In this document: positions 1 through 64,000 of the stretch, piece after piece
Numbering within the stretch: the first letter of the stretch is position 1
How the letters are laid out: every line of letters starts with the position of its first letter
NCBI RefSeq assembly: GCF_006351965.1
Contig: NZ_CP040932.1
Coordinates: 3,658,001 to 3,722,000, forward strand
Reading direction: 5' to 3'
Length of the DNA stretch: 64,000 bases
DNA from: Oceanicola sp. D3
GTDB lineage: Bacteria; Pseudomonadota; Alphaproteobacteria; Rhodobacterales; Rhodobacteraceae
The notes under the pieces: model-generated
The model's database searches: none
Seen by the model: only the letters and a program-made list of their open reading frames with translations
What the model was told of the DNA's origin: nothing
Made by a program: the position numbers and the translations under genes

Positions 1-2047
1 GCACCATGTGCAGGTGCTCCACGTCACGCAAGTCCACATCTATCAAGAGACGATAAAAATCCTGTTTCCGGTCGATAAAGTGCAGATCGGATATATTCGC
101 CTTCTGCTCCCCGATCAGGGTGCAGATGCGCCCGAGGATGCCCGCATCGTTGGAGATGGTCAGCTCGACGGTCACGGTGTTGACGGCACCGTGCTGGCCG
201 GAGTGCCATTGGAGGTCAACCCAGCGGTCAGGCTCGTCGTCAAACTCCACCAGCACCGGGCAGTCGATGGCATGCACGATCACACCCTTGCCGCGATAGG
301 TGATGCCAACAATCCGCTCGCCCGGCACCGGCTGGCAGCATTGGGCGCGGGTGGAGATCTGGCCTTCGGGTAGGCCCACAACCGAGCGGGCCTCATCCAC
401 CACCTCGCCGCGATGGGCTTCGGCAAGGTCGGGATAGAGCGTGCTCACCACGTCACGCGCGGTCAGCTCGGCCGATCCGAGGCGCGCCAGCAGCTCTTCA
501 TGGTCTACCAGCCCAAGCGTTCGGGCCGCCGTGGTCAGCGCCTTTTCCGTGGCCTTCTTGCCGACATGCTCAAAGGCCACGCGGGCCAGTTCGCGCCCGA
601 GCTTGATAAAGCGCTCGCGGTCTTCTTCGCGGAGGGAGCGGCGGATGGCACTCTTGGCCCGGCCCGTCACCACGATATCCAGCCATGTCGGCTGCGGCCT
701 CTGGCCCTCGGCGGTGATGATCTCCACCTGCTGGCCGTTCTTCAGCCGTGTCCAGAGCGGCACGCGCAGCCCGTCAATCTTGGCCCCCACGCAGCTGTCG
801 CCAATGCGGGTGTGAATGCCATAGGCATAGTCGATCGGGGTCGCCCCGCGGGGCAGCTTGATCACATCGCCCTTGGGGGTGAAGCAGAACACCTGGTCCT
901 GATACATCTCCAGCTTCACATGCTCGAGAAACTCGTCGTGGTCTTCCACGTCGAGCCTGTCAGTCAGCGAGCGGATCCATTGCGCCGGGTCGACGGCAAA
1001 GCGGTTTTCGGCGCGCACCCCGTCTCGGTAGCTCCAATGCGCGGCCACGCCAGCCTCGGCCACATCATGCATCTCGCGGGTGCGGATTTGCACCTCAACC
1101 AGCTTGCCGTCGCGGCCCGTCACAGTGGTGTGGATCGAGCGGTAGCCGTTGTTCTTGGGGGCCGAGATGTAATCCTTGAAGCGCCCGGGCACCGCCGTCC
1201 AGCGGGCGTGAATCGCGCCAAGCACGCGGTAACAATCCTCTTCGGAGTCGAGGATCACCCGGAAGCCATAGATATCGGCCAGCCGCGAAAAGCTCTTTTG
1301 CTTTTCCTGCATCTTCCGCCAGACGGAGAAGGGCTTCTTGGCGCGGCCCAGCACCTCGCCCTTTATGGCCGACTTCTTCAGCACCTTCTGAATGTCGCGG
1401 GTGATGCTGTCGATCACATCGCCGCTCTCACGTTGCAGCATGATGAAACGGCGGATGATCGAGTTGCGGGCCTCGGGGTTCAGCACTTTGAAGGCGAGGT
1501 CTTCCAACTCCTCGCGCATCCACTGCATCCCCATGCGCCCGGCGAGCGGCGCGAAGATATCCATCGTCTCGCGCGCCTTCTGCGCCTGCTTCTCGGGGCG
1601 CTGAAACTTGATGGTGCGCATGTTGTGCAGCCGGTCCGCCAGCTTGACGAGCAGCACGCGCGGGTCGCGGCTGACGGCCATGATGAGCTTGCGGAAGTTC
1701 TCGGCCTGCTTGGTCTCGGTGCTGGAAAGCTGGAGATTGGTCAGCTTGGTGACGCCATCCACCAGCTCGGCCACTTCGGCCCCGAACTGGCGCGACACAT
1801 CGGAGTAGCTGGCCATCGTGTCTTCGATGGTGTCATGCAGCAGCGCGGTGATGATCGTGTCATCATCCAACATCTGCCGCGCCAACAGCTCGGCCACAGC
1901 GACGGGGTGGGTAAAATAGGGCTCGCCCGACTGGCGCAGCTGGCCGTCATGCATCTTTTCGCCATAGGCAAAGGCCTCGGCGATCCGCTTGGCGTCACAG
2001 TTCGGGTTGTAGGAAGAAACGAGGGCGACGAGACCGTCGGAGTCCAT
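1..2047 (-). CDS. rsh: Bifunctional (p)ppGpp synthetase/hydrolase (RelA/SpoT, Rsh), 3' end off the window
   Basis: Stringent-response enzyme that makes and degrades (p)ppGpp. Translating the minus strand from ATG at 2047 gives an N-terminal HD hydrolase domain with ALLHDTIEDT, then a synthetase domain containing GRFKDYISAPKNNGYR followed by SIHTTV, a TGS domain (KGDVIKLPRGATPIDYAYG), and near the left edge an ACT-like stretch (LLIDVDLRDVEHLHMV). About 682 residues are visible; the family is usually near 710, so only the last few dozen residues are missing. The HD motif is intact, so it should be a true bifunctional Rsh rather than a synthetase-only RelA. It is the last visible gene of a folK-rpoZ-rsh operon, 22 bp after rpoZ. 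Family call is certain; the symbol is conventional. Confidence 0.95.
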   Translation of the reverse strand, partial: MDSDGLVALVSSYNPNCDAKRIAEAFAYGEKMHDGQLRQSGEPYFTHPVAVAELLARQMLDDDTIITALLHDTIEDTMASYSDVSRQFGAEVAELVDGVTKLTNLQLSSTETKQAENFRKLIMAVSRDPRVLLVKLADRLHNMRTIKFQRPEKQAQKARETMDIFAPLAGRMGMQWMREELEDLAFKVLNPEARNSIIRRFIMLQRESGDVIDSITRDIQKVLKKSAIKGEVLGRAKKPFSVWRKMQEKQKSFSRLADIYGFRVILDSEEDCYRVLGAIHARWTAVPGRFKDYISAPKNNGYRSIHTTVTGRDGKLVEVQIRTREMHDVAEAGVAAHWSYRDGVRAENRFAVDPAQWIRSLTDRLDVEDHDEFLEHVKLEMYQDQVFCFTPKGDVIKLPRGATPIDYAYGIHTRIGDSCVGAKIDGLRVPLWTRLKNGQQVEIITAEGQRPQPTWLDIVVTGRAKSAIRRSLREEDRERFIKLGRELARVAFEHVGKKATEKALTTAARTLGLVDHEELLARLGSAELTARDVVSTLYPDLAEAHRGEVVDEARSVVGLPEGQISTRAQCCQPVPGERIVGITYRGKGVIVHAIDCPVLVEFDDEPDRWVDLQWHSGQHGAVNTVTVELTISNDAGILGRICTLIGEQKANISDLHFIDRKQDFYRLLIDVDLRDVEHLHMV

Positions 2048-2069
2048 GCCTGTCGCCCTTGGTTTGAGG

Positions 2070-2423
2070 TTACTTCTGTTCCTGCGCTTCCATCAGGGCG
2101 CGGAGGAGCTTCTCTTCCGACATGTCGTCGTCGGCGGGCTTGTCCTGCTCGGCACCCATCAGCAGCGCCATTGCATCATCCTCGGGCTCATCAACCTCAA
2201 TCTGGGTCTGATAGCTCTCGATCATGCGCTCGCGCAGATCATCGGCCTGCTGGGTCTCCTCGGCAATCTCGCGCAGCGAGACAACCGGGTTCTTGTCGTT
2301 GTCGCGCTCGATGGTGATGCTGCCACCTGCGGCAATCTCACGAGCCCGGTGCGCGGCGAGCATGACAAGCTCGAAGCGGTTGGGGACTTTATCGACGCAA
2401 TCTTCAACGGTGACGCGGGCCAT
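2070..2423 (-). CDS. rpoZ: RNA polymerase omega subunit
   Basis: Small subunit that helps assemble and stabilise the beta' subunit of RNA polymerase. The 117-residue product starts [20 protein letters not shown] and continues with a helical segment LAAHRARE, the omega signature, followed by an acidic C-terminal tail rich in D and E, typical of alphaproteobacterial RpoZ. The ATG at 2423 has an AGGAG ribosome-binding site 7 nt upstream. It lies between folK and rsh on the same strand, the usual order in this group, and couples polymerase and stringent-response genes (omega is part of a ppGpp binding site in some bacteria, known from the family). Confidence 0.97.
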
Positions 2424-2547
2424 GGATATCTCCTGCAGGGAGGGTTGGGCAGTGAAGGCCGCTACTTAACGGGGCTATGGGGCGATGGCAAGGGGGCGGG
2501 GGCCGGTTTTGAAGGAGCAGGCCCCGGTTTTGCAGGGCATTGCGGCA

Positions 2548-3114
2548 CTATGACAGGGGTTTGATCTCATCGCGTGCCTTTTGCGGCAGCGCCGCCGCCA
2601 TTTGCGCCACCGAAAGGCCGGTGACGGGGTGTGTCCAATCCGGGGCAATGTCCAACAAGGGCACCAGCACAAAGGCGCGCTCGGCCAACCGGGGATGCGG
2701 CAGGATCAGCTCTTGCGGGGTTTCTCGCGCAGCGCTGACGGCAGAAAGCCCCGCCCAGCGCCGCCATGTGGGCCGGTCGGGGCGCACCGCATCACCCCAG
2801 CCGATCAGGTCGAGGTCCAGCGTGCGCGGGCCCCAGCGCTTGTTGCGCACCCGCCCGTGCGCCGCCTCGACGGCGTGCAGATGCGCCAGAACCGCCTCGG
2901 GAGACATCGTGGTTTCAGCCAAGACAGCGGTATTCACAAAATCCGGACCTGCCCCCTGCGGAAATGCAGGGGTCTCAAAGAGGCGGCTTTTTGCCACTAT
3001 CGCAAACGAATCGTGATTGAGGGCGGAAAGCGCCGACAGGATCGTTACATTTGGGTGACCCGCCGGTGACGTTGCGTTTGACCCGGCGGCAATAAGAGCA
3101 TTTGTGACTGTCAT
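2548..3114 (-). CDS. folK: 2-amino-4-hydroxy-6-hydroxymethyldihydropteridine diphosphokinase
   Basis: Folate pathway enzyme transferring pyrophosphate from ATP to 6-hydroxymethyl-dihydropterin. The 188-residue protein opens with NALIAAGSN, has the FETPAFPQG loop near residue 47, the diagnostic RWGPRTLDLDL at 93-103 (acidic pair binding the two Mg ions) and the LPHPRLAERAFVLVPL segment after it. Length is slightly above the typical 160-170 because of an N-terminal serine/alanine-rich insertion. First gene of the folK-rpoZ-rsh operon; 124 bp separate it from rpoZ, so rpoZ may also have its own promoter. Start ATG at 3114. Confidence 0.93.
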   Translation of the reverse strand: MTVTNALIAAGSNATSPAGHPNVTILSALSALNHDSFAIVAKSRLFETPAFPQGAGPDFVNTAVLAETTMSPEAVLAHLHAVEAAHGRVRNKRWGPRTLDLDLIGWGDAVRPDRPTWRRWAGLSAVSAARETPQELILPHPRLAERAFVLVPLLDIAPDWTHPVTGLSVAQMAAALPQKARDEIKPLS

Positions 3115-3129
3115 ATGACACTAGGAGGG

Positions 3130-3157
3130 TTGCGACCGACTTTATTTACACTATTTT
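3130..3157 (+). promoter_or_regulatory. Candidate sigma-70-type promoter for the NYN-domain gene
   Basis: TTGCGA at 3130-3135 and TATTTT at 3152-3157 are separated by 16 nt in an AT-rich patch, unusual for this G+C-rich window, about 90 nt before the ATG at 3248. It sits in the divergent gap between folK (minus) and the NYN gene (plus). This is a match by eye to a general consensus only; the start site is not known. Confidence 0.4.
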
Positions 3158-3247
3158 CCGCTACGGTCTCGGGAAAACTCCACTCTTTCCCCTCCCACCA
3201 CCACCACACACGGGGAGTTCCGGGCCCATATACAGAAAGGGTATTTG

Positions 3248-3826
3248 ATGTTCTACCGTGATGAGCGCCTCGCTCTGTTTATTGATGGTTCAAATTTATA
3301 CGCCGCCGCCAAGGCCCTGGGCTTTGACATCGACTACAAGCTCCTCCGTCAGGAATTCATGCGCCGTGGCAAGCTGCTGCGCGCCTTCTACTACACCGCG
3401 CTGCTGGAGAACGACGAGTATTCGCCGATCCGCCCGCTGGTGGACTGGCTGCACTACAACGGCTTCTCGATGGTGACCAAGGCCGCCAAGGAATACGTTG
3501 ATAGTCAGGGTCGCCGGAAGGTGAAGGGCAACATGGACATCGAGCTGACTGTCGATGCGATGGAGCTGGCTCCCCATGTCGATCACATCGTGCTGTTCTC
3601 CGGCGATGGCGATTTCCGCCCGCTGGTTGAATCACTGCAACGCCAGGGCGTGCGCGTGTCGGTCGTGAGCACGATCCGCAGCCAGCCGCCGATGATCGCC
3701 GATGAACTGCGCCGTCAGGCCGACAACTTCATCGAGCTGGACGAGCTGAAAGACGTGATCGGCCGCCCCCCGCGCGAGCCGCGCCCCGAGCCTGCGGGCG
3801 CCGAGGAGCTGACCGCCCGCGATTGA
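3248..3826 (+). CDS. NYN domain (LabA/DUF88-type) protein, putative ribonuclease
   Basis: The 192-residue protein is a PIN-like NYN nuclease-fold protein. Acidic residues that build the metal site in this family are visible in ALFIDGSNLY (near residue 15), KGNMDIELTVDAM and FSGDGDFRPLVE. The last 25 residues (PPREPRPEPAGAEE) are a disordered proline/glutamate tail. ATG at 3248 is preferred over the TTG directly before it because AGAAAGGG lies 6 nt upstream of the ATG. It is a single gene divergent from folK and ends at a strong terminator. Family members are thought to process RNA; substrate here is unknown. Confidence 0.85.
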   Translation: MFYRDERLALFIDGSNLYAAAKALGFDIDYKLLRQEFMRRGKLLRAFYYTALLENDEYSPIRPLVDWLHYNGFSMVTKAAKEYVDSQGRRKVKGNMDIELTVDAMELAPHVDHIVLFSGDGDFRPLVESLQRQGVRVSVVSTIRSQPPMIADELRRQADNFIELDELKDVIGRPPREPRPEPAGAEELTARD

Positions 3827-3833
3827 CCCCGGC

Positions 3834-3856
3834 GGTGGGCAAATTGCCCACCCTAC
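3834..3856 (-). repeat. Dispersed intergenic palindrome, family A, copy 1
   Basis: Perfect inverted repeat GGTGGGCA / TGCCCACC around an AT-rich centre, followed on this strand by CCCTAC, so the element reads in the opposite direction to the other three copies (42704, 54738, 56064). The centre here is AAT/ATT rather than ATC. It lies between the convergent NYN and cytochrome c genes, directly before a terminator. Confidence 0.75.
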
Positions 3857-3863
3857 GGTTCAA

Positions 3864-3889
3864 GGCCCGCCCGTTGTGGCGGGCCTTTT
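3864..3889 (+). terminator. Rho-independent terminator after the NYN gene
   Basis: Eight-bp stem GGCCCGCC / GGCGGGCC with loop CGTTGT, followed by TTTT. It reads out in the plus direction and overlaps the last base of the convergent cytochrome c gene. No T-run follows on the minus strand, so it mainly serves the NYN gene. Confidence 0.85.
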
Positions 3890-4362
3890 CAGTTTTGAGA
3901 GGCCTCGAACTGCGCGTTCATGCCGTTATGCGCCTCGATCAGCTCGGACGGCCATGTGCTTTTTATGAAGGCGAGCGTGGCGAGAATCTCTTCATCGCTC
4001 AGCACGCCCTCAAAGCCCATCATGTTGCTCCGGTAGCCCTGCCCCACCACAGCCTCGGTGCCGAACTTGGTGATCGCAAAGAGCATGGCATCAGGGTGGT
4101 GCCACGTGTGGCCGCTCTCATCATGCGGCGGCGCGGGCATCATGCCATCGGCATCTCGCTCCCGCCAATTGGGCACCTGCCCCTCCAGCGCCGCGCCGTG
4201 GCAGGCGGCGCAATTGTCGGCGTAGAGCGTTTTGCCGAGGGCGAGGGCTTCAGGATCGTCATAGGGCAGCAAGCCTGCCGTGCTTTCAGCCTGTCCGGGC
4301 CAAGCAAGCCAGAGGGCTGCGGCCGTGACGGTGGCAACGAGGGTGATGAGGGGGGCTTTCAT
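3889..4362 (-). CDS. Small exported c-type cytochrome
   Basis: The 157-residue product has an N-terminal signal or anchor segment ([20 protein letters not shown]) and a haem-binding CAACH motif in [14 protein letters not shown], followed by a single class I cytochrome c domain. The segment [17 protein letters not shown] supplies the probable axial methionine and the last helix ([13 protein letters not shown]). The ATG at 4362 was chosen over an earlier in-frame start because AAGGAG precedes it and the signal sequence begins there. It would transfer electrons in the periplasm; partner enzyme not evident, since neighbours (NYN, ispH) are unrelated. Confidence 0.88.
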
Positions 4363-4492
4363 GGCGGCAAATCTCCTTCTTGCGGAAGGGTCTGCCACCT
4401 TCCAGCAGGGGGAAGGCAAGCCCCGTGCCGATCACGCCCGCGTCAATCGGCAGCGCTTTACCTCGCCCGCGTCGCGCACTACCTCTAGCAGC

Positions 4493-5443
4493 ATGAGCAA
4501 ACCGCCTCTCACCCTCCTCCTCGCCGCTCCGCGCGGCTTTTGCGCCGGCGTCGACCGGGCGATCAAAATCGTCGAGATGGCGCTGGAGAAATGGGGCGCG
4601 CCTGTCTACGTGCGCCACGAGATCGTGCACAACAAATACGTGGTGGACGGGCTGCGCGAGAAGGGCGCGGTGTTTGTTGAAGAGCTGGAGGAATGCCCGG
4701 ACGACCGCCCGGTGATCTTCTCGGCCCACGGGGTGCCCAAGGCGGTGCCCGCCGAGGCCGCCAAGCGCGAGTTGGTCTTTGTCGATGCCACCTGCCCGCT
4801 GGTGAGCAAGGTGCATATCGAGGCCGAGCGCCATGCCGAGAACGGCTTGCAGATGGTGATGATCGGCCATGCGGGCCACCCCGAAACCATTGGCACCATG
4901 GGCCAGCTCCCCGAGGGCGAGGTGCTGCTGGTTGAGGTGCCCGAGGACGTGGCGAGCCTTGAGGTGCGCGACCCGGAGAAGCTGGCGTTTGTCACCCAAA
5001 CCACGCTTTCAGTGGATGACACCGCCGAGATCGTCGCCGCGCTGAAGGCCCGCTTTCCGGCCATCGTCGGGCCGCATAAGGAAGACATCTGCTATGCCAC
5101 CACCAACCGGCAAGAGGCAGTAAAGGCCATCGCCCCCCGCGCCGACGCGCTGCTGGTGGTGGGCGCGCCAAACTCCTCCAACTCGCGGCGGCTGGTCGAG
5201 GTGGCGAGCCGGGCGGGCTCCGGCTATGCCCAGCTTGTGCAGCGGGCGAGTGACATCGACTGGCGGGCACTGGAGGGCATCGGCTCTGTCGGCGTCACCG
5301 CCGGTGCCTCTGCCCCCGAAGTGCTGATCGAAGAGGTGATCGACGCCTTCCGCAGCCGTTACAATGTGACGGTCGAGATGGTAGAAACCGCGCAGGAGCG
5401 CGTCGAGTTCAAGGTGCCCCGCGTCCTGCGCGAACCGGCCTGA
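4493..5443 (+). CDS. ispH: 4-hydroxy-3-methylbut-2-enyl diphosphate reductase
   Basis: Last enzyme of the MEP isoprenoid pathway, reducing HMBPP to IPP and DMAPP with a [4Fe-4S] cluster. The 316-residue protein has the family landmarks in order: [13 protein letters not shown] (first cluster cysteine), [21 protein letters not shown] (second cysteine), [31 protein letters not shown] (third cysteine) and [12 protein letters not shown]. The start is set at [15 protein letters not shown] (4493); longer in-frame extensions upstream have no family similarity. Single gene, divergent from the cytochrome c gene. Confidence 0.97.
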
Positions 5444-5488
5444 GATTTTCCCTTTTCTGGCCGCCAAGGCTGGGGCACTCTCGCTACG

Positions 5489-5983
5489 ATGCAACGCGCC
5501 CTCTGTCTGATTTTCGCTCTGCTTGCCGCCCCCTCCGCCCGGGCCGAAGGCCCGCCGCCCGTGGTGGTGGAATACGGCTATGACAACGGCTCGCTGCCAC
5601 CGCCCTACCGCGAGGAATTCCGCGCCGAGATCCGGGCCGATGGCACTGCGGTGCTGACCGCCTGCCGGGGGTATGACCCGGAGGGCTGCGTGCAGCGCGA
5701 GGCTCGCGTGCGCCGGAGCAAGCTGCGGGCCATTCGCCGGGTGGCCGAACGTTCTGGCCTTGCGCAACGCCCAGCCGCGCTAAACCCGGAGCCGCCCATT
5801 GGCGGCGGGCTGCGCTGGGGCAAGCTGGTGTGGAGCAAGCAGGAGGTGACCCTCCCCGCCCTGCCCGCCAAGGCAGATGCCGCGCGAGTCAAGGCGGTGC
5901 TGGACGCGATCCATGCCGCCCTCCCCAAAGCAGCCCTTGCAGAGGTCAACGCGGCGGCAGACAGGCTGGCCGAGGGCGAGTAA
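5489..5983 (+). CDS. Small secreted protein, tandem paralogue 1 (unknown function)
   Basis: I do not recognise a named family. The 164-residue product has a clear signal peptide (MQRALCLIFALLAAPSARA, cleavage before EGPPP). The mature part contains exactly two cysteines in CRGYDPEGC (C-x7-C), probably a disulfide, then an alpha-rich region with VAERSGLAQRP and a C-terminal DAARVKAVLDAIHAALP helix. The next gene has the same architecture and landmarks, so the two are an old tandem duplication. The gap to that gene is 51 bp, so they are probably co-transcribed. Likely periplasmic. Confidence 0.75.
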   Translation: MQRALCLIFALLAAPSARAEGPPPVVVEYGYDNGSLPPPYREEFRAEIRADGTAVLTACRGYDPEGCVQREARVRRSKLRAIRRVAERSGLAQRPAALNPEPPIGGGLRWGKLVWSKQEVTLPALPAKADAARVKAVLDAIHAALPKAALAEVNAAADRLAEGE

Positions 5984-6034
5984 CGCCCCTCTGTTCAGGC
6001 TTCCCTTACGGCACACGCTGGGGCAGTGTTGGGC

Positions 6035-6532
6035 ATGACTCGTATTTTGCTTACCCTTTGCCTCCTGCTGCTCGCGCCCGTTCCCGCCCTCGCCGAGCCG
6101 CCCGCGCTCGTTGCCAGATACCTGCATGAAAACACCCGATCGACCGAGCCCGGCTTCAAGGGCTTCTACTTTGAGGTCTACTCGGATTCGAGCGTGATGC
6201 TCATGGCCTGCCGAGGGCCGGAGGAGGAAGATTGCGTGACACGCTATGCCAAGGCAGACCGGGAGAAGGCTTATGCCATCGACACCGCGGTTGAGCGCAG
6301 CGGCTTTGCCGAGCGGCCCCCGCGTGCGTTACCTGCGCCCGAGCGCTACGGCGAGGCGCGGAGCGGTTGGGTTTGGGGCGTTGGCGTAAACGGGCTGAAG
6401 CTGCCGCCCTTCGTCAGCCCCGCCGATGCCGCCCGGATGAAGCCGGTTTACGACGCAATACGCGCCGCCGTGCCGATCCGTGATTACCGCCGCGTGAACC
6501 GTGACGCCGACAAGCTGCTGAAACGAAAGTAA
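6035..6532 (+). CDS. Small secreted protein, tandem paralogue 2 (unknown function)
   Basis: A 165-residue exported protein (signal MTRILLTLCLLLLAPVPALA) and paralogue of the gene before it. Shared landmarks are C-x7-C (CRGPEEEDC), VERSGFAERPP, and DAARMKPVYDAIRAAVP. The C-terminus is basic (KLLKRK). ATG at 6035 is preferred over a GTG three codons earlier because it begins the hydrophobic signal. The two copies differ strongly in the intervening sequence, so duplication is not recent. It ends 5 bp before the LysE gene. Function unknown. Confidence 0.75.
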   Translation: MTRILLTLCLLLLAPVPALAEPPALVARYLHENTRSTEPGFKGFYFEVYSDSSVMLMACRGPEEEDCVTRYAKADREKAYAIDTAVERSGFAERPPRALPAPERYGEARSGWVWGVGVNGLKLPPFVSPADAARMKPVYDAIRAAVPIRDYRRVNRDADKLLKRK

Positions 6533-6537
6533 ATTCC

Positions 6538-7143
6538 ATGAGCTTCGCCTTCCTCCTCACCACCTTTCTCGTCTGCCTCGCGCCCGGCATCGGTGTTGTC
6601 TACACCCTGTCGATGACGCTGGGCGGCGGCTGGCGAGCGGGGGGCTTGGCGGTGATCGGCTGCACGCTTGCCACCGTGGTGCACCTCGCCGCCGCGATGG
6701 CCGGGCTGGCCGCCGTGCTGCATAGCTCGGCACTGCTGTTTCAGGCGATCAAATGGGCCGGGGTGGCCTATCTGCTGTGGATGGCTTGGGGCACGCTCAA
6801 GGGCACAGGCACGCTGGACGTGAAGCCCGAAACGCCCGGCGCGGCGCTACGCATCGTGCGGCGGGGCATCACGCTGAACATTCTGAACCCGAAGATCCCG
6901 ATCTTCTTCATGGCCTTCCTGCCGCAGTTCATCACCCCCGGCGCCGATGCCACAGCGCAGCTTGTGGGCCTTGGCCTCGCCTTCGTCGCCATGACCTTCG
7001 CCGTCTTCGCGCTTTATGCGGCGCTTGCAGGCACCATGCGCGCCCGGGTGCTGGCTTCCGAGCGCGCAATGGCCTGGCTGCGCCGTGCCTTTGCCGCAAG
7101 CTTTGCCGCCCTCGGGCTCCGCCTGGCCTTCGAGCGGGCATGA
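6538..7143 (+). CDS. LysE/RhtB family amino-acid or metabolite exporter
   Basis: The 201-residue protein has about six hydrophobic segments, the N-terminal FLLTTFLVCLAPGIGVVYTL with the family's PGP/PG-type kink, and the characteristic RRGITLNILNPKIPIFFMAF (the NPK motif following TM3). Substrates of family members are amino acids, homoserine lactones and related small molecules; none can be assigned here. Its stop overlaps the start of the methyltransferase gene (ATGA at 7140-7143), so they are translationally coupled. A second LysE-family gene lies at 61860-62480. Confidence 0.88.
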   Translation: MSFAFLLTTFLVCLAPGIGVVYTLSMTLGGGWRAGGLAVIGCTLATVVHLAAAMAGLAAVLHSSALLFQAIKWAGVAYLLWMAWGTLKGTGTLDVKPETPGAALRIVRRGITLNILNPKIPIFFMAFLPQFITPGADATAQLVGLGLAFVAMTFAVFALYAALAGTMRARVLASERAMAWLRRAFAASFAALGLRLAFERA

Positions 7144-7754
7144 AGCCGGAAGACACCCTCGCCGTCTATGACGCGCGGGTGGAGGATTACGTGGCGATGG
7201 GCGCGGCTCTGAAGGAGCGGCCCGACCTTGATGCCTTCATGGCGCGGCTGCCCGAGGAGGCGCATGTGCTGGACCTCGGCTGCGGCCCCGGCTTTTCGGC
7301 GGCGCTGATGGTGGCGCGGGGCTTTGCCGTCGATGCGGTGGATGGATCTGCCGGAATGGTGGCGCGAGCCTCGGCTCAACCCGGCGTGCAGGCGCGGCAA
7401 GCCCGCTTTGAGGAGATCAGCGGGGCGGAAGTGTATGATGGGGTGTGGGCAAATTTCTCGCTGTTGCACGCCCCGCGAGGCGAGTTGCCGGGGCATCTTG
7501 CCCGGCTGCACCGCGCCCTGAAGCCCGGCGGCTGGCTGCATCTGGGGATGAAGCTGGGCGAGGGTGAGGGTCCGGACAGCATCGGGCGGTTCTACAGCTA
7601 TTACAGCGAGGACGAGCTGGAGCACTTGCTGGCGGACGCGGGCTTTGAGATCGCCGGGCGGCGGGTGTCGCGGGGCAAGGGGCTTTCGGGCGATGCATCG
7701 GAGTTTATCGTGCTGCTCGCGCAGGCTATTCCCGTTGCCGCGACAACGGGTTAG
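7140..7754 (+). CDS. Class I SAM-dependent methyltransferase
   Basis: The 204-residue protein carries a standard Rossmann methyltransferase core: motif I VLDLGCGPGFSAALM near residue 46, an acidic residue at the end of strand 2 (VDAVDGSAGMV), motif III-like VWANFSLLHAPRGE, and LKPGGWLHLGMK. The closest general type is the Methyltransf_11/25 group; the substrate cannot be read off. It starts within the lysE stop codon and is followed 10 bp later by the acyltransferase gene, heading a lipid-type gene run. In Escherichia coli ynbABCD a methyltransferase domain also accompanies CdsA-like and CDP-alcohol transferase genes (established knowledge), so a lipid-related role is possible. Confidence 0.85.
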   Translation: MKPEDTLAVYDARVEDYVAMGAALKERPDLDAFMARLPEEAHVLDLGCGPGFSAALMVARGFAVDAVDGSAGMVARASAQPGVQARQARFEEISGAEVYDGVWANFSLLHAPRGELPGHLARLHRALKPGGWLHLGMKLGEGEGPDSIGRFYSYYSEDELEHLLADAGFEIAGRRVSRGKGLSGDASEFIVLLAQAIPVAATTG

Positions 7755-7764
7755 GCTCTCCGGC

Positions 7765-8460
7765 ATGGACAAGCTGACCACCGCCGCCCGCGCCTTTGCC
7801 GCCAAGACCATGGGCCATGCGATCGTGTTTTTCGCGTGGCTGGTCACCGCCGTGCGCGGCATCTGGGAAGGCTGCGAGCCGGTGCCGGTGCAGCGCGTTT
7901 ACTTCGCCAATCACACCTCCAACGGAGATTTCGTGCTGATCTGGACGGCCCTGCCCTCGCGCCTGCGCCGCCGCACCCGCGCGGTGGCGGCGGCGGACTA
8001 CTGGCTGACGAATGGCTGGCGCAGCTTCATCGGGCGTGACGTGTTCAACACCGTTCTGATCTATCGCGGCGAAGAGGGGCGCGATGTGAACCCGATGGAC
8101 AAGATCATGGAGGCGGTGGACGCGGGCGACAGCCTCATCATCTTCCCCGAAGGCAAGCGCAACATGGACCCGGACGTGCCCCTGCTGCCGCTGAAATCGG
8201 GCATCTACAACATCTCGTCGCAGCGCGAAGAGGTTGAGATGGTGCCGGTCTGGATCGAAAACCTCAACCGCGTGCTGCCCAAGGGCAAGCTGGTTCCGGT
8301 GCCGCTGCTCTGCACCGTCAGCTTTGGCGCGCCGATCCGGGTGCGGGCCGGGGAGAGCCGGGAAGAGTTCCTGGAGCGGGCAAGCGCGGCGATGCTGGCG
8401 CTGAAACCCGCCGCCGGGCCGCAAATAACATCGGGCGAAGCGCCGGAGGGCAGCGCATGA
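7765..8460 (+). CDS. PlsC-like lysophospholipid / 1-acylglycerol-3-phosphate acyltransferase
   Basis: The 231-residue protein has the acyltransferase block I NHTSNGD (H-x4-D), a region with IGRDVFNTVLIYRGEE, and block III IIFPEGKRN, the glycerolipid acyltransferase signatures. A hydrophobic N-terminal helix (IVFFAWLVTAVRGIW) anchors it at the inner membrane. It presumably transfers an acyl chain to a lysophosphatidate-like acceptor. The ATG at 7765 is chosen as the first one after the preceding stop. Its end overlaps the start of the cdsA-like gene by 4 bp, so product and next enzyme (PA to CDP-DAG) fit one pathway. It may be a paralogue of a housekeeping plsC elsewhere. Confidence 0.88.
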   Translation: MDKLTTAARAFAAKTMGHAIVFFAWLVTAVRGIWEGCEPVPVQRVYFANHTSNGDFVLIWTALPSRLRRRTRAVAAADYWLTNGWRSFIGRDVFNTVLIYRGEEGRDVNPMDKIMEAVDAGDSLIIFPEGKRNMDPDVPLLPLKSGIYNISSQREEVEMVPVWIENLNRVLPKGKLVPVPLLCTVSFGAPIRVRAGESREEFLERASAAMLALKPAAGPQITSGEAPEGSA

Positions 8461-9407
8461 GTGCCGCCAGCGCCGATCTGCTGAAGCTGCTGTTCGCCAC
8501 GCTCGGCGTGCTGGTGGTGGCCACCTTCATAGGCCGGGTGCTGCGCGAGCGGGTTGCGCCGGATCGCTCCAACTCGGGCATCGAAAACCTGAACGCGCGG
8601 ATTGACGCGTGGTGGGGCATGGCCGCCCTGCTCGGCCTCGCCTTTCTGGCCGGAAAGGCCGGGGTGATCGTGCTCTTCGCGCTGATCTCCTTTGCCGCGC
8701 TGCGCGAGGTGCTGACCCTGACCACCAAGCGCGCCGCCGACCATTGGGCGCTGTTCGGCGCGTTCTTCGTGGTGCTGCCGGTGCAATTCTGGCTCGTGTG
8801 GGACGAGTGGTATGGCTTCTACTCGATCTTCGTGCCGGTCTACGCCTTCCTGCTGCTGCCGGTCGTCGCGGTGCTGCATGGTGACACCCGCGACGTGTTC
8901 ATCCGCATCGCAGAAACCCAATGGGCGCTGATGATCTGCGTCTATTGCGTCAGCCACGTGCCCGCCCTGTTGACGCTGCGGATCGAGGGCTTCGAAGGGC
9001 GCGAGGTGCTGCTGATCGCTTGGCTGGTGATCGTGGTGCAAATCTCGGATGTGCTGCAATACACTTGGGGCAAGCTGGTGGGGCGCACCAAAGTGGCACC
9101 CACCGTCTCGCCCTCCAAGACATGGGAAGGGCTGGTGGGCGGCGTGGTTTCGGCCTCGCTGATCGGCACCGCGCTCTACTGGATCACCCCGTTCAGCCCG
9201 TGGCAGGCGCTGGGCATGGCGCTGGCCGTCACGCTCATGGGCTTCTTTGGCGGGCTCGTGCTGTCTGCGGTGAAGCGCGACCGAGGGGTGAAGGACTGGG
9301 GCCACCTGATCGCAGGGCATGGCGGCTTCATCGACCGGATGGATTCGGTGGTCTTTGCCGCGCCGATCTTCTTTCATCTGGTGCGCTACTACTGGTCGGT
9401 GGTCTGA
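8457..9407 (+). CDS. CdsA-like phosphatidate cytidylyltransferase
   Basis: The 316-residue polytopic membrane protein ends with the CTP-transferase signature SAVKRDRGVKDWGHLIAGHG followed by GFIDRMDS, matching the S-x-x-K-R-x4-K-D-x6-H-G-G-x-x-D-R-x-D pattern. About eight hydrophobic segments precede it, and PSKTWEGLVGG is the second conserved block. It should make CDP-activated diacylglycerol. It overlaps the plsC-like gene at one end and the small membrane gene at the other (TGATG). Size and context differ from the housekeeping cdsA, which in this group sits next to uppS and dxr; this is therefore likely the second copy, of the YnbB type. Confidence 0.9.
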   Translation: MSAASADLLKLLFATLGVLVVATFIGRVLRERVAPDRSNSGIENLNARIDAWWGMAALLGLAFLAGKAGVIVLFALISFAALREVLTLTTKRAADHWALFGAFFVVLPVQFWLVWDEWYGFYSIFVPVYAFLLLPVVAVLHGDTRDVFIRIAETQWALMICVYCVSHVPALLTLRIEGFEGREVLLIAWLVIVVQISDVLQYTWGKLVGRTKVAPTVSPSKTWEGLVGGVVSASLIGTALYWITPFSPWQALGMALAVTLMGFFGGLVLSAVKRDRGVKDWGHLIAGHGGFIDRMDSVVFAAPIFFHLVRYYWSVV

Positions 9408-9775
9408 TGCGGCTGGCGGATTCGTCATTGGCCCATACCGCCGCAGGGGCCGCGCTGATGGGCGGCTGGGCGTTTTATGCCAACAGCGGCCACCCGATGC
9501 CCGCGCCGCTGGTGGCCGCGCTGGTGCAGGGCGCGATGACGGCGGCCATCACCTATGGGCTGAAGCGGGTGCAGGAGGCGCTGGTGCCACGTCTGCCGGG
9601 GGTGGCCGGGCTGGTGGGGCCGCCGCTGGTGTGCTGCGCAATCTCCTTCGTGCTGCTCTTCACCATCCACAGCCTCGCCGGCACGCCCGAGGTGCTGGCC
9701 ACGCTGGCCGTGCCCACCACCGTCGCGACGCTCTATGCCATGCTCTACACCTACAGGCTCTGGTCCCGTGGCTGA
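9407..9775 (+). CDS. Small four-helix membrane protein in the phospholipid cluster (unknown)
   Basis: A 122-residue protein of which most is hydrophobic, in about three or four segments: SLAHTAAGAALMGGWAFYA, VAALVQGAMTAAITYGL, LVGPPLVCCAISFVLLFTI and VPTTVATLYAMLYTYRLW. No catalytic motif is seen. The start ATG overlaps the cdsA-like stop (TGATG) and its end overlaps the GTG start of the phosphatidyltransferase, so it is embedded in the operon and probably works with those enzymes, perhaps as a flippase subunit or scaffold (inference only). I do not recognise the family with certainty. Confidence 0.7.
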   Translation: MRLADSSLAHTAAGAALMGGWAFYANSGHPMPAPLVAALVQGAMTAAITYGLKRVQEALVPRLPGVAGLVGPPLVCCAISFVLLFTIHSLAGTPEVLATLAVPTTVATLYAMLYTYRLWSRG

Positions 9776-10415
9776 GCGCCGCCCCATCGCCGCCCGCTCG
9801 GCGGGCTGGGCGCAGGCCGCGGCACGGCGGCTGGCGGCGAGCCGTGTGACGCCCAACCAGATTTCCGCCAGCTCCATGCTCTTTGCCGCGCTGGCCTTCG
9901 CCTGCTTCTGGCTCAGCCTCCCCGCCGGGCCGCTCATCGCAGCCCAACTGCTCTTCGCAGCCGCGCTGTTCTGCCAACTCCGCCTCGTGGCCAACCTGCT
10001 CGACGGGATGGTGGCGCTGGAGGGCGGCAAGGGCGGGCCGACGGGGCCGTTCTGGAACGAGGCACCCGACCGGGTGGCGGATGTGCTCATTCTGGCCGGG
10101 CTGGGGCTGGCCTGCGGGCTGCCCTGGCTTGGCTGCCTTGCGGGGGCCTTCGCGGTGGGCACAGCCTATATCCGCGAGCTGGGCCGGGCCGAAGGGCTGG
10201 CGGCCGACTTTTGCGGGCCAATGGCCAAGCCGCACCGGATGGCGGCGGTGACGGCGGGCTGCGTGGCGGGCGCCGTGGAGGTTTTGATCTGGGGATCGGG
10301 CTGGGCGCTCTTCGCCGTGCTCTGGCTCGTCGCCCTCGGCACCGCATTCACCGCCCTGCGCCGGGCAATCCGCATGATCCGGGCCTTGTCTCTGCCGCGC
10401 GAGCCGGGCACATAG
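9768..10415 (+). CDS. CDP-alcohol phosphatidyltransferase family protein with variant active-site motif
   Basis: The 215-residue polytopic protein carries a CDP-alcohol transferase-like motif in [15 protein letters not shown], then [14 protein letters not shown]. Compared with the canonical D-x2-D-G-x2-A-R-x8-G-x3-D-x3-D, the first Asp is Asn, Arg after Ala is Leu, and the G-to-D spacing is 7 rather than 3; the last two aspartates remain. Start GTG at 9768 is preferred because it overlaps the preceding stop, though an ATG at 9735 is in frame. It would join CDP-diacylglycerol to an alcohol head group, completing the cluster. The variant may define a YnbA-like subfamily or an altered substrate. 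Confidence 0.75.
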
Positions 10416-10420
10416 CGCCC

Positions 10421-10870
10421 ATGCCAGACCTTTATGCCTATACCGACGGAGCCTGCTCCGGAAATCCCGGCCCCGGTGGCTGGGGCGTGCTGCTGCAAGC
10501 CAAGGAGGGCGACGCGGTGGTGAAGGAGCGCGAGCTCTCGGGCGGAGAGGCGCAGACCACCAACAACCGGATGGAGTTGATGGCCGCCATTTCGGCGCTG
10601 GAATCGCTCTCGCGCGATACCGAGATCACCGTGGTGACAGACTCGGCCTATGTGAAGAACGGCGTCACCGGATGGGTGCATGGCTGGAAGCGCAATGGCT
10701 GGAAGACCGCCTCGAAGAAGCCGGTGAAAAACGTGGAACTCTGGCAGCGGCTCGATGAGGCCAATCGGCGGCATCGGGTAACGTGGCAATGGGTCAAAGG
10801 CCACGCCGGGCACCCCGAAAACGAGCGCGCTGATGAACTCGCGCGCGCCGGGATGAAGCCGTTCAAATAG
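10421..10870 (+). CDS. rnhA: Ribonuclease HI
   Basis: Degrades RNA in RNA-DNA hybrids. The 149-residue protein has all four catalytic acids in family context: [16 protein letters not shown] (Asp9), NNRMELMAA (Glu), [11 protein letters not shown] (Asp) and [12 protein letters not shown] (Asp), plus the basic handle loop [17 protein letters not shown]. It starts 5 bp after the phosphatidyltransferase gene and may be co-transcribed with the lipid cluster by read-through. Followed by a 260-bp gap ending in a hairpin shared with the convergent export gene. Confidence 0.97.
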
Positions 10871-11096
10871 GCGGTCTTGGCTGGCCGCAAGCAGGCCTGC
10901 CCGCGCACCCTTACAGAGTTTGACAGCGTTATGGGATGGCTGCCGCAGCACCGTGAACAGGCGGTGCGGCGCCCTGCAAGATGGCACCCTGTCGAGAGCG
11001 CCCCTTCAGGCCGCTCCCGCACCCGGAACATCCGCGCCATGACACCCCGAAAGACGCATTGCTGCGGGACGATGGCATAGTGTCAGACGGACGAGC

Positions 11097-11124
11097 GGGC
11101 GGCGCACAATAGGCGCCGCCCTTT
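11097..11124. terminator. Hairpin between rnhA and the convergent kpsE-like gene
   Basis: Nine-bp perfect stem GGGCGGCGC / GCGCCGCCC with loop ACAATAG, followed by TTT on the plus strand. It lies just beyond the stop of the minus-strand export gene and 227 bp after rnhA. It probably ends transcription from the plus side; on the minus strand no T-run follows. The 10871-11096 stretch before it shows no gene that I can support. Confidence 0.65.
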
Positions 11125-11129
11125 AGGCG

Positions 11130-12992
11130 TTAGCCCGCAACCTGTTCGCGCAGCACCGAGGCGGTGAGCGAGATCATCAGGTAGATCCCGGCAAAGATCA
11201 GCAGCGCGAGGGCGGTGTTTTCGAAGGCACGCGGATAGGTGGCCTCGTCGGGCGCAATCGGCGCAACGCCGAGCGAAAGATAACGCACCTGCCGATTGGC
11301 CTCGATCCGGGCAGTCTCAAGCTGGGCGGCGGCTTGCTGGAGCAGCAACTGCCGGGTGGCCAGATCGGCCTCGGCAATGCGCAGCTCACCGGTGATGCGG
11401 GCCAGTGACGCGCCGGTATCGGTCGTCTGGGTCATCGAGGAGCGCAACTCTGCAACAAGCGCCTTGAGCCGTGAGATATCGCCTTCCAGCGCCCGGACGC
11501 GGGCCTGATTGGGGCGGGTGTTGGAGAGTTGCTGCTGAAGGTCGAGCTCCTTCTGGCGCAGCTCCAGCTCAAACTGGGTGATCTGGCTCATCAGCGAGCC
11601 GGATTCGCTCACCGGGTCGAGCACGCCAAGCTGCTCTTGCAGTTCGAGCACCCGTTTTTGCGCGGCAAGCACCTTCGCCTCGGCCTCGTCGAAACTTTCA
11701 CGCGCGCCCTTCATCTGGTCTTCCCGCAGGCGCTGGGTGAGCTGGTCAATCTGCTCTTCGGCGTATCCCAGAAGCGCCTCAGAGAACTCCTGGCTCTTTT
11801 CGGGGCTGGCGGCGATGACCTCCATCTTGAGGATGCCCTCGGACGGGTCGTAGCCGATTTTCACGTTGCGCTGATACAGCCGATAGGCGGCCTCGTCGGT
11901 TGCGCCGCTTTCCAGCCTCTGGATCGGGTCGATGAACGGCTGCTCGAAGTGGATCTTGAAGCCATGCTCGGCGTCCAGCCGCTTCATCGCGGCGCGGGAG
12001 GAAAGGTAGCTTTGCACCGTCGTGCTGTCTTGCTGGGTGGCAAGAGTGGTGCCCTGGAACAGCCCGCCAAGGCCTGCAGCGGCGCCGGATTCGGCCTGTT
12101 GAATCAGGAACTCGGACTTGGTGGCATAGAGCGGCGTGGCCAGCACGTAGTAATACCAGCCCGCGATGAAGGCAGGCAGCAGCACAAAGAAAGCCAGCCG
12201 GGTGAAGAGCAGCAAGGATTTGCGGCGGCGGCGGCGGGTGATGTCTTGCTGGATGCGGCCAATCTCGTTGGCGCGCTGCTCGGCAGTGTTGAGCGCGGGG
12301 CCGGGCACCGGCGCGTCCTGCGGCACGGCCACGGAGGTGCCGGGGCCCTGCTGGCGTGCGACCTGCGGCAGATTGGGGGTGGCCCCACCGCCGTTGCCGT
12401 TGCCCTGGCCTTGGGCCTTGGCGTTGTTCTGCACCAGCTCCAGCATGGCGGAGCGCTGAAACGGATCAATGCCCCGGTCGCGCAGCTGTTTGACCGCGTC
12501 GAAATCGGAGGTCGGGGCCAGCCCGTGCTTTTGCGCCACCCGGCGGGCCATGCGCAACTGGCGCCCGGTCAGCCCCTCCTTGCGGATGTCGGCAATGGTC
12601 TGTTCGCTCTGGGCGGATTGGGCAGAGGCAACCTCGCCGCTCTGGGCAGGCGTCTGGCCCGCCTTGCCCTTTTTGGCGGCGGCAGCGGTTGGCATCATGT
12701 CGGGGCCAAAGCCATCGTCATGCATCTCGGGCGAGGCGGCCTCCATCATGGCCACGTCTTCATCCTTCGCCTTGCCGGGCTCGCGCAGGGTGACATCTTC
12801 GGCCTTGGCACCCTTCGCCTGCTCCTGCTGCGCCTGAGGCGCGGGCGCGGTAGCGGCCACGGGCTTTTCCTCCACCGGTGGCGGGGCAACCTTGCGCGCC
12901 GTCGCGCCCTCAGTGGCCGCCATGGCCTGGCCGGGAGTCAACGGGCCGTCACGCCGGATGCGGAATTTGCTAGCCTTGGGCTTGGTAGTCAT
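11130..12992 (-). CDS. kpsE: Capsule/polysaccharide export inner-membrane protein, KpsE/CtrB-type, with long N-terminal extension
   Basis: A 620-residue polysaccharide co-polymerase-like protein. The periplasmic domain lies between one TM at about residues 259-281 (LLLFTRLAFFVLLPAFIAGW) and a C-terminal TM at about 590-613 (ALALLIFAGIYLMISL). It includes a coiled-coil stretch rich in Q and E (ELELRQKELDLQQQLSNTRP). Ahead of TM1 is a cytoplasmic extension of some 255 residues, low-complexity and acidic, with a conserved-looking block GLTGRQLRMARRVAQKHGLA. The start MTTKPKASKF overlaps the end of the ATPase gene by 23 bp. It should bridge the ABC exporter and an outer-membrane channel. Confidence 0.82.
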   Translation of the reverse strand: MTTKPKASKFRIRRDGPLTPGQAMAATEGATARKVAPPPVEEKPVAATAPAPQAQQEQAKGAKAEDVTLREPGKAKDEDVAMMEAASPEMHDDGFGPDMMPTAAAAKKGKAGQTPAQSGEVASAQSAQSEQTIADIRKEGLTGRQLRMARRVAQKHGLAPTSDFDAVKQLRDRGIDPFQRSAMLELVQNNAKAQGQGNGNGGGATPNLPQVARQQGPGTSVAVPQDAPVPGPALNTAEQRANEIGRIQQDITRRRRRKSLLLFTRLAFFVLLPAFIAGWYYYVLATPLYATKSEFLIQQAESGAAAGLGGLFQGTTLATQQDSTTVQSYLSSRAAMKRLDAEHGFKIHFEQPFIDPIQRLESGATDEAAYRLYQRNVKIGYDPSEGILKMEVIAASPEKSQEFSEALLGYAEEQIDQLTQRLREDQMKGARESFDEAEAKVLAAQKRVLELQEQLGVLDPVSESGSLMSQITQFELELRQKELDLQQQLSNTRPNQARVRALEGDISRLKALVAELRSSMTQTTDTGASLARITGELRIAEADLATRQLLLQQAAAQLETARIEANRQVRYLSLGVAPIAPDEATYPRAFENTALALLIFAGIYLMISLTASVLREQVAG

Positions 12993-13629
12993 AGAGCCTC
13001 TTTGCTTCTTCCAGCGTTTCAAACATGTGGAACTGCCCATCCCGCAGCACCGCAGCCGAGCGGCAGAACTTTTCAAGCGTGCCGGGCTGGTGGGAGACGA
13101 TGATAACAGTGGTATCCTTCAGCCGCTCCCGCAGGATCGACCCCGCACGGCGGTTAAACTCAACATCCGTTGTCGAGGGCATGCCCTCGTCGATCAGATA
13201 CATATCAAAATCGAGCGCCAGCATCAGCGCAAAGCAAAAGCGCGCGCGCATCCCCTGGCTGTAGGTGCCGACCGGCATGTCAAAATATTCTTCGATCCCG
13301 CAGAGCCAGCGCCCGAAGGCCTCCACATAATCGGGATCAAGCCCGTAGAGCCGGGCGATATAGCGGGCGTTCTCGGTGCCGGTGTGCCGGTTGACGACGC
13401 CCCCCATGAACCCGAGCGGAAAGGAGATGCGGCAGCCCCGGCGAATCTCGCCCTCATCGGGTTTTTCCAGCCCCGCCATCATGTTGATCAGCGTGGTCTT
13501 GCCGGTGCCGTTGGGGGCGAGGATGCCAAGCGAATTGCCCAATTCGACACGAAAAGACACGCGATCAAGGATCACCTTGCGCTGCTTCCCGGTCCAGAAG
13601 GACTTGCTGACGTTGGAGAATTCCAGCAT
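12970..13629 (-). CDS. kpsT: Polysaccharide ABC exporter ATP-binding protein, KpsT-type
   Basis: The 219-residue ATPase has Walker A GILAPNGTGKTT at about 35-46, a degenerate signature SQGMRARFCFAL, Walker B MYLIDEGMP and H-loop SHQPGT. The LAPNGTGKTT and SQGMRAR variants are typical of KpsT/CtrD capsule ATPases. It powers export of a lipid-linked polysaccharide across the inner membrane. Its end overlaps kpsE. The membrane permease (KpsM) expected beside KpsT is not in the window on either side, so it must be encoded elsewhere. Confidence 0.88.
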   Translation of the reverse strand: MLEFSNVSKSFWTGKQRKVILDRVSFRVELGNSLGILAPNGTGKTTLINMMAGLEKPDEGEIRRGCRISFPLGFMGGVVNRHTGTENARYIARLYGLDPDYVEAFGRWLCGIEEYFDMPVGTYSQGMRARFCFALMLALDFDMYLIDEGMPSTTDVEFNRRAGSILRERLKDTTVIIVSHQPGTLEKFCRSAAVLRDGQFHMFETLEEAKRLYDYQAQG

Positions 13630-13888
13630 CCGTTGCCTTTGCCACTGCTCGTTTCTACACCTTAGCCGGTGTTTGGTTAATACATCGGTATAGGTTTGCA
13701 GTTAGGCAGCAATATGTCGCCCCTAACGTCAGGTTTTCAACGACCCTGCGGCAGATTATGACGCAACTGTGGCGCAGCGGGAGGCAAACCGGCGAATCCG
13801 GCGGCACTTACGCCACCTTTGAAACAACCGTCAGCCTATCCGGCAAGGCAGGCAGCCCGGCAGGCGCGCTGCCGGGCCTTTGCCGCCC
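13630..13888. other. Intergenic region between kpsT and nhaA with a hairpin
   Basis: Both flanking genes are on the minus strand, so this holds the end of the nhaA transcript and the promoter for kpsT-kpsE. A hairpin GCCCGGCA (13855-13862) / TGCCGGGC (13870-13877) lies 12 bp past the nhaA stop and may act as its terminator, although no T-run follows. The stretch near 13660-13740 is relatively AT-rich (TTAATACATCGGTATAGG) and is the likely kpsT promoter area. No ORF supported. Confidence 0.5.
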
Positions 13889-15136
13889 TCAGCCTTCCTG
13901 CTTTTCCACCCGCGTCAGCTTGCCCGCGAGCAGCGACAGCACCGCTGCACCAAAGCTGAAGAGTGCGCCCATCTTGGCGGCGTCCTGCACCGGCCCGCCG
14001 GGGAAGGCGACGGAGGCCACGAAGAGCGACACGGTAAAGCCGATGGCCGCAACGAAGCCGATCACCACAAGGTCGATCGAGCGCATGCCCGCAGGCAGCC
14101 CCAGCTTCATCGGATAGGCGGCGATCCAGCCCATCAGGAAAATCCCCACCGGCTTGCCGATGATCAGACCCGCCAGCACCAGCCACGTGGCCTCGCCAAT
14201 GGCATTGAACTCCACGCCCGCGTTCAGCAGGCCGAAGAAGAACAGGATCACCTCCACCGGGTGCTTCAGCATGTGCTCGGCCTTGTTGAGCAGGTCCGAA
14301 AGATACTGCTCGGCCTCCGAAAAGATACCAAAGGCACGGTCGGCGTGGGGCAGCGTAGGCACGATCGGCAGCAGGCCGAGGGCCGGGTGAATGCCCGCCT
14401 CCTGAAAGCCATACCAGCTGACGCAGCCCGCAAGCAGATAGGGCCAAACACTGAGGGTCGAGGCCATCCAGGTGGATTTGGGCCGGTCCTGATTGCCCGC
14501 GTCGAGCTTGCGGGGCAGCCAGTTGCACAGGATGAAAACCGCCACGGCAGCGGCCAGCGAAAGCAGCAGCCACTCCGGGGCCAGCTCGCCCGAGGGGTAG
14601 AAGATGGCAAGGATGATGAGGCCCGCCGCATCATCTGCAATCGCGAGCAGCAGCAGGAAGCGCACCGCCGGGTGGCCCGCGCCAAACACCATGCGCCCCA
14701 CAAGGTAGGAAAACGCAATGTCCGTCGCCGTCGGGATCGCCCAGCCGTTGGCCACGGCGCTATAGGTCTCGGAACCAAGAAAATAAGCGATACCGAGGTA
14801 AACCGAGATCGGCCCAACCATGCCGCCCACGGTGGCGATCAGCGGCGTGGCCGCCTTCTTGCCGCGCAAGCTCCCGTTTTCGAGGATCACCGCCTCCCAA
14901 ACTTCCTTGGCCGCGATGGCAAAGAAGAAGGCCATGAGCACATCATTGACGAGGTAGTGCAGCGTCAGCGTGCGGTGGCCATCGTGCATATGGCCGATGG
15001 GCGCGTGATCCCAGATCACGAATTCCACGAAGTGGTGGTAGCTGTCGGCGTTAATATTGGCCCAGATCAGAGCGATGATCGCGCCCGCAATGAGCAAGAG
15101 CGAATAGTTCGTGACGAAATTCCAGACGCGATACAT
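13889..15136 (-). CDS. nhaA: Na+/H+ antiporter NhaA
   Basis: A 415-residue polytopic protein exchanging Na+ for H+ in pH and salt homeostasis. The family core is intact: GWAIPTATDIAFSYLVGR, then the ion-binding Asp pair in LLLAIADDAAGLIILAI. About eleven or twelve hydrophobic segments follow the NhaA pattern, with a helix-rich insertion around AEQYLSDLLNKAEHML before TM9. The ATG at 15136 has GAGGGG upstream. The protein starts with MYRVWNFVTNYSLLLIAGA and so has the short cytoplasmic N-terminus. Sodium extrusion suits a marine host. Confidence 0.94.
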   Translation of the reverse strand: MYRVWNFVTNYSLLLIAGAIIALIWANINADSYHHFVEFVIWDHAPIGHMHDGHRTLTLHYLVNDVLMAFFFAIAAKEVWEAVILENGSLRGKKAATPLIATVGGMVGPISVYLGIAYFLGSETYSAVANGWAIPTATDIAFSYLVGRMVFGAGHPAVRFLLLLAIADDAAGLIILAIFYPSGELAPEWLLLSLAAAVAVFILCNWLPRKLDAGNQDRPKSTWMASTLSVWPYLLAGCVSWYGFQEAGIHPALGLLPIVPTLPHADRAFGIFSEAEQYLSDLLNKAEHMLKHPVEVILFFFGLLNAGVEFNAIGEATWLVLAGLIIGKPVGIFLMGWIAAYPMKLGLPAGMRSIDLVVIGFVAAIGFTVSLFVASVAFPGGPVQDAAKMGALFSFGAAVLSLLAGKLTRVEKQEG

Positions 15137-15280
15137 GCCTCACCCCTCTGCCGCAGCGTTTCCCCCAGATACGCAAATCGGAAAGGAGGGGCAACCGGGC
15201 GGGCAGGCGCTCATCTGTGCGCTGCCGCGCATGGCAGGCTCAGGGCCGGGCGCGGCACGGCAACGCCATGCCCCTTTGCC

Positions 15281-16318
15281 TCAGGCGAAGGCGCCCCAGG
15301 CCATCCCCGCCAACACCGCGCCAACGAAGGCAAAGCCAAGGTAGGCCGCAAAGACCCGGGGCTTCACCAGCGCCCAGACGGCCACGGCGGCGGGGATGCA
15401 GGAGACGCCCCCGGCAATGACGAAGGCCATCGCCGCGCCTTGGCTCATGCCCTGCGCCAGCAGCGCGTCGATCAGGGGCACGGCGGCATACCCGTTGAGG
15501 TAAGCCGGTGCCCCCACAAGCGCGCCCAGCAGGATCGGCCCCAGCCCCTCGCCGCCCAGCACCGCCCCGATCATCTCGGCGGGCACATAGGTGAGCATCA
15601 GGCTCTCCAGCAGATAGGCCAGCAGCAGCCATTTGAAGAGAAACAGGCCATTTTCCAGCGCCGTTTCACGGAAGGTCTCGCGGCGCGGGGCTTCGTTCCA
15701 AAACCGCCAGACGGGCTTGCCCTCGAACGGCTTGTCGCTGCCGCAGCAAGAGCCGCAGGTCTTCTTCGGGCGGAGCGGGTCGGCAAAGACGGGGGATTTG
15801 GCGAAGGCCATCGTCAGGTAGCCCCCCATCAAGCCCAAGCCAACGGCGGCGAGCGTCTTGGCCAAGGCAAATTCCAGCCCCAGCGTGCCCGCGGTGATCG
15901 AAAACATCGCCGGGTCCATCAACGGCGAGGCCAGCCAAAAGGCCATGACCGCGCCAAGCGGCGCACCCACGGCGAGCAAGGCGGCGATGAAGGGGATCAC
16001 CTCACAGGAGCAGAACGGCGACAACCCGCCGAGCAGGGCCGCCATCACGATCATCCGGCTCTGGTTGCCCTCAAAGGCGCGGGCCAGCAGGCTTTCGGCC
16101 CCGGTGGCCTTGAGCCACGCGACGGCGAGAACGGCAAAAAGGATGAAGGGCGCGGTATGCAGCAGGGCATTCAGCGCAAATTGCACCGTTGGCAGCACCT
16201 GCGGCGTATCAAACAGCGCCACAGCCAGCACAATCAGCAGAGAGGCCAGCCACGCCTTGGGTGTGCGCTTCCAAAGGGCCCCGAGCGAGGGGCGGGGCGA
16301 TTGGGTGAGGTCAGCCAT
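15281..16318 (-). CDS. Permease of the DUF318/SO_0444-type metal efflux family
   Basis: A 345-residue protein with two four-to-five TM halves separated by a cytosolic loop. In TM region 1 it has LSPFCSCEVIPFIAALL, a cysteine-containing motif characteristic of this permease family (ArsP and SO_0444 relatives), and the loop carries KKTCGSCCGSDK, a likely metal ligand cluster. The second half has LVGAPAYLNGYAAVPLI and GGVSCIPAAVAVW. Start at MADLTQSP (16318) overlaps the arsR stop by 8 bp. Being controlled by an ArsR protein, it most likely exports a thiophilic metal or metalloid (Cu, Zn or organoarsenic); the exact ion is not determined by the sequence. Confidence 0.82.
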   Translation of the reverse strand: MADLTQSPRPSLGALWKRTPKAWLASLLIVLAVALFDTPQVLPTVQFALNALLHTAPFILFAVLAVAWLKATGAESLLARAFEGNQSRMIVMAALLGGLSPFCSCEVIPFIAALLAVGAPLGAVMAFWLASPLMDPAMFSITAGTLGLEFALAKTLAAVGLGLMGGYLTMAFAKSPVFADPLRPKKTCGSCCGSDKPFEGKPVWRFWNEAPRRETFRETALENGLFLFKWLLLAYLLESLMLTYVPAEMIGAVLGGEGLGPILLGALVGAPAYLNGYAAVPLIDALLAQGMSQGAAMAFVIAGGVSCIPAAVAVWALVKPRVFAAYLGFAFVGAVLAGMAWGAFA

Positions 16319-16649
16319 GAGAATGGTCTCCATCGGGCGCATCGGCGCAGCATTCGGCAAGGAGGAAATCGGTGAGGGCGCGGACTTCGGAGTAGGCAAC
16401 GGCGGCGCATATGATGCTGCGGCCCTGCTTTTCCTGCCGCACGAGCCCTGCGGCGGTGAGGATCTTCATGTGGTGGGTCAGCGTGGAGCCGGTAACGCCG
16501 GTACGCTCGCCCAGCTCGCCAATGCGCAGCCCACCCGGCCCGGCCCGCACAAGGCTGCGCAGCACGGCAAGGCGCTGCTCGGAGCCAAGCGCCGCGAAGG
16601 TGGAGGCGGCGGTGGCGAGGGAGAGATCATCTGTGTGAGTCGTTTTCAT
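16311..16649 (-). CDS. ArsR-family metal-responsive repressor
   Basis: A 112-residue winged-helix protein with the ArsR core FAALGSEQRLAVLRSLV, recognition region GVTGSTLTHHMKILTAAGL and wing EKQGRSIICAAV. Candidate metal ligands are the Cys pair in LLAECCADAPDGDHSHG together with the terminal histidines, and C in IICAAV. It starts at ATG 16649 and overlaps the permease gene, so it most likely autoregulates the pair and is released on metal binding (known behaviour of the family). A 7-bp inverted repeat 40 bp upstream is the likely operator. Confidence 0.9.
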   Translation of the reverse strand: MKTTHTDDLSLATAASTFAALGSEQRLAVLRSLVRAGPGGLRIGELGERTGVTGSTLTHHMKILTAAGLVRQEKQGRSIICAAVAYSEVRALTDFLLAECCADAPDGDHSHG

Positions 16650-16689
16650 GATTCTAGAAATATCGAACGGACTCACGCGGCGCAAGGTA

Positions 16690-16707
16690 TTTCGATAACC
16701 ATCGAAA
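16690..16707. promoter_or_regulatory. Probable ArsR operator
   Basis: Perfect inverted repeat TTTCGAT-AACC-ATCGAAA in the divergent gap between arsR (minus) and the UDG-family gene (plus). A partial half-site, ATATCGAA, and the palindrome TTCTAGAA lie nearer to arsR at 16652-16667. Position and symmetry suit an operator for the dimeric ArsR protein; binding is inferred. Confidence 0.55.
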
Positions 16708-16713
16708 CATGGG

Positions 16714-16740
16714 CGAGGACGCCTCGAAGGGCGAACGAGC
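16714..16740 (+). repeat. Dispersed intergenic repeat, family B, copy 1
   Basis: Contains ACGCCTCGAAGGGCG, found also at 18201 and 48541. This copy diverges at its right end (AACGAGC rather than GATGAGC). It sits 63 bp before the UDG-family start codon. An internal CGAGG/CCTCG pair can form a small hairpin. Confidence 0.6.
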
Positions 16741-16802
16741 CAGCCCGGGTGGGCTCATCCAGCCCCTTCAGGCCTCTCTTCGCCCCCGCTACACTGCACC
16801 CC

Positions 16803-17390
16803 ATGGCCCTCCCCGACGACATCCGCGCCTGCCGCCTCTGCGCCCCCCGCTTTGCTGCCACCGCCACGCGCCATGCCCCGCGCCCGGTGCCGTGGTTTGC
16901 CCCCGGTGCCCGCATCCTCATCGTCGGGCAGGCCCCGGGGATGCGCGTGCATGAAACCGGCCTGCCCTTCAACGATCGCTCCGGCGACCGGCTGCGCGAC
17001 TGGCTGGGCCTCGACCGCGACACCTTTTATGACACCGCCCGCGTTGCCATCCTGCCGATGGCCTTCTGCTTTCCCGGCTACAACGCCAAGGGCAGCGACC
17101 TGCCCCCGCCCGCCATCTGCGCCGACACATGGCGCGACGCCGCGCTCGAACACATCGGCCCGGCCCCGCTCACCCTGCTGATCGGCGGCTACGCGCAGGG
17201 CTGGCACCTTGGCCGCGCGGCAAAGCGCGCGGGCGTCACCCGCACCGTTGCCGCCTGGCGCGACCATGCGCCCGACCGCTTCCCCTTGCCCCACCCGTCA
17301 TGGCGCAATACGGGGTGGCTGAAGGCAAACCCATGGTTCAGCGCCGAGCTTCTTCCGGCGCTGCGCGACAGGGTGAAGGAGGTACTATGA
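16803..17390 (+). CDS. Uracil-DNA glycosylase superfamily protein (family 4-like, probable Fe-S)
   Basis: A 195-residue UDG-fold protein. Motif 1 is VGQAPGMRVHETG (41-53) with FNDRSG after it, and the C-terminal motif is LPHPSWRNTG. Four cysteines, C10 and C13 (CRLC) and C89 and C106 with 16 residues between them, match the C-x2-C ... C-x(14-17)-C ligand layout of family 4 Fe-S glycosylases. The water-activating residue differs from the GEPG of family 4 (here GQAPG), so specificity is uncertain. The stop overlaps the start of the SseB-like gene. Likely repairs deaminated or damaged bases. Confidence 0.8.
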   Translation: MALPDDIRACRLCAPRFAATATRHAPRPVPWFAPGARILIVGQAPGMRVHETGLPFNDRSGDRLRDWLGLDRDTFYDTARVAILPMAFCFPGYNAKGSDLPPPAICADTWRDAALEHIGPAPLTLLIGGYAQGWHLGRAAKRAGVTRTVAAWRDHAPDRFPLPHPSWRNTGWLKANPWFSAELLPALRDRVKEVL

Positions 17391-18157
17391 CCACGCTCGA
17401 CGAGGCCCACGCGGCCATGGAAGCCGGCGGAGAGGCCGAGCGGCTGGCCTTTTACGCCCGGCTCGCCGACAGCCAGATCTTCCTGCTGCTGGAAGCCGAG
17501 CCGGAAGGCGAGGTGATCACCCCGCGCGCGGTGGAGACCGGCGAGGGCGAGATCCTGCTGGCCTTCGACAGCGAAGAGCGGCTGGTCGGCTTCACCCAGG
17601 GCGAGGCCGCCTTTGCTGCCATGTCCGGGCGCGGGCTGGTGGCCATGATGGCGGGCCAGAACCTCGGACTGGGGCTAAACCTTGAGGCCCCCTCGGCCAT
17701 GGTCTTGCCCGCCGCCGCGATCGACTGGCTGGCCGAGACGCTGGGCCACGGGCCGGAGGCCGCCGAGGAGATCCCGGTGGAGGTGAACGCCCCCGCCCTG
17801 CCCCGCGCGCTGCTGATGGCGCTGGACGCCAAGCTGGCCACCGGCGCTGGCTTGGCAAAAGCCGCGCTGCTGGTGCGCGCCAGCTATCGCTCCGGCGCAG
17901 AGGGGCACTTGCTGGCCTTCATCGACGCCCGCGAGGGCGCAGAGCACGCGCTGGCGGGCGCGGCGAACGAGGCGCTCAAGTTCTCCGGGCTGGAAAGCGA
18001 AGCGCTGGACGTGGCCTTTCTGGAGGACGGCTCGCCTCTGGCACAGGCGATGGCGCGGCACGGCATGCGGTTTGATCTGCCGGAGCCTGAGCAGCGTGAG
18101 CCATGGGTGCCAGAACCACCGGGCTCAAACCCCGACAAGCCGCCGAAGCTGCGATAG
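17387..18157 (+). CDS. SseB-like protein
   Basis: A 256-residue cytosolic protein with an N-terminal SseB domain: SQIFLLLEAEPEGEVITP, then FDSEERLVGFTQGEAAFAAM and a GQNLGLGLNLEAPS segment, which resemble the SseB (enhanced serine sensitivity) family; a second alpha/beta region follows (ALLVRASYRSGAEGHLLAF, SEALDVAFLEDGSPLAQAM). The tail is proline-rich. The ATG overlaps the UDG-family stop (ATGA) with AAGGAGG inside the upstream gene as ribosome-binding site, so translation is coupled. Biochemical role is not known for the family. Confidence 0.78.
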   Translation: MTTLDEAHAAMEAGGEAERLAFYARLADSQIFLLLEAEPEGEVITPRAVETGEGEILLAFDSEERLVGFTQGEAAFAAMSGRGLVAMMAGQNLGLGLNLEAPSAMVLPAAAIDWLAETLGHGPEAAEEIPVEVNAPALPRALLMALDAKLATGAGLAKAALLVRASYRSGAEGHLLAFIDAREGAEHALAGAANEALKFSGLESEALDVAFLEDGSPLAQAMARHGMRFDLPEPEQREPWVPEPPGSNPDKPPKLR

Positions 18158-18200
18158 CTAGGTGGCTCTGCCCCGGCCTCAGCCCCACCATCGCGAGGTC

Positions 18201-18225
18201 GAAAACGCCTCGAAGGGCGGATGAG
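18201..18225 (+). repeat. Dispersed intergenic repeat, family B, copy 2
   Basis: ACGCCTCGAAGGGCGGATGA, nearly identical to the copy at 48541, located between the convergent SseB-like gene and pfkB. CGAGG just upstream can pair with CCTCG inside the element. Confidence 0.65.
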
Positions 18226-18234
18226 ACGGACCGG

Positions 18235-19173
18235 TCAGAGCCGGGTCAGCACGCAGGCCGGCAGCACGCGCGCGTAGTCCTCCAATCGGCACAACTCGGT
18301 CCCTGCCGTCATCACGGCAGCCGAGGCCGCCGCCATCCCAGCCTGAAGCGCCTCTTCCGGCGCTTTGCCCGAGGCCAACGCAAGGGTGAACCCGCCAACA
18401 AAGCTGTCGCCTGCGCCAACCTTGCTCGCCACCGGCACATCAGCTCCGGCGGCGTGCCATGCGCTCCCGTCGGCGCAGGCCATAACCGACCCGGCCGCCC
18501 CCATCGCCACGATCACCTGAGGCGTCGTTTTCGCCAGCGCCGCCGCAAAGGCCCGCACCTCTGCCACATCTGCCAGCAGCGTGCCGGACAAGATCCGCGC
18601 CTCCTCGTGATCCATCCGCAAAACATCGGCCCCGCCCTCTCGCGCCAGCCGGCTCAGGGGCTCGCCCGATGTATCCGCGATAAGTGTCGCACCGGCAGCG
18701 CCCACCGCATCCGCGAGCGGCTTCAGCCAATCCGGCCCCATGCCCGGCGGCAGCGAGCCGGAGAGGACGACAAGCGCGCCGGGCTCAACCGCCGCTTTCA
18801 CCGCGTCGAGAACCCCCGCGCAGTCAGTCTCTGACCACGCCGCGCTGGCCAGCGAAAACCGAAACTGATTGCCGGTCTCTTCGCAGGTCACGGCGAGGCT
18901 CTGGCGAGTGTCGCCCGGCGCTTCGACGCGCAGCACATCCAGCCCGCGCGCGATCAGCGCGGCCTCCAGCGTGGCCCCCGTCGCCCCGCCCAGCGCGACG
19001 AGACAGCGCGAAGCGCCGCCAAGCTGGTGCACCGCCCGGCTCACATTCACACCACCACCGCCCGGCTCCACCGTGGCTGGGCCGCAGCGCAGCTTCACGC
19101 CCGGGCGCACCAAAGCCGTCCCCGCCGAGAGGTCCAGCGCCGGGTTGGGGGTGAGGGTCAGGATCGGGCGCAT
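18235..19173 (-). CDS. pfkB: 6-phosphofructokinase II / 1-phosphofructokinase family sugar kinase (PfkB)
   Basis: A 312-residue ribokinase-fold kinase that closely follows the E. coli PfkB pattern along its length: KLRCGPATVEPGGGGVNVSR, GGATGATLE, TRQSLAVTCEETGNQFRF, LSGSLPPGM, DTSGEPLS, and the C-terminal catalytic VGAGDSFVGGFTLAL. AGTELCRLEDYARVL at the end also matches. It phosphorylates fructose-6-phosphate or a related phosphosugar. Start at MRPILTLTPNPALD (19173). It lies just 4 bp after nadE on the same strand, so the two are probably one transcript; there is no obvious pathway link beyond ATP/NAD metabolism. Tagatose-6-P or fructose-1-P specificity cannot be excluded. Confidence 0.85.
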   Translation of the reverse strand: MRPILTLTPNPALDLSAGTALVRPGVKLRCGPATVEPGGGGVNVSRAVHQLGGASRCLVALGGATGATLEAALIARGLDVLRVEAPGDTRQSLAVTCEETGNQFRFSLASAAWSETDCAGVLDAVKAAVEPGALVVLSGSLPPGMGPDWLKPLADAVGAAGATLIADTSGEPLSRLAREGGADVLRMDHEEARILSGTLLADVAEVRAFAAALAKTTPQVIVAMGAAGSVMACADGSAWHAAGADVPVASKVGAGDSFVGGFTLALASGKAPEEALQAGMAAASAAVMTAGTELCRLEDYARVLPACVLTRL

Positions 19174-19177
19174 CGGC

Positions 19178-20836
19178 CTAAGACGGGTCGCGCCAGCGGT
19201 TGACGATGGGGTAGCGCCGGTCAAGCCAGAAGGCGGCCTTGGTCAGCCGTGCGCCCGGCGCAGACTGAAAGCGCTTGTATTCGCTCAGGAAAATCAGGCG
19301 CTCGATCTTGCGCACCACCTCATCGGCAAAGCCCTCGGCCACCACTTCGGCCACGGAGGCCTCTTCATCCACCAGCATTTCTAGAATGCGGTCGAGATCC
19401 TCGTAAGGCGGCAGGCTGTCTTCGTCCTTCTGGTCTTCGCGCAGCTCGGCAGATGGCGGCTTGTCGATCACCCGGGGCGGAATCACCTCGCCCTCGGGCG
19501 CCAGCATCCACGCCCGGTGGTTGGCGTTGCGCCAGCGGCAGGTTTCAAACACCCGGGTTTTGTAGAGGTCTTTCAACGGGTTATACCCGCCCGCCATGTC
19601 GCCATAAATCGTGGCATAGCCCACGGCGACCTCGCTCTTGTTGCCGGTGGTCAGGAGCATCTCGCCAAACTTGTTGCTCAAGGCCATCAACAGCAGCCCG
19701 CGCAACCGGCTCTGGATGTTCTCCTCCGTCAGCCCCGGCTCGGTGCCCTCAAAGAGCGGCGCCAACGCCTCCGTCACCGCCGCCCGCGGGCCGCTGATCG
19801 GCACAAAGTCGTAGCGGCAGCCCAGCTTCTCGGCAACCGCCTTGGCATCCTCCAGCGAATGCTCCGAGGTATATTCCGAAGGCAGCATCACGCAGCGCAC
19901 ATTCTCCGGCCCCAGCGCATCGGCGGCAATCGCCGCCACCAGTGCCGAGTCGACCCCGCCCGAAAGCCCCAGCAGCGCCTGTTTGAAGCCGGTCTTGGCA
20001 AAATAGTCGCGCACCGACTGCACCATGCAGCGATAGTCCTGCTCCCATTCACCCGGCAGCGCGGCCTTTTCGCCCTCCACGGCGCGCCAGCCGTCCGGGG
20101 TGCGCTCAAGGTCCAGCTGCGCCACCGCCTCATCGAAGACCGGCATCTGCAAGGCCAGCGCCCCGCCCGGGTTCAGCACGAAGGAGCCGCCGTCGAACAC
20201 CTGGTCATCCTGCCCGCCCACCATGTTGAGGTAAATCAGCGGCAGGCCGGTTTCGACCACGCGCTGTACCATCAGGTTCTGCCGGGTCTCCATCTTGCCG
20301 CGATAGTAGGGCGAGCCATTGGGCACGAGCAGAAACTCCGCGCCGGTCTCGGCCAGCGTCTCGGCCACATCCTCGTGCCACGCGTCCTCGCAGATGGGCG
20401 AGCCGATGCGGGTGTTGCCCACCGCATAGGGTCCGCCAAGCGGGCCGGCATCATAGATGCGCACCTCGTCAAATACCGTCTCATTGGGCAGGTGGTGCTT
20501 GAGCACCCGGGTCATCACCTTGCCGTCCTTGAGGATGAAATAGGCGTTGAACAGCTTGCCATCCTCGGGCCAAGGGCCGCCAATGGCGATGGCCGGGCCA
20601 TCGGCACAGTCACGCGCCAGCGCCTCCACATGGGCCACCGCATCGGCGGCAAAGGCGGGGCGATCCACGAGGTCTTGCGCGTTGTAGCCGCAGATGAACA
20701 TCTCGGTGAAGGCCACCAGATCGGCCCCGGCGGCCTTGCCCTTGGCCCAGACCTCGCGGGCCTTTGCCGCGTTGCCCGCCATATCCCCCAGAACCGGGTT
20801 CAACTGTGCCAATGTTATCCGAAACCTGTCGGCCAT
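19178..20836 (-). CDS. nadE: Glutamine-hydrolysing NAD+ synthetase
   Basis: A 552-residue two-domain enzyme making NAD from nicotinate adenine dinucleotide. The N-terminal nitrilase-type glutaminase domain shows its Glu-Lys-Cys triad: E45 (AFTEMFICGYN), K113 (LKHHLPNE) and C149 (GSPICEDAWHED). The C-terminal synthetase domain has the PP-loop LGLSGGVDSALVAAIAAD, then MPSEYTSEHSLEDAK and TTGNKSEVAVGYATIYGDM. Being the Gln-dependent form it does not need free ammonia. Divergent from the MORN gene; pfkB follows after 4 bp. Start ATG at 20836. Confidence 0.96.
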   Translation of the reverse strand: MADRFRITLAQLNPVLGDMAGNAAKAREVWAKGKAAGADLVAFTEMFICGYNAQDLVDRPAFAADAVAHVEALARDCADGPAIAIGGPWPEDGKLFNAYFILKDGKVMTRVLKHHLPNETVFDEVRIYDAGPLGGPYAVGNTRIGSPICEDAWHEDVAETLAETGAEFLLVPNGSPYYRGKMETRQNLMVQRVVETGLPLIYLNMVGGQDDQVFDGGSFVLNPGGALALQMPVFDEAVAQLDLERTPDGWRAVEGEKAALPGEWEQDYRCMVQSVRDYFAKTGFKQALLGLSGGVDSALVAAIAADALGPENVRCVMLPSEYTSEHSLEDAKAVAEKLGCRYDFVPISGPRAAVTEALAPLFEGTEPGLTEENIQSRLRGLLLMALSNKFGEMLLTTGNKSEVAVGYATIYGDMAGGYNPLKDLYKTRVFETCRWRNANHRAWMLAPEGEVIPPRVIDKPPSAELREDQKDEDSLPPYEDLDRILEMLVDEEASVAEVVAEGFADEVVRKIERLIFLSEYKRFQSAPGARLTKAAFWLDRRYPIVNRWRDPS

Positions 20837-21003
20837 GCCTGCGCCTCTCCTTGATGCGATCCGACTTAGCAGATTGACGCTGAAGTGAAAGGTTGCCCGC
20901 CCAAAAAGCGTTGCGACCCGGCGCGGCGGGCCTTACCTTCGTGCCCGCGCAGGAAGACGACCCGCGCCGAAAGGGCAAGGGGCAGCCAAAAGGATAAAAC
21001 CCA

Positions 21004-22446
21004 ATGATCCGGGCAGGACATATCGCACTGGCAGCCATTCTGGCGCTGGCCACACCGCTGGCCGCGCAGGACAAGCAAATCAAGCAATACGAAAACGGAG
21101 GAGTCTACGAGGGCACCTTCAAGAACGGCCTTCAGCACGGCAAGGGCAGCTATACCCTGCCCAACGGCTACGAATATGAGGGCGACTGGGTCGAGGGCGA
21201 GATCCTCGGCCAGGGCGTGGCGCGCTATCCCAATGGCTCGGTCTATCAGGGGGCCTTCGCCAAGGGCAAACCGGAGGGCAAGGGCAAGATCACCTTCGCC
21301 GATGGCGGCACCTATGACGGCGATTGGAAGAACGGCGAGATGACCGGCCAGGGCGTGGCCGATTATGCCAACGGCACCCGCTACGAGGGTGCCTTCGTTA
21401 AGGGGCTGCACGAGGGGCAAGGCAAGCTCACCTCACCGGGCGGTTCAGTCTACGAGGGCACTTGGGTGGCCGGCTCCAAGGAAGGCGCGGGCCGCATGAC
21501 CTACCCCGATGGGTCGGTTTACGAGGGCAACTTCGTCCGCAACCAGCGCGCCGGTCAGGGCGTGCTAACCATGCCGGACGGGCTCACCTACAACGGCGCG
21601 TGGAAGGCCGGGCAAATCAACGGTCTCGGCACGCTGACCCAGCCCAACGGCGATGTCTACACCGGCCTGCTGGTCGATGGGCAGCGCCACGGCAAGGGCA
21701 AGGTCACCTATTCCAACGGCGATGTGTATGAGGGCGACTTCAAGGCCGATCAGCGCGACGGGCAAGGCACCTTCACCGGCGCCGATGGCTACAGCTACAC
21801 CGGCGCATGGAAGGAAGGCCGGATCCACGGCAAGGGCAAGGTAAACTACCCTGACGGCTCGGTTTACGAGGGCGATTTCGTCGATGATCTCGCGCAGGGC
21901 GAGGGCACCATCACCTACCCTGATGGCTCGGTCTACACCGGCGGCTGGGTCGAGGGGGTGATCGAGGGCAAGGGCGTGGCGCGCTACAAGGGCGGCATGG
22001 TCTATGATGGCGAGTTCAAGGACGCCAAGAACCACGGTCAGGGCACCATGACCTCCCCCGATGGCTACAAATACGTGGGCGAATGGAAGAACGGCCTGCG
22101 CGACGGGCAAGGTGTGGCCACCTATGCCGACGGCACCACCTACGAGGGCGGCTTCAAGGCCGGAATGCGCGAAGGCCAGGGCAAGATCACCATGGCCGAC
22201 GGCTTCACCTACGAGGGCGGCTGGACAGCGGGCGAGATCGACGGCAAGGGCGTGGCAACCTACGCCAACGGCGATGTCTACGAGGGGCTCTTCGCCGCCG
22301 GAAAGCGGCAGGGCATGGGCACCATGACCTATGCCACCGGCGAAGTGGAAAGCGGTGAATGGGAAAAGGGCATTCTGACCCGCGCCAGCACCCCGCCTGC
22401 CACCGAGGACACCGCAGAAGAGGCCGCCGCCCCCTCCGACGGCTGA
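21004..22446 (+). CDS. Exported protein made of 19 tandem MORN repeats
   Basis: A 480-residue protein: a signal-like N-terminus (MIRAGHIALAAILALATPLA, cleavage near AQDKQ), then from residue 34 to about 470 nineteen consecutive 23-residue MORN repeats of the type VYEGxF/W..G..GxGxxTYPDGS, with no indel between them, and a short acidic Pro/Thr/Ala tail. MORN arrays form long beta-ribbon rods and act as scaffolds or lipid/protein-binding platforms; most bacterial examples are uncharacterised. The sixth repeat position alternates Phe and Trp, giving a two-repeat superperiod broken once at repeat 9. Monocistronic, with AAAAGGA upstream of the ATG. Likely periplasmic or surface located. Confidence 0.93.
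   Translation: MIRAGHIALAAILALATPLAAQDKQIKQYENGGVYEGTFKNGLQHGKGSYTLPNGYEYEGDWVEGEILGQGVARYPNGSVYQGAFAKGKPEGKGKITFADGGTYDGDWKNGEMTGQGVADYANGTRYEGAFVKGLHEGQGKLTSPGGSVYEGTWVAGSKEGAGRMTYPDGSVYEGNFVRNQRAGQGVLTMPDGLTYNGAWKAGQINGLGTLTQPNGDVYTGLLVDGQRHGKGKVTYSNGDVYEGDFKADQRDGQGTFTGADGYSYTGAWKEGRIHGKGKVNYPDGSVYEGDFVDDLAQGEGTITYPDGSVYTGGWVEGVIEGKGVARYKGGMVYDGEFKDAKNHGQGTMTSPDGYKYVGEWKNGLRDGQGVATYADGTTYEGGFKAGMREGQGKITMADGFTYEGGWTAGEIDGKGVATYANGDVYEGLFAAGKRQGMGTMTYATGEVESGEWEKGILTRASTPPATEDTAEEAAAPSDG
21103..22413 (+). repeat. 69-bp tandem repeat array encoding the MORN repeats
   Basis: Nineteen units of 69 bp, recognisable by the recurring codons for GVYEG/GSVYEGxF and GQGxxTYPDGS. Units have diverged at silent and variable positions, but some neighbours (for example the units starting near 21859 and 21928) share long stretches, pointing to recurrent unequal exchange. 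It lies wholly inside the coding region and keeps frame. Confidence 0.85.
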
Positions 22447-22456
22447 GCCTTCGCGC

Positions 22457-23326
22457 TCAGCTCCGCCGCCGCTCGCGCCAGAGCGTGAACAGCCCCGCGC
22501 CCACCACGATGGCCGCGCCAAGAATGGTGATCGGCGGCAGCACATCGCCCCAAAAGATCACGCCCACGGCCGAGGCAAAGACCAGCTGGAAATAGGCAAA
22601 GGGCTGCACCGCGCTGGCCTCGGCAAACTCGTAGCACTTGATCAGCGTCCAGTGGCCCAAGGCGCCCGTCATGCAGAGGCTGCCCATCCAGAGCCAGTCG
22701 GCCCCGGTCATCGGCACCCATTGCCACACCGCCACCACCGTCATCACCACCGCGCCCGAGGTGCCGGTGTAAAAGAAGGAGGTGGCCGAACTGTCATGCC
22801 GGGAGACGGCGCGGGTGAGCAACCCGTAGAGCGCAAACATCCCCGCAGCCACCAGCGGCACGATAGCGGCGGGGGCAAACACGCCAAAGCCGGGCCGCAG
22901 GATCACGAGGATGCCGCAGAACCCCACGCCAATCGCCGCCCAGCGCCGCCAGCCAACTTTCTCGCCCAGCACCGGGCCGGACAGCGCGGCAATGAGCAGC
23001 GGGTAGCAGGCAAAGATCGCATGCGCCTCCACCAGCCCGAGCAGCACAAAGCCCTGCACCGCCACGCAGATCTCGGCCGCCAGCAGCACGCCGCGAAAGA
23101 TCTGCAACCACGGCACGTTCGATCGGGTCGCCGCCCTGAGCCCGCCGGGCGCGCGCGCGGCGATGGTCAGGACGAAGGCGGCGAAAAACCAGTAGCGGAT
23201 CATCACCACCATCATCACCGGATATTCCTCGGCAAGATGGCGCGAAAGCCCGTCTTGCACCGCAAAGATAAAGGTGGTGACGACCATCAGCAGAATGCCG
23301 TTGGTCTGGGCGCTGCGGGGCTTCAT
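22457..23326 (-). CDS. EamA (DMT superfamily) transporter
   Basis: A 289-residue protein with ten predicted TM segments in two EamA halves: TNGILLMVVTTFIFAVQDGLSR at the start, FRGVLLAAEICVAVQGFVLL, a GEKVGWRRWAAIGVGFCGIL second half-junction, and the final LGAAIVVGAGLFTLWRER. The family exports drugs and metabolites; the substrate here is unknown. It converges on the MORN gene with only 10 bp between stops and overlaps the mnmD stop (start at 23326), so it is translationally coupled to mnmD. Start chosen at MKPRSAQTNG, the usual cytoplasmic N-terminus of this family. Confidence 0.88.
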   Translation of the reverse strand: MKPRSAQTNGILLMVVTTFIFAVQDGLSRHLAEEYPVMMVVMIRYWFFAAFVLTIAARAPGGLRAATRSNVPWLQIFRGVLLAAEICVAVQGFVLLGLVEAHAIFACYPLLIAALSGPVLGEKVGWRRWAAIGVGFCGILVILRPGFGVFAPAAIVPLVAAGMFALYGLLTRAVSRHDSSATSFFYTGTSGAVVMTVVAVWQWVPMTGADWLWMGSLCMTGALGHWTLIKCYEFAEASAVQPFAYFQLVFASAVGVIFWGDVLPPITILGAAIVVGAGLFTLWRERRRS

Positions 23327-23991
23327 GCGAGGATTCCTGTGCTCATGTGGCGTTTGCGCCCGTAACCCGGCTGGCGGGTCACCGTAAAGCCCGCCTCCCC
23401 AAGCGCCCGGCGCACGTGGCCTGCTGCCGTGTAAGTGGCAAATGTACCGCCCGGGGCGGTGTGGCGGCCAACCTCTGCCATCAGCGCGGGCTCCCAAAGC
23501 TCGGGGTTCTTGGCGGGCGAGAAGCCATCAAGAAACCACGCATCCGCCCTGCCTTGCCACGCCGCCAGCGTCTCCCGCGCATCGCCGGGGATGACCTCGG
23601 CCGAAAGCCCCGGCGCAGTGATCACGCCGCCAGCCTCGGGCCATTGCGCCACAAGCGCCTCCACCAGATCGGGGAAGGCCGGGGCAAAGGGCTCCAGCGC
23701 CCGCGCGGCGTCTTCCGCAGCCATCGGAAAAGCTTCAAACCCGGTGTAGCGCACCGCCACCCCGGCCTCGCGCCCCATATGCCAGAGCGCCAGCAGGTTG
23801 AGCCCGGTGCCAAACCCCAGCTCGGCCACGTGAAACCCATCGCGCAACCGCCCCGGCAGGCCATTGCCTGCGAGGAAGGTATGGCGCGTTTCGGCCAGCC
23901 CGTTCTCCAGCGAGAAATACGGGTCATCAAAACGAGTCGAAACGGGGGTGCCGTTGTCGCGCCATGCGAGCGTGGCGGGATGGTGATGCAT
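23323..23991 (-). CDS. mnmD: MnmD-type tRNA 5-(aminomethyl)-2-thiouridine methyltransferase
   Basis: A 222-residue stand-alone version of the MnmC methyltransferase domain, which methylates nm5(s2)U34 of tRNA to mnm5(s2)U34. Visible are the N-terminal DDPYFSLENGLAETRHTFL, motif I VAELGFGTGLNLLALWH, and the family signature AWFLDGFSPAKNPELW, followed by GTFATYTAAGHVRRAL and a C-terminal GYGRKRHM that binds the adenosine moiety. The ATG at 23991 (MHHHPATLAW) gives the normal domain length. It is transcribed divergently from the oxidase gene 55 bp away, which corresponds to the other MnmC domain. Confidence 0.92.
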   Translation of the reverse strand: MHHHPATLAWRDNGTPVSTRFDDPYFSLENGLAETRHTFLAGNGLPGRLRDGFHVAELGFGTGLNLLALWHMGREAGVAVRYTGFEAFPMAAEDAARALEPFAPAFPDLVEALVAQWPEAGGVITAPGLSAEVIPGDARETLAAWQGRADAWFLDGFSPAKNPELWEPALMAEVGRHTAPGGTFATYTAAGHVRRALGEAGFTVTRQPGYGRKRHMSTGILA

Positions 23992-24046
23992 CGGGGGATA
24001 GCCTATGTGTTCGGGCGGAGAATGGCGGCGGCGCGGAGGGATGTCC

Positions 24047-25090
24047 ATGGCAGAGGTGACGGTGCGCGGGGCCGGGGTGTTTGGCCTGTCGATCGCGTGG
24101 GAATGTGCCCGGCGCGGCGCAAAGGTGCGGGTGATCGAGCGGCACGCAGTCGGCGCAGGGTCGTCGGGCGGCGTCGTGGGCGCGCTCGCCCCGCATGTGC
24201 CGGAAAACTGGAACCCCAAGAAAGCCTTTCAGTTGGAAAGCCTGCTGGCGGCAGCGAGCTTTTGGAGCGGCGTTCAAGCCGCCGGAGGGGTCGACCCCGG
24301 CTATGCCCGCACGGGGCGCGTGCAACCGGTGGTGCCCGGCGGCGAGGCGCTGGCCCGGGCGCGGGCGGCGGGCGCCGAGGCGCTCTGGCAGGGCCGCGCG
24401 GTCTGGCAGGTGGTGGAGGAAAGCGAGGCCCCGGCCTTCCGTCCCGTCTCGCAAACCGGGCTTTATGTGATCGACACCCTAACAGCCCGGCTCCACCCCG
24501 CCCGCGCCTGCGCCGCCCTAGCGGCGGCGCTGGAAGCTGCGGGCAGCGAGGTTGTGATTGGCGACAGCGCCGACGCGGACGGCGAGCAAGGCCCGGTAAT
24601 CTGGGCCACCGGGGCCGATGGCCTCGCCGCGCTTTCCGCCGATATGGGCCGCCCCGTTGGCGCACCGATCAAGGGGCAGGCCGCACTGCTGCACTTCGAG
24701 GCGCACAAGGCCGCGCAGCTCTTTGCCGATGGTGTCCATGTCGTGCCCCACGCAGATGGCACGGTGGCCATCGGCTCCACCTCCGAGCGCGAATTCGATG
24801 GGCTGGAGACCGATGCGCTGCTCGATACGCTGCTGGAAAAGGCCAGCGCCCTCGTGCCCCTGCTCCACGGCGCGCCGGTGCTGAAGCGCTGGGCCGGCCT
24901 GCGCCCCCGCGCCCGCAGCCGCGCGCCCATGCTCGGGGCTTGGCCCGGGCGCGACGGGCACTTCATCGCCAACGGCGGCTTCAAGATCGGCTTCGGCATG
25001 GCCCCCGGCGTGGCCCGGGTAATGGCCGACCTCGTGCTGGAAGGGCGCGATGCGATCCCGCAGGGCTTCCGGGTGGAAGACAGCCTCTAG
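24047..25090 (+). CDS. FAD-dependent oxidoreductase of the DAO/MnmC C-domain type
   Basis: A 347-residue DAO-fold flavoprotein with the Rossmann motif RGAGVFGLSIAWECARRG at 7-24 and a C-terminal FAD-contacting block NGGFKIGFGMAPGVARVMA. The internal segment SGGVVGALAPHVPENWN resembles MnmC and glycine-oxidase-like enzymes. Position next to mnmD suggests it performs the MnmC oxidase step (cmnm5U to nm5U), but sequence alone cannot separate it from glycine/D-amino-acid oxidases such as ThiO. The second of two close ATGs (24047) is chosen because GGAGGG sits 6 nt upstream of it and directly abuts the first. Divergent from mnmD. Confidence 0.8.
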   Translation: MAEVTVRGAGVFGLSIAWECARRGAKVRVIERHAVGAGSSGGVVGALAPHVPENWNPKKAFQLESLLAAASFWSGVQAAGGVDPGYARTGRVQPVVPGGEALARARAAGAEALWQGRAVWQVVEESEAPAFRPVSQTGLYVIDTLTARLHPARACAALAAALEAAGSEVVIGDSADADGEQGPVIWATGADGLAALSADMGRPVGAPIKGQAALLHFEAHKAAQLFADGVHVVPHADGTVAIGSTSEREFDGLETDALLDTLLEKASALVPLLHGAPVLKRWAGLRPRARSRAPMLGAWPGRDGHFIANGGFKIGFGMAPGVARVMADLVLEGRDAIPQGFRVEDSL

Positions 25091-25139
25091 CCAAGCCGGG
25101 GTTTTGGGGCACAGATCCCGCGCGGCACCGAGAAAAGTG

Positions 25140-25155
25140 TTAACAAAAGGTTAAC
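25140..25155 (+). promoter_or_regulatory. CtrA-type binding site
   Basis: TTAA-CAAAAGG-TTAAC exactly matches the alphaproteobacterial CtrA full-site consensus TTAA-N7-TTAAC. It lies 32-47 bp before the ATG of the following 130-residue gene, where a -35 or -10 would fall, so it could activate or repress it. Binding is inferred from the consensus only. Confidence 0.65.
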
Positions 25156-25186
25156 GCCATCCTAGCCTCTGCCCAAGAGAGGCCCG

Positions 25187-25579
25187 ATGACCGAAACCGC
25201 CCTTGCCCTGATCTACTGCTCGATGTTCGCCATGGGCGATGTCGAAGTGCGCGTGCCCTATAACGTGGGCTACGATCTGCATTACGTCCGGGTCGATTGC
25301 CGCACCGAAAGCCACGTCATCGAACTGGGGCTCGACAAGCGCAGCTCCATCGACAGCGTGCACCAGGCAGTGTTTGCCGCCACGCAAACCGGCCTCACCC
25401 CCAAGGTGGTGATGATCGACACCGACGGGCGCGAAGATGCCTATGAGTTTCAGGTGCGCACCGTCGCCCAGCAGCTCGGCGTGGCCTATGAGGTGGTTGA
25501 CGCCAACTACCTCATCCGCTGGCAGATGACGCAATACCTGCGCAACTACCCCCGCCCCTCCGGCCCCGGCGGCTCCTGA
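25187..25579 (+). CDS. Conserved hypothetical protein downstream of a CtrA box
   Basis: A 130-residue cytosolic alpha/beta protein with no signal peptide or membrane segment and no motif I can name. It contains DVEVRVPYNVGYDLHYVRVD, KVVMIDTDGREDAYEFQ and a C-terminal VVDANYLIRWQMTQYLR, and ends in a Gly/Pro tail. The TDG(RE)D segment is acidic but does not match a recognised phosphatase or nuclease motif. The single gene has a CtrA full site in its promoter region, suggesting cell-cycle or lifestyle-linked expression in this lineage. Function unknown. Confidence 0.7.
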   Translation: MTETALALIYCSMFAMGDVEVRVPYNVGYDLHYVRVDCRTESHVIELGLDKRSSIDSVHQAVFAATQTGLTPKVVMIDTDGREDAYEFQVRTVAQQLGVAYEVVDANYLIRWQMTQYLRNYPRPSGPGGS

Positions 25580-25596
25580 GCGCAGCTCGCCCGGCC

Positions 25597-26586
25597 CTAG
25601 GCGGCCTTCAGAGCCTCACGCCCATGCGGCGCCGTCCAGTCCAGCACCGGGTTCAGCGGGATGATCCGATGCGGGTTCACCGTGTCGTGGCTGTAATGGT
25701 AGTGGCGAATGTAATGCGCGGGCACGCAGGTGCTGGCCACGCCGGGCACCTGATAAAGCTCGCGGGCATAGCCCCAGAGGTTGGGCATTTCCCGCAGGAA
25801 GTTCCGGTTGCACTTGAAGTGCGTATGATAGACCTCGTCAAAGCGCACCAGCGTGGTGAACAACCGCCAGTCGGCCTCGGTGAGGCGCTCGCCCATCAGG
25901 TAGCGGTGGGTGGCAAGGCGATCTTCCAGCCAGTCGAGGCTGTCAAAGAGCGGGCGCACCGCTTCGTCATAGGCCTCCTGAGTGGTGGCAAACCCGGCCT
26001 TGTAGACCCCGTTGTTCACCGTGTCATAAACCCGCGCGTTCACCTCTTCGATGCCCTCACGCAGCTCTTCGGGCCAGTAGTCATCGCTGTTGCCGGTGAT
26101 CCCGTCGAAAGCGGAGTTGAGCATACGGATGATCTCGGAGCTTTCATTGCTCACGATGGTGTCGCGCTTGGTGTCATAGAGCACCGGCACCGTCACCCGC
26201 CCGCTCATCTCGGGGTCCACATGGGTGTAGACCTGCCAGAGATAGTCTTTGCCAAAGAGCCCGTCGCCGGTCGCGCCCGGAAAATCGATGCGAAACTCCC
26301 AGCCGTTCTTAAGCATATCGGGGTGCACCACGGAAACGGAGATATGCTCTTCAAGCCCCTTCAGCGCCCGGAAGATCAGCGCCCGATGGGCCCAGGGGCA
26401 GGCCAGCGAAACATAGAGGTGATAGCGCCCGCTCTCGGCCTCAAAGCCGCCTTCGCCCGACGGCCCCGCAGCGCCATCGGCGGTGATCCAGTTGCGGAAC
26501 CCGGAGGTAGAGCGCACAAACTTGCCGCCGCTCTTGCTGGTATCATACCACTCGTCTTTCCACTCGCCCTCAACCAAACGGCCCAT
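25597..26586 (-). CDS. Glutathionyl-hydroquinone reductase (Xi-class GST, YqjG type)
   Basis: A 329-residue enzyme that removes glutathione from glutathionyl-hydroquinones. The catalytic Cys is C63 in YVSLACPWAHRALI, the same position as in E. coli YqjG. The thioredoxin-like N-domain contains DYLWQVYTHVDPEMSGRVTV and PVLYDTKRDTIVSNESSEII; the alpha-helical C-domain has AYDEAVRPLFDSLDWLEDRL and the Xi-specific TLVRFDEVYHTHFKCNRN block. Start ATG at 26586. Monocistronic; stops 17 bp past the end of the unknown gene to the left, converging with it. Function by family is strong. Confidence 0.93.
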   Translation of the reverse strand: MGRLVEGEWKDEWYDTSKSGGKFVRSTSGFRNWITADGAAGPSGEGGFEAESGRYHLYVSLACPWAHRALIFRALKGLEEHISVSVVHPDMLKNGWEFRIDFPGATGDGLFGKDYLWQVYTHVDPEMSGRVTVPVLYDTKRDTIVSNESSEIIRMLNSAFDGITGNSDDYWPEELREGIEEVNARVYDTVNNGVYKAGFATTQEAYDEAVRPLFDSLDWLEDRLATHRYLMGERLTEADWRLFTTLVRFDEVYHTHFKCNRNFLREMPNLWGYARELYQVPGVASTCVPAHYIRHYHYSHDTVNPHRIIPLNPVLDWTAPHGREALKAA

Positions 26587-26801
26587 GTTCGCCTCCTGTC
26601 TCTCTATGTCCCGCCCTATCTAGCCAATGTGCGCCGCGCATCATACAGGCAGCCGCGAAGGGTGTTTTGCGCATTTTCGCACGGAACCTCTCGCCGTGCC
26701 CAAGTGTTACACTCGCGCAGGGAGGAAACCGCCGGAAAACGTTAACCTTGACGTCACCCGATTCGGTCACAATGCTCCTGCCCACGAACCGGAGCTGCCA
26801 A

Positions 26802-27152
26802 ATGTCTGATTTTCTGCCACAATCGGTCCGCGAAGGGCTGGAAGCCGCGCGGCGTGATGCCGAGCGCCGCAAAAGCCGCCTGCGGGTGCGCGACGGCGAT
26901 GAGAGCTATCCCGTACTGCGCTTCTGGTCCAAGGGCTTTGCCCTCGCCGCCGAGCCCGCCCCCAATCTGCGCGGTTTGGTGGACCTGTTCGAGGGCGAGC
27001 GGCACCTCTACCAATGCCTGATCGTCACCAGCCGCGAAGAGGCCGGGGAGCGCATCTTCGAGTTCAAGCGCAACACCGCCGCTGCCGACAGCGCGCCGCT
27101 GGATTTTGCCCGCGCCAAGGATGCGCCCGTCGGCCTGATCGAAAGCCGCTAA
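26802..27152 (+). CDS. Conserved hypothetical protein
   Basis: A 116-residue small cytosolic protein. It begins with a basic amphipathic segment (VREGLEAARRDAERRKSRLR), then a beta-rich stretch: DGDESYPVLRFWSKGFAL, VDLFEGERHLYQCLIV and ERIFEFKRNT. No signal sequence, membrane segment or catalytic motif is visible. The start is ATG 26802 with GGAG 7 nt upstream; the 215-bp divergent gap to the reductase gene holds its promoter. The family is unknown to me; the pattern reminds of small PilZ-like barrels, but the RxxxR...NxSxxG motif is absent, so I do not assign it. Confidence 0.7.
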   Translation: MSDFLPQSVREGLEAARRDAERRKSRLRVRDGDESYPVLRFWSKGFALAAEPAPNLRGLVDLFEGERHLYQCLIVTSREEAGERIFEFKRNTAAADSAPLDFARAKDAPVGLIESR

Positions 27153-27222
27153 GCACCGCGTTCAAAGGCCCGACGCCGGAGAACCGCAAGCTGCCAGCCC
27201 GAACGGGCCGCACCGCCGCGCC

Positions 27223-27981
27223 TCAGGCAAACTGCTCCCGAATGAGCCGCTCCTCCAGCCCGTGGCCGGGATCAAACAATATCCGGTGAGTGATGCTCTC
27301 GTCAGAGCGCACGATCACCGTCACCACATTTTCCACCGCCCGGCTGTCGGCCTCGGCCCGCACAGGGCGCTTTTGGGGCTGAAGCACGTCAAAGCGCACC
27401 TCGGCGGCCATCGGCAGCAGGGCGCCGCGCCAGCGGCGCGGGCGGAAAGCGGCAATCGGCGTCAGCGCCAGCACCTCGGCCCCAATCGGCAGGATCGGCC
27501 CGTGTGCCGAGTAGTTGTAGGCCGTGCTCCCCGCTGGCGTGCACAGCAGCGCCCCGTCGCACACCAACTCTTCCATCCGCTCCCGGCCATCCACCTGAAT
27601 GCGCAGCTTTGCCGCCTGCGGCCCCTGCCGCAGCAGGCTCACCTCGTTGATCGCCAGCGCCTCCTCGGTGCCTCCATCGGCGGTAAAGGCCCGCATCCGC
27701 AGCGGGTGCAGCACCTCTTCCTCCGCCGCCTCAAGCCGCTCCTTCAGGCTCGGCTCGCTGTATTCGTTCATCAAAAAGCCGATGGTCCCGCAGTTCATCC
27801 CGTAAACCGGCGTATCCAGATGCTGGGTGTCACGCAGGGTTTGCAGCATATGCCCGTCGCCCCCCAGCGCCACAATCACCTCGGCCTCCTCGGGCGGCAC
27901 ATCCCCATGCTGCCCGGCCAGATGGCGGCGCGCCTCCTCGGCAATCTGGGTCTCGGCGGCCATGAAGGCGATCTTGTCCAA
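27223..27981 (-). CDS. nadK: NAD kinase
   Basis: A 252-residue enzyme phosphorylating NAD+ to NADP+. The GGDG motif is seen in [17 protein letters not shown] at about residue 40, the NE/D block in [14 protein letters not shown], and the glycine-rich [15 protein letters not shown] loop. The start is taken as TTG at 27981 ([12 protein letters not shown]): GGAGGA lies 6 nt before it, whereas the later ATG at 27963 has no such site and would remove the first strand. An open frame continues far upstream opposite glyA but has no family content. Divergent from glyA. Confidence 0.93.
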
Positions 27982-28146
27982 GGGGCATCCTCCGGGTTTC
28001 CCCAAAGACTTCGCCCGCGCCGATCCGAAACACAAGACCGCCGATATGCCGCCATTCCGCGCAAAAGTGGCGCTTTGTCGCTTTTGCCCCGCCCTGCCAT
28101 GAGGTAAACCCCGCCCAACCGTTCCCCAGCCAAAGAGGCCCGCCCA

Positions 28147-29436
28147 ATGAACGCGCCCCACCGTGACAGCGGATTTTTCACCGAAGAGCTTGCCAGCCGC
28201 GATCCCGAGATCGCCAAGGCCATCACCCAGGAGCTCGGCCGCCAGCGCGACGAGATCGAGCTGATCGCCTCCGAGAATATCGTCTCCAAGGCGGTGCTCG
28301 AAGCCCAGGGCTCGGTGCTCACCAACAAATATGCCGAGGGCTACCCGGGCAAGCGCTACTACGGCGGCTGCCAGTACGTCGACATTGCCGAAACGCTGGC
28401 GATCGACCGCGCCAAGGAGCTCTTCGGCTGCGACTTCGCCAACGTCCAGCCCAACTCCGGCTCCCAGATGAACCAGGCCGTGTTCCTCGCCCTGCTCCAG
28501 CCGGGCGACACCTTCATGGGCCTCGACCTCAACAGCGGCGGCCACCTCACCCACGGCTCCCCCGTCAACATGTCGGGCAAGTGGTTCAACGTGGTCAGCT
28601 ACGGCGTGCGCCAGCAAGACCAGCTGCTGGATATGGAAGACATCCGCGCCAAGGCGCTGGAGCATAAGCCCAAGCTCATAGTCGCTGGTGGCACCGCCTA
28701 TTCCCGCGTCTGGGATTGGGCCGCCTTCCGCGAGATCGCCGATGAAGTCGGTGCCTACCTGATGGTCGACATGGCCCATATCGCCGGGCTCGTCGCCGGG
28801 GGCGTCCACCCCTCGCCGATCCCGCATGCCCATGTCTGCACCACCACCACCCACAAAAGCCTGCGCGGCCCCCGTGGCGGCATGATCCTCACCAACGACG
28901 CCGACATCGCCAAAAAGGTGAACTCGGCGGTCTTCCCCGGCCTTCAGGGCGGCCCGCTGATGCATGTCATCGCCGCCAAGGCCGTGGCCTTCGGTGAGGC
29001 CCTGCGCCCCGAGTTCAAGAACTACGCCGCACAAGTGGTGAAGAACGCGCAAGCGATGGCCGACCAGCTCCAGAAGGGCGGGATCGACATCGTGTCGGGC
29101 GGCACCGACAACCACCTCTGCCTCGCAGACCTGCGCCCCAAGGGCGTCACCGGCAAGGCCGCCGAGGCCGCCCTTGGCCGCGCCCATATCACCACCAACA
29201 AGAATGGCGTGCCGTTCGACCCGGAGAAGCCCTTCGTCACCTCCGGCATCCGCCTCGGCGCGCCCGCCGGCACCACCCGCGGCTTTGGTGAGCCCGAATT
29301 CCGCCAGATCGCCGATTGGATCGTCGCCGTGGTCGACGGTCTCGCCGCGAATGGCGAAGACGGCAACGGTGAGGTCGAGGAAAAGGTGAAGGCCGAGGTC
29401 ACCGCCCTCTGCGCCCGCTTCCCGCTCTACGAGTGA
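28147..29436 (+). CDS. glyA: Serine hydroxymethyltransferase
   Basis: A 429-residue PLP enzyme interconverting serine and glycine with tetrahydrofolate, the main source of one-carbon units. The sequence begins [20 protein letters not shown] and shows [36 protein letters not shown] and the PLP-lysine motif [18 protein letters not shown]. Length and landmarks are standard throughout. Monocistronic, divergent from nadK with 165 bp between starts, and followed by a palindromic repeat and a strong terminator. It supplies the folate pathway to which folK contributes at the other end of the window. Confidence 0.98.
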
Positions 29437-29448
29437 GCCGCGCGCGGC

Positions 29449-29495
29449 GTCATCCTCGGGCCTGACCCGGTCATCCTCGGGCCTGACCCGAGGAT
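29449..29495 (+). repeat. Tandem copies of the alphaproteobacterial CCTCGGG/CCCGAGG intergenic palindrome
   Basis: A 21-nt unit (starts GTCATCCTCGGG) occurs twice head to tail at 29449 and 29470. The second copy completes a 9-bp perfect hairpin ATCCTCGGG-cctga-CCCGAGGAT (29473-29495). This palindrome resembles short interspersed elements seen in many alphaproteobacterial genomes (from general knowledge). It lies between glyA and its terminator. Confidence 0.75.
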
Positions 29496-29511
29496 CTCTC
29501 ACATCCCAAAA

Positions 29512-29537
29512 CCCCGCCCCTCCCGGCGGGGTTTTTT
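29512..29537 (+). terminator. Rho-independent terminator of glyA
   Basis: Seven-bp stem CCCCGCC / GGCGGGG with a six-base loop CCTCCC, followed by six T residues. It lies 75 bp after the glyA stop. The rest of the gap to 29660 shows no gene. Confidence 0.92.
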
Positions 29538-29660
29538 CTTGCCGCGCTCAGCGCACGGTCCATTGATTAATGCCACCTATGTCATCCGACATGTGCATGG
29601 GATGTGCATCACTTGTGCACAGGATGTTGCCCTTTGCTTTTCGGGGTTAACGGCCAAACC

Positions 29661-30752
29661 CTACCCCGCCGCACGGCCCCATTCGGCATCCTGCATCTCG
29701 CGCAACCGGCTTGCCGTGCGCTCAAACTCAAAGGTGCCTTCGCCTTCCAGATAAAGGCTTTCCGGCTGGTCGGCGGCAGAGCAGATCAGCCGCACCTTCC
29801 CCTCGTAAAGCGCATCAATCAGGGTGACGAACCGCTTGGCCTCGTTAAAGTTCGAGCGGCTCAGGCAGGGGATATCATCCACCATCAGCACCCGCGCCGC
29901 CTCGGCAATCGCGAGGTAATCCGCAGGCCCCAGCGGGCGGCCGCAGAGCTCGTAAAAACTGGCCCGCCCCACCCCGTTGGAAAACCTCGGCACCTCCACC
30001 TCGCGGCTCTTCACCACCAGCTTCAGCGGCGCCGCATCGGGGCCCGAGAGGTCTTGCCAAACCTCGTCCATCTTCGCCCGCGCCTCCGGGCCAAGCGGCG
30101 AGAAATAAACCGGATTTCCCGAAAGCCTATCTTGCCGATAGTCAGTATCGGCGGCCAGATCGCGCACCTCCATCCGGGTGTCCAGAAGCTCGATGAAAGG
30201 CACGAAGAGCTGCCGGTTGAGGCCGTTCTTATACAGGTCTTTCGGCGGGCGATTCGAGGTGGTCACCACTGCTACCCCGGCAGCAAAGAGCTTCTCGAAC
30301 AGCCGCCCCACGATCATCGCATCGGTGATATCGGTAATCTGCATCTCGTCGAAACAGAGCAACTCGACCTTCTCCGCCACATCCTCGGCCACCGGGCGAA
30401 TGGCGTCACCCACCCCGGTCTTGCGCACCTCATGCAGCGCGCCGTGGATTTCCTGCATGAAGGCATGGAAGTGCACGCGGCGCTTCTTCGGGCTGTTAAC
30501 GCTTTCGTAGAACATATCCATCAACATGGATTTGCCCCGGCCCACACCGCCCCAGAGGTACAGGCCCTTCACCGGCTCGGGCGTGCTCTTTCCGCCAAAG
30601 AGGCCGCGCAGGCCGCCTTTTGGCTCCGGTCGCGCCTCCAGCGCGGCTCGCACCCGCTCGAAGGCGGGCAAGGCGCCCCGTTGCGCGGGGTCGTCCTTCA
30701 GCGTGCCATCACCCACGCGGGCATCGTAAATCTCGGGCAGAGTCGCGCTCAT
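29661..30752 (-). CDS. zapE: ZapE / AFG1-type AAA+ ATPase
   Basis: A 363-residue P-loop ATPase. Walker A is LWGGVGRGKSMLMDMFYE, Walker B LLCFDEMQITD followed by DAMIVGRLFEKL, then sensor-type TTSNRPPKDLYKNGLNRQLF. ZapE associates with FtsZ and modulates constriction in E. coli; the mitochondrial relative Afg1 acts in respiratory-complex quality control (established knowledge). Start is taken at MSATLPEIYDARV (30752), as the preceding in-frame residues have no family resemblance. Convergent with glyA; divergent from an MFS gene. Confidence 0.93.
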   Translation of the reverse strand: MSATLPEIYDARVGDGTLKDDPAQRGALPAFERVRAALEARPEPKGGLRGLFGGKSTPEPVKGLYLWGGVGRGKSMLMDMFYESVNSPKKRRVHFHAFMQEIHGALHEVRKTGVGDAIRPVAEDVAEKVELLCFDEMQITDITDAMIVGRLFEKLFAAGVAVVTTSNRPPKDLYKNGLNRQLFVPFIELLDTRMEVRDLAADTDYRQDRLSGNPVYFSPLGPEARAKMDEVWQDLSGPDAAPLKLVVKSREVEVPRFSNGVGRASFYELCGRPLGPADYLAIAEAARVLMVDDIPCLSRSNFNEAKRFVTLIDALYEGKVRLICSAADQPESLYLEGEGTFEFERTASRLREMQDAEWGRAAG

Positions 30753-30821
30753 GCTGTCCTGTACCTCGGCTGCCGGGCGGGTAAAACCCACCACCTGTGA
30801 TCCGTCACATCACGAAATGCG

Positions 30822-30850
30822 ATTTGACCTATTCCATGACTTGGTCAAAT
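30822..30850. promoter_or_regulatory. Operator-like inverted repeat ahead of the MFS gene
   Basis: Perfect 8-bp arms ATTTGACC (30822-30829) and GGTCAAAT (30843-30850), 21 bp centre to centre, ending only 8 bp before the MFS start codon. The left arm contains a -35-like TTGACC. Spacing of two helical turns suits a dimeric regulator binding one DNA face. No regulator gene is adjacent, and the regulator is unknown. Confidence 0.55.
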
Positions 30851-30858
30851 AAATCCAC

Positions 30859-32103
30859 ATGGAAACCCGCACCCCCCTCCTTACCCCGGTCCTGATCGGC
30901 GGTTGCCTCGTCATCCTCGTCGGTTTCGCCATCCGGGCCAGCTTCGGGGTGTTCCAGATTCCCATCGCGGAAGAGTTCAACTGGCCCCGCGCCGAGTTCT
31001 CCCTCGCCATCGCCATCCAAAACCTCGCATGGGGCATCGGCCAGCCGATCTTCGGCGCGATTGCCGAGCGGATCGGCGACCGCAAGGCCATTATCATGGG
31101 CGCGGTGCTCTATGCCGTGGGCCTCGTGCTCTCCTCCGTCGCCGTCTCGCCGCTCCAGCACCAACTGCTTGAAATCCTTGTCGGCTTCGGCGTCGCGGGC
31201 ACCGGCTTCGGGGTGATCCTCGCGGTCGTGGGCCGCGCCTCCTCGGATGACAACCGCTCCATGAGCCTCGCCATCGCCACCGCCGCCGGGTCCGCCGGGC
31301 AGGTTTTCGGCGCGCCGCTGGCCGAGTGGATGCTGGGCTTCCTCAGCTGGCAGGAGGTCTTCCTCATCTTCGCCGTCGCCATCCTCGCCGTGCTCGCGGT
31401 GCTGCCGATGATGCGCTCCCCCAGCCAGGTCAGCCGCCACGAGCTGGAAGAGTCCATCGGCCAAGTGCTCATCCGCGCCGCCAAAGACCCCTCCTTCACC
31501 CTGATCTTCCTCGGCTTCTTCTCCTGCGGCTACCAGCTTGCCTTCGTCACCGCCCACTTCCCCGCGCTGGTGGCCGAGATGTGCTCACCCATTCAAGCGG
31601 GCGGCATGCTGGCAGGGCTTGGCATCTCCACCACCTCCGCCCTCGGAGCCATCGCCATCTCGCTGATCGGGCTGGCAAATATCGCCGGCACCCTCGCCGC
31701 AGGCTGGGCCGGCAAGCGCTACACCAAGAAATACCTGCTCGCAGGCATCTACACCGCCCGCACCATCATCGCGGCGGCCTTCATTCTCTTCCCGATCACG
31801 CCCGCCACCGTGCTGCTCTTCTCTGTCCTCATGGGCTCGCTCTGGCTGGCCACCGTGCCGCTCACCTCCGGCCTCGTGGCCCATATCTTCGGGCTGCGCT
31901 ACATGGGCACGCTCTACGGCATCGTGTTTTTCTCGCACCAGCTTGGCAGCTTCCTCGGCGTTTGGCTCGGCGGGCGGATGTATGACATCTATGGTGATTA
32001 TACGATGGTCTGGTGGATCGGCGTCGGCGTGGGGGCCTTTTCGGCGCTCGTGCACCTGCCGATCCGCGAAAACCGCACGCCGTCACAAGGACTTGCCGCT
32101 TGA
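30859..32103 (+). CDS. MFS transporter (oxalate/formate antiporter-like)
   Basis: A 414-residue, 12-TM major facilitator protein. It contains the loop 2-3 motif GAIAERIGDRKAIIMGAVL, an N-half ending near FAVAILAVLAVLPMM, the central cytosolic loop SQVSRHELEESIGQVLIRAA and the C-half repeat GWAGKRYTKKYLLAGIYTA. The GVILAVVGRASSDDNRSMSL block and general layout are those of MFS carboxylate/monocarboxylate-type carriers; the substrate is unknown. An operator-like inverted repeat lies just before the ATG. The stop overlaps the TTG start of the next gene. Confidence 0.87.
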   Translation: METRTPLLTPVLIGGCLVILVGFAIRASFGVFQIPIAEEFNWPRAEFSLAIAIQNLAWGIGQPIFGAIAERIGDRKAIIMGAVLYAVGLVLSSVAVSPLQHQLLEILVGFGVAGTGFGVILAVVGRASSDDNRSMSLAIATAAGSAGQVFGAPLAEWMLGFLSWQEVFLIFAVAILAVLAVLPMMRSPSQVSRHELEESIGQVLIRAAKDPSFTLIFLGFFSCGYQLAFVTAHFPALVAEMCSPIQAGGMLAGLGISTTSALGAIAISLIGLANIAGTLAAGWAGKRYTKKYLLAGIYTARTIIAAAFILFPITPATVLLFSVLMGSLWLATVPLTSGLVAHIFGLRYMGTLYGIVFFSHQLGSFLGVWLGGRMYDIYGDYTMVWWIGVGVGAFSALVHLPIRENRTPSQGLAA

Positions 32104-32741
32104 TCCGCACTGCCCTCGCCGCCCTACTCCTCCTCCTCACACCGCTGAGCGCCACCGCGCAGGACACCCTGTCATGGGCGCGCAACCAGCCTCAGCCGAT
32201 GCGCACCGTGCTGCTGAAAATCGCCAAGGATCCGGCTTTCGTCGCCACGCTCCGGCAGTGCCCCGCTTCGGTCTACCGCGCCTCAACCACCCGCTACCGC
32301 TCCGACAAAAGCTGCGCCCGCAAGCCCAACGCCTGCCTGAACCGCTGCCTCGGTGGCGACCAATCCTCCTGCTTCAACCTCGCCCACGCGATGCAAACCG
32401 CCACGCCACTGGAGGAAGAAAGCCAGTTCACCTACCCGCTCTTCATGCGGGCCTGTGCGCTCGGCAATGCCAACGCCTGCGTCAACGCCGCCGCCACCGC
32501 CCGCAACGGAAGCTGGCGGCCCGGCACCCGCCCGGCGCAAGCCACCGCCGCCGCCTGCCAGAAGAAAACCTATTCCGAAGCCTGCGCACGCGGCGCGGCA
32601 TGGGGCTGCTTCATGGAGGGCAACATCTACCGTGACGGGGCACCGGGCACCGGGCGAAACTCGCAACGGGCCGATGCGCTTTACCGCCGCGCCTGCGATC
32701 TGGCCCCGCGCTCCGGGGCCTGCAAGGCAGCCTACCGCTAA
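32100..32741 (+). CDS. Secreted cysteine-rich Sel1-like repeat (Hcp-type) protein
   Basis: A 213-residue exported protein (signal IRTALAALLLLLTPLSATA). The mature part has twelve cysteines arranged as in Helicobacter cysteine-rich (Hcp) Sel1 repeats: SSCFNLAHAM, RACALGNANACVNAA, EACARGAAWGCFMEGNIYRD and YRRACDLAPRSGACKAA, where helix pairs are stapled by disulfides. The start is TTG at 32100, overlapping the MFS stop, with AAGGA 8 nt upstream; an upstream GTG would give a poor signal peptide. The family binds or scaffolds partner proteins; role here unknown. Convergent with the hydrolase gene (4-bp overlap). Confidence 0.8.
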   Translation: MIRTALAALLLLLTPLSATAQDTLSWARNQPQPMRTVLLKIAKDPAFVATLRQCPASVYRASTTRYRSDKSCARKPNACLNRCLGGDQSSCFNLAHAMQTATPLEEESQFTYPLFMRACALGNANACVNAAATARNGSWRPGTRPAQATAAACQKKTYSEACARGAAWGCFMEGNIYRDGAPGTGRNSQRADALYRRACDLAPRSGACKAAYR

Positions 32742-33670
32742 AGCCTTGGCGTAAAGCCTGCCAGCGCCTTCAACACCTCGCGCGGATGGGTGTGCGGCAG
32801 CCCGTGGCCTGCCTGCGCCACGGTGATCTGCGCCGCGTTGCCCGCTTGCCGCGCCAGCCGCTCCGGTGCGGTGCGGGCAATCAGCCGATCCTCCCCGCCC
32901 CAGACAGCCAGCATCGGCAGCCCCCGTGCATCCAGCGCCTTCAACGTTGGGCCAATCCGCTCGCTCAGCATGTGCCGCAGCGAGGAAAGCACCGCGCGCC
33001 GGTATCCCCGCGTGCGGCTCTCTGCGCTGAGCCGCGCGGTGAACCCCTCCACCGAAGAGGGCCCCTGCGCCGCCGCGCCGCGCGCCTGTGCCCGCAAGCC
33101 GATGCCCGAGAAGGTGGCCCAAAGCCAATCTCCCAACACCGGCGTGGCGGCGCAAAAGCGGGAAAACCCATCCAACCGGTGCCCCAACCCCGCCGGGGCC
33201 AGCATGGCCAGCCCGCGCACCCGCCCCGGGTAAGCCTCTGCATAGGCTGCCGAAATCGCAGCGCCCATCGAATAGCCCACCAGCAGCACCGGCCCCTCCG
33301 GTGCCTCGGCCTCGATCACCCCGGCAAGCTGGCGCACAAACAGCGCCTTGTCCTGCATCTTGCGCGGCATGTCCGAGCCGCCCCGGCCCCAAAGGTCGTA
33401 GCGCAACACGCGCCAGCCCTGCACCACAAGGCCCTCGGCGATGGCGTCAAACACCCAGCTGGGCGTTGTCAGCCCGTGCACCATCACCGCCACCGGGCGG
33501 CCCTCCAGCCCGTCGAGCCGCAGCTGCACCCGCCCCTCGTCCAGCGCAAGGCTCCGCCCCGGCAACCCCTTGCGCGCAGCCCGGCGCGACCGCGAGAGAA
33601 GCCATGCAATCAAGGGCGGCGCGAGGATCGTCACGCCAAGCGCGCAGGCAATCCAGAGCCAGAGGCTCAC
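32738..33670 (-). CDS. Membrane-anchored alpha/beta-hydrolase
   Basis: A 310-residue alpha/beta-hydrolase-fold protein with an N-terminal TM anchor (WLWIACALGVTILAPPLIAW). Catalytic triad candidates are Ser in LLVGYSMGAAISA (nucleophile elbow), Asp in AVWGGEDRLIA and His in QAGHGLPHTHP; the oxyanion strand is VAVMVHGLTTPS. It could be an esterase, lipase or haloperoxidase-like enzyme. It is the last gene of a three-gene operon with the cyclodeaminase-family and HAD genes, each overlapping by 4 bp, and ends in a 4-bp overlap with the convergent Hcp-like gene. Confidence 0.87.
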   Translation of the reverse strand: MSLWLWIACALGVTILAPPLIAWLLSRSRRAARKGLPGRSLALDEGRVQLRLDGLEGRPVAVMVHGLTTPSWVFDAIAEGLVVQGWRVLRYDLWGRGGSDMPRKMQDKALFVRQLAGVIEAEAPEGPVLLVGYSMGAAISAAYAEAYPGRVRGLAMLAPAGLGHRLDGFSRFCAATPVLGDWLWATFSGIGLRAQARGAAAQGPSSVEGFTARLSAESRTRGYRRAVLSSLRHMLSERIGPTLKALDARGLPMLAVWGGEDRLIARTAPERLARQAGNAAQITVAQAGHGLPHTHPREVLKALAGFTPRL

Positions 33671-34578
33671 GCCCCCACCCGGTCGAGGATGTGCCGGGCG
33701 GTCATCAGATCCAGATGCGCCCCGCCGCCGTTCTTGGCCATGGTGATCTCTTCGGCGCTGCCCCGGCGGTAGGCCTCGGGCTCATAGAAATCGGCCAGCA
33801 CATCGGCCTGCGTAATCACGCCCCGCGCCAGAGGATCCTTCAGCTCGCCGATATGGCCGATGGTCGTTGCGCGAGAATCCACAAACAGCCGCGCGCGTTG
33901 CAGCGCCGTGTCATCCGCCTCGCGCATGTCGGGCCGGTAGGCCCCGATCAGGTCGATATGCTGGCCGGGTTGCAGCCACTCGCCCTTCAGCACCGGCTCG
34001 GTGCTCATGGTGGCCGTGGCGATAATGTCTGCCGCGCCAATAGCCTCCGCCAGATCGCGCGCCACAGAAGCGCCGGTGGCCTCTGCCAAATGCGCCGCCC
34101 GCCCGGCGGTGCGGTTCCACAGCGTGAACTTTGCCCCCGGAAAGCCCGCCGAATAGGCCTCGATCAAAGAGGCTGCCACCGTGCCCGCGCCGAGGATCAG
34201 AATGTTGCGGCTTTCAGGCCGGGCGAGGCGACGGGCAGAGAGCAGGCTGTCGCCCGCCGTCTTCCACTTGGTCACGAGGTGAAAATCCACAAAGGCCTCC
34301 GCCTCGCCGGTGCGGTCAGAAAACAGCGTCACCGCCCCATTCACCGCCGGTTTGCCCGCATCCGCATTGCCGGGGAAGATCGTGGCCGTCTTCACCAGCG
34401 CGCCGAGCCCGTCGATCCACGCGGCGCGGCTGAGCATCGTGTCGTCGCCGCGATAGAGGAAACTGTCTTCGATCTCGGCTTTGGGCAGGGTGTGGCCCTC
34501 GGCCAGAGCGTCGGTCAGCGCGATCCAATCCAGCGCGGCCTCGCCCTGTTCATAAGTTATAAACTTCGGTGTGGTCAT
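33667..34578 (-). CDS. Ornithine cyclodeaminase / mu-crystallin family protein
   Basis: A 303-residue NAD(P)-dependent Rossmann enzyme. The nucleotide-binding stretch is NILILGAGTVAASLIEAYS, and the family core includes FVDFHLVTKWKTAGDSLLSA and DLIGAYRPDMREADD (catalytic Asp). The family contains ornithine cyclodeaminases, alanine dehydrogenases and imine reductases, among them enzymes for opine or ectoine-derivative metabolism, so the substrate is open. It overlaps both neighbours (ATGA) in a HAD - cyclodeaminase - hydrolase operon, suggesting one catabolic route. Start ATG at 34578. Confidence 0.88.
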   Translation of the reverse strand: MTTPKFITYEQGEAALDWIALTDALAEGHTLPKAEIEDSFLYRGDDTMLSRAAWIDGLGALVKTATIFPGNADAGKPAVNGAVTLFSDRTGEAEAFVDFHLVTKWKTAGDSLLSARRLARPESRNILILGAGTVAASLIEAYSAGFPGAKFTLWNRTAGRAAHLAEATGASVARDLAEAIGAADIIATATMSTEPVLKGEWLQPGQHIDLIGAYRPDMREADDTALQRARLFVDSRATTIGHIGELKDPLARGVITQADVLADFYEPEAYRRGSAEEITMAKNGGGAHLDLMTARHILDRVGA

Positions 34579-35195
34579 CTTGCGCTGTCCTCGGTGAGCA
34601 GCCCCTCGGCTACGAGCCTGTTTGCAAACCCCGCCGGGTGCTCAAACAGATGGGTCTGCCAACCACGCGATTTGGCCATGGCAATGTTGTCGTCACGGTC
34701 ATCTGCAAACAGCAGGGCCTCGGGGGCCACGCCGCAGTCCTCCTCGACCATGGCGTAAATCTCCGGGTCAGGCTTGGCCACGCCCATGTGGCCAGAAATA
34801 TAGCGCCGGTCGAACTCGGCCAAAAACGGGTAGTGGCTTTCGCCTAGCTCGAAGCTTTGGATGCCGAAGTTCGACAAAGCGAAGACGGGCACGCCGCCCG
34901 CGCGGAGCGCCCTCAGCAGGCGCACCGAATGGTCAATTGCTGGCTGCGCCATCTCGATCCAGCGGTCGTGCCATAGCGTGATCTCATCATGCCAATCCGG
35001 GTTCGCCCCGGCGCATTCCATCACCATGTCCCGAAAGGTCTCGCCCCGGTCCACCCGGTCGTTCATCCCGTGCAGGTCGACCTCGGAAAAAAGCCGCTCT
35101 CGCCGCTCCTGCCCAATCTCGGCATCGTAAAACCGCTCGGGGTTCCACTCGATAAGCACATTGCCGATGTCAAAGATGACGGCGCTGACGGGCAT
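34575..35195 (-). CDS. HAD-superfamily phosphatase (subfamily IA, YihX-like)
   Basis: A 206-residue HAD hydrolase: motif I FDIGNVLIEWN (with DIGN in place of DxD), motif II LSNFG, motif III GVAKPDPEIY (Lys) and motif IV LLFADDRDDNIAMAKSRGW. The DxGxV variant and cap length are typical of YihX-like sugar-phosphate phosphatases. It is the first gene of the operon with the cyclodeaminase-family and hydrolase genes and is divergent from the thiolase gene. The substrate is likely a small phosphorylated metabolite; not determinable. Confidence 0.85.
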   Translation of the reverse strand: MPVSAVIFDIGNVLIEWNPERFYDAEIGQERRERLFSEVDLHGMNDRVDRGETFRDMVMECAGANPDWHDEITLWHDRWIEMAQPAIDHSVRLLRALRAGGVPVFALSNFGIQSFELGESHYPFLAEFDRRYISGHMGVAKPDPEIYAMVEEDCGVAPEALLFADDRDDNIAMAKSRGWQTHLFEHPAGFANRLVAEGLLTEDSAR

Positions 35196-35267
35196 GGGGA
35201 TTCCTTTCCGGGGAGGCTTCGGGCGAACTCAACCATCTGACGTTGCGGCCCTCAACCCCCACCGCAG

Positions 35268-35295
35268 TTGCCCGGCCCTGACACGAGGCTACAAT
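35268..35295 (+). promoter_or_regulatory. Candidate sigma-70-type promoter for the thiolase gene
   Basis: TTGCCC (35268-35273) and TACAAT (35290-35295) with a 16-nt spacer, 26 bp before the ATG at 35321, which is preceded by GAGGAGG at a 6-nt spacing. Recognised by eye only. Confidence 0.45.
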
Positions 35296-35320
35296 CAGGG
35301 CAACGGCAGAGGAGGCCCCC

Positions 35321-36496
35321 ATGGACGATATCGTGATTCTCGACGGTGCCCGCACCGCAATCGGCACTTTCGGAGGGGCGCTCGCAGGCACACCGCCCGC
35401 GCAGCTTGGCGCCGTCGCGGCCCGCGAGGCCATGCAGCGTTCTGGCGTGGAGCCGGGGCAAATCGGCCACGTGGTTTACGGCCATGTCATCAACACCGAG
35501 CCGCGCGATATGTATCTGTCGCGCGTTGCCGCGATGGATGCCGGCATCCCCGAGAGCACCCCGGCGATGAACGTCAATCGCCTCTGCGGCTCCGGCGCGC
35601 AGGCCATCGTCTCGGCCACGCAGGCGCTTGCCCTTGGCGATGCCGACTTCGCCATTGCCGGCGGGGCCGAGAGCATGAGCCGCTCGCCCTACATTATGCC
35701 AGAGGCCCGCTGGGGCCAGAAGATGGGCGATATAAAGAGCTTGGATATGATGCTCGGCGCGCTCAACTGCCCCTTCGGCACCGGCCACATGGGGGTAACG
35801 GCAGAAAACGTCGCTGCCGAACATCAGGTCAGCCGCGCCGATCAAGACAATTTCGCGCTGGAGAGCCAGACCCGCGCCGCAGCGGCGATTGCCGAGGGCC
35901 GGTTCCAAAGCCAGATCGTGCCGGTGGAGATCAAGGTGAAGCGAGAGATGGTGTCCTTCGCAACCGATGAGCACCCCAAGGCCACCTCCGCCGAAAAGCT
36001 CGCCGCCCTGCGCCCCGCCTTCCAGAAAGATGGCACGGTGACGGCAGGCAACGCCAGCGGCATCAATGACGGCGCGGCGGCCCTCGTGCTCGCCCGCGCC
36101 GAAGCCGCCGAGAAGGCCGGCCTCAAGCCCCGCGCCCGCGTCATCGGCTATGCCCATGCAGGCGTCAGCCCCCACGTCATGGGCATCGGCCCGGTGCCCG
36201 CCGTGCAGGCCCTCTGCGCCCGCACTGGCCTTTCGGTGGATGATTTCGACGTGATTGAAAGCAACGAAGCCTTCGCCGCACAGGCCATCGCCGTCAACCG
36301 GGGGCTCGGGCTCGACGGGGCGAAGGTCAATCCCAACGGCGGCGCCATCGCGCTTGGCCACCCTGTTGGGGCAACCGGCGCGATCATTACCGTGAAGGCG
36401 CTCTATGAGCTGGAGCGAACAGGCGGCAAGCGGGCGCTGATCACCATGTGCATCGGCGGTGGTCAGGGCATTGCGGTAGCGCTGGAAGCGCTCTGA
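35321..36496 (+). CDS. Acetyl-CoA acyltransferase / beta-ketothiolase (BktB-like)
   Basis: A 391-residue thiolase condensing or cleaving acyl-CoAs. The active-site Cys is C89 in NVNRLCGSGAQA, His is H347 in ALGHPVGATGA, and the second Cys is C377 in TMCIGGGQGIAVALE. The loop NCPFGTGHMGVTAENVA and ESNEAFAAQA are standard. It resembles the broad-specificity BktB-type group used for beta-oxidation or polyhydroxyalkanoate synthesis; pathway partners are not adjacent. A 17-nt stretch covering its last codons is repeated just downstream. Confidence 0.92.
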   Translation: MDDIVILDGARTAIGTFGGALAGTPPAQLGAVAAREAMQRSGVEPGQIGHVVYGHVINTEPRDMYLSRVAAMDAGIPESTPAMNVNRLCGSGAQAIVSATQALALGDADFAIAGGAESMSRSPYIMPEARWGQKMGDIKSLDMMLGALNCPFGTGHMGVTAENVAAEHQVSRADQDNFALESQTRAAAAIAEGRFQSQIVPVEIKVKREMVSFATDEHPKATSAEKLAALRPAFQKDGTVTAGNASGINDGAAALVLARAEAAEKAGLKPRARVIGYAHAGVSPHVMGIGPVPAVQALCARTGLSVDDFDVIESNEAFAAQAIAVNRGLGLDGAKVNPNGGAIALGHPVGATGAIITVKALYELERTGGKRALITMCIGGGQGIAVALEAL

Positions 36497-36545
36497 CTGT
36501 CACGTGCTGGAAGCGCTCTGACGATACCGGCCATCGCTGTAACCC

Positions 36546-37250
36546 TCAGTCGAAGCTGAAGGATTCCAGCATCCGGCCAGTAAGCGAGGCGGGAAAGTCA
36601 TCGGGCGAACCGATCGGCACCGCCTCCTCCGAAATCTGCGCCAAAGCCACCACCCCGGCCTCCCCGTCGGGGTTGGGCAGGCCCACCATTCGCCAATGGA
36701 TCACGCCGTAATCCGCATGCCGGTAGGTGCCGAAGATCTCCACCGCCTTGTGCCGCCCGATGTCGACCTTGCGGATATTCTGGCGGCTGGCCTCGGGCTT
36801 GCTGTCTACAAACTGCCCCACAGCGACCGCGAGCATGATTTCGCGCAGATAGTCCAACCGGGGCTCTTTTTCCGCCTCGGGCAGGGTCAGCTCGCTGAAG
36901 GTCATCGCCTCGATCAGCCCGCCCCCCGGGGTAGAAAAGACAAACTTCACAAGCCCTGTGCGTGGCGTCTCCACCACCCGGCTTTCATAGCTGCCATCGC
37001 CTGAAAGGGGCACCACCACGGCAAAGGGCGCCGCCTCGGGCTTGCCGTGTTTGGTGAGATAGTCCGCATCCGCCTTGAAGGTCTCGCCCGACACAACGTC
37101 CTCCGTCGAGCCAAGTTGAAGCGTGAAGCCTGCCAGCTCCGCCCCCTGCGCTGTCAGCGTGGGCTCGGGTGAAGCATCGGTGGTTTGGGCCGCAAGCGGC
37201 GCGGCGGCGGCAAGGGCAAAGGCCGTGAGCAGGGCGGGAAAGCGCGTCAT
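36546..37250 (-). CDS. Exported protein of unknown function, paralogue A
   Basis: A 234-residue protein with a signal peptide (MTRFPALLTAFALAAAAPLAAQ). The mature part is predicted beta-rich: TLQLGSTEDVVSGETFKADA, RTGLVKFVFSTPGGGL, then IRKVDIGRHKAVEIFGTYRH and HWRMVGLPNPDG, ending SLTGRMLESFSFD. The C-terminal half aligns by eye with the neighbouring gene (GxxALELxGTY, RFIAVPDPE, PSLTGKALSTL). They are 83 bp apart on the same strand and may form one operon and one complex. Family unknown to me; probably periplasmic. Confidence 0.7.
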   Translation of the reverse strand: MTRFPALLTAFALAAAAPLAAQTTDASPEPTLTAQGAELAGFTLQLGSTEDVVSGETFKADADYLTKHGKPEAAPFAVVVPLSGDGSYESRVVETPRTGLVKFVFSTPGGGLIEAMTFSELTLPEAEKEPRLDYLREIMLAVAVGQFVDSKPEASRQNIRKVDIGRHKAVEIFGTYRHADYGVIHWRMVGLPNPDGEAGVVALAQISEEAVPIGSPDDFPASLTGRMLESFSFD

Positions 37251-37333
37251 CGAAATGGCATCCGTTCTGAGAATATGAATGCCACCAGTCTATCCACCCC
37301 TATGCCGTTAGGGGAAGCCCCGGCGCAAATGGC

Positions 37334-38056
37334 CTATTCGCCCGCCGCCTCGCCGGCCGTTTCCTGCACCGGCGGGGCCATCAGGCGCAGGGTCGACAAC
37401 GCCTTGCCGGTCAGGCTGGGGCCAAAGTTGGCCCCCTCAATCACCAGATGGGCCTGATTGATATGGCTCACCGAATACAGGCTTTCGGCGCGTTCAGGGT
37501 CCGGCACGGCGATGAAACGGTAGGTGTAGCGCGCCTCGTCACGCGGATCGAGGTAGGTGCCGGTCAGCTCCAGCGCCCGGTAGCCCTCGCCGGTGCCAAG
37601 CCGGATCTCGCGCACCTCGCCCGAGGTCACCTCTTCAAACTTCTGGCCCAGCAGCGCAGGCCCCTGCTCCGCGAGCTTTGGGGCAATGGCGGCCAGCCGG
37701 TCGTCCATCTTGCCCATGGGAATGCGGATCGGCGCCATGAAGAGACTTTCCAGAAAGGTCTCGTCCTCGGCCCGGAAGTTGAACTGCACCACGCCACCCT
37801 CGGGCAACTCTTCCACGCCGATGTGGTGGGTCTGTTCCGGGCGCTTGGGCAGGATGATCTGGAAGGCCACACCGGGCACTTTGCCCGTGCGTTGCACGAA
37901 GCTCTTGTCCACCCGGTAGGTGCGCCCGATCACAACCTGCTCGGCCACGGCAGCCACATCCTCGCCGCCACCGCCACGGCGCATGGTTTCTCGCGCCACC
38001 AGCGCGACACCCGCCACGAGGACGGCCAGGATTATCAGGTTGATCGGACGAAACAT
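37334..38056 (-). CDS. Membrane-anchored protein of unknown function, paralogue B
   Basis: A 240-residue protein with an N-terminal anchor (PINLIILAVLVAGVALVA) followed by a periplasmic domain resembling paralogue A: TGKVPGVAFQIILPKRP, EGGVVQFNFRAEDETFLESL, YRALELTGTYLDPRDEARYT, FIAVPDPERAESLYSVSHIN and PSLTGKALSTLRLM. The start is set at MFRPINLIIL (38056) so that the anchor lies at the N-terminus; an alternative ATG lies ten codons upstream, with no clear ribosome-binding site for either. Function unknown. Confidence 0.68.
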   Translation of the reverse strand: MFRPINLIILAVLVAGVALVARETMRRGGGGEDVAAVAEQVVIGRTYRVDKSFVQRTGKVPGVAFQIILPKRPEQTHHIGVEELPEGGVVQFNFRAEDETFLESLFMAPIRIPMGKMDDRLAAIAPKLAEQGPALLGQKFEEVTSGEVREIRLGTGEGYRALELTGTYLDPRDEARYTYRFIAVPDPERAESLYSVSHINQAHLVIEGANFGPSLTGKALSTLRLMAPPVQETAGEAAGE

Positions 38057-38169
38057 CGGCCACTCTGCTCGGTTTTCCGCGACCATATTGAAGCGCCGCC
38101 GCCCCCGCAATGCGCAGTTGCACCACGCGCCGGTTCAATGCTCTATGAAGCCCAACAAGGGGCGGTGGC

Positions 38170-39507
38170 ATGGCAGAAATCTCGGCGAAAAAGCGCATAT
38201 GGGGCTGGTTCTTCTTCGATTGGGCCTCCCAGCCCTATAACACGCTCCTGCTCACCTTCATCTTCGCGCCCTACGTCAACTCGGTGCTGGGCGACGGATC
38301 GAAGGCGCAGGCGGCATGGGGCTTTGGCGTGGGGGCCGCAGGCATCGTCATCGCCATTCTCGCCCCGATCCTTGGCGCGATGGCCGACACCTCGGGCAAG
38401 CGCGTGCGCTGGATCTGGGGCTTTTCGGTGCTCTACATCGTGGGCGCAAGCGGGCTCTGGTGGGCCGCGCCGCAAGACTTTGACCTCACCCGCACGCTGG
38501 TGTTCTTTGCGATCGGCCTGATCGGGATGGAGTTTGCCACGATCTTCACCAACTCCATGCTGCCCGACCTCGGCACGCGAGAAGAGATCGGCCGCATCTC
38601 GGGCAATGGCTGGGCCTTCGGCTATGTCGGCGGGCTTTTCGCGCTGGTCATCATGCTTGTTTTCCTCGCCGAAAGCCCGACCACCGGCAAAACCATGGCC
38701 GGCTTTGCCCCGATCTTCGGGCTTGATGCAGAGGCCCGCGAGGGCACCCGCGCGGTCGGGCCGCTGACGGCCATCTGGTACGCCATCTTCATGGTCCCCT
38801 TCTTCCTCTGGGTGCGCGATCCGCGCCGCGAAAAGCCCTCGGTGGGCGCCGTCAAAAAGGCCCTCCACGGGCTCGGCAACACCATCCGCACCCTGCCGAA
38901 ATCCCCCTCGCTGCTGGCCTATCTCACCTCGTCGATGTTCTACCGTGACGCGCTGAACGGCATGTATACCTTCGGCGGCATCTACGCGGCGGGCGTGCTC
39001 GGCTGGTCGGTGGTGCAAACCGGCATCTTCGGCATTCTCACCATCATAACCGGCGCCGTCTTTGCCTGGATCGGGGGGCGGGCCGATGTGCGCTTCGGCC
39101 CCAAGCCGGTGATCGTTACCTGCGTTCTGGTGCTCACCGGCGTGGCTCTGTCGGTGGTGATGGTCAGCCGCGAAAGCGTGTTCCTGATCCCGCTTGAAGC
39201 CGGCAGCCAACTGCCGGACCTCGCCTTCTACTTCTTCGGCGCGGTGATCGGTGCGGCAGGCGGGGTGCTTCAGGCCGCCTCGCGCACCATGATGGTGCGT
39301 CAGGCCAACCCGGCCCGGATGACAGAAGCCTTTGGCCTCTACGCCCTTGCAGGCAAGGCCACCTCCTTCATTGCACCCATCTCCATCGGCGTGGCCACCA
39401 CGCTCACCGGATCACAGCAACTTGGGGTCACCCCGCTGATCGGGCTGTTTATCATCGGGCTCGTTCTGCTACTCTGGGTAAAACCGGACGGAGCAGACCC
39501 GCAATGA
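38170..39507 (+). CDS. UMF1-family MFS transporter
   Basis: A 445-residue 12-TM protein of the UMF1 (Atg22-like) branch of the major facilitator superfamily. The N-terminus WGWFFFDWASQPYNTLLLTF is diagnostic, as are ILAPILGAMADTSGKRVRWI, FTNSMLPDLGTREEIGRISG and GGVLQAASRTMMVRQANPAR. Bacterial substrates are not defined; the yeast relative exports amino acids from the vacuole. The stop overlaps the mepA start (ATGA), so transporter and murein endopeptidase are translated together; the link could be cell-wall turnover products, an inference from position. Confidence 0.9.
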   Translation: MAEISAKKRIWGWFFFDWASQPYNTLLLTFIFAPYVNSVLGDGSKAQAAWGFGVGAAGIVIAILAPILGAMADTSGKRVRWIWGFSVLYIVGASGLWWAAPQDFDLTRTLVFFAIGLIGMEFATIFTNSMLPDLGTREEIGRISGNGWAFGYVGGLFALVIMLVFLAESPTTGKTMAGFAPIFGLDAEAREGTRAVGPLTAIWYAIFMVPFFLWVRDPRREKPSVGAVKKALHGLGNTIRTLPKSPSLLAYLTSSMFYRDALNGMYTFGGIYAAGVLGWSVVQTGIFGILTIITGAVFAWIGGRADVRFGPKPVIVTCVLVLTGVALSVVMVSRESVFLIPLEAGSQLPDLAFYFFGAVIGAAGGVLQAASRTMMVRQANPARMTEAFGLYALAGKATSFIAPISIGVATTLTGSQQLGVTPLIGLFIIGLVLLLWVKPDGADPQ

Positions 39508-40412
39508 TGATCCGAGCAGCCCTGATCGCCCTTTCCATCGCCCTCGTGCCCGCCCTGGCCCCCGCGCCGGTGGAAGCACAGCAAAAGGCCAACCGCCTCT
39601 TCGGGTCGCATCCCGAGGGCTCCCGACAGCGGCCCGAATCCATCGGCTTCTACTCCAAGGGCTGTGCGGCGGGCCTTGTCGAACTGCCAGAAACCGGGCC
39701 GACATGGCAGGCCATGCGCCTGTCCCGCAACCGCAACTGGGGCCATCCTGAAACCATCGCCTTCATCCAGCGGCTCTCCTCCGGGGTGCGCAAATTTGGC
39801 TGGCCGGGCCTTTACATTGGCGACATCTCGCAACCGCGCGGCGGCCCAATGACCTCTGGCCACTCCAGCCACCAGATCGGGCTGGATATCGACATCTGGA
39901 TGAACAAACCCAAGAGCCTCGGCCTCTCCCGCAGTGCCCGCGAGAATATCTCGGCCATCTCGGTGCGCTCGAAGGATCAACGCTCGGTCAACGGCAACTG
40001 GACGGGTGCCCACGCCGCCGTGCTGGAACTTGCCGCGCGCGACCCGGCGGTGGATCGCATCTTCGTCACCCCCCCAGTCAAGATCTTCCTCTGCGAACGG
40101 GCCAAGCGGCGTGACAAGAAATGGCTGCAAAAGATCCGCCCGCTCTACGGCCACCACTATCACTTCCACGTCCGTCTCAAATGCCCGCGCGGCGACCGTG
40201 AGTGCGTAACCCAGCAGCCCTCGGTCAACGAGCTTTCCAAGGGGGGAGACGGCTGTGATGAAACGCTACGGTGGTGGGTGACGGACTATCTGAACCCACC
40301 AAAGGTGAAGGCCGGCACCAAGAAAAAGGCCGCCCCGCGCAAGAAGCACCCGCGCGATTTCACCATGGCCGATCTGCCTCGCTCATGCGTCGGCGTTCTC
40401 AACTCGGATTAA
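39504..40412 (+). CDS. mepA: Penicillin-insensitive murein endopeptidase
   Basis: A 302-residue periplasmic LAS-type zinc peptidase that cuts D-alanyl-meso-DAP cross-links in peptidoglycan. After a signal peptide (LIALSIALVPALAPAPVEA), zinc ligands are seen in GGPMTSGHSSHQIGLDID (H123 and D130, matching E. coli H113 and D120) and in YGHHYHFHVRL. Six or more cysteines (for example KGCAAG, FLCERA, LKCPRG, DRECV) probably form disulfides as in E. coli MepA. The C-terminus is a basic extension (KAGTKKKAAPRKKHP). It overlaps the gene on either side. Confidence 0.94.
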   Translation: MMIRAALIALSIALVPALAPAPVEAQQKANRLFGSHPEGSRQRPESIGFYSKGCAAGLVELPETGPTWQAMRLSRNRNWGHPETIAFIQRLSSGVRKFGWPGLYIGDISQPRGGPMTSGHSSHQIGLDIDIWMNKPKSLGLSRSARENISAISVRSKDQRSVNGNWTGAHAAVLELAARDPAVDRIFVTPPVKIFLCERAKRRDKKWLQKIRPLYGHHYHFHVRLKCPRGDRECVTQQPSVNELSKGGDGCDETLRWWVTDYLNPPKVKAGTKKKAAPRKKHPRDFTMADLPRSCVGVLNSD

Positions 40413-41290
40413 GCCTCACCACCCTCGCGCTCCTCTCCGGCCTCGCCCTCGCGGCGGGGCAAGGGGGTGGGCGCGTGGCGTCGGTGAGCTTTGGAAGCAG
40501 CGACGAAGCCCGGCGCTTCGGCGGGTTCTCCGGCATCGAGGTGTCGGAAGATGGCAGCCGCTTCTGGGCGCTGTCCGACCGCGCCGCGCTGGCCGAGGGG
40601 CGGCTGATCCGCAACGAACACGGCACGCTCACCGGGCTGGAGGTGCAGCAACACAAACGCCTGACCGACCCCGATGGCCACCTAGTAGGCGGCTATGAAA
40701 GCGACGCCGAGGGGCTGGCGCGGCGCGAGAATGGCCGCTTTTACGTGAGCTTCGAGGGCTATCACCGCATATGGACGTGGCGCGGCGACGATATCATGCA
40801 GGGCGGCGAGGCTGCGTGGATGCCCCGGCACCCCGATTTCAAGACGCTCCAGAACAACTCCGCGCTCGAGGCGCTCGCCATTGATGCCGAAGGCGCGCTT
40901 TATACCCTGCCCGAACGCTCTGGCAGCTATTCCACCCCCTTCCCGATCTATCGCTATGCCGAGGGCCGCTGGGAGAAGGTCGGCGCGGTGGAGCGGCAGG
41001 GTGAGTGGCTGCCCGTGGGGGCCGATTTTGACGACAAGGGCCGCTTTACCCTGCTTTGGCGTCACTTCACCGGCTACGGCTTTTCCTCGCGCATCACCCG
41101 CCACGAGATGAAGGGCGATGTCTGGCCCGCCCGCGTGCTCTACGAGACTGGCCCGCTCACCCACGGCAACCTCGAAGGGCTCTCGCTCTGGCGCGATGGC
41201 ACCGGGCAGCTTCGGGCGGTGATGGTCTCGGATGACAACTTCAAAAGCTACCAGCGCAGCGAGATCGTCGAAGTCACGCTGAGCGACTAG
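40385..41290 (+). CDS. Esterase-like activity of phytase family protein
   Basis: A 301-residue exported beta-propeller-like protein (signal SQLGLSLTTLALLSGLALAA). Family landmarks are FGGFSGIEVSEDGSRFWALS, DSDAEGL-type YESDAEGLARRENGRFYVSF, NNSALEALAIDAEGALY and THGNLEGLSLW, followed by MVSDDNFKSYQ. These Asp-rich turns probably bind calcium. The ATG at 40385 overlaps the mepA end by 28 bp and fits directly before the signal. The last gene of the transporter-mepA run. Activity of the family (phosphodiesterase or ester hydrolysis) is poorly defined. Confidence 0.87.
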   Translation: MRRRSQLGLSLTTLALLSGLALAAGQGGGRVASVSFGSSDEARRFGGFSGIEVSEDGSRFWALSDRAALAEGRLIRNEHGTLTGLEVQQHKRLTDPDGHLVGGYESDAEGLARRENGRFYVSFEGYHRIWTWRGDDIMQGGEAAWMPRHPDFKTLQNNSALEALAIDAEGALYTLPERSGSYSTPFPIYRYAEGRWEKVGAVERQGEWLPVGADFDDKGRFTLLWRHFTGYGFSSRITRHEMKGDVWPARVLYETGPLTHGNLEGLSLWRDGTGQLRAVMVSDDNFKSYQRSEIVEVTLSD

Positions 41291-41385
41291 GTGTTGCAAT
41301 GTGCCCGGGCGGGCGCTATTCCCCCGCCGTCCCGCGCGGTGCGGGGCCAAGTCCCCGACCACCTTGCTAAAACGGGCCCAAACAC

Positions 41386-42012
41386 ATGAAGACCAATCTG
41401 ATCGCTGGCGTTCTCGCCATGGCCGCCGTTGTTGTGGCCTCCAATATTCTCGTGCAGCACCTGCTGGGCGACTGGCTGACATGGGGCGCGCTGACCTACC
41501 CCATCGCCTTCCTCGTGACCGACACGATGAACCGGCTCTACGGCGCCGCCACCGCCCGCAAGGTGGTTGCCGCCGGTTTTGTCGTGGGTGTCGCCTGCTC
41601 GCTCGTCGGCTCGCAGATCCAGGGCGAATTCGGCCCGCTCGTTACCCTGCGCGTGGCGCTCGGCTCCGGCCTCGCTTTTCTTTCTGCCCAATTGTTGGAC
41701 GTTGCGGTCTTTGACAAGATGCGCGCGCGGGCATGGTGGCAGGCGCCGCTGGCCTCCACCCTCGTCGGCTCCACGCTCGATACGGTGATCTTCTTCTCGC
41801 TCGCCTTCGCCGCCACCTTCAACGGCATCGAGCCGGGGAACGTGCCGGGATGGGCGCAGGAAGGCGTTCCGCTGCTTGGGCAGGGGCCCGTGGCGCCGCT
41901 CTGGGTCTCGCTCGCCGTGGCCGATTGGAGCGTCAAGCTGGCGCTGGCGGCCCTCGCCCTTATCCCCTTCCGCCTCATCACCGCCAGTTTCGCGCGCGCA
42001 GAAAAAGTTTGA
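41386..42012 (+). CDS. Queuosine precursor transporter (YhhQ/VUT family)
   Basis: A 208-residue protein with six TM segments. VVVASNILVQHLL, LTYPIAFLVTDTMNRLYG and STLVGSTLDTVIFFSLAF are the conserved blocks of the DUF165/YhhQ family, which imports preQ0/preQ1 for tRNA queuosine modification (established for E. coli YhhQ). The ATG at 41386 follows a 95-bp leader. No que genes are nearby, but trhO and mnmD in this window also act on wobble uridines. Directly followed by the 42.0-kb RNA-like element. Confidence 0.9.
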   Translation: MKTNLIAGVLAMAAVVVASNILVQHLLGDWLTWGALTYPIAFLVTDTMNRLYGAATARKVVAAGFVVGVACSLVGSQIQGEFGPLVTLRVALGSGLAFLSAQLLDVAVFDKMRARAWWQAPLASTLVGSTLDTVIFFSLAFAATFNGIEPGNVPGWAQEGVPLLGQGPVAPLWVSLAVADWSVKLALAALALIPFRLITASFARAEKV

Positions 42013-42077
42013 CAGGTGCGCACCTCCTGATTCACGCTGAACTTGCGTTTTTGAAACAGCTGAAAGGAGGTGATCCA

Positions 42078-42134
42078 GTGTCGAGAGCTACATTGGAGAG
42101 AGGTGTCGGGACAACAGCGGAGGTTCGCACGTAG
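42078..42134 (+). CDS. 18-codon small ORF with an extended Shine-Dalgarno sequence
   Basis: GTG at 42078 to TAG at 42132 encodes VSRATLERGVGTTAEVRT, hydrophilic and basic-to-neutral with no membrane segment. The ribosome-binding site is exceptional: the full 16-nt complement to the 16S tail ends on the first base of the start codon, with GGAGG 7 nt before it. Such extended pairing should either drive strong initiation or hold the ribosome. A second reading, a 27-codon ORF starting at the GTG inside AGGAGGTGATC, is open to 42152 but lacks its own site. Translation is inferred. Confidence 0.45.
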   Translation: MSRATLERGVGTTAEVRT

Positions 42135-42206
42135 GGCAAACCCTGCGGCGTGAATGTCGCTTTTGGCCGATGGTCTAACCGGACCTCGCCTCCAAAAAGT
42201 TCGTTA

Positions 42207-42237
42207 GGGCCGCTCCGGCATCCGGGGCGGCCCTTTT
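42207..42237 (+). terminator. Strong Rho-independent terminator before arfB
   Basis: Twelve-bp stem GGGCCGCTCCGG / CCGGGGCGGCCC (one T-G wobble) with a CAT loop, followed by TTTT. It ends the small transcript 33 bp before the arfB start codon, so it either isolates arfB or attenuates it. Confidence 0.9.
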
Positions 42238-42270
42238 GATTGAGAGCAATACGAGGCTAGGTGTGGGATC

Positions 42271-42696
42271 ATGCCAATACGGGTCAACGACCAGATCACC
42301 ATTGAAGACTGGGAAATCACCGAAGTCTTCACCACCTCGCAGGGGCCGGGCGGGCAGAACGTCAACAAGGTGGCCACTGCCGTCGAGCTGCGCTTTGCCG
42401 CCGCCGCCTCGCCCAACCTGCCCCCGCCGGTGAAAAACCGCCTGCGCAGGCTTGCGGGCCGCCGCTGGACCGAGGCCGGCGAGTTGCTTCTGCTGGTGCA
42501 GGACACCCGGTCACAGGCGCAAAACCGTGAGCTGGCCCGCGAACGCCTCGCCGAGCTGATCCGCAAGGCCACCGAAAAGCCCAAACGCCGCATCCCCACC
42601 CGCCCCACGCTCGGCTCAAAAAAGCGGAGGCTCAAGGCCAAGAAAGTGCGCGGCGAGGTGAAGGCCATGCGCGGCAAGGTCGACCCTGACACCTGA
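42271..42696 (+). CDS. arfB: Alternative ribosome-rescue factor ArfB (YaeJ), peptidyl-tRNA hydrolase
   Basis: A 141-residue stand-alone GGQ protein. The catalytic GGQ (27-29) lies in TTSQGPGGQNVNKVATAVEL, and the C-terminal third is a long basic tail (KATEKPKRRIPTRPTLGSKK, KRRLKAKKVRGEVKAM) that in ArfB inserts in the empty mRNA channel of stalled ribosomes. It releases the nascent chain from non-stop complexes. It has only a weak ribosome-binding site (AGGTGTGGG) and is preceded by a small-ORF/terminator element that may regulate it. Convergent with the TSUP gene. Confidence 0.95.
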   Translation: MPIRVNDQITIEDWEITEVFTTSQGPGGQNVNKVATAVELRFAAAASPNLPPPVKNRLRRLAGRRWTEAGELLLLVQDTRSQAQNRELARERLAELIRKATEKPKRRIPTRPTLGSKKRRLKAKKVRGEVKAMRGKVDPDT

Positions 42697-42703
42697 ACAA
42701 TCC

Positions 42704-42726
42704 GTAGGGTGGGCAATCTGCCCACC
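42704..42726 (+). repeat. Dispersed intergenic palindrome, family A, copy 2
   Basis: GTAGG then GGTGGGCA-ATC-TGCCCACC, identical to the copies at 54738 and 56064. It is followed within 30 bp by a second small hairpin, GGTGGGT-GAA-ACCCACC (42749-42765). Lies between the convergent arfB and TSUP genes, where it could serve as a two-way terminator. Confidence 0.8.
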
Positions 42727-42771
42727 ACCCATGCTGCCCCGGCTGATGGGTGGGTGAAACCCACCGCCCCG

Positions 42772-43602
42772 TTACATCAGCGCCGACCAGAGCATCTTTA
42801 GCGAAGACAGGAACAGAAACGCCGCAAAGGCCAGTTTCAGCCGTGCCGGATCGAGGCTGTGCGCAATCTTCGAGCCCACCGGCGCGGTGAAGACCGAGGC
42901 CGAAAAGATCAGCACAGCCGCCGGGATTGAGACATAGCCCAGCGAATAGGGCGGCCGCAGATCAACCCCGATCCCTGACCAGACGAACCCAATCACCGCA
43001 GGCACCGCGATCACCAGCCCAAAGGCCGCCGCCGTGCCCACCGCCCGGTGCACCGGGAAGGAAAACGCCGTCAACGTCGGCACCGAAAGCGTGCCCCCGC
43101 CAATCCCCATCAGCGCCGAAAAGACCCCGATGAAGCCGGGCACCACACCCCGCGCCACCGGCCCTTGCGGCAGGTCATCGGCCAGCACGATCTTCTTTGG
43201 CAGCGCCATGTTGATGGCCACCAGCAGCGCGATCACCCCAAAAATCAGCGTGAGGCCCGAGGATGCAATCACCTTGGAGAGCAGCCCTCCGATCAACGCG
43301 CCAACAAAGATCAACGGCGCCCAGCTCTTCAGCAGAGCTGCATCAATCGCGCCCTTCTTGTGGTGGGAGCGGGCCGAGCTGATGCTTGTGGGGATGATCG
43401 TCGCCAGCGAGGTGGCCACCGCCACATGCATCGCCACCGCATCAGGCACACCGAGCCAATCGAACAGCCAGAACAGCACCGGCACAATCACAATGCCGCC
43501 GCCCACGCCCAACAGCCCGGCCAGCACCCCGGCCACGGCCCCCGTCGCCACAAGCCCCACGGCCAGCGCGATCAGCAGGCCCAGCGAATAGGTGTCGCTC
43601 AA
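42772..43602 (-). CDS. TSUP (TauE/SafE) family sulfite/organosulfonate exporter-like permease
   Basis: A 276-residue protein with about eight TM segments in two halves, each starting with the glycine-rich family motif: [20 protein letters not shown] and [20 protein letters not shown]. The family exports sulfite, sulfoacetate or other sulfur-containing anions (known for TauE/SafE); the substrate here is not determined. The start overlaps the pncB stop (ATGA at 43599-43602), placing it at the end of the pncA-arsH-pncB operon. Confidence 0.9.
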
Positions 43603-44891
43603 ACCACAACCTCCATCGCCTCTTGGGCCCCCACATCGAAGACCCGCTTGTAGCGCGCAATCTCCTCCGCAGGCCCCATCGCCTTCTTCGGGTTGTCCGA
43701 GAGCTTCACCGTCGGCTGCCCATTGGCCTCCACCGCCTTGCAGACAAGGGAGAACGGCGCCAGCGCGTCGCCCGGCGTGAGCCCCCGGAAATCATTGGTC
43801 AGCAGCGTGCCCCAGCCAAACGAAACCCGCACCCGCCCGCGGAACTGCGCCGAAAGCTCCTCGATCTTTTCCACGTCGAGCCCGTCGGAAAAGATCACCA
43901 GCTTCTTCGTCGGATCTTCTCCGCGCGACTTCCACCAGTTGATCGCCACCTCGGCCCCCGTGGCCGGGTCGCCCGAGTCGATCCGGATGCCCGTCCAGCC
44001 CGCCAGCCAGTCCGGCGCATTGGCCAGAAAGCCTTCGGTGCCGTAGGTGTCGGGCAGGATGATCCGCAGGTTACCGTCATGCTCCTCATGCCAGTCGCTC
44101 AGCACGTCATAGGGCGCGCGGGCCAGCGCGGCATCATCCTTGGCCAGCGCGGCATAGACCATGGGCAGCTCATGGGCGTTGGTGCCGATGGCCTCAAGGT
44201 CGCGGTTCTTGGCGATCAGGCAGTTGGAGGTGCCGGTAAACTTGTCGCCCAGCCCTTCCACCATCGCCCGCACGCACCAGTCCTGCCAAAGAAAGCTATG
44301 CCGCCGCCGCGTGCCAAAATCGGCCAGCCGCAGCCCTTCAACCTGGCGCAGCCGCTCGACCTTCTCCCAGAGCTTGGTCATCGCCCGGGCATAGAGCACC
44401 TGAAGCTCAAACCGCGCCATCTCGTTCAGCACCGCCCGCCCGCGCAGCTCCATCAGCACCGCCAGCGCCGGAATTTCCCACAGCATCACCTCGGGCCAGG
44501 AGCCTTCGAAGGTCAGCTCATATTGGTCGCCCACCCGCTCAAGGTGATAGGCAGGCAGCCGCAGGTTCTCGAACCATTCCATGAAGTCCGGCCGGAACAT
44601 CTGCCGCTTGCCATAAAACGTGTTGCCCCGCAGCCAAGTGCTCTCGCCCCGCGTCAGCGAGAGCGAGCGGATATGGTCCAACTGCTCACGCAGCTCCCCC
44701 TCGTCGATCAGCTTGGCCAGCGGCACCGACTTGGTCCGGTTGATCAGCGAAAACGTCACCTGCGTGTCGGGCTTGTTGCGAAACACCGACTGGCACATCA
44801 GCAGCTTGTAGAAATCCGTGTCGATCAGCGACCGCACGATAGGGTCGATCTTCCACTTGTGGTTATAAACGCGGCTCGCGATGTCGACCAT
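43599..44891 (-). CDS. pncB: Nicotinate phosphoribosyltransferase
   Basis: A 430-residue enzyme converting nicotinate and PRPP to NaMN. It has the N-terminal [38 protein letters not shown], the [10 protein letters not shown] block, [13 protein letters not shown] (around the autophosphorylated His loop region), [20 protein letters not shown] and [13 protein letters not shown]. All are typical of the ATP-dependent PncB type. It sits with pncA and arsH on one strand: PncA makes nicotinate from nicotinamide and PncB uses it, so the operon is an NAD-salvage unit. Confidence 0.96.
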
Positions 44892-44959
44892 CTGGTCCTC
44901 CGGGGTGGTGCCGGGTGGTTATTTCAAGCGGGGCCGGGGGAGTCCAGCGGGGGGGCGGG

Positions 44960-45673
44960 TCAGGTGGCGTCTTTCAGGTTCACCCGCTTCGATAGCTGCT
45001 CGCGGGTTTCCACCCGTTCCGAGTAGCGATCGACGAGGTGATCCTTGATGTCGCGGGTCAGCAGGGTGAAGCGCACCAGCTCCTCCATCACATCGACCAT
45101 ACGGTTGTAGAACGGCGAGGGCTTCATTCGCCCGTCTTCAAACTCGTTCCAGGCGCGGGCCACCGAGCTTTGGTTGGGGATAGTCAGCAGCCGCATCCAG
45201 CGGCCCAGAATGCGCATCTGGTTCACCGAGTTGAAGCTCTGCGAGCCGCCCGAGACCTGCATCAGCGCCAGCGTCTTGCCCTGCGTCGGGCGCACCCCGC
45301 CGATGGGCGAAAGCGGGATCCAATCCACCTGATTTTTCAGGATGCCGGTCATCGCGCCGTGCCGTTCGGGTGATGACCAGACCATGCCTTCGCACCACAT
45401 CACCATCTCGCGCAGTTCCGCCACCTTGGGGTGATCGGCGGGGGCGTCATCGGGCAGGGGCAGGCCGGAGGGGTTGTAGATGCGGGTCTCGCAGCCGAGC
45501 TTTTCCAGCACCCGCGCCGCCTCTTCCACCATCAGCCGCGAATAGGCCACCTCTCGCAGCGAGCCATAGAGCAGCAGGATCCGCGCCGGATGGGTGCTGT
45601 GCTGCTGCGGGAAGAGCTGCTCCGGGTCGGGCGCGCGAAAGCTCGCCTCGTCAAGCTGGGGGGTATCGGTCAT
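44960..45673 (-). CDS. arsH: ArsH-type NADPH:FMN oxidoreductase
   Basis: A 237-residue flavodoxin-fold enzyme. The FMN phosphate loop is [20 protein letters not shown], the second flavin contact is [19 protein letters not shown], and the C-terminal [20 protein letters not shown] is specific for ArsH. ArsH reduces oxygen, azo dyes or chromate and oxidises methyl-As(III) (established for homologues). No ars operon is present; it is flanked by pncA and pncB instead, so it may serve general redox or quinone reduction linked to nicotinamide metabolism. Start at MTDTPQLDE (45673), with GGAG 7 nt upstream. Confidence 0.9.
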
Positions 45674-45722
45674 TTGTTCTCCGTTCCGGGGCTTCGCATG
45701 GCGGGACAAGTCCCCTTGAGGG

Positions 45723-46322
45723 TCAATCCACCACCACGCCGGCGCCGCGCATCCCGTCCATCGCTGCCTTCAGTGAGCCGTCGAGATCAATCGCGCGGCA
45801 AAGGTCGGTGCGCACGGTCACGGTGAAGCCGAGCTTGGCAGCGTCGACGGCGGAGAAGTTCACGCAGTAATCGGTTGCCAGCCCCACCATGGTGAGCTTC
45901 TCGATCCCCCGCGTGCGCAGGTAGCCCTCCAGCCCGGTCGGCGTTTCGTGGTCGTTCTCGAAGAAGGCCGAATAGCTGTCGATCCGCGGGTTGTAGCCCT
46001 TGCGCACGATCAGATCGGCCCGGGTGGTATCAAGATCGGCATGAAACTCGGCCCCCGCGCTGCCCTGAATGCAGTGATCCGGCCAAAGCACCTGTGGGCC
46101 ATACGGCATGTCGATCATCGAGAACGGCTCGGCCTCGGGGTGCCCCGACGCGAAAGACGAATGCCCCTCCGGGTGCCAATCCTGCGTCAGCACAACGGCG
46201 GGAAAATCATTCATCAGGTCGTTGATCCCCTGCACAATCGTGTCGCCCCCCTCCACGGCCAGCGCCCCGCCGGGGCAAAAGTCGTTTTGCACGTCAATGA
46301 CGATAAGGGCGCTGTCGGGCAT
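45723..46322 (-). CDS. pncA: Nicotinamidase
   Basis: A 199-residue isochorismatase-fold hydrolase converting nicotinamide to nicotinate. Asp10 in [18 protein letters not shown], Lys in [20 protein letters not shown] and the nucleophile Cys in [13 protein letters not shown] form the triad; metal ligands are in [14 protein letters not shown]. The start is MPDSALIV at 46322. It heads the pncA-arsH-pncB-TSUP run (gaps of 49, 68 and -4 bp) and is divergent from a second FMN reductase gene. Confidence 0.95.
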
Positions 46323-46449
46323 GGGCTGTTGTCTCCTTTGGTTGGCGCGAAAGGTAGCAGTGAGGATCAAAGCGTCAATCTCCGGGTTGATCTTGCCGCC
46401 TGCCGGGCCAGTTGGAGCCAGCGGGAGGACAGGACAGAAGGAAAGACAC

Positions 46450-46992
46450 ATGAAGAAAATCGGCGTGATCGTCGGCAGCCTGCGTGAAGGCTCGCTCAAC
46501 CGCAAACTGGCCGAGGCCGTCGCCGGAATTGGCACAGACCTGATGGCCTTCTCCCCCATCGAAATCGGCGCATTGCCCCATTACAACGATGATCTCTGGT
46601 CCGACCCGCCCGCTGACGTCACCGCCTTCAAGGCCGAGATTGATGCGGTTGACGGCTTTCTCTTCGTGGTGCCCGAATACAACCGCAACATCCCCGGATT
46701 CGTCGCCAATGCACTGGATTGGGGCTCGCGGCCTTGGGGCAAAAGCACATGGGTCGGCAAGCCCGCCGCCGTGATGAGCGCTTCGCCCGGCGCAATCAGC
46801 GGCGCCGTTGCGGCACAGCACATGCGCATGCGCGGCGTGGCGCTGGGGATGCACGTGATGGGCTACCCCGAAGTGTACATGCGCACCGATGGCGAATTTT
46901 TCTCGGAGACTGGCGAGATTGCCAAGGAAGACACCCAGAAGTTCCTGCGTGACTGGGCCGAGAGCTTCGCCGCCTTCGCAGAGAAGTTCTAA
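46450..46992 (+). CDS. NADPH-dependent FMN reductase (chromate/quinone reductase type)
   Basis: A 180-residue flavodoxin-like protein: FMN loop [40 protein letters not shown] (flavin isoalloxazine contact) and [20 protein letters not shown]. It belongs to the ChrR/YieF-like group of two-electron quinone, chromate or flavin reductases. It is divergent from pncA with 127 bp between starts and shares its fold class with ArsH across the gap, so the region holds two NAD(P)H flavin reductases beside NAD salvage genes. AAGGA lies 8-10 nt before the ATG. Confidence 0.9.
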
Positions 46993-47029
46993 GCCGCTCT
47001 TGGCATTGCCTGAGGGCGCGGCGAGCGCT

Positions 47030-47938
47030 ATGCCGCGCCCCATGTTCACCGTCGCCGCGCTCTACAAGTTTGCCTCCTTCCCCGACTCTGCCGCGCTGCA
47101 GGGGCCGCTCAAGGCCCTCTGCGAGGCCGAAGGGCTCTGCGGATCGCTCCTGCTGGCGCCCGAGGGGATCAACGGCACCGTGGCCGGGCCTCGCGCCGGG
47201 ATTGACGCGCTGATCGCGCATATCAAAGCCCTGCCGGGCTGCGCCGATCTGGAGTGGAAAGAAAGCAAGGCCGCCGAGCGCCCCTTCCGCCGGATGAAAG
47301 TGCGCCTCAAGCGCGAGATCGTCACGCTTGGCGTGGAGGGCGTGGACCCGACGGCCTCGGTCGGCACCTATGTTGCCCCCGCCGAATGGAACGCGCTGAT
47401 CGAGGCGCCAGATGTGGCGGTGATCGACACGCGGAATGATTACGAGGTTGCCATCGGCACCTTCGAGGGCGCGGTAAACCCCGAAACCGCCAGCTTTGGC
47501 GAATTCCCGGCTTGGTGGGAGGCCAACAAGGATCGGTTTCACAACAAGCGGGTGGCGATGTTCTGCACTGGGGGCATCCGCTGCGAAAAATCGACCAACT
47601 ACCTGAAATCACAGGGCGTTGACGAGGTTTATCACCTGCAGGGCGGCATCCTGAAGTATCTCGAAGAGGTGCCGGAGGAAGAAAGCCGCTGGGACGGCGA
47701 GTGCTACGTGTTCGACCAGCGCGTCTCTGTGGGCCATGGGTTAAAGCCGGGCGACTACCAGCTATGCCACGCCTGCGGACGGCCCGTTTCGCCCGAGGGG
47801 CGCGCCGCGCCGGACTATGAGGAAGGCGTGCAATGCCCGGCCTGCGTGGGCGAATATACCGAAGAGGACCGCGCCCGCTTTCGCGAACGGCAGCGCCAGC
47901 TTGCACTGGCCCGCACCCGCGCTAGCTCCGCCGAATGA
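47030..47938 (+). CDS. trhO: tRNA uridine-5-oxyacetic acid-type hydroxylase TrhO (rhodanese-like, YceA)
   Basis: A 302-residue protein. It has an N-terminal acylphosphatase-like domain ([20 protein letters not shown]), a rhodanese domain with [18 protein letters not shown] and the catalytic Cys in [16 protein letters not shown], then a C-terminal domain with CHACGRPV and [12 protein letters not shown], a four-Cys zinc-type site. TrhO hydroxylates U34 of certain tRNAs to ho5U (known in E. coli). The start may be ATG 47030 or ATG 47042; neither has a strong ribosome-binding site. The stop overlaps the hemerythrin-like start. Confidence 0.93.
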
Positions 47939-48501
47939 ACGAGTTGGATCTTCACACCCGCGCCGCGCTGCCCGACGCCCTCCGCGTCCTGCTGGCAGAC
48001 TACCCGCGCGAAACCTGGGAGGCGCACCCGCATTTTGCCGGGCTGGTGGAGTTCTGGCTCGACCGGCACCTGATGTTCCGCCGCCTGCTGGACCTGCTGA
48101 ATCAAGAAACCGAGAGCCTGCTCGATGGTGGCGACCCAGCCCGCTTCGGCTCGACCTTGCCACGCTACGGCGGGATGCTGCTGCAACAGCTCCACGGCCA
48201 TCACCAGATCGAGGATGCGCATTACTTCCCAATCCTTGAGGCCAAGGCCCCCGAGATCGCCCGCGGTTTTCAGCTCATGGAGGCAGACCACCAGTTGCTC
48301 GATCCGGCACTGGCGGGCTTTGCCGATGCCGCCAACCTCACGCTCGGCAAACTGGCGGAGGGCGGGAATGCCAAGGATGCAGCCGCCCCCTTCGCCGCGT
48401 CGCTCGAAAGCCTGGGAGGCCTGCTCGACCGGCACCTGACCGACGAGGAAGAGCTGGTGGTGCCGGTGGTGCTCAAGCTCGGCCCCCAGACCATCGGCTA
48501 G
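47935..48501 (+). CDS. Hemerythrin HHE-domain protein
   Basis: A 188-residue all-helical protein with histidine/acid ligands of a di-iron hemerythrin-like domain: [52 protein letters not shown] and [20 protein letters not shown]. It may sense or store O2, NO or iron. Coupled to trhO by a 4-bp overlap; TrhO needs O2 or prephenate-derived chemistry, so a functional link is possible but speculative. Followed by the family B repeat. Confidence 0.87.
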
Positions 48502-48540
48502 GGGCCGCTCTTCGGGGGCTTCGCCCGCTCATCGCAGCCG

Positions 48541-48566
48541 CGAAGACGCCTCGAAGGGCGGATGAG
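48541..48566 (+). repeat. Dispersed intergenic repeat, family B, copy 3
   Basis: ACGCCTCGAAGGGCGGATGA between the convergent hemerythrin-like and aldolase genes. GCTCATC at 48527-48533 pairs with GATGAGC at the end of the element, making a longer imperfect hairpin. Confidence 0.65.
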
Positions 48567-48575
48567 CTCCCCGGC

Positions 48576-49340
48576 CTATCCGGCAAAGCGCTCCCGCGCC
48601 GCAATCGCACCCGCGCGCAGGATCGAGGCATCCAGCGTCACCGCGACAAACACAGCGCCGGCCTCCTCGGCTTCCTTCTGGAAGGTCGGGTCCAGCGTCA
48701 GGATGCCCGGCGCCTTGCCCGCCGCCTTGATCCGGCGGATGCCATCGAGGATGGCCGCCTTCACCTCCGGATGGGTCGGCTGGCCCGGGTAGCCCATCGA
48801 CGCGGCAAAATCCGCCGGTCCGATGAAGATGCCGTCCACGCCATCCACCGCCGCAATCTCCTCGGCCTGCGCCATCGCCTCCACGGTCTCGATCTGCACC
48901 AGCAGGCAAATCTCCTGCTCGGCAGTCTGGATGTAATCCTTCACCGCGCCATAGCGGCTGGCTCGGGTTGTGCCGCCGACACCGCGCACGCCGCGTGGCG
49001 GGTAGCGCACATGGCGCACCGCCAGCTCGGCCTCCTCCACGCTCTGCACATAGGGAATGAGCAGGGTCTGCGCGCCTTGATCCAGCAAGCGCTTGATTTC
49101 GATCATGTCGTTCCAGCCGGGCCGCGCGATCGTGGTCACCGGGTAGCCCCCGGCGGCCTGCATCAGCGGCATCAGCCCCGGAATGGTCACGGGGGTGTGC
49201 TCGCTGTCGAGCAGGATCCAGTCATATCCCGTGCCCGCCAGCAGCTCCACCACGCCCGGATCGGGGATCGTGTTCCAGATCCCCACCTGCAACCGCCCCT
49301 CGGCGATCGCGGCCTTGAAGGCATTCTTCGGCATGTCCAT
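48576..49340 (-). CDS. HpcH/HpaI-type class II aldolase (4-hydroxy-2-oxo-acid aldolase)
   Basis: A 254-residue metal-dependent aldolase. The family run is clear: QVGIWNTIPDPGVVELLAG, DWILLDSEHTPVTIPGLMPL (Glu and His of the active site), TLLIPYVQSVEEAELAVRH, RYPPRGVRGVGGTTRASRYG, LLVQIETVEAMAQAEEIAAV (metal Glu) and GIFIGPADFAASMGYPGQP (metal Asp). It cleaves 4-hydroxy-2-oxo acids to pyruvate plus an aldehyde. The start is ATG 49340 with GGGAG 6 nt upstream. Single gene, divergent from the membrane-SRPBCC gene; substrate pathway not indicated by neighbours. Confidence 0.92.
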   Translation of the reverse strand: MDMPKNAFKAAIAEGRLQVGIWNTIPDPGVVELLAGTGYDWILLDSEHTPVTIPGLMPLMQAAGGYPVTTIARPGWNDMIEIKRLLDQGAQTLLIPYVQSVEEAELAVRHVRYPPRGVRGVGGTTRASRYGAVKDYIQTAEQEICLLVQIETVEAMAQAEEIAAVDGVDGIFIGPADFAASMGYPGQPTHPEVKAAILDGIRRIKAAGKAPGILTLDPTFQKEAEEAGAVFVAVTLDASILRAGAIAARERFAG

Positions 49341-49490
49341 GGCGCTCTCCCTCTCTCGCTCGGGCGCGACTATCTGCCATAAGCCGGAAGAAGCCAAGAC
49401 GATGGACTTGCGAGACAAAATTGCCGACCCGGCGCCACATTCCCGCCCGGTCCGGCTGCTAAGCCGGTGGCCTGTTGATGAGGTCCCCCG

Positions 49491-50447
49491 ATGCCTGACG
49501 AAAGCTTCTGGTCCTACCACGTGCCCTACCGCCTGTCGCGCCTGCGCCGTCGTGTCGTGGCGTTTTCGGCCCTGCCGCTGCTTGGGGCTGCGCTCTCCAT
49601 CGCGCTCCACCCGGGCGATGGGCCGCTCGCCGACCCGGCCACGCTGATCGTCGTCATGGCACTCTGGACGGGCTTCATGGTCTGGCACCACGCGACCTTT
49701 CCTGGCGGATGGACCGAGGCACTGCCGATGGCGCTCATGTTCACCGGCCTGCTTGCCACCACCGGCGAAATGACACTTCACACCACTGGCCCGGCTTTGG
49801 CCAACCAGCAGGTGCAATGGCAGATCATCCGCCTGTTCCTTACCTTCGTCATGGGCACCTTCCTGCTCGTCTGGCTTCTGCCCACCGCACTCATGTCCTT
49901 GCCCACGCGCACCTACCGCACGCGCGGAAGCACCTGGGTTCCCGTCGCGCCCGAGGTGCTGGAGGAGGCGATGATCATGCGGCCCGGCGAAACCAAGGGC
50001 CACCACCGCTGTGGCCAGCCCGACGATGAGGGCTTCTTTCCGGTCTGGTTCACCGCCAACATCCCAGATTCAGAAACCTTCGAGCCCTGCGAGCGCGAGA
50101 TGGGCTACAAGATGCGGGTGGTGGAGGCCGAAGATGGCGAGATTACCTGCCATGCTATTGTGCCCGAAAGCGGCGCCAGCTCGATGGCGCGGCAGCGCTT
50201 CATCCCTGAAGCGGGCGGCACCCGCTGCGAGATTGATGAGGTGCATGACAACTTCAACCCTTTCACCCGGCTGATGTTCTGGCTCGATGACGCCCACACC
50301 GATTATGTCACCTCCTTCGTCGACGAGATCGAAGGCCGCGAACCCCGCGCCATCAAGCAGCAGGTGCAGGACATCATGCTGTCGCGCCTCGCAGGCTGGA
50401 TGGTGAAGAACGATCTGGCCGGGCCCAACGCGGGCGGAAAGCCCTAG
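49491..50447 (+). CDS. Membrane protein with C-terminal SRPBCC-like domain (unknown function)
   Basis: A 318-residue protein in two parts. Residues to about 150 hold four hydrophobic segments (VVAFSALPLLGAALSIAL, TLIVVMALWTGFMVWHH, ALPMALMFTGLLATTGEM, LFLTFVMGTFLLVWLLPTAL). The rest reads as a START/SRPBCC-type beta-alpha domain: MRPGETKGHHRCGQPDDEGF, EREMGYKMRVVEAEDGEITC and GGTRCEIDEVHDNFNPFTRL. Such domains bind hydrophobic ligands. I do not know a named family with this fusion. It overlaps the ada stop (convergent). Confidence 0.7.
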   Translation: MPDESFWSYHVPYRLSRLRRRVVAFSALPLLGAALSIALHPGDGPLADPATLIVVMALWTGFMVWHHATFPGGWTEALPMALMFTGLLATTGEMTLHTTGPALANQQVQWQIIRLFLTFVMGTFLLVWLLPTALMSLPTRTYRTRGSTWVPVAPEVLEEAMIMRPGETKGHHRCGQPDDEGFFPVWFTANIPDSETFEPCEREMGYKMRVVEAEDGEITCHAIVPESGASSMARQRFIPEAGGTRCEIDEVHDNFNPFTRLMFWLDDAHTDYVTSFVDEIEGREPRAIKQQVQDIMLSRLAGWMVKNDLAGPNAGGKP

Positions 50448-51502
50448 GCCGCACGGGCGGCAAACCCGCGCTCCAGCGCAATCAGCCGCTCCTTGCGCCA
50501 AAGCCCGCCGCCATAGCCGGTGAGGTTGCCATCCGCCCCGATCACCCGGTGGCAGGGGATCACCAGTGCAATCTGGTTGGCGCCGTTGGCCCGCGCCACC
50601 GCTCGCACCGCTTGCGGCTTGCCAATGGCCTGCGCCACTTCGCTATAGCTGCGCGTCTCGCCTGCCGGTATCTCCTGTAATGCGGCCCAAACGGCGCGCG
50701 TGAACTCCGAGCCATGCAGCGCCAGCGGCGTGCCAAAGCGTGCGCTCTCCCCGGCAAAGAACCGGCCCAGCTCGGCGGCAACCTGATCGGTCGGCGCGGG
50801 CCGCCCAAAGCCCAGCGAGCCCTTCACCGCCGCATGAAGCCTTTGCAACTCGCGCGGCAGAGCCTTGCGGCCCACGAATTCCAACAGATGCAGCGCCCGG
50901 GCATCGCTGACAGCCACCATCGGGCCAAGGGCCGTGTCGATCCAGTCGGCCATCAGCAGCGGGCGCTTTTCAAAAGCACCCGGCGCAATGCCCAGCATGC
51001 GCCCGAAGGCCGAGCGGAAGGCCGAGGCGCTTTCAAACCCCGCATCAAGCTGCGCCTCGATCACCTTGCCGCCCTCTCCCAGCACCTCCAGCCCTGCGAG
51101 CAGCCGCCGCTGCCGCGCCATCTCCAGAAAGGTGGCGCCGAAGGCCCGCTTGAAGGCGCGGCGCACGGTAGAAGGGTCATACCCCTCCGCCGCCACATCC
51201 GCCTCGCTCCAGCGCCGCGCCGGATCGGCGGCCAAGGCCTCCAGCAGCGCGGTGACTGTGGAATCATCGGTGAGCGCGTCGAGCGGCTTGCACCGCTTGC
51301 AGGCCCGAAAGCCCGCCTCGATGCAGGCCTGCGCCGTTTCCCTGAATTCGCAATTCTCCCGCAGCGGCTTGCGCGCCGGGCAGGTCAGCCGGCAGAAAAT
51401 CCCGGTTGAGCGCACGCACACCAGCGCCCGCCCCTCATAGCTGGCATCCCGCGCCATCAGCGCGGCATAGAGCGTGTCATCATCTGGCAATCGAAACAGC
51501 AT
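50444..51502 (-). CDS. ada: Ada: bifunctional methyl-DNA sensor/activator and O6-methylguanine-DNA methyltransferase
   Basis: A 352-residue protein with all Ada parts. The N-terminal zinc domain has C37, C41, C68 and C71 (STGIFCRLTCPARKP, FRACKRCKP), where C37 matches E. coli C38, the phosphotriester acceptor. Then an AraC-type HTH (TFLEMARQRRLLAGLEVLGE, ESASAFRSAFGRMLG), an RNase H-like spacer, and the methyltransferase domain with LVIPCHRVIGADGNLTGYGG, acceptor C317. It therefore can repair and activate its own regulon. Divergent from cydA; ycaQ and the UDG-family gene are other repair genes in the window. Confidence 0.96.
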   Translation of the reverse strand: MLFRLPDDDTLYAALMARDASYEGRALVCVRSTGIFCRLTCPARKPLRENCEFRETAQACIEAGFRACKRCKPLDALTDDSTVTALLEALAADPARRWSEADVAAEGYDPSTVRRAFKRAFGATFLEMARQRRLLAGLEVLGEGGKVIEAQLDAGFESASAFRSAFGRMLGIAPGAFEKRPLLMADWIDTALGPMVAVSDARALHLLEFVGRKALPRELQRLHAAVKGSLGFGRPAPTDQVAAELGRFFAGESARFGTPLALHGSEFTRAVWAALQEIPAGETRSYSEVAQAIGKPQAVRAVARANGANQIALVIPCHRVIGADGNLTGYGGGLWRKERLIALERGFAARAA

Positions 51503-51635
51503 GGCCCCAGCCTAGCCCGCCGCCCTGCCCCGCGCAGCCGGAAATCGGGCGCCTATTTTCGCCCTGCGGCAAAGCGGCACCCCGACTCGACGCGCTTCGC
51601 CTTGGTGCTACCTCCTGCGCAACCTGAAACAGCCA

Positions 51636-53072
51636 ATGCCGAGATCCATGTTCGAAGCCTTTGATGCCGTTTTCCTCGCCCGCCTGCAGTTTGCCTTCAC
51701 GGTTTCATTCCACTTCCTGTTCCCAGCCTTCACCATCGGGCTGGCCTCCTACCTCGCCGTGCTCAACGCGCTTTGGCTCTGGACCAAGGAAGAACGCTTC
51801 CTTGCGCTGTTTCGCTACTGGGTGAAGATCTTCGCGCTGGCCTTCGCCATGGGCGTCGTCTCCGGCATCGTGATGTCTTACCAGTTCGGCACCAACTGGT
51901 CGGTTTTCTCCGACAAGGCCGGCCCGGTGATCGGTGCGCCGATGGCCTACGAGGTGCTCTCGGCCTTCTTCCTTGAAGCGGGCTTCCTCGGGATCATGCT
52001 CTTCGGGCGGGATCGTGTGGGGCCGGGGCTGCACATGGCCGCCACCGCAATGGTCGCCGTGGGCACCTTCATCTCGGCCTTCTGGATCCTCTCAGTGAAC
52101 TCGTGGATGCACACCCCCGCGGGCTTTGAGATTGACCCGGAAACAGGCCAATTCCTGCCCACCGATTTCTGGCAGGTCATCTTCAACCCCTCCTTCCCCT
52201 ACCGGCTGGCTCATACCGTCACCGCCGCCTACCTCACCACCGCTTTCATCGTCGGCGGCGTCGGCGCGTGGCACCTGCTGCGCCACCGCCGCAGGGGCGA
52301 AATCTCGACCCCCGCCAACCGCACCATGTTCTCCATGGCGATGTGGATGGCCGCGATCGTCGCCCCGGTGCAGATTTTCCTCGGAGACCTGCACGGGCTG
52401 AACACGCTGGAGCACCAGCCGGTGAAAGTCATGGCGATGGAGGGCCACTATGAAAGCCACCCCGACGGCGCGCCGCTCTACCTCTTCGGGGTGCCCAATG
52501 ACGAGACGCAAACGCTCGACTACGCGGTGGGCATCCCCAAACTGTCGTCGCTGATCCTCAAGCACGATCTGAACGCCCCGCTCGACGGGTTGGATACCGT
52601 GCCGGATGAAGATCAGCCGCCGGTGGCCATTGTCTTCTGGGCCTTCCGCATCATGGTGGCCATTGGCTTTGCCATGCTCGGCCTTGGCCTCTGGTCGCTC
52701 TTCGCGCGCGCCCGTGGCCGCCTGTTCGACTGGCCCATGCTGCACCGCGCCGCCGTGCTGCTCGGCCCCTCCGGCCTTGTCGCCGTGCTCGCGGGCTGGG
52801 TCACCACCGAGGTCGGCCGCCAGCCCTTCACGGTGTATGGCCTGCTGCGCACCGCTGACAGCGCCGCCCCGCTCGATGCGCCCGCCGTGGGGGCCTCTCT
52901 GCTGGCCTTCTTCGTGGTCTACATGGCCGTCTTCGGCGCAGGCACATGGTATATCCTGCGCCTCATGAGCCACCCGCCCGCCACCGGCGAGCCTCGCCTC
53001 AAGGATGTGGCCACCGGCCCCGTCCGCGCGGCGGGGCGCTCCCCTGTTTCCGACGCCCCGAAGGAGGAATGA
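51636..53072 (+). CDS. cydA: Cytochrome bd-type quinol oxidase subunit I (short Q-loop, CioA type)
   Basis: A 478-residue polytopic quinol oxidase subunit. The haem b595/d-side axial His is in FAFTVSFHFLFPAFTIG, the haem b558 His in SFPYRLAHTVTAAYLTT, with the conserved GRQPFTVYGLLRTADS. The Q-loop after the GLNTLEHQPVKVMAMEGHYE block is short, as in cyanide-insensitive (CIO) oxidases rather than E. coli CydA. It reduces O2 to water without pumping. The start is ATG 51636, but ATG 51648 (MFEAFDAVF) is equally plausible. First gene of cydA-cydB-miniprotein. Confidence 0.94.
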   Translation: MPRSMFEAFDAVFLARLQFAFTVSFHFLFPAFTIGLASYLAVLNALWLWTKEERFLALFRYWVKIFALAFAMGVVSGIVMSYQFGTNWSVFSDKAGPVIGAPMAYEVLSAFFLEAGFLGIMLFGRDRVGPGLHMAATAMVAVGTFISAFWILSVNSWMHTPAGFEIDPETGQFLPTDFWQVIFNPSFPYRLAHTVTAAYLTTAFIVGGVGAWHLLRHRRRGEISTPANRTMFSMAMWMAAIVAPVQIFLGDLHGLNTLEHQPVKVMAMEGHYESHPDGAPLYLFGVPNDETQTLDYAVGIPKLSSLILKHDLNAPLDGLDTVPDEDQPPVAIVFWAFRIMVAIGFAMLGLGLWSLFARARGRLFDWPMLHRAAVLLGPSGLVAVLAGWVTTEVGRQPFTVYGLLRTADSAAPLDAPAVGASLLAFFVVYMAVFGAGTWYILRLMSHPPATGEPRLKDVATGPVRAAGRSPVSDAPKEE

Positions 53073-53075
53073 CCC

Positions 53076-54107
53076 ATGCCCCTTGCTGAAGGTATTTCCT
53101 TTGATCTCACCGTCATCTGGGCCTTCATCATCGCCTTCGCGGTGCTGGTCTACGTTGTGCTCGACGGGTTCGACCTTGGGCTCGGCATGCTCTTTGCGCT
53201 CGAACCCCGCCGCAAGGATCGGGACGTGATGATGAACACCGTCGCCCCTGTCTGGGATGGCAATGAAACATGGCTGGTGATGGGCGGCGGCGGCCTCTTC
53301 GCGGCCTTCCCGCTGGCCTACGCGCTGATCCTTCCCGCGGTCTACGCCCCGCTTATCGCCATGCTTCTGGCGTTGGTCTTTCGCGGTGTTGCCTTCGAGT
53401 TTCGCTGGCGCACCGAGCGCTGGAAACCGCTGTGGGATGCCGCCTTCATCGGCGGTTCGGGCCTTGCCGCGCTGACCCAGGGCATCACCCTCGGCGCGAT
53501 CCTGCAAGGCATCGAGATCGACAAAGCCGCCCGCGTCTACGCCGGTGGCTGGTGGGATTGGCTCACCCCCTTCACGCTCGCCGTCGGCGTTGCGGTAATG
53601 GTCGGCTACATGCTGCTGGGTGCCTGCTGGCTGGTACTAAAAACCACCGGCGAGCTGCAAAACCGGATGCGCCGCTGGGCGCTGCTTTTCGCCCCGCTCA
53701 CCGTTGGCTTCATCGCATTGGTCAGCCTGTGGACGCCCTTCCTGCAAGAGGGCTACTACGCCCGCTGGTTCACCGGATGGGGATGGGGGCTTGCTGCCGT
53801 TGTCGGCGCGTTCACCGCCGCCGCCTTCGTCTTTCTGATGATCCGGCTGCGCATGGCCTCTGCCGAGCTTTCACCCTTCATCCTTGCGCTTGTGCTCTTC
53901 ACGCTCTGCTTTGGCGGCCTTGGCGTGTCGATGTTCCCCTACATCGTGCCCACCGAGGTGACGATCTGGGAGGCCGCCGCGCCGGAAAACTCGCAAATCT
54001 TCATGCTCATCGGCGCGGGCATCCTGATCCCGGTGATCCTCGCCTACACCGCCTTCGCCTATTGGGTCTTCCGCGGCAAGATCGACGCGGATTCGGGCTA
54101 CCACTGA
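53076..54107 (+). CDS. cydB: Cytochrome bd-type quinol oxidase subunit II
   Basis: A 343-residue subunit with eight TM segments, opening DLTVIWAFIIAFAVLVYVVL and continuing DGFDLGLGMLFALEP, PVWDGNETWLVMGGGGLFAA and RGVAFEFRWRTERWKPLWD, all canonical CydB/CioB. GLGVSMFPYIVPTEVTIWEA lies near the C-terminus. AAGGAGGA precedes the ATG, only 3 bp after the cydA stop. The stop overlaps the ATG of the 31-residue mini-protein. Confidence 0.95.
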   Translation: MPLAEGISFDLTVIWAFIIAFAVLVYVVLDGFDLGLGMLFALEPRRKDRDVMMNTVAPVWDGNETWLVMGGGGLFAAFPLAYALILPAVYAPLIAMLLALVFRGVAFEFRWRTERWKPLWDAAFIGGSGLAALTQGITLGAILQGIEIDKAARVYAGGWWDWLTPFTLAVGVAVMVGYMLLGACWLVLKTTGELQNRMRRWALLFAPLTVGFIALVSLWTPFLQEGYYARWFTGWGWGLAAVVGAFTAAAFVFLMIRLRMASAELSPFILALVLFTLCFGGLGVSMFPYIVPTEVTIWEAAAPENSQIFMLIGAGILIPVILAYTAFAYWVFRGKIDADSGYH

Positions 54108-54202
54108 TGCGCCGCGTAGCTTGGTTCATCGCGCTTTATGGCGGCTCGCTGCTGGTACTCGGCCTCGTGGCCCTTGCCATCCGGGCCGCGCTCGGTCTCT
54201 GA
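54107..54202 (+). CDS. DUF2474-like single-TM mini-protein of the bd oxidase
   Basis: A 31-residue protein of one hydrophobic helix (WFIALYGGSLLVLGLVALAI) with basic flanks (MRRVAW, RAAL). ATG 54107 overlaps the cydB stop (TGATG), so it is translated with the oxidase. Small single-TM subunits such as CydX, CydS and DUF2474 proteins follow bd-oxidase genes and stabilise them (established for CydX); DUF2474 fits the size and position. Assigned from position and hydropathy. Confidence 0.72.
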   Translation: MRRVAWFIALYGGSLLVLGLVALAIRAALGL

Positions 54203-54210
54203 TCGGGGGC

Positions 54211-54651
54211 ATGAAAACGCCGCCCGGCACCCGCGCCGACTATTTTGCCCATGCCAGTCACGACACCCGCTGGAAGGACATGGACCCTTACGGCCACCTC
54301 AACAACGTGGCCTATTACGAGCTGTTCGATACGGCCGTGAACGCCTGGCTCATCCACGCCGGCCTGCTCGACCATCTGAATGGCGACCAGATCGGCGTGA
54401 TGGTCGAAAGCGGCTGCCGCTTCCACGCCGAAATCCGCTTTCCTGATCCGGTCACCTCTGCCTTTCGCGTCGCCCACATCGGCACCTCCTCCGTGCGCTA
54501 CGAAATCGCCCTTTTCCCCGGCGACAGCGATATTGCCGCCGCCGAAGGCTTCTTCACCCACGTCTACGTTGACGCGGCCACCCGCCGCCCCAAACCGCTG
54601 CCAGACAGCCTGCGCAACGCCCTCACCGCGCTACGCCCCGCGCAGATGTGA
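54211..54651 (+). CDS. Acyl-CoA thioesterase (4HBT hot-dog fold)
   Basis: A 146-residue hot-dog protein with the catalytic segment KDMDPYGHLNNVAYYELFDT (Asp general base before YGHxNN), then MVESGCRFHAEIRFPDPVTS and FFTHVYVDAATRRPKPLPDS. The 4HBT-type pattern fits YbgC/4-hydroxybenzoyl-CoA-thioesterase-like enzymes. The start is MKTPPGTRADY (54211), 8 bp after the mini-protein stop. It may be co-transcribed with cydAB, which would be incidental. Substrate unknown. Confidence 0.9.
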   Translation: MKTPPGTRADYFAHASHDTRWKDMDPYGHLNNVAYYELFDTAVNAWLIHAGLLDHLNGDQIGVMVESGCRFHAEIRFPDPVTSAFRVAHIGTSSVRYEIALFPGDSDIAAAEGFFTHVYVDAATRRPKPLPDSLRNALTALRPAQM

Positions 54652-54728
54652 GGCGCGGGCCGAAACCCTGACGACCGCGACGCCTCCACCGAGGCCCTGC
54701 TCGCCGTTCTGACCAGATAAAAAGCAAC

Positions 54729-54777
54729 GCACGACCCGTAGGGTGGGCAATCTGCCCACCATCCCTACCGGTCGTGC
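54729..54777 (+). repeat. Family A palindrome, copy 3, within a larger hairpin
   Basis: The core at 54738-54760 has the same GGTGGGCA-ATC-TGCCCACC arms as the copies at 42704 and 56064. It is nested in further complementary arms, GTAGGG/CCCTAC and GCACGACC (54729-54736) / GGTCGTGC (54770-54777), giving a nearly continuous stem-loop of 49 nt. It lies between the thioesterase and YcaQ genes, both plus strand. No gene is seen in 54652-54895. Confidence 0.8.
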
Positions 54778-54895
54778 ATCCCCCGCCCATCCAAGATCAA
54801 CGGCGAAGCCTTCTCGACCCGCCGCTCCCGCGTCGCCCCCCAAAATGTCAGCAACCGGATTGCAAACCCCGCGCGCCCGGCCCAATCCTGCCGCA

Positions 54896-56062
54896 ATGAC
54901 CGCGCTCACCATCTCCAATGCTCAGGCCCGCGCCCTCTGGCTTTCAGCCCACGGCCTTGCCACGCCGCCCACCGGCAAGCTCGACGCGCCCGGCATCATC
55001 CACGATCTCGGCTTCGTCCAGCTCGACTCGATCCAGATCGTCAGCCGGGCCCATCACCACATCATGTGGTCGCGCAACGCCAACTACCGTGAACCGATGA
55101 TGGACAAGTTGCTCGGCAAGCAGCAAGCCGTCTTCGAGCATTTCACCCACGATGCCTCCGTTCTTCCGATGGAGTTCCTGCCCATGTGGCGCCGCCAGTT
55201 TGCCCGGATGCGCGAAAAGATCTCCCGCTCCGGCTGGTGGGGCAAGATCGACCCCGATCTGCTCTCCTCCGTCAAGGCACGGGTGGCCGAAGAAGGCCCG
55301 CTTTGCACCCGCGATTTCGAGCACACCCACGAGGGGCCCAAGGAGATGTGGCAACGCCCGCCGCACAAACGCGCGCTGGATTTTCTGTGGTTTTCCGGTG
55401 AGTTGGCCACCTGTCACCGCAAGAGCTTCACCAAGCATTACGATCTCGCCGAGCGCGTCTTTCCCGCCGATCTGCGCGAGCAGGAGGTGCCCGATGCCGA
55501 GCAGATCGACTGGCTCTCCCGCGCCGCCCTGCACCGTATCGGCTTCGGCACGCCCGGCGAAATTCGCAAGTTCTGGGATGCCACCACCGTCGCCGAAACC
55601 GCCCGCTGGGCCGAGGCCGCGCCCGACCTTGTGCCCGTCGAGGTGGAAACCACCAACAAGACCCGGATCAAAGCGCTGGCCTGCCCCGACATTGAGGCCC
55701 GGCTGGAGGCGCTCACCGCCCCCACCTCACGCCTTCGCATCCTCAACCCGTTTGACCCGGCGATCCGCGACCGCGCCCGCCTCAAACGCCTCTTCGGCTT
55801 CGACTACACCGTCGAAATGTTCGTCCCCGCCGCCAAGCGGCAATGGGGTTACTACGTGTTTCCACTGCTCGAAGGGTCGCGCTTCATTGGCCGGCTGGAA
55901 GCCAAGGCCGACCGCAAGGCGGGCACGCTCACCGTGATGAACCGCTGGTCAGAACCGGGCGTGCGCCCCTCCAAGGCCCGCGAAGACAAGCTCGCTGCCG
56001 AGCTGACACGGCTTTGCCGCCTTGCGGGGCTCGACAGCGTTATCTGGGCCTGCGACCGCTAA
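54896..56062 (+). CDS. ycaQ: YcaQ-family (AlkZ-like) DNA glycosylase
   Basis: A 388-residue HTH_42 winged-helix protein. After ISNAQARALWLSAHGLA it has the catalytic QxD in LGFVQLDSIQIVSRAHHHIM, WSRNANYREPMMDKLLGKQQ and the C-terminal SRLRILNPFDPAIRDRARLK followed by KRLFGFDYTVEMFVPAAKRQ. The Q-x-D form (rather than Q-x-Q) marks the YcaQ/AlkX branch, which unhooks interstrand DNA cross-links (established for E. coli YcaQ). The start at MTALTISNAQ was chosen as the first residue of the family domain. Convergent with gyrB. Confidence 0.92.
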   Translation: MTALTISNAQARALWLSAHGLATPPTGKLDAPGIIHDLGFVQLDSIQIVSRAHHHIMWSRNANYREPMMDKLLGKQQAVFEHFTHDASVLPMEFLPMWRRQFARMREKISRSGWWGKIDPDLLSSVKARVAEEGPLCTRDFEHTHEGPKEMWQRPPHKRALDFLWFSGELATCHRKSFTKHYDLAERVFPADLREQEVPDAEQIDWLSRAALHRIGFGTPGEIRKFWDATTVAETARWAEAAPDLVPVEVETTNKTRIKALACPDIEARLEALTAPTSRLRILNPFDPAIRDRARLKRLFGFDYTVEMFVPAAKRQWGYYVFPLLEGSRFIGRLEAKADRKAGTLTVMNRWSEPGVRPSKAREDKLAAELTRLCRLAGLDSVIWACDR

Positions 56063-56063
56063 T

Positions 56064-56086
56064 GTAGGGTGGGCAATCTGCCCACC
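56064..56086 (+). repeat. Dispersed intergenic palindrome, family A, copy 4
   Basis: GTAGG then GGTGGGCA-ATC-TGCCCACC fills almost the whole 28-bp gap between convergent ycaQ and gyrB, where it is the only candidate terminator for both genes. Confidence 0.8.
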
Positions 56087-56090
56087 TTCC

Positions 56091-58592
<2,502 letters not shown>

Positions 58593-61500
58593 TCAGGGGC
58601 TTTCCGCTGGCGCTGTATCTGCCTGATTTTCCTTGGCGATTTCGGCGATCCGGTCGCGGGTGACGGCAAGGTATTCTGCCTGCTCCGCAGAGAGCCAGCC
58701 CCGCGCCTCCATCCGCGCCAAAACCTCCAGCGCGCGCGCCATATTCTCAGCCGGCTCCACCCCCAAATCCGCGAGGTGATAGTAGCTGACATAGAGCCCC
58801 CAAGTGACGCCGCGATCAGCCTTCAGCGTCTCCAACAGCTTCAGCCGCATGTCCCGCGCCGCCTCATGTTCGGCAATCGCCTCCGCCGTGCGCCCCTGCA
58901 CGGCCAGCGCAGTGCCAAGCTGCTCATGGCTCACCGAGAGCAGCCAGCCGCGGCGCGTGTCTTGCGAATGGTTCACCATCAACTTCTGGCGCAGTTCCAG
59001 CGCGATCCGGTGCCATGCCTCGGCGTTTTCGGCGCTGCCATAGCCAAGCTCCAGCTGCCCCAGCGACTCCGCAGCCTCGGCGGCGTAGATCCTCGGTTCC
59101 GCCCGCTCCATCCGCGCAGCGGCTGAGGTCAGCCAATCATAGGCATCACGCATGGTGCCGTCGGCTTCCACCACCTCACCCAACGCAACCTCCGTCTGCC
59201 CGAGCCGCAGCATCGCAAGCCCGGCCTGCAGGGCGGTTTCCGGGTCTTCCGCGTCCTGCATCAGCAGCCAGATGCTGGTCAGCACGATGTAGGAGCGGGT
59301 CAGGTGCAACTGCTTCAGCTCCGCCTCGCTCGTGGCGCCAAGTTGTTGGGACTCGATTTGCAGGTTGATCTCAAGGTTCAGATCCCGCCAACGACGGTTT
59401 TCACCCTTCATGTTCATCAGGATCCTGGCAAAGCCTCGCGCTTCGATCAGCCCCTCCAGTGCCGCCTCCCGGTCTCCCGCCCGCGCGGCGCGGTGGGCGA
59501 TATACCGTTCCAGAACGATGCCGTCATAAATCCAGCCCGCGTGGGTCCGGTTGGCCTCGCGCAGTGCTTCCATCTGCCCACGGGCCCGCTCCAGCGCAGC
59601 CTTCGCCTCGGCATCCCGCCCTAGAAACGAAAGCGCCCGCCCCAGCGCAAATTCCGCCTCGAACACCGCATGCCCGATGGCCGTGTCCCCCGGCGCCGCC
59701 GCCAGCATCGGGCGCAACAGGTCCAGCGCCTCCCGCGCCTTCGCTTCGGCCTCTTCGCGCTCCATCATCCGGGTCAGCGCCATGGATTGCCCGATCAGCG
59801 TGCCACTCAAAGCGTGGCGCAGCGCCGCGCGTTGCGGGTCTTGCTCGAACATCTTGACCAAGAACTCTTCGGCCTTCGCAAAATACTGAAGCGCTGGCTC
59901 AACATCGCCGGTCTCCAGCAGAGCGCGCCCCACCTTCATCGCCGTGCGCCCGATCGCGAGGCCATCGCGTTTGCCCGATTCACGCGCCGTCGCGCCATAA
60001 ATCTCCAGCCCCTCCCAGTAGCTGTCAAAGGCCTTCTCCGCCTCGCCCATGCCAATCTGGGCATCGCCGCGCCGCTCATTGGCCTCCGCAAGCCTCAGCT
60101 GCACCGCCGCATCCTCCGGGCGGGCCTCGGCGTGGGGCCGCATCCGAGCGGCGGCATCCTCAAAGTCCTTCAGCGCGGCCTCGTGGTCTCCCAGCAAGAT
60201 CCCGAGGTCGCCGATTAGCATCTCGACCTCCCAGATATCCAGATCGTGCTGCAGGGCCGCCCCCTGCCCCTCGCCCTTGCGCAGCACCCTCACAGCCTGG
60301 ACCGCCGCCTCGCGCACAGCCTCGGTATCGCCCACCACCTTCTGCGCTTTGGCAATGCCCACAAAGGCAAGGTAAAGGCGGCGGCGCATGGCAACGTCAT
60401 CCTGCGCCTGCAAAAACTCCGCGCCCGCCAGATCGCGCATGCCTTGATAGGCCCCCAACGCGGCGGCATGGTCGCCCAGTAGGGTGAAAATCTCCGCCGC
60501 CTCCTGAAACAGCTCGATCCGTGCAATCCGCGCCTCCTCGGGCGGGCTCAGCGCGGCTAGCTCCTCGTGTATCACACCCGCCTGCTCCAGCACCTCCAGC
60601 GCCAGCGCATAATCCAGCCGGGTGCGGGCCACACCGGCCTTGAGCCGCAGCGTCTCTGCCTCAGACATCCGCCGCGCCACGAGGTTTTCCATCAGCGCAT
60701 CGCCCGAGGCCCTGTCGAGCGCAACGGCCTCGTCGAGCGCGCCCAATGCGCCGGTAAAATCGCCCAGTTCCAGCCGCATCTCGGCCGCCCGGCGCATCTC
60801 GGCCACCTCGCCATCCTGCGCCGAAAGCTGCCGCAACTGCGCCCGCGTCGCCACGAAGGCCGCCGCCGCCTCGGCCAGCTTCGCGCTGCGTTCACTTGGC
60901 GACGCATCAGAAAGATCATTGGCCAGAAGCGCCCCGAAGATCGGCGCCAGCGGCACTTCGGCATCGCTGGCAACCCGCTCCACCTCGGCGCGCACATCCG
61001 GCGTCAGCTCGGCCATCGCCAGCAGCAGCCGCTCCCGCTCGGGCAGCGCGTCATCCTGACCGGCAGCAAAGAACAGCCGCGGCAGGGCGCTTTCCACGTA
61101 GGGCAGCTGCGCCCCGCGCGTGCGGTCATAAACCTCCTGCTGCACCAGCGTCAGCACCGAGCGCACCTCCAGCCCCGGCGCTGCAAGATGCCGCGCCAGC
61201 GCAGCGGCGAAGGGCGAGTTTTCGCCCTCACCATCCAGCGCCACAGCCCCCGGCGCGGTGGAAAAGCCGATCAGCGTCCCCTCGCCACGCGGCACGGCGG
61301 CAAATCCCGGCGTCTCCCCTGCCTGCAAAGCAATCGCCGCGCGCCCCTCATCCGCGCCCTCAAATGGGTCCACCCGGCACGCGTCCACCAACAGCACCGC
61401 GACCGGCGCAATCTTCGCCACCCGCTCGCGGATCTCGGCAAGGCTCAGCGAACTTTCCATCAGGCTCTCGATCGACGACCCGTCGCCATCCACCGGCAGC

Positions 61501-61811
61501 AGCCGGTTGTCGCCCCCCACCTCGAAGCCATGCCCAGCGAAGTAGACCACCGCCACATCGGCGCCCTCACCGTCATACTCAAGGTCTTCCAGCGCCCGCT
61601 CCATCCGCCTCTTGTCGCGGTCGCGCTCATAGACCACGTCAAAGCCCAGGGCCTCCAACGCCGCGCCCACTGTATCGGCATCGTTCGCCGCGTTTTTCAG
61701 CGGGCGCATGTCCTCGTAGCGATCATTGCCGATCACCAGCGCCACCCGCTTTTCGGCGAGCGCGGGAAGGGCAGTGACGCACAGAAGGAAGATCACGAAC
61801 AAGCGGCGCAT
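58593..61811 (-). CDS. Secreted caspase-like (peptidase C14) protease with long TPR region
   Basis: A 1072-residue exported protein: signal MRRLFVIFLLCVTALPALA, then a caspase-fold domain to about residue 260 (EKRVALVIGNDRYEDM, dyad His94 in VVYFAGHGFEVGGDN and Cys145 in VLLVDACRVDPFEG), then some 750 residues of helical tetratricopeptide-type repeats (for example LGDFTGALGALDEAVALDRA, GDVEPALQYFAKAEEFLVKM, AEAIAEHEAARDMRLKLLET). The architecture is of bacterial metacaspase/CHAT-like regulators. Catalytic dyad intact, so probably active, likely periplasmic because of the signal. Between gyrB (84 bp) and the LysE gene (48 bp), all on the minus strand; function not known. Confidence 0.88.
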   Translation of the reverse strand: MRRLFVIFLLCVTALPALAEKRVALVIGNDRYEDMRPLKNAANDADTVGAALEALGFDVVYERDRDKRRMERALEDLEYDGEGADVAVVYFAGHGFEVGGDNRLLPVDGDGSSIESLMESSLSLAEIRERVAKIAPVAVLLVDACRVDPFEGADEGRAAIALQAGETPGFAAVPRGEGTLIGFSTAPGAVALDGEGENSPFAAALARHLAAPGLEVRSVLTLVQQEVYDRTRGAQLPYVESALPRLFFAAGQDDALPERERLLLAMAELTPDVRAEVERVASDAEVPLAPIFGALLANDLSDASPSERSAKLAEAAAAFVATRAQLRQLSAQDGEVAEMRRAAEMRLELGDFTGALGALDEAVALDRASGDALMENLVARRMSEAETLRLKAGVARTRLDYALALEVLEQAGVIHEELAALSPPEEARIARIELFQEAAEIFTLLGDHAAALGAYQGMRDLAGAEFLQAQDDVAMRRRLYLAFVGIAKAQKVVGDTEAVREAAVQAVRVLRKGEGQGAALQHDLDIWEVEMLIGDLGILLGDHEAALKDFEDAAARMRPHAEARPEDAAVQLRLAEANERRGDAQIGMGEAEKAFDSYWEGLEIYGATARESGKRDGLAIGRTAMKVGRALLETGDVEPALQYFAKAEEFLVKMFEQDPQRAALRHALSGTLIGQSMALTRMMEREEAEAKAREALDLLRPMLAAAPGDTAIGHAVFEAEFALGRALSFLGRDAEAKAALERARGQMEALREANRTHAGWIYDGIVLERYIAHRAARAGDREAALEGLIEARGFARILMNMKGENRRWRDLNLEINLQIESQQLGATSEAELKQLHLTRSYIVLTSIWLLMQDAEDPETALQAGLAMLRLGQTEVALGEVVEADGTMRDAYDWLTSAAARMERAEPRIYAAEAAESLGQLELGYGSAENAEAWHRIALELRQKLMVNHSQDTRRGWLLSVSHEQLGTALAVQGRTAEAIAEHEAARDMRLKLLETLKADRGVTWGLYVSYYHLADLGVEPAENMARALEVLARMEARGWLSAEQAEYLAVTRDRIAEIAKENQADTAPAESP

Positions 61812-61859
61812 GATCGGCAGGATACCCGGCCTCCGCCCAAGCGCCAGTGACGTTTTCCG

Positions 61860-62480
61860 TCAGGTAAAGGGGATCACACAGCCCACGAGCGTCAACAGGC
61901 AGCCCGCCACGATATTCGTCCGCCGGAGCGCCTCCGGTGAGGCCAGCAGGCGGCGGGCGCGGTCGATCATCAGGGCAAAACCGAGGTTGCCCAAAAGCGG
62001 CACCACCGCCGAAAGCGCGGTGATTGCGGCGATGTCGGCCCATGTCACGGCGGTGAGGTCAAAAAAGCCCGGCAACACACCGAGGTAAAACAGAACCGCC
62101 TTCGGGTTGCCCAGGATCACCGCCATCCCGGCCGCGAACCCGGCCCACATGCCGGGCCGTGTCAGCCGGCTGTCAGCGGCAATCGACTTGCCCGCATGGC
62201 GCAAAATGAGCCCACCCATGACAAGGAAGATCGCCGCCGCGACCCATTTCAGCACCGCCATGAAGCCCGCGAAAACGGTCGTGACCCAAGTGATCCCGTA
62301 GATCGCAAGGAAGGGCCAAAGCACATCGCCCACCGTGACCCCCAGCGCCAGCGGCCATGCAGCGTTGAAGCCCCCGCTCAGCGCCCGCGCTGTCAGCGCC
62401 ATCCAAACCGGGCCGGGCGTGAGAAACAGGATCAGCAGCGCAAAGGCATAGAGGCCCAGATCGGCGGGGGTGATTGTCAT
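61860..62480 (-). CDS. LysE family amino-acid exporter
   Basis: A 206-residue protein with about six TM segments, beginning DLGYLFALL-type DLGLYAFALLILFLTPGPVW (the TPGP kink), then the loop GFAAGMAVILGNPKAVLFYL (GNPK motif) and the C-terminal RRTNIVAGCLLTLVGC. Homologues export amino acids and related solutes; unrelated in detail to the LysE at 6538. Its start overlaps the DUF1697 remnant stop, so it belongs to the recF transcript. Start ATG at 62480. Confidence 0.9.
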   Translation of the reverse strand: MTITPADLGLYAFALLILFLTPGPVWMALTARALSGGFNAAWPLALGVTVGDVLWPFLAIYGITWVTTVFAGFMAVLKWVAAAIFLVMGGLILRHAGKSIAADSRLTRPGMWAGFAAGMAVILGNPKAVLFYLGVLPGFFDLTAVTWADIAAITALSAVVPLLGNLGFALMIDRARRLLASPEALRRTNIVAGCLLTLVGCVIPFT

Positions 62481-62674
62481 GGCGCGTCCAGCATCTCGGC
62501 CAGCTTGGCCACGGTTGAAAAATTGCGGGCCGTCATGGGGCTGCCCAGCAACCGCTCTGCCTTGGCCGGGATTTTCGATGTGCTCAAGCCCTCCGGCAGC
62601 GTGCGCAGTTCGGCCATCGCCAGCTTGCTATACCCGCCCACATTGATGCCGCGCAGAAGCAAAACCGATGTCAC
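62477..62674 (-). pseudogene. DUF1697 gene with a large in-frame internal deletion
   Basis: Only 65 residues remain. The first 30 (MTSVLLLRGINVGGYSKLAM and AELRTL) match the N-terminus of DUF1697 proteins, which normally run on to about 175 residues; the last 30 (KAERLLGSPMTARNFSTVAK, LAEML) match the C-terminus. About 110 central residues are missing and the join, near EGLSTSKIP, keeps frame. GTG at 62674 overlaps the recF stop and the end overlaps the LysE start, so the fragment is still in the operon and may be translated for coupling. Judged from memory of the family layout. Confidence 0.75.
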
Positions 62675-63789
62675 CCCGCCACCTCGCGCAGCGCGGAAAG
62701 CCCGGCCTCTTCGGTCACCTCAAAGTGCTGCGCCTTACCGCCCAACTCCTCAAAAAGCTCTGCGCCCGTGCCGGTCATGAAGGCCTGCGCCCCGAGCGCC
62801 TCGATCTCGGCATAAAGCGCGGCGCGGCGCGAGGCATCGAGATGCGCCGCCACCTCATCGAGCAGCAACAGCGGCGGTGCGCCGAAATCCTCGGCCAAGG
62901 CCCGGGCGTTCGCCAGAATGAGCGAGAGGAGCAGCGCCTTTTGCTCGCCGGTGGAGCAAAGCCGCGCCGGGGTGTCCTTGGCAATATAGGTGGCCCCAAG
63001 GTCGGCGCGATGCGGGCCGGTCAGTGTGCGCGTTGCCGCAAGGTCGCGTGCGCGGCCCTCTGCAAGCGCCGCCGTCAACGCCTCGGCGTCACCGGGCGTG
63101 TCACAGGCCGGTTCGGGGTGGCTCAGCATCAGCCCCGCCGCCGGAAAGGCACTGCTCGCTTCATCCTGCGCCGCCGCCAGCCGCATCAACGCGTCTTCGC
63201 GGTGGCGATGAATGCGCGCGCCCTCCTCGCCCATCCGCTGCTCTAACGCGGCGTACCAATGGGCATCGCGCACCATGTCCTTCAAGAGCCGGTTGCGCTC
63301 GCGCATCGCCTTTTCATAGGCCAGCACCGCCTCGCCATGGGCAGGCTCAAAGCTGAGCACGATCCTGTCCAGAAACCGCCGGCGCCCCTCGGCCCCCTCG
63401 ATCCAGAGGCGATCCATCGAGGGCACCAGCCACACAACCCGCGCCAGCCGCCCCAACGCCACCTGCGCCGCCGCCTTGCCGTCGATCTTTACGCTGCGCC
63501 CGCTGGCCCCCGCCTCGGCCCATGTTTCCAACTCATGAAAATGCCCCAGCGAGGCCAGCTCCGCCTTCACCTTCCAGCCCAGCGCCTCGGGCGCGCGGGC
63601 CATCTCTTCGGCACTCGCCCGCCTCAGCCCACGCCCGGGCGAGAGCAGCGAAACTGCCTCCAGCACATTGGTCTTGCCCGCCCCATTCGGCCCCCAAAGC
63701 GCAACCGGGCGGCCATCCAAAGCCAGTTCCGCCCGACGATGCGAGCGGAAGTGCGAGAGGGTCAGGGATGTGAGGGCAAGGCGGGGCAT
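62671..63789 (-). CDS. recF: DNA replication and repair protein RecF
   Basis: A 372-residue SMC-like ATPase that loads RecA at gaps. Walker A is ALWGPNGAGKTNVLEAVSLL, the signature ARLCSTGEQKALLLSLILAN, Walker B PLLLLDEVAAHLDASRRAAL (DE) and the D-loop follows. The N-terminus MPRLALTSLTLSHFRSHRRA is standard. Its start at 63789 faces a terminator; the gene order upstream (dnaN in many genomes) is beyond the window. Stop overlaps the DUF1697 remnant. Confidence 0.97.
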   Translation of the reverse strand: MPRLALTSLTLSHFRSHRRAELALDGRPVALWGPNGAGKTNVLEAVSLLSPGRGLRRASAEEMARAPEALGWKVKAELASLGHFHELETWAEAGASGRSVKIDGKAAAQVALGRLARVVWLVPSMDRLWIEGAEGRRRFLDRIVLSFEPAHGEAVLAYEKAMRERNRLLKDMVRDAHWYAALEQRMGEEGARIHRHREDALMRLAAAQDEASSAFPAAGLMLSHPEPACDTPGDAEALTAALAEGRARDLAATRTLTGPHRADLGATYIAKDTPARLCSTGEQKALLLSLILANARALAEDFGAPPLLLLDEVAAHLDASRRAALYAEIEALGAQAFMTGTGAELFEELGGKAQHFEVTEEAGLSALREVAG

Positions 63790-63830
63790 GGTGTTTGGGT
63801 AGCCCGGCCAGTCGGATCATTCCATATGCA

Positions 63831-63860
63831 AAAGGCTCCACCCGAAAGTGGAGCCTTTTT
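63831..63860. terminator. Strong bidirectional terminator upstream of recF
   Basis: Eleven-bp perfect stem AAAGGCTCCAC / GTGGAGCCTTT with loop CCGAAA; T-runs on both strands (TTTTT on plus, TTTT on minus). As it lies upstream of recF it should end a transcript coming from the right, implying that recF has its own promoter at about 63790-63830. Confidence 0.9.
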
Positions 63861-64000
63861 CGGCATCAGACCACAGCTTGGTATCGCCGGAGGGTCTGAT
63901 GGCCCCTGGTGGGGTCTTAATGCGGATGCGAAGCAGAGCCGCCACACGACTTAAATGGTCGTTCAGAGGTGTTTTGTCAATGTTCCGAGACCGAGACCTT
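63861..64000 (-). other. Gene-free stretch with further hairpins, possible small RNA
   Basis: No gene recognised. It contains a 9-bp inverted repeat CATCAGACC (63864-63872) / GGTCTGATG (63893-63901) and a CCCC/GGGG pair just beside it (63903-63914), before the terminator on the minus strand. Base composition is lower in G+C than the flanking genes. One minus frame is open from the edge to the terminator but resembles nothing I know; the other ends near 63977. An RNA gene or the 3' end of a neighbour outside the window are the two options. Confidence 0.35.

Follow-up and report, generated by a model that had tools for sequence, protein, structure and literature searches.

The locus lies in Rhodobacteraceae-type DNA (genome G000), in a window by which we mean the whole stretch of 64,000 nucleotides that was analysed. 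It occupies the gap of 258 nt between the end (42012) of a gene that we take to encode a yhhQ-type transporter and the ATG (42271) of what is presumably a gene for an arfB-type peptidyl-tRNA hydrolase. Within this gap, AAAGGAGGTGATCCAG at 42063-42078 is a mismatch-free complement of the 3' tail of 16S rRNA; against the genome's own 16S end (AGAAAGGAGGTGATCCAGCC, found on the complementary strand at locus L005), the addition of G42062 extends the complement to 17 nt (42062-42078). Its last G (42078) is at the same time the first base of a GTG start codon (42078-42080), which follows GGAGG at a spacing of 7 nt and opens the ORF GTG TCG AGA GCT ACA TTG GAG AGA GGT GTC GGG ACA ACA GCG GAG GTT CGC ACG TAG (42078-42134). 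Direct reading of the sequence thus confirms the preliminary description, according to which a perfect complement of the 16S tail ends on the GTG of an 18-codon ORF. The strong terminator reported there is also present, with 13 base pairs rather than the 12 given (42206-42234, loop of 3, then TTTT). The main features of the locus are the following:

41386-42012, + strand: yhhQ-type transporter gene, the upstream neighbour in 25 of the 25 family loci checked
42009-42038, + strand: probable promoter, with TTGACA at 42009-42014, an 18-nt spacer and a weak -10 box, CACGCT, at 42033-42038
42062-42078, + strand: extended Shine-Dalgarno sequence (SD), the 17-nt perfect complement of the 16S tail, of which 42066-42072 form the 5' strand of helix H1
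42078-42134, + strand: 18-codon ORF MSRATLERGVGTTAEVRT, GTG start, TAG stop at 42132-42134
42204-42236, + strand: terminator hairpin H5 with its T tract, 10 of 11 pairs changed on both sides
42271-42696, + strand: arfB-type peptidyl-tRNA hydrolase gene, the downstream neighbour in 21 of the 25 family loci checked

With a promoter-like box and a terminator of its own, the element would be a separately transcribed unit. The TTGACA box overlaps the TGA stop of yhhQ. Among 84 family copies, 70 have a TTGACA-like hexamer (5/6) between -80 and -40 relative to the motif, where shuffling predicts 16, with a clustering at -48 to -54. A generic sigma-70 scan found no promoter, and the -10 box CACGCT is our own reading. 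Between the -35 and -10 boxes (42014-42025 in the window) lies a palindrome, AGGTGCGCACCT here and ACACMAAATCTGTG in many other genera, which may be the operator of a regulator. Searches for tRNA and tmRNA at the element returned none, and a 16S fragment or an antisense rRNA was ruled out, the sole shared part being the tail complement, after which the start codon follows.

As far as sequence goes, the earlier picture of a tiny separate transcript with a very strong initiation site and its own terminator holds up, and the layout is conserved in relatives. The further suggestion made in the preliminary description, that the element is the leader of arfB, fares worse. It is true that arfB comes next in most family loci, with the terminator in between, as a leader or attenuator of that gene would have it. 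However, the association is not constant: the element is kept without an adjacent arfB in L016, L018, L020 and L027, and outside the family the neighbours change, with neither yhhQ nor arfB next to it at any of the loci. For these reasons we reject this reading, against which the promoter-like box in most copies also speaks, as very unlikely.

The complement itself is rare. Within the window there is no second match to its 14-mer, with 0-2 mismatches allowed, and the 4.05 Mb genome contains the 12-mer GGAGGTGATCCA at five places, namely at this site, in the 16S gene and at three apparently in-frame coding sites. In a blastn search, the segment matched each of the six further genomes that represent the genus, as well as most of the family, and a covariance model (R1), built from 53 copies of the element and given a short calibration, matches 136 of 150 sampled Rhodobacteraceae genomes, each representing a distinct genus and nearly always containing one full-length copy. 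Judged by these 136 genera, the element is far from a product of chance. Fourteen family genomes of high completeness (e.g. G020, G023 and G035) have no R1 match, reflecting either real loss or excess divergence. The exact 18-mer that ends in RTG was found in 33 of 385 genomes from the class, once per genome, as opposed to zero matches for the reversed 18-mer used as a control. The exact 17-mer is present in 27 of 249 genomes of the phylum, every one of them from Alphaproteobacteria, and is absent from about 160 non-alpha Proteobacteria genomes. The lack of conservation that the preliminary description set as a ground for refutation is thus not observed, as both the sequence and the terminator are kept in relatives.

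The 16S complement is not absolutely invariant, with GGAGGTGGTCCAG in seven and GGAGGTGCTTCAG in one of the 80 distinct ORF-bearing copies. The GGAGGTGGTCCAG variant remains G:U compatible with 16S rRNA, and in the copies L017, L020, L021, L023, L027, L204 and L207, where it replaces GGAGGTGATCCAG, it pairs better with the RNA's own 3' arm. The full complement is broken in copies such as L024.

Outside Alphaproteobacteria the same layout, i.e. AAAGGAGGTGATCCARTG ahead of a 9-24-codon ORF, was observed in Planctomycetota (L076, L077, L079, L086), Krumholzibacteriia (L085), Myxococcota-like bacteria (L107 and L124, which have the common peptide end YTAGEVV[RH]F), Spirochaetia (L142) and Nitrosomonadales (L132), its homology to the element being unproven. 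Several of these gaps end in a terminator-like hairpin. We do not claim homology, because R1 scores the perfect-SD mini-ORFs of Planctomycetota, Krumholzibacteriota, Myxococcota and a spirochaete weakly and because by our own arithmetic chance alone should yield about 15 exact 18-mers in so large a collection; these mini-ORFs with terminators in other phyla may be parallels. The same SD motif also stands in front of longer ORFs, of 56-59 codons, in L037 and L120 and in L050 and L096; their N-terminus resembles a signal peptide, and they may be a second kind of small gene that shares the motif.

The preliminary description knew of no named element with such a layout. Although the default Rfam search at the gathering threshold indeed gave no match, a search with the short segment returned RF01867 (caulobacter sRNA CC2171) over model positions 1-159 of 159, with 45.9 bits (E 9.2e-9), i.e. 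a full-length match below the gathering cut-off of 75 bits, and a search of the whole genome with this model has the element as its single match (E 3.2e-8). The 5' block of CC2171, GAAAGGAGGUGAUCCAGUGUC, is identical at 42062-42082. Significant RF01867 matches are present in 66 genomes of the class; since only 10 of the 66 reach the cut-off, the CC2171 family is probably far wider than the threshold suggests. Copies from other orders do pass the cut-off, and the model also matches Caulobacter vibrioides among the control genomes. We therefore regard the element as a likely distant member of this alphaproteobacterial RNA family, full-length and sub-threshold, an assignment that forms part of the main reading given below and shares its probability. 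No function of RF01867 was found in the open literature, where its only mentions that we found are the Rfam 15 paper and a list of Mesorhizobium sRNAs (as MH_s33). The searched passages of transcript papers on Ruegeria, Paracoccus, Bradyrhizobium and Caulobacter contain nothing for the locus.

The 18-codon ORF is open in all 80 distinct family copies, with no premature stop and with the stop always at codon 19. The identity of this stop varies (TAG in 39, TGA in 27 and TAA in 14 copies), and TGG, of which independent variation of bases 2 and 3 would give about 13 instances (27 x 39 / 80), does not occur at all. The stop identity changes at least 32 times on a tree of the yhhQ region upstream, a tree that is short and has some long branches. 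The frame and the stop are therefore under selection, and the ORF is probably translated. In Caulobacter, a study has reported translation of two RNAs previously classed as ncRNAs, which its main text does not name (PMC4117421).

The constant length, frame and stop, together with the somewhat tighter constraint on codons 2-12 than on codons 13-18, would also suit an ordinary small protein gene, in which a tiny mRNA encodes an 18-residue peptide, the strong SD serves high expression and the fold is incidental. On the other hand, pN/pS is 0.83, the entropy is equal at the three codon positions, and the conserved codons (ACA, GTC, GAG) are fixed at their third positions too, as expected for RNA. 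Moreover, the same SD is followed in other orders by unrelated peptides, most of them 14-30 residues long. We consider a protein gene unlikely; the peptide is probably a by-product and the act of translation counts more. A near-constant 14-residue peptide, MS..KRCHLAGIAR, is seen in the Bradyrhizobium-type copies (L097, L104, L110, L111, L128, L139, L141 and L060), where CTGGGATC, a complement of the SD region, is found among its codons.

The RNA is predicted to fold more stably than its shuffled versions (z -5.7), with -94.9 kcal/mol for 201 nt, terminator included. The consensus of 53 sequences contains five helices, H1-H5, with 91.9% of cells paired and with 157 double-change cells, compared to 58 for shuffled and 25-51 for slid controls, a significance that the shuffle tests overstate, as the copies are related to each other. 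In addition to H5, the elements of the fold are:

42066-42072 with 42187-42193, + strand: helix H1, GGAGGUG with CGCCUCC, 97% of cells paired in 53 sequences
42074-42097, + strand: start-codon hairpin H2, UCCAGUGU (42074-42081) with ACAUUGGA (42090-42097), 97.2% of cells paired in 53 sequences
42115-42120 with 42157-42162, + strand: helix H3, 6 of 6 pairs changed on both sides
42130-42136 with 42141-42147, + strand: helix H4, around the stop codon, 3 of 5 pairs changed on both sides
42175-42181, + strand: CUAACCG, nearly invariant and unpaired, beside the 16S-tail mimic (columns 129-135 of alignment A1)
42187-42193, + strand: CGCCUCC, a mimic of the 16S tail and the 3' strand of H1
42198-42202, + strand: AGUUC before the terminator, a possible pseudoknot partner of GAGCU (42085-42089) in the H2 loop

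In this alignment H3, H4 and H5 carry true compensatory changes, and H1 and H2 are less proven. The changes in H2 are mostly one-sided, to G:U, with one pair changed on both sides; the one-sidedness of H1 and H2 (G:C to G:U) can be explained by their nearly invariant 5' strand, which is also held by 16S rRNA. In the GGAGGTGGTCCAG copies L020 and L027 the 3' arm has a matching change (GGACCATCTCC). Complementarity between the H2 loop and the pre-terminator segment (GAAAG/CUUUC, GAGAA/UUCUC, GAGU/ACUC, UGAA/UUCA) exceeds what is found when partners are shuffled (0 of 500 shuffles as good) in a test that counts Watson-Crick pairs only, the window's own GAGCU/AGUUC needing one G:U. These matches hint at a possible pseudoknot at the position of the long helix of CC2171. 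The conserved unpaired motifs are complementary to rRNA over 7-8 nt only, which we take as chance. With a fold that covaries strongly and a peptide that is barely conserved, selection, as read from these alignments, acts at the level of the RNA.

Another reading is a non-coding sRNA that acts in trans with its CCUCC arm as an anti-Shine-Dalgarno seed, like other sRNAs of alphaproteobacteria, and leaves the ORF unused. The Rfam relative is filed as an sRNA, the unpaired CUAACYG beside CCUCC is conserved, and the 3' half weakly resembles the RcsR1 and suhB models, below threshold. Nonetheless, a non-coding RNA would account neither for the selection that keeps the stop at codon 19 nor for the retention of the optimal SD spacing and of the full 16S complement, and we hold this reading to be doubtful.

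What the preliminary description missed is that the strong site is masked by the 16S mimic and by H2. In the free RNA, the computed pairing probability is 0.97 for the SD and 0.90 for the start codon (means of 53 sequences), and the duplex of the SD with its own downstream sequence is stronger than in shuffles (mean z -1.66 for 146 alphaproteobacterial copies). According to the computed energies, opening of 14 nt costs 10.1 kcal/mol and pairing with the 16S tail returns -23.8, for a mean net of -13.7 kcal/mol, whereas opening of a 5-nt SD costs 6.8 and returns -8.7, for a mean net of -1.9 kcal/mol, and in the window's own sequence leads to a net loss of 0.5 kcal/mol. Because pairing over 14 nt pays and pairing over 5 nt barely does, the long complement would be needed to overcome the lock.

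The 16S tail is predicted to be bound very strongly, as a ribosome trap or sponge would require, i.e. an RNA that holds 30S subunits tightly enough to withhold them. However, the site is predicted to be closed in the free RNA, titration of ribosomes by a single-copy gene would demand enormous expression, and the conservation of the stop speaks for ribosomes that terminate and leave in the ordinary way. We thus consider a sponge highly improbable, and the internal mimic and the start-codon hairpin, which mask the SD, make a gated switch likelier than an open sponge. The same masking, with an anti-SD arm on the SD and the start codon in a hairpin, would be found in an RNA thermometer, where heat melts the SD and the tiny ORF is then expressed; given such a stable fold and no constant downstream gene to control, we regard this as extremely unlikely.

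We propose that the element is a dual-function small RNA in which the 18-codon ORF is translated and the ribosome-binding site is kept shut by the RNA's own mimic of the 16S tail until ribosomes open it, and we give this reading, including the relationship to CC2171, a probability of about 0.55. While conservation, selection on the ORF and its stop and the covarying fold come from comparison of sequences, and SD occlusion and energetics from computation, transcription, translation, strand displacement and action in trans are what we infer. According to this proposal, a separately transcribed RNA of about 190-200 nt would, when free, have its SD shut in H1 by the downstream mimic and its start codon in H2. 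A 30S subunit would displace H1 and H2 with its 16S tail, for which purpose the whole single-stranded tail, and not just 5 nt of it, finds a complement. Initiation and translation up to the stop at codon 19 would unfold H2-H4 and free the mimic arm CUAACCG...CGCCUCC, which could then pair with the SD sites of other mRNAs, or the RNA would be exposed to decay. It is tempting to go further and to consider a ribosome-opened riboregulator, in which free 30S subunits gain access to the masked complement, the RNA is kept open by translation, and the freed copy of the 16S tail pairs with the SDs of other mRNAs, feeding the ribosome supply back onto translation, a scheme that we offer as a tentative one with a low chance of being correct.

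Several observations weaken the gated switch. The alignment of CC2171-type copies from other orders has a consensus fold that leaves the SD mostly unpaired and uses a different long-range helix, so that in this type the pairing of SD and mimic may be an alternative state. The 16S complement is broken in L024 and the mimic is altered in L061, and, as described above, H1 and H2 are the less proven helices.

Roughly nine in ten genera of this large family keep the element as a single-copy RNA, and related RNAs occur throughout the class. It combines an exact partner of the 16S tail with a copy of that tail. Should the gating be true, the element offers a natural test case for the tolerance of very strong SD sites and a test of whether RNA by itself lets bacteria sense free ribosomes. 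The element moreover extends RF01867 far past its cut-off and suggests that the members of this family are translated rather than non-coding.

Several known systems share parts of this design. In ORF-11 of class 1 integrons and similar mini-ORFs, a strong SD likewise precedes a very short ORF; our element shows no integron features and stops at a terminator of its own instead of leading into a gene. The CCUCC-bearing sRNAs suhB/mmgR, RcsR1 and SisA-D exert anti-SD action. They share with the element an arm with CCUCC before the terminator, but here this arm is predicted to be locked onto the RNA's own SD, and the matches to the suhB and RcsR1 models of Rfam are weak and below threshold. SisA-D are from Caulobacter and thus, like our element, alphaproteobacterial (PMC12559287). 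The rnTrpL / peTrpL of Sinorhizobium, a dual-function attenuator RNA with a leader peptide (PMC10117765, PMC7298713), is also a small alphaproteobacterial RNA with a tiny ORF, translated in its case, and a terminator. However, rnTrpL is leaderless and tied to trpE, whereas the element combines an extreme SD with changing genes downstream. The closest relative is CC2171, with which the element has in common the GAAAGGAGGUGAUCCAGUGUC block, a short ORF starting on RTG, the length, the terminator and the single copy. The two differ in the fold, as the structure in Rfam is not the one found here, and in the ORF, which is of the MSHCH type in CC2171 and an 18-codon MSR..LE..VGT ORF in the element. 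The 16S mimic, present in most lineages, is located after the stop in Rhodobacteraceae and inside the ORF in the CC2171 type (CCTGGATCGTCGCCTCC, compared with the 16S tail CTGGATCACCTCC), and takes the form TTGGAGCAGCCTC in others. The letters of the long helix of CC2171, which joins UCAUUGUC downstream of the start to GACAAUGGA upstream of the terminator, are absent here. A shorter pairing, GAGCU/AGUUC, stands in the same place and covaries across the family, and may be the element's counterpart of this long-range pairing of the first codons with the pre-terminator segment.

Follow-up and report, generated by a model that had tools for sequence, protein, structure and literature searches.

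A predicted exported caspase-TPR protein with a constant protease domain, exchanged arms and a gyrB-linked site

Described relatives and layout of the locus

Bacterial caspases are widespread and few have known jobs; the best-studied ones act in the cytoplasm. The solved caspase domain closest to the one studied here, both by sequence and by fold, belongs to MALT1, a eukaryotic paracaspase with Ig and death domains that has no TPR arm and is not exported, whereas our protein has a TPR arm and is predicted to be exported. Constant and variable parts are also joined in polymorphic toxins, but there a constant trafficking part carries a variable toxin tip, whereas in our protein it is the enzyme that stays constant and the TPR portion that differs. 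The initial annotation called bacterial caspase-TPR fusions poorly described, which is too strong: a 2012 survey of 671 prokaryotic sequences lists such fusions, with TPR_1 in 7.0% and TPR_2 in 5.8%, although their function is little known (PMC3501461). These orthocaspases share with our protein the p20 domain, the His-Cys dyad and C-terminal TPRs, some have an N-terminal signal or transmembrane helix, and they are common in Alphaproteobacteria; neither a constant protease with an exchanged arm nor linkage to gyrB is described in the sections of these sources covered here (PMC3501461, PMC6426788). The main text of PMC3501461 does not contain the terms gyrase, gyrB or topoisomerase. Among the matches listed by a search of the main text of open-access journal papers, none dealt with gyrB linkage of a caspase gene or with the exchange of arms in caspases of bacteria, and a term search of the MaOC1 paper (PMC7935541) gave no match.

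Two further systems invite comparison, each as described in the sections of its source covered here. STAND/NLR conflict sensors likewise combine an N-terminal effector with a variable C-terminal repeat sensor (PMC10907252); they have a nucleotide-binding domain between effector and sensor, whereas our protein is predicted to be exported and matches no NTPase family in Pfam up to E 0.1. It is not a STAND/NLR member, but it may work in a STAND/NLR-like way. Caulobacter LypABC also brings alphaproteobacterial protease and TPR parts into one lysis pathway, but as a three-gene system with trypsin-like peptidase and ATPase domains and no caspase-TPR fusion (PMC13236601).

The gene lies in a 64,000-nucleotide stretch of Oceanicola sp. 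D3 DNA, the whole of which we call the window. As initially annotated, 58593-61811 holds a caspase-TPR open reading frame of 1072 residues; it is encoded by the minus strand, where it runs from ATG to stop, while translation of the plus strand is interrupted by stops. Full-length orthologues in 5/6 other same-genus genomes, and 212 relatives in named genomes, indicate that it is more than a chance frame. Its placement between gyrB and recF is also correct, but a LysE-type transporter gene sits there too:

58593..61811, minus strand: caspase-TPR gene, 1072 aa (ORF, Pfam, AlphaFold2)
61755..61811, minus: predicted signal peptide of Sec type spanning residues 1-19 (AxA followed by E20-K21; sequence, kept in 79/80 relatives)
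61056..61754, minus: caspase domain, residues 20-252 (PF00656; MALT1 3uo8_C structural match)
61530..61532, minus: catalytic His94 codon CAT (sequence, family alignment)
61377..61379, minus: catalytic Cys145 codon TGC, sole Cys of the mature protein (sequence, family alignment)
61341..61343, minus: Arg157 codon, candidate self-cleavage site (invariant)
60612..61055, minus: linker, residues 253-400 (tree conflict; Mesorhizobium tandem-copy breakpoint)
58614..60611, minus: arm formed by the TPR superhelix (residues 401-1066), which changes fast and is exchanged (model, identities, trees)
58537..58565, minus: gyrB promoter-like site, GTGACA - 17 nt - TATAAA, directly beyond the caspase stop (7/7 genomes)
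56091..58508, minus: gyrB, 805 aa from the ATG at 58508
61860..62480, minus: LysE-type transporter gene, upstream of the caspase gene and separated from it by 48 bp
62671..63789, minus: recF

Protease domain, helical arm and predicted export

Pfam Peptidase_C14 (PF00656) matches residues 21-247 (E = 2e-39; 136.1 bits against a curated cut-off of 21.4). His94 and Cys145 occupy exactly the positions first assigned to them, in an intact dyad that phmmer aligns with the GHG and DMCR motifs of MALT1, the closest solved caspase domain by sequence (1.7e-06). Structure prediction, proposed with the initial annotation as a check, gave an AlphaFold2 model (pLDDT 87.8) in which both a caspase fold and a TPR solenoid can be seen. 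The caspase fold extends to about residue 250, with MALT1 3uo8_C as best caspase match (VIA-align Z 25.4 and rmsd 3.1 over 213 aligned positions within residues 19-252). Beyond it the model contains only helices, up to residue 1066 (helices 334-1066); residues ~380-850 resemble the TPR folds of LGN, Rap and MalT (Z 23-27), and a TPR_12 match of 39.7 bits against a cut-off of 30.1, together with the modelled superhelix, supports the predicted solenoid.

His94, Cys145, Asp44 and Asp143 are present in 86/86 family rows and 13/13 paralogue rows; 40 of the 86 family rows (near copies, repeats of one record and shortened rows) were left out of the family tree. Asp44 and Asp143 are presumably acidic pocket residues by analogy with MALT1, and with such a pocket the protein should cut after Arg or Lys, the specificity expected from the C14 family. 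Arg157, invariant in 54/54 sequences, lies in the loop after Cys145 where pLDDT is below 50 (153-161) and is a candidate self-cleavage site.

The N-terminus, MRRLFVIFLLCVTALPALA with putative cleavage before EK, has the charge, hydrophobic core and AxA site of a Sec-type signal peptide as judged by eye, in line with the initial annotation. A script rule found a signal peptide in 79/80 relatives (the best 80 of 212 in named genomes), and the sole exception begins at a contig end. Non-catalytic cysteines occur at 0.47 per 1000 residues, against 2.85 total cysteines per 1000 in 53 linked gyrB proteins, and 46/80 mature relatives have a single cysteine. Export of the caspase-TPR protein is thus predicted, and signal-peptide conservation and cysteine scarcity strengthen the prediction. 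A single N-terminal hydrophobic helix would also suit a membrane anchor, so that the signal might stay uncleaved or unused and the protein be cytosolic or tethered to the inner membrane; the near-universal AxA signal sequence and the cysteine scarcity make this highly improbable.

Constant protease and exchanged arm

Against five same-genus orthologues, the protease domain is 89-92% identical and the arm segments past residue 500 only 20-62%, with neighbouring genes at 74-95%. The grouping given by the arm is rejected by gyrB plus the AlkZ-like gene (p-AU 4.8e-9) and by recF plus LysE (p-AU 0.011), and the arm in turn rejects the grouping of the flanks (7e-5); when recF and LysE are tested one at a time, neither rejects what the arm gives (0.055 and 0.097, respectively), and the protease domain by itself does not discriminate. 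In the linker, the tree conflict is present already in residues 263-400. The arms of the two closest genomes of the genus (L035 and L036) are nearly alike, with 3% difference. In Mesorhizobium, two arm classes require one change on the arm tree, seven on the gyrB tree and six on the protease-domain tree, and in three close pairs gyrB is 95% identical, the protease part mostly ~90% and the arm 65-81% per block. Tandem copies in one Mesorhizobium genome share 98.2% of their protease DNA and 48.3% of their arms, with the break at about residue 300. Arms are exchanged between related bacteria, and independently in Mesorhizobium too. A constant protease with an exchanged arm is the pattern expected of a recognition protein.

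Positive selection on the arm is not supported: its dN/dS (0.06-0.25 in 4/6 pairs, the other two being saturated) lies above that of the protease domain (0.01-0.07 in 5/6 pairs) but far below 1. We also considered a greater age of the arms. The initial synonymous-site comparison used gyrB and the protease domain alone as yardsticks; with neighbouring genes as controls, arm divergence is only weakly higher (Fisher p 0.39, 0.012, 0.043 and 0.12), and the signal is weak and mixed. Diversification of the concave face was rejected, helices A and B being alike: by our own assignment, six helices of the concave face and six of the convex one vary equally (0.45 vs. 0.46, permutation p 0.82), which makes it less likely that change centres on a ligand groove.

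Such even change across helices, together with the arm's low dN/dS, would suit an exported housekeeping protease that serves quality control of the envelope or signalling and has a weakly constrained, drifting arm; what looks like exchange would then be ordinary recombination in a region that tolerates it. Distances across 49 loci also follow gyrB distances (r = 0.97 for the protease domain, 0.94 for the arm). However, the neighbouring genes agree with one another and disagree with the arm, discrete Mesorhizobium arm classes recur out of step with both gyrB and protease, the two halves of the tandem copies differ sharply (98% vs. 48% identity), and a patchy presence (below) is at odds with housekeeping. 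We regard this explanation as a serious but doubtful one.

The gyrB-linked site and a possible receptor-protease

In Vannielia-type genomes, in Pseudooceanicola and in many Rhizobiales the caspase gene sits immediately upstream of gyrB, and gyrB adjacency occurs in two orders. The initial annotation's insertion that splits the recF-gyrB neighbourhood is not supported as the main point: the gene stays with gyrB even at those Rhizobiales loci where the examined flank shows no recF. We checked this linkage directly, using automated neighbour clustering, which is contaminated by shadow ORFs, as a lead only. In the Mesorhizobium group 31/81 genomes carry the gene, in 31/31 cases at the gyrB site, while 33/86 family loci have no gyrB in the examined flank. 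Among 10 neighbour proteins of seven loci, no shared partner besides gyrB was recognised.

We aligned each of 18 caspase-less loci of this group to its best-matching carrier. Fourteen are almost clean empty sites, with less than 160 bp unaligned between the flanks, and four (L205, L206, L207 and L219) hold 0.5-1.5 kb of other sequence at the site. L213 and L216 retain homology to the end of the caspase ORF (its last ~65 nt and ~110 nt, respectively), and L213 also to its first ~50 nt, which we read as putative deletion scars; in the remaining 16 no alignment reaches more than a few bases into the ORF. The carrier matched to L222 holds a further 2.3 kb absent from L222.

The promoter-like site of gyrB is present in all seven genomes compared, including one without the caspase gene (G001); a generic consensus promoter scan listed nothing at 58537..58565. 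Since the GTG of an 824-aa gyrB ORF falls on the conserved promoter-like -35 hexamer, translation most probably begins at the ATG of position 58508. Adjacency in two orders could point to functional coupling of the caspase to gyrase or supercoiling, but the caspase protein is predicted to be exported, gyrB has its own promoter-like site even where the caspase is missing, many gyrB loci lack the caspase gene, and 33/86 family loci lack gyrB in the examined flank. From the promoter-like site and the patchy occurrence we judge such coupling very unlikely, less probable than any other reading considered here. The adjacency most likely reflects inherited linkage and a recombination anchor, not a shared gyrase function, a reason for its recurrence that needs no gyrase biology.

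Presence or absence at a fixed site and tandem copies would also fit a phage-defence or cell-suicide receptor, whose periplasmic arm senses a phage component and whose caspase kills the cell. In pairing an unchanging effector with a C-terminal TPR part that changes, the protein resembles STAND/NLR sensors as described in the covered sections of PMC10907252, and one of the unlinked copies (L117) has a TPR-CHAT gene nearby, no more than a hint. Against this stand the predicted export instead of a cytosolic location, the lack of recognised known defence genes among the neighbours scanned, and a PADLOC result, obtained for the window protein only, that is a weak match to a generic caspase model (26.6 bits, 8e-07). 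We consider phage defence unlikely.

The reading we favour, with a probability of roughly 0.45, is a single-protein cell-envelope receptor-protease, that is, an exported caspase with specificity for Arg/Lys whose activity is gated by a recognition arm open to exchange. As suggested by its sequence and conservation, the protein would be exported by Sec and its signal peptide cleaved, and the caspase-type domain, with its His/Cys dyad and acidic pocket, would cut after Arg or Lys. Binding of a partner or peptide by the TPR superhelix could then gather protease domains or free the active site, probably with cleavage in the Arg157 loop. The active protease might cleave envelope proteins, as a response or to bring about cell death, the least certain step; the periplasmic proteolysis suggested in the initial annotation, with a link to signalling or stress, is conceivable. 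We propose that arms are replaced because the recognised ligand differs between strains, with presumed selection for ligand recognition; they would be replaced by homologous recombination, with the constant protease half at one side and the conserved region of gyrB at the other, and also by recombination between tandem copies. More speculatively, the protein could be a periplasmic one-gene receptor with alternative arms for phage, kin or envelope-signal ligands, switched by recombination that uses the protease half and gyrB as anchors, and sometimes kept as two arms in tandem; we regard this extension as tentative.

The most unusual features of this family, both beyond the initial annotation, are the exchange of arms on a protease that stays constant and the presence or absence of the gene at a gyrB-linked site. 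Natural variation in which the enzyme stays constant and the arm is replaced points to a role for the non-catalytic part, and arm variation between close strains offers a direct route to what an exported caspase recognises.

Domain architecture, predicted export and proposed activation

The subject of this analysis is encoded by a single open reading frame:
58593-61811, minus strand, caspase-TPR open reading frame, 1072 residues

The initial annotation had called for structure prediction of a caspase fold joined to a TPR solenoid, and the model bears out both. Pfam matches Peptidase_C14 over residues 21–247 (2e-39), and TPR_12 exceeds its own cut-off, with the remaining TPR models falling under theirs. 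The AlphaFold2 model (54-sequence input; mean pLDDT 87.8, pTM 0.66) is an alpha/beta caspase until about residue 250 and exclusively helical thereafter. In structural comparisons, which cover residues 19–252 and about 380–850 and barely test the rest of the model, the former superpose on MALT1 (Z 25.4, rmsd 3.1, 213 aligned, 24% identity) and the latter resemble TPR proteins such as LGN, Rap and MalT (Z 23–27). The His94/Cys145 dyad claimed earlier is likewise kept in 86/86 family rows of the alignment, together with Asp44 and Asp143, and all four residues are present in 13/13 other alphaproteobacterial caspases. The protein is also alignable with MALT1 at the sequence level, and we take Asp44 and Asp143 to correspond to MALT1 pocket residues. 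Cleavage at Arg or Lys (P1) is predicted, because PMC5756287 gives this preference for C14 proteases other than caspases.

We infer export from sequence features. The N-terminus has the look of a Sec signal peptide, and a scripted rule (hydrophobic core and AxA ahead of an acidic residue) is satisfied by 79/80 relatives (best 80 of 212), the single miss beginning at a contig end. Mature proteins contain one Cys in 46/80, two in 33/80 and three in 1/80 cases; non-catalytic Cys amounts to 0.47 per 1000 residues versus 2.85 per 1000 for total Cys in 53 linked gyrB proteins, the sole control, a scarcity that fits a protein whose active thiol would sit in oxidising surroundings. Arg157 is unvaried in 54/54 aligned proteins and sits in the loop that follows Cys145 and is left unplaced by the model (153–161, pLDDT under 50). 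Since activity of MaOC1, a characterised orthocaspase, requires self-processing (PMC5756287), we propose Arg157 as a candidate self-cleavage site.

The same genome carries two more caspase genes in tandem with signal-like starts (locus L039:5585-12409; C1 near 1555600-1562400), with DUF1036 ahead and a peptidoglycan M23 peptidase/SLT gene behind. A match to this M23 gene occurs in 7/13 paralogue loci searched, with all 6 other same-genus genomes represented.

The gyrB-linked locus and its distribution

Minus-strand gene order in the window is recF, a LysE-type gene, caspase-TPR and gyrB. Counting the window, 6/7 same-genus genomes have recF and gyrB 4.0–4.4 kb apart with caspase-TPR between them; in G001 (87% complete) the gap is 423 bp, without a full-length orthologue and with an apparent LysE remnant. 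recF and gyrB share a contig in 28/30 other family genomes compared, on the same strand and 31–2595 bp apart in 26, 79.9 kb apart in G016 and on opposite strands in G020. Vannielia litorea is the nearest named record (71%), and the genus is close to Vannielia. A promoter-like site of gyrB (GTGACA, 17 nt, TATAAA; 58565-58537, minus strand) lies between the caspase stop and the gyrB ATG and is conserved in 7/7 genomes, G001 among them; a strict consensus scan did not list it. Co-transcription is thus unnecessary to account for the caspase–gyrB linkage. The longest gyrB ORF (56091-58565, GTG start) opens on the conserved promoter-like −35 hexamer, and automatic annotation may place the gyrB start too far upstream. 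Elsewhere in the window, a 759-aa ORF (27223-29502, minus strand) has NAD kinase matches above cut-off solely in residues 538–686; its first 530 residues match no Pfam family at E 0.001. The same holds for the whole of a 648-aa ORF (11130-13076, minus strand) with coding-like third-position G+C.

Across genomes, gyrB is the conserved neighbour of the caspase-TPR gene. A profile search of named genomes returned 212 relatives, and the best 80 plus six same-genus loci gave 86 loci, of which L112 and L113 seem to repeat the same-genus L032 and L036. In 51/86, gyrB follows on the same strand after no more than 500 bp; it is on the opposite strand in one locus and 3.4 kb away in another; 33 loci have no gyrB in the flank examined, some flanks being short. 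Linked loci span Pseudooceanicola, Mesorhizobium, Aquibium and other Rhizobiales. In Nitratireductor arenosus (L129) the gene still adjoins gyrB, but on the opposite strand and convergently. At L117:9991-14087, Mesorhizobium sp. B2-3-4 carries a caspase-TPR gene whose flank shows no gyrB; behind it come genes for an FAD-binding protein and for a protein of the TPR-CHAT type, another caspase-clan protease.

Within the Mesorhizobium group, a caspase-TPR match at E up to 1e-100 is present in 31/81 genomes. Every one of these 31 carries a copy directly upstream of gyrB, 136–197 bp ahead of the gyrB match, a proportion favoured by the use of a gyrB-linked gene as query. The 45 matches comprise these 31 (one, in G780, with an internal TAG and one, in G810, split), 6 just upstream of them (tandem copies in five cases, a fragment of a split gene in the sixth) and 8 elsewhere. 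The region upstream of gyrB was read in 18 of the 50 genomes without such a match; their flanks align with the sequence on either side of the carriers' caspase-TPR gene, enclosing under 160 bp in 14/18 and other sequence of 0.5–1.5 kb in 4/18. Short ORF ends remain in 2/18, so loss occurs. The family is rare in wider draws, with matches (E up to 1e-60, own genome counted) in 10/394 family and 2/385 class genomes, which are low estimates because just two candidates per genome were scored. Among four other family carriers with a gyrB match (G028, G394, G277, G070), relative and gyrB share a contig in 0/4.

A 59-row tree sets the caspase-TPR family apart from 13 paralogues (support 100/98), places gyrB-linked rows on both sides of the family's first fork and requires 5 changes of the linkage label. 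The simplest reading is an early origin of linkage followed by losses, with moderate support (87/77) for the larger side of that fork. Protease-domain distances track gyrB distances (r 0.97 for 49 loci, 0.935 for 42 rhizobial loci), so the gene has mostly been inherited along with gyrB.

Divergence and exchange of the TPR arm

Identity to five same-genus orthologues is 89–92% over residues 20–250, 48–85% over 331–500, 31–59% over 501–700, 20–47% over 701–900 and 38–62% over 901–1040; neighbouring genes are at 74–95%. Estimates of dN/dS are 0.06–0.25 for the arm (4 of 6 pairs tried, the others failing by saturation) and 0.01–0.07 for the protease domain (5 of 6, the remaining one failing likewise). 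Mean distances in the Vannielia-type set are 0.56 for the arm, 0.07 for the protease and 0.05 for gyrB; in Mesorhizobium, where the excess divergence of the arm is milder, they are 0.35, 0.15 and 0.09. The main rival to the ligand-recognition reading proposed below is an exported housekeeping protease with a drifting arm.

Arms have been exchanged between genomes. In the six Vannielia-type loci, gyrB, recF and AlkZ-like trees are identical, ((L031,L034),(L033,(L032,(L035,L036)))), and the LysE tree deviates solely in the placement of L032 and L033. The linker (263–400), arm (401–960) and C-end each recover L034+L035+L036, a grouping rejected by gyrB+AlkZ-like (p-AU 4.8e-9), recF+LysE (0.011) and all four flanks (1.6e-8); singly, gyrB (0.006) and AlkZ-like (2e-7) reject it, and recF (0.055) and LysE (0.097) fail to. 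Reciprocally, L032+L035+L036 is rejected by linker (P = 2.9e-4), arm (7e-5) and C-end (1.3e-5), with the protease domain alone undecided (P = 0.123). These P values are optimistic because groups were picked after distances were known; the log-likelihood differences are large (89 for all flanks, 397 for the arm).

Arm exchange occurred independently in Mesorhizobium. The comparison used 36 loci that have gyrB and bear either of two C-terminal signatures (14 loci and 22 loci), those bearing neither being omitted. The signature splits the arm tree cleanly (100/100), as partly expected because it was defined on the arm. Mapped on the gyrB tree it takes 7 changes, and on the protease tree 6; both trees reject it as a clade (P = 3e-5 and 9e-4, respectively). 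Between loci L116 and L134, identity is 95% in gyrB (blocks 92–98%), 92% in the 600 nt upstream, mostly 83–91% in the first 350 codons (one 50-codon block 78%) and 68–81% in the arm. Between the tandem copies of L229, identity per 25-codon block is 92–100% over codons 1–300; it drops to 47% in the following block and is 48% across the arm. Their protease domains differ at 8/147 fourfold sites, versus 41/141 in the comparison with the corresponding copy of L230 (Fisher 8e-8). Tandem-copy protease identity in L163 (92.5%) and L230 (90.4%) is about the same as between genomes, so recent homogenisation is seen in one of three tandem genomes. In all three the upstream copy has a third arm type, its C-terminal end similar to those of proteins from Mesorhizobium sp. 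Z1-4 and Aquibium, with arm identity of just 34%.

Novelty and proposed function

Caspase-TPR fusions and probable signal peptides have been on record since 2012 (PMC3501461), and PMC6426788 describes TPR in Alphaproteobacteria alongside an FS dyad, which is catalytically dead. The fusion itself is known; arm exchange and a gyrB-linked presence/absence site of caspases did not turn up among the papers that the literature searches listed.

Linkage is the probable reason for the lasting position beside gyrB, and that position may provide homologous DNA for arm replacement on the 3′ side. A constant enzyme beside an exchanged repeat arm is the pattern expected of an effector and a sensor. From this pattern we propose an exported caspase whose arm would recognise a variable ligand (candidates are a phage component, a kin signal or an envelope signal) and would thereby gate proteolysis.
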